The notes under the pieces are model-generated. The model worked only from the letters and a program-made list of their open reading frames with translations. It was not told where the DNA came from and did no database searches. 20,056 nucleotides of DNA from positions 1-20,056 of IMG/VR virus record IMGVR_UViG_3300034682_000149; one strand, written 5' to 3'. The translations under genes were made by a program, and so were the position numbers. Of the stretch, positions 1 to 20,056 are shown piece by piece. How positions within the stretch are numbered: position 1 is the stretch's first letter; each line of letters begins with the position of its first letter. This DNA comes from a virus.

Positions 1-1
1 C

Positions 2-370
2 CTGCTGGCGCTGGCCATGATCGTCGACGGCCGCATCGCGCCGCAGGAACTCAAGAGCCTGCACCGCAGCGGCGTGCTCGGGGCGCTGCGGGTGAGCGAA
101 GACACCTTCGACGACACGGCGGGCGAACTGACCCAGGACTTGCTGGCGACCAGCGCCGACCGCGAGGCCGGCATGGTCGAGATCGGGCCCGTGACAATCG
201 ACCGCCTGCTGGGCGAGGTGCAGGACGAGGCGCTGCGCGCGATGGTCCTCAGGGGCATGCTCGATATCGTGCGCGCCGACAGCGTGATCGACCATCGCGA
301 GCGCAGGCTGCTGCGCCGAGCGATGCATGCCTGGGGCGATTCGGCCGTCGAGGCGGGCAGCGCGGCGTAA
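2..370 (+). CDS. TerB-like protein, 5'-truncated by window edge
   Basis: The reading frame is open from base 2 and ends at TAA 368-370, so the true start lies left of the window; the first internal ATG is at 17. The visible protein is mostly helical and acidic. It has two repeats of the pattern seen in TerB/DjlA-type domains: DGRIAPQELKSL near the start and ADSVIDHRERRLLRRA near the end, each an acidic loop followed by an E-rich helix. TerB-fold proteins are linked to tellurite resistance and envelope stress, but the precise role here is unknown. The gene lies on the host side of the tRNA and is probably unrelated to the prophage. The family call rests on motif resemblance only. Confidence 0.6.
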   Translation: MLALAMIVDGRIAPQELKSLHRSGVLGALRVSEDTFDDTAGELTQDLLATSADREAGMVEIGPVTIDRLLGEVQDEALRAMVLRGMLDIVRADSVIDHRERRLLRRAMHAWGDSAVEAGSAA

Positions 371-513
371 CGGTACGGGCGGCGCCTTCGCATGCATGCA
401 TTGAAAGACATGCTTGCAATCCAGGCGCCGCCGTTACAAAGCGACACCATTTCAACACATTGCCGGAATAGCCCAGCCATACAATGAAGGCCTCACATCG
501 CGCGAGGTCCATC

Positions 514-1560
514 ATGTCGAACTATTCCCAGGATTACCGGTACAAGCTGACGCCGTCCGAGATGGACCGGGCCTGGCGGCTCGACCTGCGGCCGGTGCAC
601 GACCCGGAGCTCGGCCAGTACTACGGCCGCACCGCCCACTTCGGCACCCACGACCCGTATGCCAGCCAGGACGACATCTTCGTCTTCCATGCGATCAGGG
701 GCATGGCTTATACGGTCCAGAGCGGCAGTTACTTCGATCCGGTCGACCTGCGCATCCATGACGACGATGGCCGGGAAATCGCCAGCGACGATGGCAGCGG
801 CGCCTATGGCTACGATTACGCCGCCTTCGTCGCGCCTTATACGGGCTGGTACTACATCGACGCATCATGGAGCCAGGACTACTACGACACCTATGCCAGC
901 CTGAACGTCTACGAAGACCGGGTGCCGGTCTACCCTCCGATCAATACCATCGCCGGCACCGGCGGCCACGACATGCTGTACGGCACGCGCGCGGACGACA
1001 TCGTCGACGGCGGCGCCGGCATCGACACCTTCGTACTGGAGGGCTATCGCGACGAATACACGGTGAGCGTGAAGGACGGCGCCATCACGGTCAGCGACCT
1101 GCTGGGCCTGGACGGCGTCGACAGCCTGCGCAACGTCGAACGCCTGTCGTTCGAGGACGGCGTCTACATTTCCTACGAGACCACGGGCTTTCCGGCCGAT
1201 GCCTACCGCCTGTACCAGGCGGCCTTCGACCGCACGCCGGACAAGATTGGGCTGGGATACTGGATGGGCAAGATGGGTGACGGGGCGAGCCTGCACGCGG
1301 TGGCGGACGCTTTCGTCCACTCGGACGAGTTCGGCAAGCTGGTCGGTTCCGCGGCCAGCCACGCCGACATCATCACCCTGTTCTACGCGAATGTGCTCGA
1401 CCGTGCTCCGGATGCCGCTGGATTCGCCTACTGGAAGGCTGCTCTGGACAGCCGGACGGCGACGGTGGCCGACATGCTCGTGGGATTCAGTGAAAGCCCG
1501 GAAAACCAGGCCAAGGTCATCGGTTCGCTCGAGGCTGGTTACGAGTTCATCGTGACCTGA
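514..1560 (+). CDS. DUF4214 protein with PPC-like and RTX-like regions
   Basis: A 348-residue protein. I chose the ATG at 514 because GAGG lies 6 bases upstream; an in-frame ATG at 484 has no ribosome binding site. Residues about 50-145 look like a bacterial pre-peptidase C-terminal (PPC) beta domain: FVFHAIRGMAYTVQSG, then DLRIHDDDGREIASDD, then GWYYIDASW. Residues about 150-190 resemble an RTX/hemolysin calcium-binding stretch (GTGGHDMLYGTRADDIVDGG). The C-terminal part, from about 230, holds two DUF4214 repeats, AYRLYQAAFDRTPDKIGLGYW and the related LFYANVLDRAPDAAGFAYW. Such proteins are usually secreted by a type I route without an N-terminal signal peptide, and none is visible here. DUF4214 proteins are abundant in Massilia-like bacteria. 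It is the last host gene before the tRNA, with 24 bases between them. Confidence 0.8.
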   Translation: MSNYSQDYRYKLTPSEMDRAWRLDLRPVHDPELGQYYGRTAHFGTHDPYASQDDIFVFHAIRGMAYTVQSGSYFDPVDLRIHDDDGREIASDDGSGAYGYDYAAFVAPYTGWYYIDASWSQDYYDTYASLNVYEDRVPVYPPINTIAGTGGHDMLYGTRADDIVDGGAGIDTFVLEGYRDEYTVSVKDGAITVSDLLGLDGVDSLRNVERLSFEDGVYISYETTGFPADAYRLYQAAFDRTPDKIGLGYWMGKMGDGASLHAVADAFVHSDEFGKLVGSAASHADIITLFYANVLDRAPDAAGFAYWKAALDSRTATVADMLVGFSESPENQAKVIGSLEAGYEFIVT

Positions 1561-1584
1561 ATGGAAGCGCTGAGTAAGCAGAAG

Positions 1585-1661
1585 TGGCCCGCCCTACACG
1601 AATCGAACGTGTGACCCACAGCTTAGAAGGCTGTTGCTCTATCCAACTGAGCTAAGGGCGG
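1585..1661 (-). tRNA. tRNA-Arg (anticodon TCT)
   Basis: On the minus strand a full cloverleaf is present. The acceptor stem is CCGCCCT paired with AGGGCGG, followed by discriminator G and an encoded CCA at 1587-1585. The D arm is GCTC...GAGC, the anticodon stem is ACAGC/GCTGT with loop CTTCTAA (anticodon TCT), and the T arm is ACACG TTCGATT CGTGT. It resembles E. coli argU. Genes for tRNA-Arg(TCT) are common prophage integration sites. Here the 5' end of the tRNA, not the 3' end, faces the integrase. Confidence 0.95.
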
Positions 1662-1706
1662 ATCCTTGATTTATAAGGGTATTTCGACGTTCTAGCCTTG
1701 CCGAGC

Positions 1707-1735
1707 GCTCCGCAAAAATATCCTTGCTCCGCAAA
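1707..1735. repeat. Direct repeat next to the integrase (possible arm-type sites)
   Basis: GCTCCGCAAA occurs at 1707-1716 and again at 1726-1735, 19 bases apart, in the 74-base gap between the tRNA and the integrase stop codon. Each copy follows a CCTTG a few bases earlier. Tyrosine integrases bind short repeated arm sites near att, so these could be such sites; that is inference from position only. Confidence 0.4.
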
Positions 1736-2764
1736 TCACTTCACGGGGCCGACAATTTTACCACGGCGCAAGTAGTGCTTACGAGTGGTCTTGACGCTGT
1801 CGTGCCCCAGTAAATCACTTGCCGCCTGCTCCCCGAGCTCGGTCGATTTGTCGTCGGCAGCCTTGGCGCGCAGGTCGTAGAACCAAAACTCTTTGATCGC
1901 CTGGGCCAGTTCCGGGCGCGCCGCCGTGGCCGCCTCCTTGGCCGCGGCAAAATGGTCCTTGAGTATCTGCTTCGTTATCGGCTTGCCGTCGCGCACCATC
2001 AGGATGTGTCCGTTCACCGTCTTGTGCGCCGCCTTGCGCACCTGGATGCGTGCGATCAACTCGGCCAACTGCCCGGTGACGGCGATGCGCAGCCGTTTGC
2101 CGGTCTTGCTCTGCCCCACGGCCAGGGCGCCGTCGACAATGTCATCCATGCGCGCCTTGAGCGCATCGCCCGGGCGCTGGCCGGTCAGGTAGACGAAGTC
2201 CATGGCATCGCGCAGCGGCTCGCTGGCGGCGGCGCGCACGGCGTCGAACACCTCGTCGGTCACGTAGACCTGGCGCTTGTTCAGCGAATGCCCCTCGATG
2301 CCAATACACGGGCTTTGGAGGTCCGTATAACCCCAGCCGCGCGCGTGGTTCCACAGCGTCGAGAACAGACGCTTGCAGCGGTTCGCCGTGGTCGGCTTGG
2401 CGCGGTGGCGGTCAAGGAATTCCCGGATGTGCATCGGCTTGATCTGGTCAAGCGGGGCCGCATCGAAGAATGCGCGAAGGTGCTTCATGTCATAGCGATG
2501 CGTGGCCTGCGTGCTCGTAGCCAGCCCGGGAAGCGCCTCAACCTCGTACCTCGTGATCACATCGCTAAACTTCGGCGCAGCCACCTTCGCCACTTCATGC
2601 AGCTCCGCGTACTTGCGCAGCGCCGCGATATAGTCGTCGCCAAGCGGTATCTCCCGCCGGGGCTTCTCGCCTGTGTCCAGGTAGTAATACGTCCGCCCGC
2701 TGCGCTGCACACGCTTGCGCATGTGCGGCGGCAGATTGGCGTTTGTTGTCGGCTTGCGTCCCAT
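1736..2764 (-). CDS. int: Phage tyrosine integrase
   Basis: A site-specific tyrosine recombinase of 342 residues that would integrate and excise the phage. The N-terminal region (to about 60) is a short AP2-like arm-binding segment with RSGRTYYYLDTGEKPRREIPLG. A SAM-like core-binding domain covers about 65-160. The catalytic domain shows R197 in TGQRPGDALKAR, K220 in SKTGKRLRI, R299 in YDLRAKAADD, H321 in LLGHDSVKTT and the nucleophile Y331 in RKHYLRRG. The usual HxxR histidine is Y296 here, a replacement that I believe also occurs in related phage integrases. The gene starts 3 bases after the DUF4224 stop, so the two are translationally linked, as int and xis-like genes usually are. It is the last gene of the leftward operon and points at the tRNA. 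Confidence 0.95.
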   Translation of the reverse strand: MGRKPTTNANLPPHMRKRVQRSGRTYYYLDTGEKPRREIPLGDDYIAALRKYAELHEVAKVAAPKFSDVITRYEVEALPGLATSTQATHRYDMKHLRAFFDAAPLDQIKPMHIREFLDRHRAKPTTANRCKRLFSTLWNHARGWGYTDLQSPCIGIEGHSLNKRQVYVTDEVFDAVRAAASEPLRDAMDFVYLTGQRPGDALKARMDDIVDGALAVGQSKTGKRLRIAVTGQLAELIARIQVRKAAHKTVNGHILMVRDGKPITKQILKDHFAAAKEAATAARPELAQAIKEFWFYDLRAKAADDKSTELGEQAASDLLGHDSVKTTRKHYLRRGKIVGPVK

Positions 2765-2767
2765 TTA

Positions 2768-2965
2768 TCACTTCGGTGGTTGCCACATCGGCGCGGGCGC
2801 CGGCGGCGGTTTTCTTCCCTCGATCGCGGCGGCCGGCACCACTGGCTTGCCGACCGCGTTCACGTGAAACGGCAAGCCCATCCGGCGCAGCGCCTCGATC
2901 TGCTTCGATTTTATCCGGCGCCCGGTCAGCTCGACCAGGTCGTCAGCGGTCAAAAACATTCCCAT
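2768..2965 (-). CDS. DUF4224 protein, possible excisionase or integrase partner
   Basis: A 65-residue protein starting MGMFLTADDLVELTGRR. The pattern FLT..DLVELTG....KQIEALRRMGLPFHVN..GKPVV is the DUF4224 signature, a small domain often found directly upstream of phage integrases. I placed the start at the ATG at 2963-2965, which has GGAGG five bases upstream; alternatives at 2977 and 2959 have worse spacing. By its position between the left operon and int it may be the excisionase or recombination directionality factor. The helix-turn-helix-like ADDLVELTG..KSKQIEALRR fits DNA binding, but the role is inferred from context. It overlaps the upstream gene by 23 bases. Confidence 0.8.
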   Translation of the reverse strand: MGMFLTADDLVELTGRRIKSKQIEALRRMGLPFHVNAVGKPVVPAAAIEGRKPPPAPAPMWQPPK

Positions 2966-3662
2966 CGGCGCCTCCATTCTCCTTATTGGTGGTGTGTGAG
3001 GGTGCCGCCAGAAGCACGTCGCACAGCTCAAGATAAATGTGAGGGAACGTGAGGTTCGGCACCGAGCCGCAATTCGTAGCCACTTTTTGGGCAATTCGAG
3101 CGGCCAAAAACTCGATCGTCTTTTTCGTCCACGGATCCACTTCCCCGCGCCGCGCCCGATCCGCCGCCACCGCATCGCGCTGGCCCTGGCGGTACTGCTC
3201 GGCGAGAGCCGCATCGATGAAGTCGAACACGGTTTCCGGGCCGTGCATCATCCAGAGCGTGTCGCTGATACCGCCGCCGGGGCTATCGTTGGCGAACTGC
3301 AGCGCATGCCGCACCTCGACCAATACCTTTCGTAGCCGCGCAGCTTCGTCGTCCACCTCAGCAGGGCGGGAAGTAAGGGCGGCGCGCTCCAGTAGCATCC
3401 GTGAGATGTTGGCGCTGGCAGCCTGCTCCCCCTCCCAGCGCCCTCGGATCAGGTCGTTGGGGCGTCGCTCGACAAGTGGGCGTCCAGGGCCAAAGGAAGC
3501 GGCAATGCGCGCGGCCTCCTCAAATGCTGCTGCGCGCTCGTCAACCTCGGGCGCGGTGCTGGGCGATGGCGAGGCGGGGCAGAACGGGCAGGCATCAGGT
3601 TCCCAGCCGTTCGTCTCGCTCACGTCCCCGCAGCAGTCCCATTCTTTGCGGTACATGCTCAT
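2943..3662 (-). CDS. Hypothetical phage protein with N-terminal Cys motif
   Basis: A 239-residue protein I do not recognise. Near the N-terminus it has CCGDVSETNGWEPDACPFC, a CC...CxxC arrangement that could bind one zinc ion. Residues about 40-75 form an alanine-rich acidic helix (VDERAAAFEEAARIAASFG), a module seen in Ea22-type phage proteins. The middle has FANDSPGGGISDTLWMMHGPETVFDFIDAALAEQYRQGQ, and the C-terminal half is helical. It starts with ATGA overlap on the gene at 3659-5029 and its end overlaps the DUF4224 gene, so it lies firmly inside the left operon. Its modular, low-complexity character suggests an accessory protein rather than an enzyme. Confidence 0.8.
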   Translation of the reverse strand: MSMYRKEWDCCGDVSETNGWEPDACPFCPASPSPSTAPEVDERAAAFEEAARIAASFGPGRPLVERRPNDLIRGRWEGEQAASANISRMLLERAALTSRPAEVDDEAARLRKVLVEVRHALQFANDSPGGGISDTLWMMHGPETVFDFIDAALAEQYRQGQRDAVAADRARRGEVDPWTKKTIEFLAARIAQKVATNCGSVPNLTFPHIYLELCDVLLAAPSHTTNKENGGADGNVFDR

Positions 3663-5029
3663 GCCTCATCCCCCTGTCCCTGGCCGCCGTCGAGCTGGGC
3701 GGCGCGCTCTACCTTGTGGCCGTCCGGGTCGATACCGGCGCCGATGCAAATCTGGTGCGCGCTGTTGCTGCCGGTGGCGAAAAGCTCAGCAGCGAATGCC
3801 CAGTTCGGCGTGATAGAGAACCGGCGCGCCGCGATACGGCGTGCGTTCGCCATCAGTAAATAGTCGTCGCGGTGGCCATGCGCGGGCTTCTTCGGCGCTT
3901 CCGGTGTGCCGGGGGCGCTAGGGGCTGGCTGGTCGAGCACGCGCAGGCCGAATTCGGTCGTCTCGTAATAGCTGCCCGACGTGCGGCGCACCACGCCGAT
4001 GGCGGCCAGGCGCTGCATCATCGTCTTCGGCACGTCGTACCCCTCGCCGTCCTGGCAGGTCTCATCGAACCGGCGAAGCGCGGCCATCTCGTCGGCGTTC
4101 ATCAGGTTCAGCGAGTCAGGTGCTGCGGCTTGCTGGGCGGCGAGGGCTGCATATGTGGCGTTAAGTGCTGCGTCGATATGGGTCAGGCGATCACCCATTG
4201 GGTTGCGTGCGCGGAGAAGCGCGGCCTCGATTTCTTTCAGTACCGCCTGTGCGCCTTGGGACTGAGCGGCGACTGGAGTCGCAGCGCACGGGCCTTCGTG
4301 ACCGGGCGCGCGGGTGCAGTGCCAGCCGGCTGGCGGAAGCCGGCACTCGCCGGCAATGCCCTTGCGCCAACGCTCCATGCCGCGAGCAACAAGGCGCTTG
4401 TCGTCGTCGGTCAGTTCGTCACCGTCTGCCGGTGCACCGCTCTCTGCATGCTGGGCGGCTGGTGCTGAGCGATAGCGGTTGTACGCGGCCAGCGCGGCAC
4501 ATACGGTCTTCTCGTCTTCGCCGACGAATATCCCGTCCTGGTAGGAATCGTTCAGCGCGAGGTACAGCTGCGCAGCCACCACTTCCAGAGAAATCACTGC
4601 TTGCGGCGCTTCGCCCTCTGGCTTGGCGCGCGAATCCAACAGGAAGCATTCGATGCGCTCCATGGTCGCGTCCAGCTCGGCCTCTGCTTCGTTGTTCCAA
4701 GCGCGAGCGGCGTCTTTCAAGAGTGTCAAGGCTTCGCCCTCTGGCTGGGCGCGGCGAGCAAGGGCGATCAGGGCCAGCACGGCGGCAGGGTTGGCGGCGG
4801 CGCAGAACTCGGCGTTGGCCTGCTGGCGTTCCAGCTCGTCGTCGGGGTCCTGGTCATGGAACGTGACGTTGAACGAGGCGAGCTGCGCCTGCGCGCTACC
4901 ATTCACGTATTTGCGCATCGGCCCGCCCACTACGCAGCCATGGCGTTGCGCATTCCATTCGCCGGGCGTTGCCGCGCGCGCCAGCGCTTCCAGGCGGTCC
5001 AGGTCCGGCAGTTCAGTTGGATTGCTCAT
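3659..5029 (-). CDS. Ea22-like modular phage protein
   Basis: A 456-residue protein assembled from several phage modules. Residues 1-100 fit the Ead/Ea22 pattern: LDRLEALARAATPGEW at the start and ANAEFCAAANPAAVLALIALARRA at the end. Two short PEGEA repeats follow (about residues 95 and 137). A Cys/His motif, CRLPPAGWHC...GHEGPC, lies near 230 and may bind metal. Residues about 300-370 look like a winged-helix segment (MNADEMAALRRFDETC...TMMQRLAAIGVVRRTSGSYYETTEFGLRVLD), and the C-terminus has RRIAARRFSITPNWAFAAELFATG. Ea22-type proteins come from the lambda b/early left region and their function is poorly known. ATGA overlaps join it to both neighbours. Confidence 0.8.
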   Translation of the reverse strand: MSNPTELPDLDRLEALARAATPGEWNAQRHGCVVGGPMRKYVNGSAQAQLASFNVTFHDQDPDDELERQQANAEFCAAANPAAVLALIALARRAQPEGEALTLLKDAARAWNNEAEAELDATMERIECFLLDSRAKPEGEAPQAVISLEVVAAQLYLALNDSYQDGIFVGEDEKTVCAALAAYNRYRSAPAAQHAESGAPADGDELTDDDKRLVARGMERWRKGIAGECRLPPAGWHCTRAPGHEGPCAATPVAAQSQGAQAVLKEIEAALLRARNPMGDRLTHIDAALNATYAALAAQQAAAPDSLNLMNADEMAALRRFDETCQDGEGYDVPKTMMQRLAAIGVVRRTSGSYYETTEFGLRVLDQPAPSAPGTPEAPKKPAHGHRDDYLLMANARRIAARRFSITPNWAFAAELFATGSNSAHQICIGAGIDPDGHKVERAAQLDGGQGQGDEA

Positions 5030-5277
5030 TTCGATTCCTTTGCTGGCGATGGGGCGGCGGCCGAGACAGCTTCTTTTATCGCATCGGCTGCGTCCTTTTG
5101 AATAGCGCGAGCTTGATATGACATAGCGTAAGCTCGGCGCAATGCTTCTTCGATAATCATCTCTGCTTCGTGCTTTATCATCCGTATCGAGTGCCGCATT
5201 GGCTCGTCGTTTTCAGGCGTAATCGCGCGCAGTGCCGCCATAGTGTCGATGAATTGGTCAGCTATAGATTGGCTCAT
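5026..5277 (-). CDS. Small hypothetical phage protein
   Basis: An 83-residue, largely alpha-helical protein starting MSQSIADQFIDTMAALRAIT; I do not recognise a family. The middle, SIRMIKHEAEMIIEEALRRAYAMSYQARAIQKDAADAIKEAV, could form a long amphipathic helix or coiled coil. It has no Cys motif, signal peptide or membrane segment. It is joined by ATGA overlaps at both ends (5274-5277 and 5026-5029), which supports it being translated. Confidence 0.7.
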   Translation of the reverse strand: MSQSIADQFIDTMAALRAITPENDEPMRHSIRMIKHEAEMIIEEALRRAYAMSYQARAIQKDAADAIKEAVSAAAPSPAKESK

Positions 5278-6605
5278 TTCTGTTCCTTTACTGGTGATGA
5301 GGTGTCATGAACCATTGCGGTGTCGATAGCTTCATCAGCCCTTGCTCCTTCCAGCCACGAAGGCCCGAAATATTTGTTGTTTGTATCGCGAACGATGTAG
5401 GGCGAACGTGCTTCTGCATCAGAGTTGCGCAAATAACGATAGCGTGCCGCATCACGCGCCAAATCCTCCGGCACCGCTACCTGACCGGCTTGTGCCGCAA
5501 CGAAACCGACGCTGGCGGCCAGTGCCTCATCGACCGCCGATGTTGCGCGGGCCAGATCAGTATCCTCGCCATGCGCCTCATGTTTGATGGCGGCATCTAG
5601 CAGCGCTTGAGAGGCAGCGCGCAAACGTTCGACCTCGCCCGTTGGATCAGCAATCAGCCAGCTCTGGTAATACTCGCGCCGCTCATCCGTCAGTACAGTG
5701 CTTGCACCGACCATCTTGCTGCCGAACGGGTCTTCGTTGAGCATCCGGCGAACGTCACGCATGGCTTTCTTGGCCTGCTCGGCATCACCTTTCGATGGCG
5801 TCGAGATTTCTGCGAACTCAAGCAGGTGCAGCAGGTCAGCCACACGCGAGCGCAGCGCGAAGCCCGCCGAGGCAGTGCTTGCACCAGTAGTTGCGGGAGG
5901 GGTGGCGAGCAAATCTTGCACGTCCTTTACCAAGTAGTAGCCCTGACCTTCAATCGGCTCAACGTTCATTGCCAATAGGCTGGGACGATAACGAGTGAGG
6001 CTCGACAGATCGACTTCCTCCTTATTGGCGACCTGACGGGATGCGCGGTCGGCTGCGACAACCTCTTTCGCCATGTCAGACAGTTCTTTAAACTCGAACG
6101 ATGGGTCACCTTTGCGGCGCTCATATTCGAGGTTCGTGATCGTCTGCCAGTCGGTCCAAGTGTTGTCGCCCTTGCAGAATCGACGCGCCTGCATTGCGTA
6201 GTGTCCGCCTTCTTCTGCCGCCTTATTGGCAGCGCCGGGAAGGATCTCCATGACCTCCAGAACTTCCTGGCCCGGCAGGGCATGCTCGAACCGGCTGCCG
6301 TACTCCTGCAGGACACCATGGCCCGCGCCGGTGATGAGCGCTGCCCAGCGGCGCGGCTGGCCGGTCTCGGGGCCGAAGTACAGGTCGAGTTCCGGGCGGT
6401 CGCCGTGGCGCATGCGGCGCTGCGGGTCCACAGTGTCGAGCTGTGCGCGGATCGCAGCAGGATCGCCGGCCACGACATACTGCTGCGTGTTCGGGATCGC
6501 GGCCAGCGCGCCGGCGCAGCGCATGTAGTCCAGCAGATGGGCGCCGGCGGCGGCGAAGGTGTTCGATAGCTCGGTGCGGCGGGCGTGGAAATCGGTGTCG
6601 GTCAT
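5274..6605 (-). CDS. Hypothetical phage protein with Ea22-type C-terminal module
   Basis: A 443-residue protein with GGAG eight bases before the ATG at 6605. The N-terminal half (MTDTDFHARRTELSNTF... to about 200) is unknown to me. It has aromatic-rich segments such as ELDLYFGPETGQPRRWAALI and KGDNTWTDWQTITNLEYERRK. A linker with TPPATTGASTASAG lies near 235. The C-terminal part contains ARDAARYRYLRNSD and SWLEGARADEAIDTAM, a cap seen on many Ea22-like and hypothetical phage proteins. The gene appears to be a fusion of an unknown domain with this mobile C-terminal module. It sits 15 bases downstream of ninB. Confidence 0.75.
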   Translation of the reverse strand: MTDTDFHARRTELSNTFAAAGAHLLDYMRCAGALAAIPNTQQYVVAGDPAAIRAQLDTVDPQRRMRHGDRPELDLYFGPETGQPRRWAALITGAGHGVLQEYGSRFEHALPGQEVLEVMEILPGAANKAAEEGGHYAMQARRFCKGDNTWTDWQTITNLEYERRKGDPSFEFKELSDMAKEVVAADRASRQVANKEEVDLSSLTRYRPSLLAMNVEPIEGQGYYLVKDVQDLLATPPATTGASTASAGFALRSRVADLLHLLEFAEISTPSKGDAEQAKKAMRDVRRMLNEDPFGSKMVGASTVLTDERREYYQSWLIADPTGEVERLRAASQALLDAAIKHEAHGEDTDLARATSAVDEALAASVGFVAAQAGQVAVPEDLARDAARYRYLRNSDAEARSPYIVRDTNNKYFGPSWLEGARADEAIDTAMVHDTSSPVKEQK

Positions 6606-6620
6606 GCAGGTCTCTCCAGG

Positions 6621-7052
6621 TTAGTATTGTTGGGCCGGCTCGCTCCAGCGCACGTCACGCGCCGCGCCGAAGGCATACAGAAACTCGATGAAGGCCGCGG
6701 CCTCCTTCACGTAGAACTCGCGCGACTGGACGCCAAGCTGCACGATCCGGCGCCCGTCGAAGCTCGGGACCACGCGCGCATCGTGGTGCAGCGGCGTGCC
6801 GGCGGCGCGCATCTCGTCGGCGAACTCGTCGATCAGCAGGCGCTTCATATCGTCGGCGTCCCACTGCCGGCCGATGTGCTCGACCTGGCGCGCGATGTCG
6901 CCGATCATGGCGTGGTATTTTTCTTCCTGGATCCGCTTCTTCGCCGGCTCCGAGATCACCACCATGAAGCCGGGCGGCGCGTCCATCACGCAGCGCGCGG
7001 CGTTATTGCGGGCCTGGTCGTGCGCCAGGACGAAGGTGCGGCGGGCGGTCAT
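6621..7052 (-). CDS. ninB: NinB-like recombination protein
   Basis: A 143-residue protein close in length to lambda NinB (Orf), a homodimeric DNA-binding protein that supports phage recombination and can partly replace RecFOR functions. It matches the family in the N-terminal RNNAARCVMDAPPGFMVVISEP, the central MIGDIARQVEHIGRQWDADDMKRLLIDEF, and the C-terminal LGVQSREFYVKEAAAFIEFLYAFGA. In lambda, ninB lies on the right side; here it sits in the left operon near exo and bet, forming one recombination cluster. The start has ATGA overlap with the 58-residue gene upstream. Confidence 0.85.
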   Translation of the reverse strand: MTARRTFVLAHDQARNNAARCVMDAPPGFMVVISEPAKKRIQEEKYHAMIGDIARQVEHIGRQWDADDMKRLLIDEFADEMRAAGTPLHHDARVVPSFDGRRIVQLGVQSREFYVKEAAAFIEFLYAFGAARDVRWSEPAQQY

Positions 7053-7225
7053 GGCATCACCTCGCCGCGCACGGTCGCCAGGTTCACGGAAGCCAGCCTC
7101 TCGATGATCGCCAGCGCCGGCAGGTCGAACGCCTCGACCAGAGCGTCAACGATCTGCACATCGGTCAGCGCTTCGGAAGCGGCGTCGGCCAGCTCGCACA
7201 GGTGGCCGTGGTCGGCGGCGTTCAT
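7049..7225 (-). CDS. Small hypothetical phage protein
   Basis: A 58-residue acidic helical protein (MNAADHGHLCELADAASEALTDVQIVDALVEAFDLPALAIIERL...). I chose the ATG at 7223-7225, which overlaps the stop of the HNH gene as ATGA; the longer frame start at 7279 would overlap that gene deeply without need. No known family recognised. It links the HNH gene and ninB by overlaps on both sides. Confidence 0.65.
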   Translation of the reverse strand: MNAADHGHLCELADAASEALTDVQIVDALVEAFDLPALAIIERLASVNLATVRGEVMP

Positions 7226-7671
7226 GCTGCCTCCGCGATCGGTGAAAATTTGGCGCGCATGGAAATGGCGGTACAGCACGCTTCGAAGAAGTCATGGAGC
7301 GTCGCGTCGAAGACGATGCGCCCGCCACGGCGCAGCCGCACGCGGAATCCACTTCCGTCAGACCGGACTTCCAGCCCGCGCACGCCAGTTTTGTTGGTGC
7401 GATACACCCGCTTATTCAAGTTCTGCGTCTGACGATCCGCCCAGCAGCAGTTCTCACGCGAGTAGCCGAGTTCGTTGTCTCGACGCTCCAGTGTGTATCC
7501 CGCGGGGCGCGGCCCCATGTCAGCCATGAAGGTCTTCGGATCGCGCCATTCGGCGCTTACCGAGATACCGCGGCCGCCATAGTTCTGGAACGAGCGGTGA
7601 TTCGGATTGGTGCAACGGCCGATCATGTCAGCCCAGACCCAATACACGTGCTTTTCCTCACGGGACATCAT
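7222..7671 (-). CDS. HNH-type homing endonuclease with AP2-like domain
   Basis: A 149-residue protein. Its N-terminal two thirds follow a phage endonuclease pattern: YWVWADMIGRCTNPNHRSF, NYGGRGISVSAEW, FMADMGPRPAGYTLERRDN, then GYSRENCCWADRQTQNLNKR. The stretch LERRDN...GYSRENCCWA corresponds to the HNH/NUMOD-like core (usually LERIDNDGNY...NCRWA). The C-terminal GVRGLEVRSDGSGFRVRLRRGGRI is an AP2-like DNA-binding fold. It would nick or cut a specific site and is probably a selfish insertion in the left operon. The start overlaps the exonuclease stop (ATGA); a second ATG follows directly with GGAGG seven bases upstream. Confidence 0.8.
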   Translation of the reverse strand: MMSREEKHVYWVWADMIGRCTNPNHRSFQNYGGRGISVSAEWRDPKTFMADMGPRPAGYTLERRDNELGYSRENCCWADRQTQNLNKRVYRTNKTGVRGLEVRSDGSGFRVRLRRGGRIVFDATLHDFFEACCTAISMRAKFSPIAEAA

Positions 7672-8312
7672 GCCGCCTCCTTCATCGAAAGGAAGCGCTG
7701 AACCTTCGCTTCAACCTGGTCGGAAAAGTCGAGCACCTCGCGCTCGAGCATCGCAATATAGGCATCGTCGCGGTACACGCGCTGGACGTACAGCTTCAAG
7801 TGTTGGGCGCCGGCATGCATGCGTGGATCGAAAGAGCAGAAGTCGACCCAATCCAGCTCCGCCACCCAAATCTGCCCTTGCACCTGCGGCTTATGGTGCT
7901 CTGGCATGCCCAGTTCCCACGTCATCAGGTGGATAGCGCTGTTATGCGGGCACTTGTACTCCGTGGCCCCCTTCTGCCCGACGCGACCGTCCAGCGACGC
8001 GCCAATCCATTTGTGCTTCGGATGCTTGATAAAGCCCACCTCGCGCACCGTAGCGCCGGTCTCGACCTCATAGGCCGCGCGGGCGTAAGGCTCGGCCTCG
8101 GTGCCCCACTGCATGGCGAAGCTGGCCGGCGTCACGACCGGCTCGCCGGTGATGCGTTCCACCACCAGGCGCAGAAGGTAGTCTTCGCGCGCCTTCAGCG
8201 GCTGGCCGTTGCGGCCGGTGGCCAGGATGTCGGCGAAGCACGAGGCGGTCGCATGGCCGGCGCGATCACGCAGCCAGTCGGCACCGCCCTGGTTCGATTG
8301 GCGCTCAAGCAT
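7668..8312 (-). CDS. exo: YqaJ/lambda-type 5'-3' exonuclease
   Basis: A 214-residue phage alkaline exonuclease that resects double-strand ends so Bet can anneal the single strand. It has the YqaJ domain motifs in order: HATASCFADIL (about 20-30), MQWGTEAEPYARAAYE (68-82), GASLDGRVG with D108, TEYKCP with E118 and K120, and VQGQIWVAELDW (144-155). The Asp, Glu and Lys are the metal-binding catalytic set of this PD-(D/E)XK family. The start overlaps the bet stop by 8 bases, so the two are co-translated as a recombination pair. Confidence 0.93.
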   Translation of the reverse strand: MLERQSNQGGADWLRDRAGHATASCFADILATGRNGQPLKAREDYLLRLVVERITGEPVVTPASFAMQWGTEAEPYARAAYEVETGATVREVGFIKHPKHKWIGASLDGRVGQKGATEYKCPHNSAIHLMTWELGMPEHHKPQVQGQIWVAELDWVDFCSFDPRMHAGAQHLKLYVQRVYRDDAYIAMLEREVLDFSDQVEAKVQRFLSMKEAA

Positions 8313-9060
8313 GGCCGGCCTCCTCGATCACGTTCTCGGCGCGCTTCTTCAGCGCGGGCAGGTGGGCGGCGAGCGCGCGGCGCTGATCCTTCGTGAGCTT
8401 GCCCCAGATTTCTTCCAGCGCGGCGGTGCCGGTGTCGGCGATCGCCTCGAGGTCCGCCAGCAGCTTTTGGTCTGCCTCGGTGAACTCGACCGTCATCGCC
8501 TGCTCCGCAACGGCCGCCGCGTTCTGTCGGCCCGGCGCCGGCCGGTCGTTCACGTCCACGATGCGCTCCGCCTCGTCCTGGTCGTAGATGCCCACGTAGC
8601 CGAACGCCAGGCGCGCGCACTGGATCATGGCCTTGTGGCGCAGCATGCGCTTGGGATGCGACTGCCAAGGCTGCGTGCCGCGCTTGCACTCGCTCAGGTA
8701 TTCGGTGACCTTGATGGGGTGCGTGCGGTCCTTGCGGAAGATGATGCAGGTGCATCCCTCTTCGTCCTGCTGGAAGTCCATCCCGTCGAACATCGGGTTC
8801 TCGTTGATGATGCGCGCCCAGCCGTCGACGCCGACCACCGGCACGATGCCGTTGTTCTTGTCCGGGAATGCGTAAATCTCCTTCGTCCACGGGTTCAGGC
8901 GGTACTGGTTCGCCACGATCAGCAGCGCGCTCATCTGCGCGTCCGAGACCTGGCCCTTGAACGCGGTCGCCTTCAGCACGCTGACCAGTTCGGCCGATTC
9001 CGGGATGTCGAACAGGCCGGCCAGCTTCGACGCCTGCTGAACTACGAGTTGGGTGCTCAC
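8305..9060 (-). CDS. bet: Bet/RecT-family single-strand annealing protein
   Basis: A 251-residue protein matching the phage recombination protein Bet/RecT family. Typical segments are LLIVANQYRLNPWTKEIYAFP (about 46-66), GIVPVVGVDGWARIINENP (71-89), PIKVTEYLSECKRGTQPWQSHPKRMLRHKAMIQCARLAFGYVGIYDQDEAERI. The C-terminus is variable and helical. With the exonuclease it forms a Red-like recombination system that can repair or circularise phage DNA and drive mosaic exchange. It follows the 34-residue small ORF after a gap of 38 bases. Confidence 0.94.
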   Translation of the reverse strand: MSTQLVVQQASKLAGLFDIPESAELVSVLKATAFKGQVSDAQMSALLIVANQYRLNPWTKEIYAFPDKNNGIVPVVGVDGWARIINENPMFDGMDFQQDEEGCTCIIFRKDRTHPIKVTEYLSECKRGTQPWQSHPKRMLRHKAMIQCARLAFGYVGIYDQDEAERIVDVNDRPAPGRQNAAAVAEQAMTVEFTEADQKLLADLEAIADTGTAALEEIWGKLTKDQRRALAAHLPALKKRAENVIEEAGHA

Positions 9061-9098
9061 GATGTTGCCTTTCTGCCGGGACTCTGCCGGCGCGGGGT

Positions 9099-9203
9099 TT
9101 AGAAACCTTTTAGGTACGTCCGCAGCGCGCGGACAGCTGCCTTGCGCGGGCCGAAGCCGGCGCGCAGGGAGAGGCGGTATTGGGTTCGTATGTGGCTAAA
9201 CAT
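9099..9203 (-). CDS. Small basic ORF (34 aa) between HNH gene and bet
   Basis: A 34-residue frame, MFSHIRTQYRLSLRAGFGPR followed by KAAVRALRTYLKGF. GGGAG lies seven bases before the ATG at 9201-9203. The frame overlaps the HNH stop codon region by 8 bases, which fits the tight packing of this operon, and it fills most of the gap between the HNH gene and bet. The product would be very basic and helical. No family recognised; coding status rests on the ribosome binding site and context. Confidence 0.5.
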   Translation of the reverse strand: MFSHIRTQYRLSLRAGFGPRKAAVRALRTYLKGF

Positions 9204-9702
9204 CGGACTGCTCCCTAAGAAAATCGCCAAAATAGTATTCAGCAGCCGCTACATATGCGCAGGAAGCTTCTTCTGGACTAGGAAAGCTACCCAGATATAT
9301 CTGCCTTCCGCGAACACGGATTTGCGCTTGCCAACGCGAAGCAGACCTCTGGCAGACTCCCTTATAGCCACTGGTATTGTTCACGCGCTTCGCAGTATTT
9401 GCCTGGTTTTGGAAGTAGTCAGCCACGCGGAGGTTGCTGATGCGGTTATCGCTCCGCACTCCGTTAATGTGGTCAAGGTTCCCGGCAGGCCACTCCCCGT
9501 AATACATCGCCCAGGCCACACGATGAGCTTTCAACTGGCGCGCATCAACGCTGAGAACAGCGTACCCTTCAAGGTTGACCCACCCCGCATCAGCGCCGGC
9601 GACACGATGGCTCATAGCGCAGGAATTTTTCCATTTGATCGCGCCGGTTGCAGGTTCATAGACCAACAGCTCATTGAGCCGTTCGATGGCCGGGGCGCTC
9701 AT
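9196..9702 (-). CDS. HNH endonuclease with AP2 domain
   Basis: A 168-residue free-standing homing-type endonuclease. The HNH core is HRVAWAMYYGEWPAGNLDHINGVRSDNRISNLR, where DHINGV and NRISNLR are the usual metal and backbone-binding elements. The C-terminal half has TSGYKGVCQRSASRWQAQIRVRGRQIYLGSFPSPEEASCAYVAAA, a clear AP2/ERF-like DNA-binding domain. I set the start at the ATG at 9700-9702: it has GGGAGG six bases upstream and overlaps the preceding stop as ATGA; the frame upstream is only the antisense-like extension of the neighbour. It differs in sequence from the HNH gene at 7222-7671, so the two were probably acquired separately. Confidence 0.9.
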   Translation of the reverse strand: MSAPAIERLNELLVYEPATGAIKWKNSCAMSHRVAGADAGWVNLEGYAVLSVDARQLKAHRVAWAMYYGEWPAGNLDHINGVRSDNRISNLRVADYFQNQANTAKRVNNTSGYKGVCQRSASRWQAQIRVRGRQIYLGSFPSPEEASCAYVAAAEYYFGDFLREQSDV

Positions 9703-9878
9703 GCGAAGCCTCCCTCGACCGCGCGCAGCCGGGTCATCAGCTCGACCTGCCGCTTGTGCTCGGCGTTCAGCGCGATCTGATGGCGGATCACGGCCAGGCG
9801 CAGCGGCTTGAGCAGCTTGCGCGCCAGGCGGCGCAGGACGCGGTACGGGCCGCGGTGGATGCGGGTGGCGGCGGTCAT
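9699..9878 (-). CDS. Small basic hypothetical protein
   Basis: A 59-residue protein beginning MTAATRIHRGPYRVLRRLAR. The first half is strongly basic, with alternating Arg/Leu that could form an amphipathic helix, and the second half is IALNAEHKRQVELMTRLRA. The start at 9878 is chosen because it overlaps the previous stop as ATGA. No family recognised. It lies between the HTPGPW-type gene and the HNH gene. Confidence 0.6.
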   Translation of the reverse strand: MTAATRIHRGPYRVLRRLARKLLKPLRLAVIRHQIALNAEHKRQVELMTRLRAVEGGFA

Positions 9879-10183
9879 GCGGCACTCCCGGTAGCTTTGG
9901 CGATCGCGGCTTCCAGCGCTTCGCCAGCAGGTGTCGCCATCAGGTCGACGCATTCGGTGAGAGCTTGGCGAGCGGCCGCCAACAGATCGGGCGCCGCTGC
10001 GATCAGGCGCAGGTTCGCCAGATTCTCGGCCGCGTCAGCATCCCAGTAGCCAATCGCGCCGCGCACATAGGCGTAGCCCAGCTGATCCTCACCGTCTTGC
10101 GGCAGGCCATGCACGGTACAAACCTCTGCCGGGCGAGTGTCGTAGTCGATTTCCCATGGTCCTGGTGTATGTGCTGCGCTCAT
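9875..10183 (-). CDS. Conserved phage protein of the HTPGPW type
   Basis: A 102-residue protein with two marks common to many phage early-region proteins: HTPGPWEIDYD at the N-terminus and ENLANLRLIAAAPDLLAAARQAL in the middle, ending AAIAKATG. Proteins with this arrangement are widespread in prophages but have no assigned role; some belong to or resemble the Ea22 group. The ATG at 10183 has GGAG seven bases upstream. The gene is preceded by the repeated GC-rich motif at 10205-10222. Confidence 0.75.
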   Translation of the reverse strand: MSAAHTPGPWEIDYDTRPAEVCTVHGLPQDGEDQLGYAYVRGAIGYWDADAAENLANLRLIAAAPDLLAAARQALTECVDLMATPAGEALEAAIAKATGSAA

Positions 10184-10204
10184 CCCTGCTCTCCTTCGTT
10201 GGCG

Positions 10205-10521
10205 CCGGCGCGGCCGGCTTCGTCTGTGATTAGTTGCGCTTGAAACTCAAGCCGGCCGTCTCCAAAGCAGCCATCGCGCGGTCAGCGGTATCGGCACGGA
10301 AGTTCTTGCCCTCGATGATCTGGCCGCTGTGGAAGTCCGGATCGCACACGCGCAACTCGTCGGCTTCGATGATGTCGAGCAGCGGCTTTGCGGAATCCTC
10401 GGTATCGTTCAGCGTCTGCGAGGGATACAGCTTCCGCAGGAAGTTCAGTGCGTTGCCGCGATTGCAGGTTGCGAATGCAAACATGTGTTTCTCCTTTGTT
10501 TATCCGGCGCGGCCGGCTTCG
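10205..10521. repeat. 18-bp direct repeat ahead of two consecutive ribosome binding sites
   Basis: CCGGCGCGGCCGGCTTCG is found at 10205-10222 and at 10504-10521. On the leftward strand each copy lies a few bases before a Shine-Dalgarno (AAGGAG) and the start of a gene (10183 and 10484). The core can form a short GCCGG/CCGGC hairpin. It may mark a junction used in gene-cassette exchange. Confidence 0.6.
10230..10484 (-). CDS. Hypothetical phage protein
   Basis: An 84-residue protein (MFAFATCNRGNALNFLRKLYPSQTL...) with GGAG six bases before the ATG. It has a hydrophobic beginning, an acidic middle (DTEDSAKPLLDIIEADELRVCDPDF) and ends AALETAGLSFKRN. No family recognised. Both flanks carry the 18-bp repeat described separately, which suggests that the gene with its leader is a cassette. 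Confidence 0.65.
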   Translation of the reverse strand: MFAFATCNRGNALNFLRKLYPSQTLNDTEDSAKPLLDIIEADELRVCDPDFHSGQIIEGKNFRADTADRAMAALETAGLSFKRN

Positions 10522-10903
10522 GTATTAGTGCCGGTTACGTCTCCGGCGCCGCTGGTGCGGCCGTGCATGGCTTTGCCTTTACGCGGAACTGTGCTGCTCC
10601 ATGCTTCCCCGCGTGTGGTGGCCGGTGCTGGTCTCCGGCTTGGCGCGGCATCAACCCCGTTCTCGCCACTCTTTCGCTGCGCATCAGCCTGCACATTCAC
10701 CACAGGAGGGCCGGCTGCTGCCCGCGCTGACTAGGCATAGGCATTCGGTCGTCAACCGCAACCGGCCCTCCTGTGGCCACCCCTTACGAGGGTGAGGCGG
10801 CACCTGACGTAGTGCGAACGGGGCATGCTCAGTTCCCACTGTCCCGTTCACTGACCCGGGCAAGGCAATCCGCGCGTTCCGGGGCGCGGCGCACCGTTCA
10901 ATC
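10485..10903. other. Gene-poor gap in the left operon
   Basis: About 420 bases without a convincing gene. A leftward frame at 10500-10703 starts only with GTG and has no ribosome binding site. It ends with the residues TEAGRAG, encoded by the 18-bp repeat. A very short frame following AGGAGG at 10771-10766 runs inside the large inverted repeat and would encode a Cys-containing peptide from a TTG. On the plus strand nothing has a start signal. The notable content is the 15-bp inverted repeat at 10700-10776. Confidence 0.6.
10700..10776. repeat. Perfect 15-bp inverted repeat with 47-base loop
   Basis: CCACAGGAGGGCCGG at 10700-10714 is exactly complementary to CCGGCCCTCCTGTGG at 10762-10776. 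In RNA of either strand this gives a stable 15-bp GC-rich stem enclosing 47 bases. Each arm contains AGGAGG on one strand, so the stem would hide a Shine-Dalgarno. No T run follows on either side, so it is not an ordinary intrinsic terminator. Confidence 0.85.
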
Positions 10904-11281
10904 TCAGAAGGGCGGAACGATCTCGGCCGTATCAGGAATCTCGTCGCGCCAGATTTGAGGGATCTCGCCGCCGTGCCAAACGTTGTTGCTGACCCACTCG
11001 CGCGAGCCGTCCAGCATGCGGAAATGGAAGCGGTGACCAGCGAACCCGAGAAAGCGCCCATCGCCGGGGTTGTCAACATTCCCGCCGTCCGTGTAGATGT
11101 TTCCGCCAGCGACAACCGCCGTGCTGTGGTGGTGACGATTCGGCGTCTTGACCGGGTCATTGAGGAAGCGCCAGTAGAAGTCACAGCTGAAGCAGAGCTG
11201 ACGCGCCGTGAGGTCCGCTTTCGTTTTTTCGTTGTAGTGGCACTCTTCCTGGGCGCCACACTTCACGCAGGTATGGCTCAT
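10904..11281 (-). CDS. Hypothetical phage protein with zinc-ribbon-like Cys pairs
   Basis: A 125-residue protein. The N-terminus has CVKCGAQEECHYNEKTKADLTARQLCFSC, two CxxC pairs (C5/C8 and C30/C33) spaced as in a small zinc ribbon. The rest is rich in aromatic and Asn/Gly residues (NPGDGRFLGFAGHRFHFRMLDGSREWVSNNVWHGGEIPQIW), suggesting a compact beta fold. I recognise no named family. The start overlaps the upstream stop as ATGA. Confidence 0.75.
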   Translation of the reverse strand: MSHTCVKCGAQEECHYNEKTKADLTARQLCFSCDFYWRFLNDPVKTPNRHHHSTAVVAGGNIYTDGGNVDNPGDGRFLGFAGHRFHFRMLDGSREWVSNNVWHGGEIPQIWRDEIPDTAEIVPPF

Positions 11282-11619
11282 GCCGCCACCCGGTCGAGGT
11301 AGCGGTGAATGCGGTCATTGATCGAGGCCTCGGCCATGTCCTGCATCAGGACGTTCACGGTGTTCGTCGCGTCCTTCTCGCAGACAGCGCGCATGGCGCC
11401 GAGGATCAGGCCATCGAACCGCGCCTGCGCACCTTCCGCATCGATGGCCGACTGGATGAAGACCGACTTCGCGTCGTCCTCGGTCAGGCGCTCCAGCGCG
11501 GTGTTGTGCAGGTCGCGCACCGCGCGCTGGCTGCCGGCCTTCAGCTCGGCGATCCAGTCGCCCAGCAGGCGCTCGGTGATTTCGGCAATCTTTTCTTCGC
11601 GGGTTGGTTTGTGGGTCAT
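11278..11619 (-). CDS. Hypothetical phage protein, helical
   Basis: A 113-residue acidic, almost wholly alpha-helical protein (MTHKPTREEKIAEITERLLGD...). GGAG lies six bases upstream of the ATG. Segments such as EKIAEITERLLGDWIAELKAG and NTALERLTEDDAKSVFIQSAIDAEG are amphipathic. There is no Cys, no signal peptide and no recognised family. It is the second gene of the pL operon. Confidence 0.7.
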   Translation of the reverse strand: MTHKPTREEKIAEITERLLGDWIAELKAGSQRAVRDLHNTALERLTEDDAKSVFIQSAIDAEGAQARFDGLILGAMRAVCEKDATNTVNVLMQDMAEASINDRIHRYLDRVAA

Positions 11620-11663
11620 CGGGGTCTCCAGGCTGGCCCACCGAAGCGGGCGCGGGGTGGTGG

Positions 11664-11984
11664 TTAGGTAGCGTCGCCTACAACATCGAAACCAAGCGCG
11701 GAATCGTCATCATCCAGCTCGGCATGCTGCCGGGCACTGCGCAGGTTGCTAGCGCTGCGAATTGCGAACAGGTCCGGCGCAGCAGCCAATGCGACGCAAT
11801 CCTCAGCCGAAAACTTAAGGTTCAAGCGGCGAGCCTCGGCGAAGAAATCCGCTGCAACAATCGGCGCGATTGGTTGCGCAGCTTTGCCGACCCAGCCAAT
11901 ACCCTTGAGGTAGACCAACGTACCAGCCTCGTTCTGATCTTTGAAGATATAGCCGTGTTTCAGGTCGTAGCCGATACGTTCCAT
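11664..11984 (-). CDS. First gene of the pL operon, hypothetical
   Basis: A 106-residue protein (MERIGYDLKHGYIFKDQNEAGTLVYLKGIGWVG...) with GGAG six bases upstream. The middle, VAADFFAEARRLNLKFSAEDCVALAAAPDLFAIRSASNLRSARQHAELDDDD, contains the LAAAPDL-type segment seen in other left-operon proteins here. It occupies the position of N in lambda, but it lacks an N-terminal arginine-rich motif, so I would not call it an antiterminator. It lies about 60 bases downstream of the predicted pL start. Confidence 0.7.
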   Translation of the reverse strand: MERIGYDLKHGYIFKDQNEAGTLVYLKGIGWVGKAAQPIAPIVAADFFAEARRLNLKFSAEDCVALAAAPDLFAIRSASNLRSARQHAELDDDDSALGFDVVGDAT

Positions 11985-12049
11985 GTTCTTCTCCAGTTCT
12001 CGCCGCGCTGCGGCCGGTGCGCCCTGCTGGGCTCGGTTGCGATGGAGTG

Positions 12050-12078
12050 ATTATCACGTATGTGTTTAGCGTTGTCAA
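12050..12078 (-). promoter_or_regulatory. pL-like leftward early promoter
   Basis: On the minus strand: -35 TTGACA (12078-12073), a 17-base spacer and -10 GATAAT (12055-12050). This is a near-consensus sigma-70 promoter aimed at the left operon. Both ends are covered by operator-like sites of the kind found at pR, so it should be repressed by CI. Confidence 0.85.
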
Positions 12079-12091
12079 ACACAATCGTGAT
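12053..12091. promoter_or_regulatory. OL-like repressor operators
   Basis: Two related sites: ATCACGTATGTGTT at 12053-12066 and, inverted, AACACAATCGTGAT at 12078-12091, 25 bases apart. They match the ATCACGNNNGTGTT pattern found three times at the cI-cro junction. They cover the -10 and the -35 of pL. The protein that binds is inferred to be CI or Cro. Confidence 0.75.
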
Positions 12092-12107
12092 TTTTACTGC
12101 GGATTTT

Positions 12108-12116
12108 TGCTACACT
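12108..12116 (+). promoter_or_regulatory. Possible rightward extended -10 promoter
   Basis: TGCTACACT gives a TGn extension followed by -10 TACACT. The -35 region (about 12088-12093) is poor, and it overlaps the operator at 12078-12091. This could drive the small rightward gene at 12199. It is weak evidence. Confidence 0.3.
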
Positions 12117-12163
12117 GTGTTCAGCCCGAACAGTTCAGGCAGCCGGCCCCGGCGTAGGGGCGT

Positions 12164-12186
12164 AAAAAAGCCCGCGCGTGGCGGGC
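12164..12186 (-). terminator. Intrinsic terminator for the cI-side leftward transcript
   Basis: Read on the minus strand: GCCCGC, loop CACGC, GCGGGC, then six T. A clean rho-independent terminator that should stop leftward transcription from the Cas2-like gene before it reaches pL. Confidence 0.85.
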
Positions 12187-12198
12187 ATGGAGGATGAG

Positions 12199-12405
12199 AT
12201 GGTTGTACTACCGAAGGGAACGCTAATTAAGCTGCGTGGACTCCCGTTCCGGCTGAAGGAGGATACACCGGTCGATGGACTGCAGGAGAACTACAACCTC
12301 GCGATGAGCCAGTCCGATGCTGATGTTGGAAGTCTCCATGCGGAGTTTGCTGTCACCTCAGAGACGAACAGCGTGTCATCCGCATCGATTGCGGCGACCA
12401 AGTAA
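12199..12405 (+). CDS. Small phage protein, convergent with the Cas2-like gene
   Basis: A 68-residue protein starting MVVLPKGTLIKLRGLPFRLK. I chose the ATG at 12199 because GGAGG lies five bases upstream; an earlier ATG at 12187 would lie against the terminator hairpin. The first 40 residues (KGTLIKLRGLPFRLKEDTPVDGLQENYNLAMSQ) look like a short beta domain found in other small phage proteins. The last third is Ser/Ala-rich and is encoded opposite the 3' end of the Cas2-like gene, so it may simply be what the overlap allows. It is the only rightward gene inside the immunity region left of pR. Function unknown. Confidence 0.6.
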   Translation: MVVLPKGTLIKLRGLPFRLKEDTPVDGLQENYNLAMSQSDADVGSLHAEFAVTSETNSVSSASIAATK

Positions 12406-12557
12406 TCTCTAAGTTGCGCAGACGTCGCATCGCTAACGATAAACCACACTGAATCGAGGGCTTTACACCACTCTTTGCCAGCGGCCTTTAGTCGATCATA
12501 TAGACGGGGATAATTCTTTTCGTTATTAAGATCATAGGTGACAACATAAACGGTCAT
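12291..12557 (-). CDS. Cas2-fold (SinR-family) small protein
   Basis: An 88-residue protein starting MTVYVVTYDLNNEKNYPRLY. The pattern hhhhTYDLN at the N-terminus, then YPRLYDRLKAAGKEWCKALDSVWFIVSD, SAQLRDYLVAAIDADDTLFVSEV and a final WL, is that of the small ferredoxin-like proteins annotated as SinR family, which belong to the Cas2/VapD superfamily. It is not related to Bacillus SinR, and no CRISPR array or cas1 is present. I set the start at the ATG at 12557, with GGGGAG eight bases upstream. Base composition is more AT-rich than the surroundings. It is a lysogenic accessory gene in the cI transcript; a role in superinfection exclusion or toxicity is possible but unproven. Confidence 0.7.
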   Translation of the reverse strand: MTVYVVTYDLNNEKNYPRLYDRLKAAGKEWCKALDSVWFIVSDATSAQLRDYLVAAIDADDTLFVSEVTANSAWRLPTSASDWLIARL

Positions 12558-12586
12558 AAGGCCCACTCCCCTTTTAATTAATCGAC

Positions 12587-12612
12587 TCCCCGCCACGGCG
12601 GGGATTATTTTT
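12587..12612 (+). terminator. Rightward intrinsic terminator between the two accessory genes
   Basis: On the plus strand: TCCCCGCC paired with GGCGGGGA (tetraloop CACG inside) followed by TTATTTTT. It would end a rightward transcript of the 12199 gene just upstream of the Cas2-like start. It overlaps the stop codon of the exported-protein gene. On the minus strand no T run follows, so leftward transcription is probably not stopped. Confidence 0.7.
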
Positions 12613-13057
12613 AGAACTTCGGCGTTGCGATCACGCACGGCCCAGCGAATATAGGGTACGCCGATGCTGGGACGGTAGCGATCCGTTCTTTCTGTTCTTC
12701 CGAAAAATATTCGCCATGGGTCGGAGTGGGCAGCGTCATGAAGGCAAGTCGTCCTGTCACCCGGTCAAGTGTTGCGACAGTCTCGCGGCTGACGCCAGGG
12801 ATTCCAGGATCGACGTCCTTAATTTTCCCCTCAATTCGGTGGGGCTCGAACTTCGCATCTTTAAATGCCAGGCCGGACACGATAATTGATCTGTCTGCCT
12901 CGTTTATAACAACGGAAAACGGCGCTTTTTCCTTAGTCGTTACATTGACAGTGTCGCACGATAGGGAGACTGGTCCGGTGGGTGCTGACGCGCCGAAGGC
13001 GTGAATAGCAGGCCCCATTAAGATCACTGCTGCTATAACGGTGCTTCTATTTATCAT
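12611..13057 (-). CDS. Exported hypothetical protein (lysogenic accessory gene)
   Basis: A 148-residue protein with a likely signal peptide: MINRSTVIAAVILMGPAIHA, then FGASA, with cleavage probably after one of these Ala residues. The mature part has two cysteines (in LSCDTVNV and AGPCVIAT) that could form a disulfide in the periplasm. The rest is beta-rich (APFSVVINEADRSIIVSGL, RETVATLDRVTGRLAFMTL). No family recognised. AGGGA lies five bases before the ATG. It lies directly downstream of cI and upstream of the Cas2-like gene, so it is probably expressed in the lysogen. Exported proteins here often alter the host surface or block superinfection; that is inference. Its base composition is lower in GC than the phage core genes. 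Confidence 0.75.
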   Translation of the reverse strand: MINRSTVIAAVILMGPAIHAFGASAPTGPVSLSCDTVNVTTKEKAPFSVVINEADRSIIVSGLAFKDAKFEPHRIEGKIKDVDPGIPGVSRETVATLDRVTGRLAFMTLPTPTHGEYFSEEQKERIATVPASAYPIFAGPCVIATPKF

Positions 13058-13095
13058 TCTGATCCCTAGTCTAAATGGCGCGCCGTTACGCCTTT

Positions 13096-13818
13096 TTATA
13101 AACGGCCGGTTAGAACCCTGGTCGGCTGAATTACGACGCGCCCCACAATGCTGACCTGGGCACTTTTCGTGTTCACCGGCGGGTGATCTTCATGCAACGA
13201 ACGCAGATACCACTGACCGCCCTTATGGATCAGCTGCTTGACGCATGATTCACCGTTAACATTCACCGCATAGACCTCGCGGCTGATTGGCTTGATGTCG
13301 GAACGATCGATGACCACGACGTCATCCTCGAACAACATTGGCTCCATGCTTACGCCTCGCACGCGCACCGCCAAAAGGTTCGATGGGTTGAGCTGGAGCT
13401 CGGCAATGACTGATGCCGGAATCAGCTCGTGCCCATCGTCGCCCAGGTCGGGTTCTGTCTCGTAGTTGGCCACGCCAGCCCGAAGACGTAGCTTCACGCG
13501 CGGGACGGCAATAGTGCCCGGCCTCTCACCAGCACGCACTGGCCGGCCCTCGATCGTCGCGGCGCCGTCCTCGATAAAGGGCGAGTCGCTCACGGAAGTG
13601 CTTGGCTCGACGCTCATCTCGCCCTTGCCGTTCGCGAGCCATGTGGGGTCAACCTCAAGAGCCCCCGCGATATCCACGATTGACCTTGCTGTGTTGCGCA
13701 ACCCGGCCTCTAGGTTGCCGATGGTGCTCTGAGAGACGCCGGCCAATTTTGCCAACGCCCCCTGCGTGAGACCCTTGCGTTCGCGCGCGAAGGTCAGTCG
13801 TTCTGCCAAGTTTTTCAT
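13096..13818 (-). CDS. cI: CI-type repressor with S24 peptidase domain
   Basis: A 240-residue repressor that should hold the prophage silent by binding the operators at pL and pR. Residues 1-60 form a Cro/C1-type helix-turn-helix (AERLTFARERKGLTQGALAKLAGVSQSTIGNLEAG). The linker is followed by the S24 (LexA-like) autopeptidase domain: the cleavage site is Ala-Gly at 114/115 (RLRAGVA), Ser157 lies in GVSMEP and Lys194 in ESCVKQL. It should therefore be cleaved after RecA activation in the SOS response, giving UV or drug induction. I chose the ATG at 13818; the frame extends upstream to 13836 but the longer start runs into the operator. No Shine-Dalgarno precedes the ATG, which is normal for cI in lambda from pRM. 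Confidence 0.95.
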   Translation of the reverse strand: MKNLAERLTFARERKGLTQGALAKLAGVSQSTIGNLEAGLRNTARSIVDIAGALEVDPTWLANGKGEMSVEPSTSVSDSPFIEDGAATIEGRPVRAGERPGTIAVPRVKLRLRAGVANYETEPDLGDDGHELIPASVIAELQLNPSNLLAVRVRGVSMEPMLFEDDVVVIDRSDIKPISREVYAVNVNGESCVKQLIHKGGQWYLRSLHEDHPPVNTKSAQVSIVGRVVIQPTRVLTGRL

Positions 13819-13880
13819 ATCACGAATGTAATACACATTTTAATCACGTTGGTGTTTGACATCACAAACACAAACGTGAT
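13819..13880. promoter_or_regulatory. OR-like operators (three sites, 24-bp spacing)
   Basis: Three sites: ATCACGAATGTAAT at 13819-13832 (the weakest match, touching the cI start), ATCACGTTGGTGTT at 13843-13856, and inverted AACACAAACGTGAT at 13867-13880. The starts are exactly 24 bases apart. The last two overlap the -35 and -10 of pR. The pattern repeats at pL. The order resembles OR3-OR2-OR1 of lambda. Confidence 0.8.
13837..13865 (-). promoter_or_regulatory. Possible pRM-like cI promoter
   Basis: On the minus strand, TAAAAT at 13842-13837 is a good -10. Seventeen bases upstream is GTGATG (13865-13860), a poor -35. A weak -35 is expected if the promoter is activated by CI bound at the middle operator. 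The predicted leader to cI is only about a dozen bases. Confidence 0.4.
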
Positions 13881-13883
13881 AAT
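13856..13883 (+). promoter_or_regulatory. pR-like rightward early promoter
   Basis: -35 TTGACA at 13856-13861, a 16-base spacer and -10 GATAAT at 13878-13883. The elements are the same as at pL. Transcription should begin at about 13890, almost at the cro ATG (13892), so the cro message may have almost no leader. Confidence 0.85.
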
Positions 13884-13891
13884 GTGACGGC

Positions 13892-14101
13892 ATGGACTTC
13901 CAAAAAATCACCTCTGACCTCTTGGGGACTGGCCTGACCGAGCAGCAGCTTGCTGACTTGGTCCCGTGCAGCCAGCCGACGATCAACGCGTTCCGGCATG
14001 GCAAGCGCGGCGCCCGACCCTCAATGGTGATCGGAAGTCGCTTGCTGGAACTTCACAAGCAGCGTTGCAAGAAGCCGCGCGCCGCACCTCAGCCGCAATA
14101 A
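13892..14101 (+). CDS. cro: Cro-like repressor
   Basis: A 69-residue protein, MDFQKITSDLLGTGLTEQQL..., with a compact helix-turn-helix: LTEQQLADLVPCSQPTINAFRHGKRG. The size and the position, divergent from cI and directly after pR, make it the Cro analogue that would favour lytic growth. The basic tail (HKQRCKKPRAAPQPQ) may add DNA contacts. No ribosome binding site precedes the ATG; with the start of transcription predicted about two bases upstream the message could be leaderless. A terminator overlaps its stop codon. Confidence 0.85.
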   Translation: MDFQKITSDLLGTGLTEQQLADLVPCSQPTINAFRHGKRGARPSMVIGSRLLELHKQRCKKPRAAPQPQ

Positions 14102-14118
14102 CCCGCGGCTTTTTCTTT
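14091..14118 (+). terminator. tR1-like terminator after cro
   Basis: AGCCGC (14091-14096), an 8-base loop, GCGGCT (14105-14110), then TTTTCTTT. The hairpin includes the cro stop codon. It stands where tR1 stands in lambda, and would limit transcription of the replication genes until antitermination or read-through. Confidence 0.75.
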
Positions 14119-14191
14119 CGGGCAGAAAGTTGCCCACGGGCTCATGCCCAGCATCACCCCTTCGAAATCCGCATCAACCAAGGAGAAGTAA

Positions 14192-14464
14192 ATGAAGAAC
14201 CCGAGCCCGACCCTGATCGAAGCCGCGTTGGCGAACTTAGACGACGGACCGCGCGACCAGATCATCCGAGTTCGCGCGACCCAGAAGCAGAAGGACATGT
14301 TCGCCAAGTGTTCCGCTGCAAAGGGCCTGCCCAGCGCTACCCATGCGCACCTGCTGCTCATGCGTGCTGTGAGTGCCCATGTTAGGCCGCGCCACCCGGT
14401 GCGTACAGGGGCCGCTCGTGGGCCAGTTGGCCGCGCGGTGGCGACTGGCCGGAGGCACCTTTAA
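14192..14464 (+). CDS. Small protein in the cII position, possibly ribbon-helix-helix
   Basis: A 90-residue protein with AAGGAG and good spacing before the ATG. The first half, DGPRDQIIRVRATQKQKDMFAKCSAAKGLPSATHAHLLLMRA, resembles a ribbon-helix-helix DNA-binding domain: a short beta strand IIRVRAT followed by two helices. It lacks the sequence of lambda CII, although the place between cro and the initiator gene is that of cII. The second half (SAHVRPRHPVRTGAARGPVG...) is basic and disordered and may be less constrained. Regulatory role inferred from place and fold. Confidence 0.6.
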   Translation: MKNPSPTLIEAALANLDDGPRDQIIRVRATQKQKDMFAKCSAAKGLPSATHAHLLLMRAVSAHVRPRHPVRTGAARGPVGRAVATGRRHL

Positions 14465-14495
14465 TGGCTTCCGGCTTCGTGGCCAGGAGACAGGC

Positions 14496-14524
14496 AAAAA
14501 AACGGCCCGGGTAGAGACCGGGCC
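14496..14524 (-). terminator. Leftward intrinsic terminator
   Basis: On the minus strand: GGCCCGG, loop TCTCTAC, CCGGGCC, then G-less spacer and seven T (14502-14496). It is a strong terminator for leftward RNA although no leftward gene lies to its right, which points to a short leftward RNA. Confidence 0.8.
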
Positions 14525-14543
14525 ATGAAAGGATTTCAACAGT
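14496..14543 (-). ncRNA. Predicted oop-like antisense RNA
   Basis: A leftward promoter at 14578-14550 followed closely by the leftward terminator at 14524-14496 would make an RNA of about 48 bases. It is complementary to the region holding the Shine-Dalgarno (AAAGGA) and reaching the GTG start of the 14542 gene. Lambda makes a 77-base leftward oop RNA from the same region, just right of cII. The position and the promoter-terminator pair are seen in the sequence; expression and function are inference. Confidence 0.45.
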
Positions 14544-14742
14544 GAGCAAATTATCACCCGAAAACCGCGCGGCGACAAAGGTTATCGCCAAGGCGTGTGA
14601 CTGGGTCGACCAGCGGCGCAATGCAGCGGCTGCGCCACAGGACCAGAAAGCACGCGAGGTCGGTCTGCTTAAGCTCAGCGGCAAGGAGCTGGCCGAGGCT
14701 GTCGAGAAATATCGCAAGGCGGGGAAGGCCGGCCAGCCATGA
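14542..14742 (+). CDS. Small hypothetical phage protein (GTG start)
   Basis: A 66-residue basic protein, MSKLSPENRAATKVIAKACD..., helical and Lys-rich at its C-terminus. The GTG at 14542 has AAAGGA eight bases upstream. No family recognised. Its stop overlaps the next start (ATGA at 14739). Its ribosome binding site is covered by the predicted antisense RNA. Confidence 0.65.
   Translation: MSKLSPENRAATKVIAKACDWVDQRRNAAAAPQDQKAREVGLLKLSGKELAEAVEKYRKAGKAGQP
14550..14578 (-). promoter_or_regulatory. Leftward promoter of the predicted antisense RNA
   Basis: On the minus strand: -35 TTGTCG (14578-14573), a 17-base spacer, -10 GATAAT (14555-14550). The -10 matches five of six consensus bases and the -35 four of six. 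It lies inside the start of the 14542 gene, facing the terminator at 14524-14496. Confidence 0.5.
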
Positions 14743-14957
14743 CGACCTATGCCACCTACGGCCCAACCAGCTTGGGCCACTACATCATCGGCTACCCCAC
14801 CCCGGGCGCTCCCTACGTCCTGACCGCCGCCGGCGTCGCCTCTACGAAAGCTGGCGCCGACGAAGAATGCGCGCGCCGCAATGAGGCCCAGGTGGCCGAG
14901 CAGCGCGCCTCCCTCGCCCGCAAAGCATCCCTCATCATCCTGGACGCGGAGCGCTGA
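14739..14957 (+). CDS. Small hypothetical phage protein
   Basis: A 72-residue protein. The N-terminal half is rich in Tyr, Gly and Pro (MTTYATYGPTSLGHYIIGYP...) and the C-terminal half is an Ala/Glu/Arg helix (ADEECARRNEAQVAEQRASLARKASL). It could be a small beta hairpin followed by a coiled coil. No family recognised. It is tied to the gene before it by ATGA overlap and lies 2 bases from the initiator gene. Confidence 0.6.
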   Translation: MTTYATYGPTSLGHYIIGYPTPGAPYVLTAAGVASTKAGADEECARRNEAQVAEQRASLARKASLIILDAER

Positions 14958-14959
14958 CC

Positions 14960-15787
14960 ATGGCCAACGGTATCGACTGGTTCCGCTGGCACCACGGCAG
15001 CGTGAACGATCCTAAATTCGGCCTGGTCGCCAAGAAAGCTGGCGCGCGCGTCGGCGACGTCATCGCCGTGTGGGCGCTGGTGTTGGAGCAGGCCAGCGCA
15101 AGCACCGAGCGCGGCACGTTCAGCGCGATCGACCACGAAGCAACCGACTTCCTCCTGGGCGCCGACGAAGGCACCACCGAACGCATCCTCGAAGCCATGC
15201 AAGCCCGTTCGCTGATCGACGGCGACCGCGTCACGCGCTGGGAAGATCGTCAGCCCAAACGTGAGCGCGTCGACACCACGGCGGCCGAGCGCAAGCGTGC
15301 GCAACGCGAGCGTGACAGTGAGCGTGACACGGATTCTCATGGCTCAAATGCTGATGTCACACCAAGTCACGCCACGTCACACCAAGTCACGCCTAGAGAA
15401 GAGGAGAGTAGAGAAGAACATAAAAATCCCCCCATACCCCCCGCTGGGGGGCAGCCCGTCGAGCAGAAACGAAAAGCAGCCGTTTCCCTGCAGACCTTCC
15501 TGGCTGACTGCCGTTCGGTCGGCGAGAAGCCGATCCCCGACGACGACCCAGTGTTCGCCTATGCCGACAAGGTTGGACTGCCGGCCGAGTTCCTGTCGCT
15601 GCACTGGCGCGAGTTCAAGGATCGCTACCTGGCGCCGGGGGCGAAGCGCTACACCGCCTGGCGCACCGTGATGCTGAAGTCGGTCAAGGGCAACTGGTTC
15701 AAGCTCTGGTTCGTCGGCAATGACGGCAACTACGCCCTGACCACGGTCGGCCAGCAGGCCCAGCGCAACCACGCGGAGGCCGCATGA
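14960..15787 (+). CDS. O-like phage replication initiator
   Basis: A 275-residue protein. Residues 1-100 (GIDWFRWHHGSVNDPKFGLVAKKAGARVGDVIAVWALVLEQAS) resemble the N-terminal winged-helix domain of phage replisome organisers. The middle (about 105-175) is charged, low-complexity sequence whose DNA carries iterons. The C-terminal part, VFAYADKVGLPAEFLSLHWREFKDRYLAPGAKRYTAWRTVMLKSVKGNW, is a DnaT-like DNA-binding domain. The place directly before a DnaB-type helicase makes it the initiator that loads the helicase at the phage origin. GGAG lies eight bases before the ATG, and its stop overlaps the helicase start (ATGA). Confidence 0.85.
   Translation: MANGIDWFRWHHGSVNDPKFGLVAKKAGARVGDVIAVWALVLEQASASTERGTFSAIDHEATDFLLGADEGTTERILEAMQARSLIDGDRVTRWEDRQPKRERVDTTAAERKRAQRERDSERDTDSHGSNADVTPSHATSHQVTPREEESREEHKNPPIPPAGGQPVEQKRKAAVSLQTFLADCRSVGEKPIPDDDPVFAYADKVGLPAEFLSLHWREFKDRYLAPGAKRYTAWRTVMLKSVKGNWFKLWFVGNDGNYALTTVGQQAQRNHAEAA
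15312..15451. repeat. Iterons inside the initiator gene, probable replication origin
   Basis: GTCACACCAAGTCACGCC occurs twice in tandem at 15356-15373 and 15376-15393, so GTCAC falls at 15356, 15366, 15376 and 15386, exactly one helical turn apart. Two inverted copies, GTGAC, lie at 15312 and 15324. A purine-rich stretch, a short A-rich run and a palindrome of six C, GCT and six G (15437-15451) follow. Lambda also has its origin inside gene O. Confidence 0.7.
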
Positions 15788-17118
15788 TCGACCTGTTCAA
15801 CATCCAGGCAGAGCAGGATGTGCTGGGTGCCCTGCTGCGCGACAACGACGCCATCGACCGCATCCCCGAGCTCGACGCGGCGCACTTCTTCCGCGGCGAC
15901 CACCGCGCGATGTTCACCGAGATCGCTGCGCAGCTCGCCGCCGGCAAGCGCGTCGACGCCGTGACCCTGGCGGACAAGGTCGGCGCCGACGCCCTGCCCT
16001 ACCTGGCCAGCCTGCACGGATCAGCATCGAGCGCGGCGAAGATCGAGTACCACGCCCGGATCGTGGTCGAGAAGGCGACGAAGCGCGCGCTGCACGCCCT
16101 GTCGGTCGACCTGGCCGCCGACGCCGAATCGATGAAGGACAGCACCGAGTGCATCGCCGACGCCGCCGCGAAGCTGGACGACCTGGCCGCCCGCAAGACG
16201 ACCAAGGATCCGCGCCGCATCGACGAGACCCTGGGCGAGTACCTGACCCTGCTGCAGGACCGGATGGCCGGCAAGATCAAGCCGATTCCGACCGGCTTCC
16301 AGCACCTGGACGAAATGCTCGACGGCGGGTTGGAGCGCGGCACGTTGACGGTAATCGCCGGCCGTCCCGGCACCGGCAAGACGGCCGCCGGGCTGGGCAT
16401 CTGCCGCAACGCCGCGCGCGACCACTCGGCACTGTTCCTGTCCATGGAAATGTCAACTAACCAGGTCAACGACCGTAACATTTCCGCGCTCGCCCAGGTC
16501 GACATGAAGTGGCTGCGCCGGCCCGGCGAAGGCCGCGACGACACCGCGCAGTGGGAGGCCATCACCGCGGCCACGATCAACTCGCGCAACCTGAACCTGT
16601 TCATCGACGATCAGACCTCGCTGAGCATCCCGGATATCCGCGCCAAGGCTCGCAAGATCAAGCGCACGCACGGCCTGGACGTCCTGTGCATCGACCAGCT
16701 CTCGTTCATCACCGGCGCCAAGTCCGACAAGCTGCACGAGGCGATGGGCGAGTACACGCGCGGCCTGATCGCCCTGGGCAAGGAGCTCGACGCCGCCGTG
16801 ATCCTGTTGGCCCAGCTCAACCGCGAATGCGAGAAGCGCGCCGACAAGCGCCCGATCATGTCCGACCTCGGCGTGTCCGGCTACATCGAGCAGGATGCCG
16901 CCAACATCATCTTCCTCTACCGCGACGAGCTGTGGAACCCGGAGACCGAAGACCGCGGCATCTGCGAATGGATCAGCGCCAAGCAGCGGCAGGGCAGCCC
17001 GGGCGTGGTCGGCCTGCAGTACATCGGCTCGCAGACCAGGTTCGAGAACCCGCCCTTCCGCTGGTTCCGGCGCCCACCGGCCGCCAAGCCATCGAGCAAC
17101 CGCGGAGGCTTCGAATGA
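15784..17118 (+). CDS. dnaB: DnaB-type replicative helicase
   Basis: A 444-residue hexameric helicase that would unwind DNA at the phage origin. The N-terminal DnaB domain covers residues 1-100 (FNIQAEQDVLGALLRDNDAIDRIPELDAAHFF). The RecA-like ATPase domain begins near 165 (PTGFQHLDEMLDGGLERGTLTV). Walker A is GRPGTGKT at 193-200 and Walker B is LDVLCIDQL at about 298-306. DnaB motifs QLNRECEKRADKRP and DLGVSGYIEQDAANIIFLYRDE are present, where most members have SGAIEQDAD. It is slightly shorter than the bacterial DnaB. It overlaps the initiator by ATGA and plays the part that lambda P plays by recruiting host DnaB. Confidence 0.95.
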   Translation: MIDLFNIQAEQDVLGALLRDNDAIDRIPELDAAHFFRGDHRAMFTEIAAQLAAGKRVDAVTLADKVGADALPYLASLHGSASSAAKIEYHARIVVEKATKRALHALSVDLAADAESMKDSTECIADAAAKLDDLAARKTTKDPRRIDETLGEYLTLLQDRMAGKIKPIPTGFQHLDEMLDGGLERGTLTVIAGRPGTGKTAAGLGICRNAARDHSALFLSMEMSTNQVNDRNISALAQVDMKWLRRPGEGRDDTAQWEAITAATINSRNLNLFIDDQTSLSIPDIRAKARKIKRTHGLDVLCIDQLSFITGAKSDKLHEAMGEYTRGLIALGKELDAAVILLAQLNRECEKRADKRPIMSDLGVSGYIEQDAANIIFLYRDELWNPETEDRGICEWISAKQRQGSPGVVGLQYIGSQTRFENPPFRWFRRPPAAKPSSNRGGFE

Positions 17119-17339
17119 GCGCCGATCGCGATACCTGCGTGCACTGCGCACGCTTCACCATCGCCGGCCACGCCGAGCAAGCCGCCGCCGGCAACGGCTG
17201 GTGCGAAGCCTGGGCCGAATACAAGCCCTGGAACGGCCAGATCGGCGTGCTGTTCATCGAAGCAAAGAACCGGGCCGCGCGACAGCGGTATGTGGCGCAG
17301 CAGCAGGCCGCCGGCGAGCGGCAGAAGGAGACAGCATGA
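17115..17339 (+). CDS. Small Cys-containing phage protein
   Basis: A 74-residue protein, MSADRDTCVHCARFTIAGHA..., with CVHC near the N-terminus, then a His and WCEAW, which could bind one metal ion (CxxC...H...C). The sequence after this is Lys/Arg/Gln-rich (NRAARQRYVAQQQAAGERQKE). Similar short proteins follow the helicase gene in other phages, but I know no function. The start overlaps the helicase stop as ATGA, and its stop overlaps the DUF1364 start. Confidence 0.7.
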   Translation: MSADRDTCVHCARFTIAGHAEQAAAGNGWCEAWAEYKPWNGQIGVLFIEAKNRAARQRYVAQQQAAGERQKETA

Positions 17340-17770
17340 AGCGCAGCGCCCTCGTTCGCAAGACGCCGATGCGCCGGACCGGCATCGCGCCGGCCGCTGG
17401 GTCCGGCCTGCTGCGCGTCGCCGCGGTGCAGCTCAAGACCCGCAAGCCGATGAAGAAGTCGCGCGCCAAGTCGACGCCGGCCCGGCGCGCCGCGCGCGGC
17501 CGCGACTGCACGCTGATGATTCCCGGCGTCTGCAACCGCGATCCGGCCACCACCGTGCTGTGCCACTCCAACCGCCTGGCCGACGGCAAAGGCATGGGCC
17601 TGAAGGCGCCGGACAGCGCCGCGTGCTTCGGCTGCAGCGAATGCCACGACGTGCTCGACGGCCGGCGCCCGCTGCCGGACTGGATGACGCGCCAGCAGCT
17701 GGAGGACACGTTCGACCGCGCCACCGCCATCACCCAAGAAATACTCGAACAGGAAGGAATCACCGCATGA
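17336..17770 (+). CDS. DUF1364 protein (YbcO-like nuclease)
   Basis: A 144-residue protein. The N-terminal 55 residues are Arg/Lys-rich. The conserved core is RDCTLMIPGVCNRDPATTVL, then CHSN, then GKGMGLKAPDSAACFGCSECHDVLDGR. The Cys (58, 66, 97, 100, 103) and His (77, 104) fit the zinc-binding HNH-like fold of DUF1364. E. coli YbcO of prophage DLP12 belongs to this family and has been proposed to be a nuclease. The nin-region genes in lambdoid phages keep this type beside rusA, as here. ATGA overlaps join it to both neighbours. Confidence 0.9.
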   Translation: MKRSALVRKTPMRRTGIAPAAGSGLLRVAAVQLKTRKPMKKSRAKSTPARRAARGRDCTLMIPGVCNRDPATTVLCHSNRLADGKGMGLKAPDSAACFGCSECHDVLDGRRPLPDWMTRQQLEDTFDRATAITQEILEQEGITA

Positions 17771-18213
17771 TCACTCTGACCCTGCCCTACCCGCTCTCGG
17801 CGAACCGCTACTGGCGCCCGGTGAAGCTGGGCAAGCACATCAGCATCGTGCCGACGAAGGAAGCGAAGGCGTTCCGGGCTGACATCGTGGCGCGCTGCCA
17901 CGCCCAGGGGATCCGCTCACCGCTGGCCGGCCGCGTGCACATCGACGTCAAGCTGTACCCGAAGCGCCCACTGGACTGGCAGACCCGCCAGCGCAAGCTG
18001 GGCCCGAGCTGGGACGACGGCGTGATGTGCATCGACATCGACAACGCCAACAAGGTGCTGCTCGACGCGCTCAAGAACGTGGCGATCGAGGACGACAAGT
18101 GGGTGCGCCGGCTCACGGCCGAGCGAATGGAGCCAGACGGCGAGGCGCGCGTGGTGGTCACGATCACGGCCATCACGGCAGCGCAGGCCGACCTGCTGGG
18201 AGACGCGGCATGA
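17767..18213 (+). CDS. rusA: RusA-family Holliday junction resolvase
   Basis: A 148-residue endonuclease that cuts four-way junctions formed in phage recombination and replication. Family marks are the N-terminal LPYPLSANRYWRP, and the acidic core CIDIDNANKVLLDALKNVAIEDDKWV. D90, D92 and D109/D110 match the catalytic aspartates of E. coli RusA (D70, D72, D91). The protein is close to the usual length (about 120-150). Its start overlaps the DUF1364 stop by ATGA, and its end overlaps the next gene. Confidence 0.95.
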   Translation: MITLTLPYPLSANRYWRPVKLGKHISIVPTKEAKAFRADIVARCHAQGIRSPLAGRVHIDVKLYPKRPLDWQTRQRKLGPSWDDGVMCIDIDNANKVLLDALKNVAIEDDKWVRRLTAERMEPDGEARVVVTITAITAAQADLLGDAA

Positions 18214-18704
18214 AAAAGCGCACCAAGAAATACCAGGGGCCGAAGTACGTCGCCCGCAACGTCCTGTCCACCGTGTTCGGTGGCATGGCCGGCACGCACA
18301 TGGACCACCTGCGCACGCTCCAGGTGAAGAACCACCTCGCCCTGGCAGAGATGGCGCAGGGCCGCGGCAACCGCGAGCAGTGGAACCTGATCGTCGGCGC
18401 CATCAACATCGCCAACGTGATGTGCGAGCAAGGCATCGGGCGAGAGTTCCGCCAGCAAGTGCTGGACGCGCGCGACGCGATGCTGGAGGTCGGCAAGCGC
18501 GCCGTGCGCAACGCAGACCGCTTCGTGTTCACCGGCCCCGAGCTGTGCGCGGTGCGCGAGGCGCTGGAATGCCACGACGCCCAGCTGGAGAACACCCGCG
18601 CCATCGACGTCGACCGGGCCGCCATGGAGGTCGAGCGCCGCGTGCGCCATCAGATCGACTCGACCAGCGTGAAACGTGAACTTGCGATGGAGGTGGAGCC
18701 TTGA
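18210..18704 (+). CDS. Conserved phage protein upstream of Q
   Basis: A 164-residue helical protein. The beginning is basic (MKKRTKKYQGPKYVARN), followed by HMDHLRTLQVKNHLALAEMAQGRGNREQWNLIVGAINIANVMCEQGIG and FVFTGPELCAVREALECHDAQLENTRAIDVDRAAMEVERRV. Proteins of this kind occur just before the late antiterminator in other proteobacterial prophages, but no function is known to me. Start at 18210 by ATGA overlap with rusA. The stop overlaps the TTG of the Q-like gene. Confidence 0.75.
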   Translation: MKKRTKKYQGPKYVARNVLSTVFGGMAGTHMDHLRTLQVKNHLALAEMAQGRGNREQWNLIVGAINIANVMCEQGIGREFRQQVLDARDAMLEVGKRAVRNADRFVFTGPELCAVREALECHDAQLENTRAIDVDRAAMEVERRVRHQIDSTSVKRELAMEVEP

Positions 18705-19204
18705 CAACTATCGAACGCCGCCAGCAGATCACACTCAAGTGGCGCCCCGCAGGCGCGCCAGCCCGCCGCGTGGACGACTTCGCCGAAGTGCCGCACCTGG
18801 CCGTGGCCGCCACGCCGCCGGCGCCGCACGAGCCGGAGCGTCGCGAGATCGGCGCCCGCCTCGAGAACTGGGCCAGGTGGGCGACCGAGACCGACCGCAC
18901 CATCGGGACCAGCCCAACCGCCATGATGATCGACCGCGCGAAGCGTGCCGCCGGCATCGTGGCGGAACGCACCGGTGAGCGTCGACAGGTGGACGAGATT
19001 GATGCACTTCAGATCGAACGAGCCATGCGCCACCTATCCGACCAGCACCGGCTGCTGTTGTGGTGGTGCTACATCCGCCAGGCGCAGCCCGAGGTGGTGT
19101 GCCGCAAGATGAGCATCGCCCACCGGCCGGCGACCGTGTTCGTCGACCTGTTCCGCCAGGCTCAGACGGCGGTAGAATGTCAGCTCAACAATAAGGAGAT
19201 ATGA
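18701..19204 (+). CDS. Q-like late antiterminator
   Basis: A 167-residue protein. The start is TTG at 18701, with GGAGG seven bases upstream and overlap with the stop of the previous gene. The pattern RLENWARWATETDRTIG, then VDEIDALQIERAMRHLSDQHRLLLWWCYIRQAQPEVVCRKMSIAHRPATVFVDLFRQAQTAVE, fits the Q antitermination family, where a WGRW-like helix is followed by a helix-turn-helix-like C-terminal domain. Q proteins bind near the late promoter and let RNA polymerase pass terminators. A late promoter and terminator lie about 400 bases downstream, as expected. The match is by architecture rather than strong identity. Confidence 0.75.
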   Translation: MTTIERRQQITLKWRPAGAPARRVDDFAEVPHLAVAATPPAPHEPERREIGARLENWARWATETDRTIGTSPTAMMIDRAKRAAGIVAERTGERRQVDEIDALQIERAMRHLSDQHRLLLWWCYIRQAQPEVVCRKMSIAHRPATVFVDLFRQAQTAVECQLNNKEI

Positions 19205-19206
19205 CC

Positions 19207-19569
19207 ATGAAAAGAGATTTCGACCTGATCCGCCGGATGATGCGCGACATCGAGGCTGTGCCCGCAGGCCAATCAGTCGGAATCCCGAATTACGACGACG
19301 TGGACAGGCCCACCGTCGTTGAGCACGCGGTTCTGCTGCTCGAAGCAGGGCTGATCAAGGGGAGGACGCAAGCGTCGATGAACTCGCCCTTGAGAATGAG
19401 TATCACTGGTCTAACGTGGGAGGGGCACGAATTTCTCGCCGTTGCTAAAGACGATACGATTTGGGAAAAGGGCATGAAGTCAGTCCTCGGCCCGGCCGCC
19501 TCAACCACCTGGACGTTTGCCCTGGAGTGGCTGAAAGCAGAGGCAATGAAGAAGTTCACCGGCGGCTAA
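19207..19569 (+). CDS. DUF2513 protein
   Basis: A 120-residue protein with the DUF2513 signature: MKRDFDLIRRMMRDIEAVP at the start, VVEHAVLLLEAGLIKG in the middle and LTWEGHEFLAVAKDDTIWEKGM. These small winged-helix-like proteins are frequent in prophages and plasmids and have no settled role. I chose the ATG at 19207, eight bases after AAGGAG; an ATG at 19201 is too close to it. It sits between the Q-like gene and the late promoter, so it is the last gene of the pR operon in view. Confidence 0.88.
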   Translation: MKRDFDLIRRMMRDIEAVPAGQSVGIPNYDDVDRPTVVEHAVLLLEAGLIKGRTQASMNSPLRMSITGLTWEGHEFLAVAKDDTIWEKGMKSVLGPAASTTWTFALEWLKAEAMKKFTGG

Positions 19570-19605
19570 ATGGACGTCATTGGCTCCATTTGCATTAGAA
19601 ACGAC

Positions 19606-19634
19606 TTGACAGTAGGAAATCTCAGCAGTAAATT
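19606..19634 (+). promoter_or_regulatory. Late promoter (pR'-like)
   Basis: -35 TTGACA at 19606-19611, a 17-base spacer and -10 TAAATT at 19629-19634. It lies after the Q and DUF2513 genes and before a terminator at 19712-19740, the lambda pR'-tR' arrangement. Transcription would begin near 19641 and stop about 100 bases later without Q. Confidence 0.75.
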
Positions 19635-19692
19635 CCAAGCTACAACTTAATTCCGTCTAGAAATTCGACGAGCGATTCCACCAGGATGACGC

Positions 19693-19740
19693 TCGTCCCT
19701 ACGGACGACGAAGCCCGCCACTGTGCGGGCTTTTTCTTTT
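19693..19740 (+). terminator. tR'-like terminator in the late leader
   Basis: AGCCCGC (19712-19718), a 6-base loop and GCGGGCT (19725-19731) followed by a T-rich tail TTTTCTTTT. A second hairpin, TCGTCC/GGACGA (19693-19708), stands directly before it. It should stop the late transcript until Q acts. Confidence 0.85.
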
Positions 19741-19902
19741 GGTGGGTTGCACGTGCGCGTGAGGGCGGAAATAGGCACCACACGAAAGCCCCGAGGTTTC
19801 CGTGTGGTGGACGCCCGCTCACCCCTCCGTCCGCCGTGTGCGGCACATCGCGGGGCTGTCCACCCTCCTTGTCTCCTCCGTCGGTTGATCGATCGACGCT
19901 TC
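19741..19902 (+). other. Structured region between two terminators, no gene seen
   Basis: The region after the late-leader terminator up to the terminator at 19903 has no frame with a ribosome binding site. It contains a strong hairpin: CACCACACG (19776-19784) and CGTGTGGTG (19801-19809), extended by AAA/TTT with one bulged C, around the loop GCCCCGAGG. Further GC-rich stretches could pair. It might be a structured RNA or only a leader. Confidence 0.5.
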
Positions 19903-19937
19903 GCCCCGGCCAGCCCAACACTGCCGGGGCATTTTTT
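19903..19937 (+). terminator. Second rightward terminator in the late leader
   Basis: GCCCCGGC (19903-19910), a 12-base loop, GCCGGGGC (19923-19930), then A and six T. It is the second intrinsic terminator after pR' and precedes the late genes, which lie outside the window. Confidence 0.85.
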
Positions 19938-20056
19938 ATTTCACCATGACTCCAGCACCGAAATTCGCTGGACTACGCTACAGCCCGATACAGCAGGTTT
20001 ATCAATGACTTAAGCGAGTTCAACATATGCCGGTGCTTTCCGAAACCTGACCTGAC

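Follow-up and report, generated by a model that had tools for sequence, protein, structure and literature searches.

The window, the whole 20,056-base stretch of DNA analysed here, is an IMG/VR virus record that holds an integrase, early genes and an immunity region (Table 1). Leftward from position 13836 the immunity region carries the genes for a CI-type repressor, a 148-aa protein and a Cas2-like protein, followed by the terminator T_left. The Cas2-like gene, referred to below as the cargo, occupies the position of the lambda rex genes: it lies downstream of cI, on the same strand and before the leftward early promoter PL, and it is exchangeable between related phages. Judged by its gene content and order, the region is a temperate-phage immunity region with a lambda-rex-like layout, in which the cI operon is predicted to end at T_left. 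Opposite the cargo, and read rightward, is a small gene. Both genes are real, and the original prediction that they converge with a coding overlap of 115 bp proved correct in coordinates and in frames.

The 148-aa gene between cI and the cargo gave no match in family and profile searches. It is replaced by other genes in three related loci (L002, L003 and L110). In L002 its place is taken by a Rap1a-family protein (PF18602, E = 1.5e-13), in L003 by a lipoprotein-like one.

Table 1. Genes, operators, promoters and terminators of the immunity region, in window coordinates.
Feature	Position	Strand	Basis or remark
OL1, CI/Cro-type operator, ATCACGTATGTGTTT	12053..12067	+	perfect match to ATCACGNNNGTGTTT
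PL, predicted leftward early promoter, TTGACA-17-GATAAT	12050..12078	-	11/12 consensus positions
OL2, CI/Cro-type operator, ATCACGATTGTGTTT	12077..12091	-	overlaps -35 region of predicted rightward promoter
Predicted rightward promoter, extended -10 TGCTACACT	12108..12116	+	weak -35 near 12087-12093; aligned with relatives
T_left, intrinsic terminator of leftward cI operon	12164..12186	-	stem 12170-12186 plus TTTTTT; within 5' UTR of small gene
Ribosome-binding site GGAGG of small gene	12189..12193	+	sequence
Small gene, 68 aa	12199..12405	+	weak match to phrog_35189, E = 9.2e-5; residues 1-41 folded/conserved, 42-68 predicted disordered
Coding overlap, 115 bp	12291..12405	both	ORF coordinates
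Cas2-fold cargo gene, 88 aa, phrog_1090	12291..12557	-	profile match; Asp9 invariant
T_right, rightward intrinsic terminator	12587..12612	+	stem 12587-12604 plus TTATTTTT; between cargo and next cI-operon gene
Second gene of cI operon, exchangeable, 148 aa, signal-peptide-like N-terminus	12611..13057	-	
CI-type repressor, HTH and S24 peptidase	13096..13836	-	domain/profile matches
OR1, operator, ATCACGTTGGTGTTT	13843..13857	+	match to ATCACGNNNGTGTTT
OR2, operator, ATCACGTTTGTGTTT	13866..13880	-	match to ATCACGNNNGTGTTT
Cro-like HTH protein	13892..14101	+	phrog_6831, E = 8.7e-14

The Cas2-like and small proteins

The Cas2-like protein matches phrog_1090 over residues 1-84 of its 88 residues (E = 1.3e-23). 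The window protein falls below the cut-off of the Pfam CRISPR Cas2 family PF09827 (17.6 bits vs 23.8); 17 of 27 relatives match that family at E <= 0.1, the best of them at 8.5e-9. Its AlphaFold model (pLDDT 94.5) has a predicted Cas2 ferredoxin-like fold with an aspartate, Asp9, at the end of strand 1, and this residue is invariant in the 27 relatives. Foldseek matched the model to Cas2 proteins (E = 1.7e-4 to 8e-4), to GhoS and to BPSL1038, whose TM score of 0.70 was the highest among the top matches. BPSL1038, a DNase, belongs to a Cas2/VapD sub-family (PMC10491678); for free-standing Cas2 homologues a toxin role like that of VapD has been suggested (PMC3506569). The window protein has the fold and the strand-1 aspartate of this group (PMC10491678, PMC3506569), but is only 12-29% identical to the solved members. 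PADLOC returned weak Cas2 matches only, and no cas1 gene or CRISPR array was noticed among the genes inspected around 10900-14800. The Cas2-like genes of the related loci L105 and L106 differ by eight substitutions, all of them synonymous, and on this comparison the gene is under protein-level selection.

The small protein is conserved in its first ~38 residues, which are 57-65% identical in related phages. In its AlphaFold model residues 1-41 are confidently folded and the remainder is predicted to be disordered, and the weak match to phrog_35189 covers residues 2-44 only; an Acinetobacter-type member matches the same family at E = 2.9e-11. The gene is best seen as encoding a protein of ~40 residues with a passive tail. 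A Foldseek search with the small protein found no reliable relative, the small-gene profile search matched no isolate genome, and tblastn of two small-gene homologues against phages gave no matches, nor did single-sequence scans of P0001 against viral sequences and of P0002 against phages. Profile matches of the small protein to designed repeat proteins were weak and are probably not meaningful.

Within the overlap the third codon positions of the two frames face each other, and the small-gene frame stops opposite the RDY motif of the Cas2-like protein. When the Cas2-like gene was recoded synonymously, the exact 68-aa frame arose in 85% of the recodings that followed the codon usage of the window and in 67% of those that followed base composition. 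The tails of the small proteins are unrelated between lineages with different cargo. Because the recodings mostly force the 68-aa frame, and the tail is predicted to be disordered, the 115-bp overlap is largely incidental to the Cas2-like coding sequence. In L110 (3001-3495) a 164-aa rightward frame begins with the small-gene domain and spans the entire 104-aa leftward cargo; this frame is longer than 97% of synonymous recodings, and L110 is the only locus whose frame exceeds the length that most recodings yield (3%).

Terminators and operators of the predicted opposing transcripts

Each strand has a terminator of its own past the opposite gene, as had been proposed, and none lies between the two genes. 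Both terminators are of good quality and both recur in relatives. The number of terminator-like sites was rejected as evidence: seven were found in 9000-16000 compared with 6.3 expected from shuffles, and a count that equals chance proves nothing. Quality was assessed in dinucleotide shuffles of 12100-12700, where the rightward score was reached in 1/300 and the leftward score in 5/300; the folding z-scores of the two terminators are -2.7 and -2.5. T_left is found at the same position in L002, L003, L105, L109, L110 and L065. T_right forms a conserved island of ~25 bp between swapped genes when the window is compared with L003: ACTCCCCGCCACGGCGGGGATTATTT is identical in the two, though neither their cargo genes nor the secreted-protein genes that follow are at all alike. 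L002, L105, L109 and L110 have variants of the T_right hairpin and U-rich tail at this position, where L073 has a hairpin of a different kind. T_right was not found in L065, L066, L085 and L112.

A uniform scan of related cI loci for antisense-directed terminators found them in 7 of the 8 that have the small gene and in 6 of the 40 that lack it (Fisher p = 1.6e-4); L066, L085 and L112 lie outside the scored loci, which makes 7/8 somewhat favourable, and the p value is a guide only because the scanned loci share descent, are mosaic and are not independent. A G+C-rich hairpin followed by ATTATTT was found in 6 of the 8 loci with the small gene and in 1 of the 40 without, the sole exception being L006, which retains a remnant of the small-gene leader. 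Retention of a rightward terminator within a leftward operon would make sense if rightward RNA regularly reaches that point.

The operator motif ATCACGNNNGTGTTT was recognised in the sequence itself and then tested across the window, an automatic palindrome search having missed it. The window contains four perfect matches to it and no more: two flank PL (OL), and the other two lie in the interval from cI to the Cro-like gene (OR). The original prediction named no promoter for the rightward RNA, and a plausible candidate lies beside the OL operators. Its extended -10 sits just past OL2, whose edge overlies the -35 region; the -35 is weak, and a promoter scan made no call at this site. A -10-like element follows repeated operator-like palindromes at the corresponding place in most lineages inspected. 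The palindromes vary in sequence between lineages, and L002 and L105/L106, which have other repressors, carry a different local palindrome that is again common to the cI-cro region. Since operators adjoin the promoter and the palindromes match those of the cI-cro region, the rightward transcript is predicted to be controlled by CI or Cro. The proximal operator of L105 (2911-2923) lies between the -35 and the -10, a position that fits repression only. In the window, as in L003, OL2 is centred at about -39 of the predicted rightward start, ~27 bp upstream of the -10, a geometry that is compatible with repression and could also suit activation by CI.

The candidate promoter and the positions of the terminators support the proposal that each predicted transcript would span the opposite gene. 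The suggested link to the lysis-lysogeny decision also gains support, in that CI-type operators lie directly beside the predicted promoter in the window, L003, L002 and L105/L106, and OL and OR have the same motif; the activity of the rightward promoter, the sign of its control by CI and the effect on cargo expression we infer from this arrangement.

The 5' UTR of the predicted rightward RNA (12117-12198) is itself predicted to be strongly structured (folding z = -1.9), and hairpins lie upstream of the small-gene ribosome-binding site in L003 (z = -3.8) and L105 (z = -3.2). Such structure could affect translation of the small gene or termination.

Cargo exchange in related loci

Related loci with the small gene were collected by profile searches. 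About six lineages, Herminiimonas among them, pair it with a Cas2-like gene. The Cas2-like gene lies opposite the small gene with an overlap of 100 bp in L105, L106 and L108, 112 bp in L085 and 118 bp in L112 (Herminiimonas sp. CN). A very divergent phrog_1090 member takes its place in L109, which is the same locus as L019 (overlap 102 bp). Loci of Acinetobacter type, the host name being a reading of the sequence, also have a Cas2-like gene opposite (L065-L071 and L073), with an overlap of 20-23 bp in L065 and L073.

In three loci an unrelated leftward gene stands in place of the Cas2-like gene, with the small gene and both terminators retained. This cargo is 87 aa long in L003, whose CI and Cro are 85% and 99% identical to those of the window, 78 aa long and Zn-ribbon-like in L002 (phrog_15514), and in L110 the 104-aa cargo described above, which lies wholly inside the rightward frame. 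L111 (Massilia sp.) has an intact Cas2-like gene, and the start of its small gene is replaced by a transposase-like frame, which we take to be of IS6 type. The Cas2-like family also occurs without the small gene, on plasmids and in other phages.

Conservation of the pair in relatives is thus seen in part: it recurs across lineages, and either gene also occurs alone. Relatives that keep one of the two genes while the overlap decays, which the original prediction regarded as telling against the pair, are likewise found to some extent, with the small gene beside other cargo in L003, L002 and L110 and the Cas2-like gene beside a broken small gene in L111. Because the small gene meets unrelated cargo and L111 keeps its Cas2-like gene, the comparison of loci indicates that the pair is ancient and recurrent but not obligate, and that the leftward gene is exchangeable cargo.

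L006 contains, on the reverse complement of 2171-2275, a hydrophobic ORF of 34 aa, MKKRLAKVSWLGDVAKVIGAIALLLRTLHDIGLL, with promoter-like sequence and a strong hairpin on the opposite strand. This arrangement suggests a candidate type I toxin-antitoxin unit. DNA closely resembling it adjoins the Cas2-like gene of L111 on its upstream side.

Proposed regulation of the cargo slot

In an excludon two convergent mRNAs are mutually antisense, no terminator lies between the genes, and alternative promoters decide which of the two is made (PMC7154746). The layout of the window is likewise convergent, with each predicted RNA antisense to the other gene; it differs in that it is predicted from sequence only, lies in a phage immunity region and has an exchangeable gene on one strand. 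The earlier statement that no such pair is known therefore holds, as far as found, for the combination of a Cas2-like gene with this small gene, but convergent overlapping transcripts as such are of a known kind (PMC7154746). Lambda rexAB and Salmonella BTP1 cI-bstA exemplify accessory genes downstream of cI, a known mosaic site for lysogen-expressed genes (PMC7067206, PMC8585504). The window cargo is similarly placed in the cI operon before the leftward early promoter, but it has a Cas2 fold and is opposed by a predicted operator-controlled antisense transcript, whereas what counteracts BstA is a DNA element (aba) and not antisense RNA (PMC8585504). Lambda OOP is a short non-coding antisense RNA that overlaps one 3' end and lowers cII expression (PMC5869508). 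It too is a phage antisense RNA within a lysis-lysogeny control region, but the window RNA would include an ORF and extend over the whole of the cargo gene. Among the open-licence papers searched we found no description of an exchangeable slot combined with an operator-controlled antisense mRNA and a terminator past the slot.

We favour, with a probability of roughly 0.55, a cargo slot at the lambda rex position that is opposed by a convergent, excludon-type transcript under the control of a CI operator, which would silence the cargo when CI is lost. In the lysogen, CI would hold PL, PR and the rightward promoter down, the cI operon would be read through the cargo to T_left, and with the rightward promoter repressed the cargo would be made. 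On loss of CI the rightward promoter, which is back to back with PL, would fire and the small protein would be made. The rightward RNA would cross the whole cargo antisense and halt at T_right, sparing the next operon gene and cI, and would shut off the cargo in cis through dsRNA cleavage, transcriptional interference or both, as in a convergent excludon. Weighing against such a switch are the weak -35 of the rightward promoter, the geometry of OL2, the absence of T_right from some loci and the relatedness of the loci compared. A rather doubtful extension is that the switch is independent of the cargo: loss of CI would lead the operator-controlled RNA to silence any gene in the slot, lytic growth would be unharmed, and T_right would shield cI and its neighbour. 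The slot gene is often a Cas2-fold nuclease and is possibly a defence gene.

The antisense layout could also be mere packing. On this account, which we consider possible though on the whole unlikely, the small gene belongs to the early genes and has a terminator of its own, the cargo was inserted between the two, and the overlap has no regulatory consequence. The T_left-RBS-ATG arrangement seen in most loci with the small gene fits it well, as do an overlap frame that is forced by the cargo under synonymous recoding and a small-protein tail that varies freely in length and sequence. Packing accommodates T_right poorly. In six lineages that differ in cargo, T_right still lies past that gene, and it retains its U-rich tail despite interrupting the opposing operon; a neutral model does not predict that T_right is retained beyond the cargo every time.

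We think it improbable that CI activates the rightward promoter, as it does lambda PRM, so that the small gene and the antisense RNA would be lysogenic and would tune the output of the cargo and of the repressor operon. Lambda OR2 is centred at -42 of PRM, and the position of OL2 in the window and L003 is not far from this; the proximal operator of L105, however, fits repression only.

A dedicated toxin-antitoxin-like pair, in which the Cas2-fold nuclease would be a VapD-like toxin and its antidote would be the small protein or the RNA encoding it, is very improbable. It would agree with the Cas2/VapD/GhoS fold and its invariant aspartate, with the recurrence of the pair and with the toxin role proposed for Cas2 homologues (PMC3506569), but the genes are convergent and do not form an operon, the small gene accompanies unrelated cargo in L002, L003 and L110, the Cas2-like family stands alone on plasmids and in other phages, and L111 keeps its Cas2-like gene beside a broken small gene. 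The original suggestion of a pair that holds a toxic product in check is not borne out by these loci, and an obligate pair of the VapD/VapX or GhoT/GhoS type was rejected because each gene occurs without the other. Selection for the overlapping coding itself, in which both proteins need the shared 115 bp, was rejected as next to impossible on the synonymous recodings, which show the window frame to be forced, and on a tail (residues 42-68) that is predicted to be disordered and is unrelated across cargo types, although the frame is open in all intact loci and the long frame of L110 is exceptional among its recodings.

Genes that protect the lysogen from other phages are frequent in prophages, and the aba element of BstA is one answer to how such a prophage spares its own lytic growth (PMC8585504). 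If the silencing of the slot by a CI-controlled convergent RNA is true, repressor-controlled antisense transcription of any gene beside the repressor would be a second and general answer, independent of the cargo protein. The phage would then have a ready-made switch that silences any occupant of the slot, and the Cas2-fold family phrog_1090, which is unannotated, would be a lysogen-expressed accessory gene and a candidate for defence.

Staphylococcus and Enterococcus phages also have members of phrog_1090, named 'SinR' or 'Cas2'. These genes share the strand of the repressor, lie antisense within the early lytic operon and are followed by a small ORF that converges on them. This placement is what a lysogen-expressed accessory gene would be expected to look like. 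The loci differ from the window in that the small ORFs belong to phrog_12362 and phrog_13078 and the coding overlap in the annotated records is 4 bp or none. Genes of phrog_1090 type were also observed on small enterobacterial plasmids of 3-16 kb (L062, L063 and L064), where they are often unannotated.
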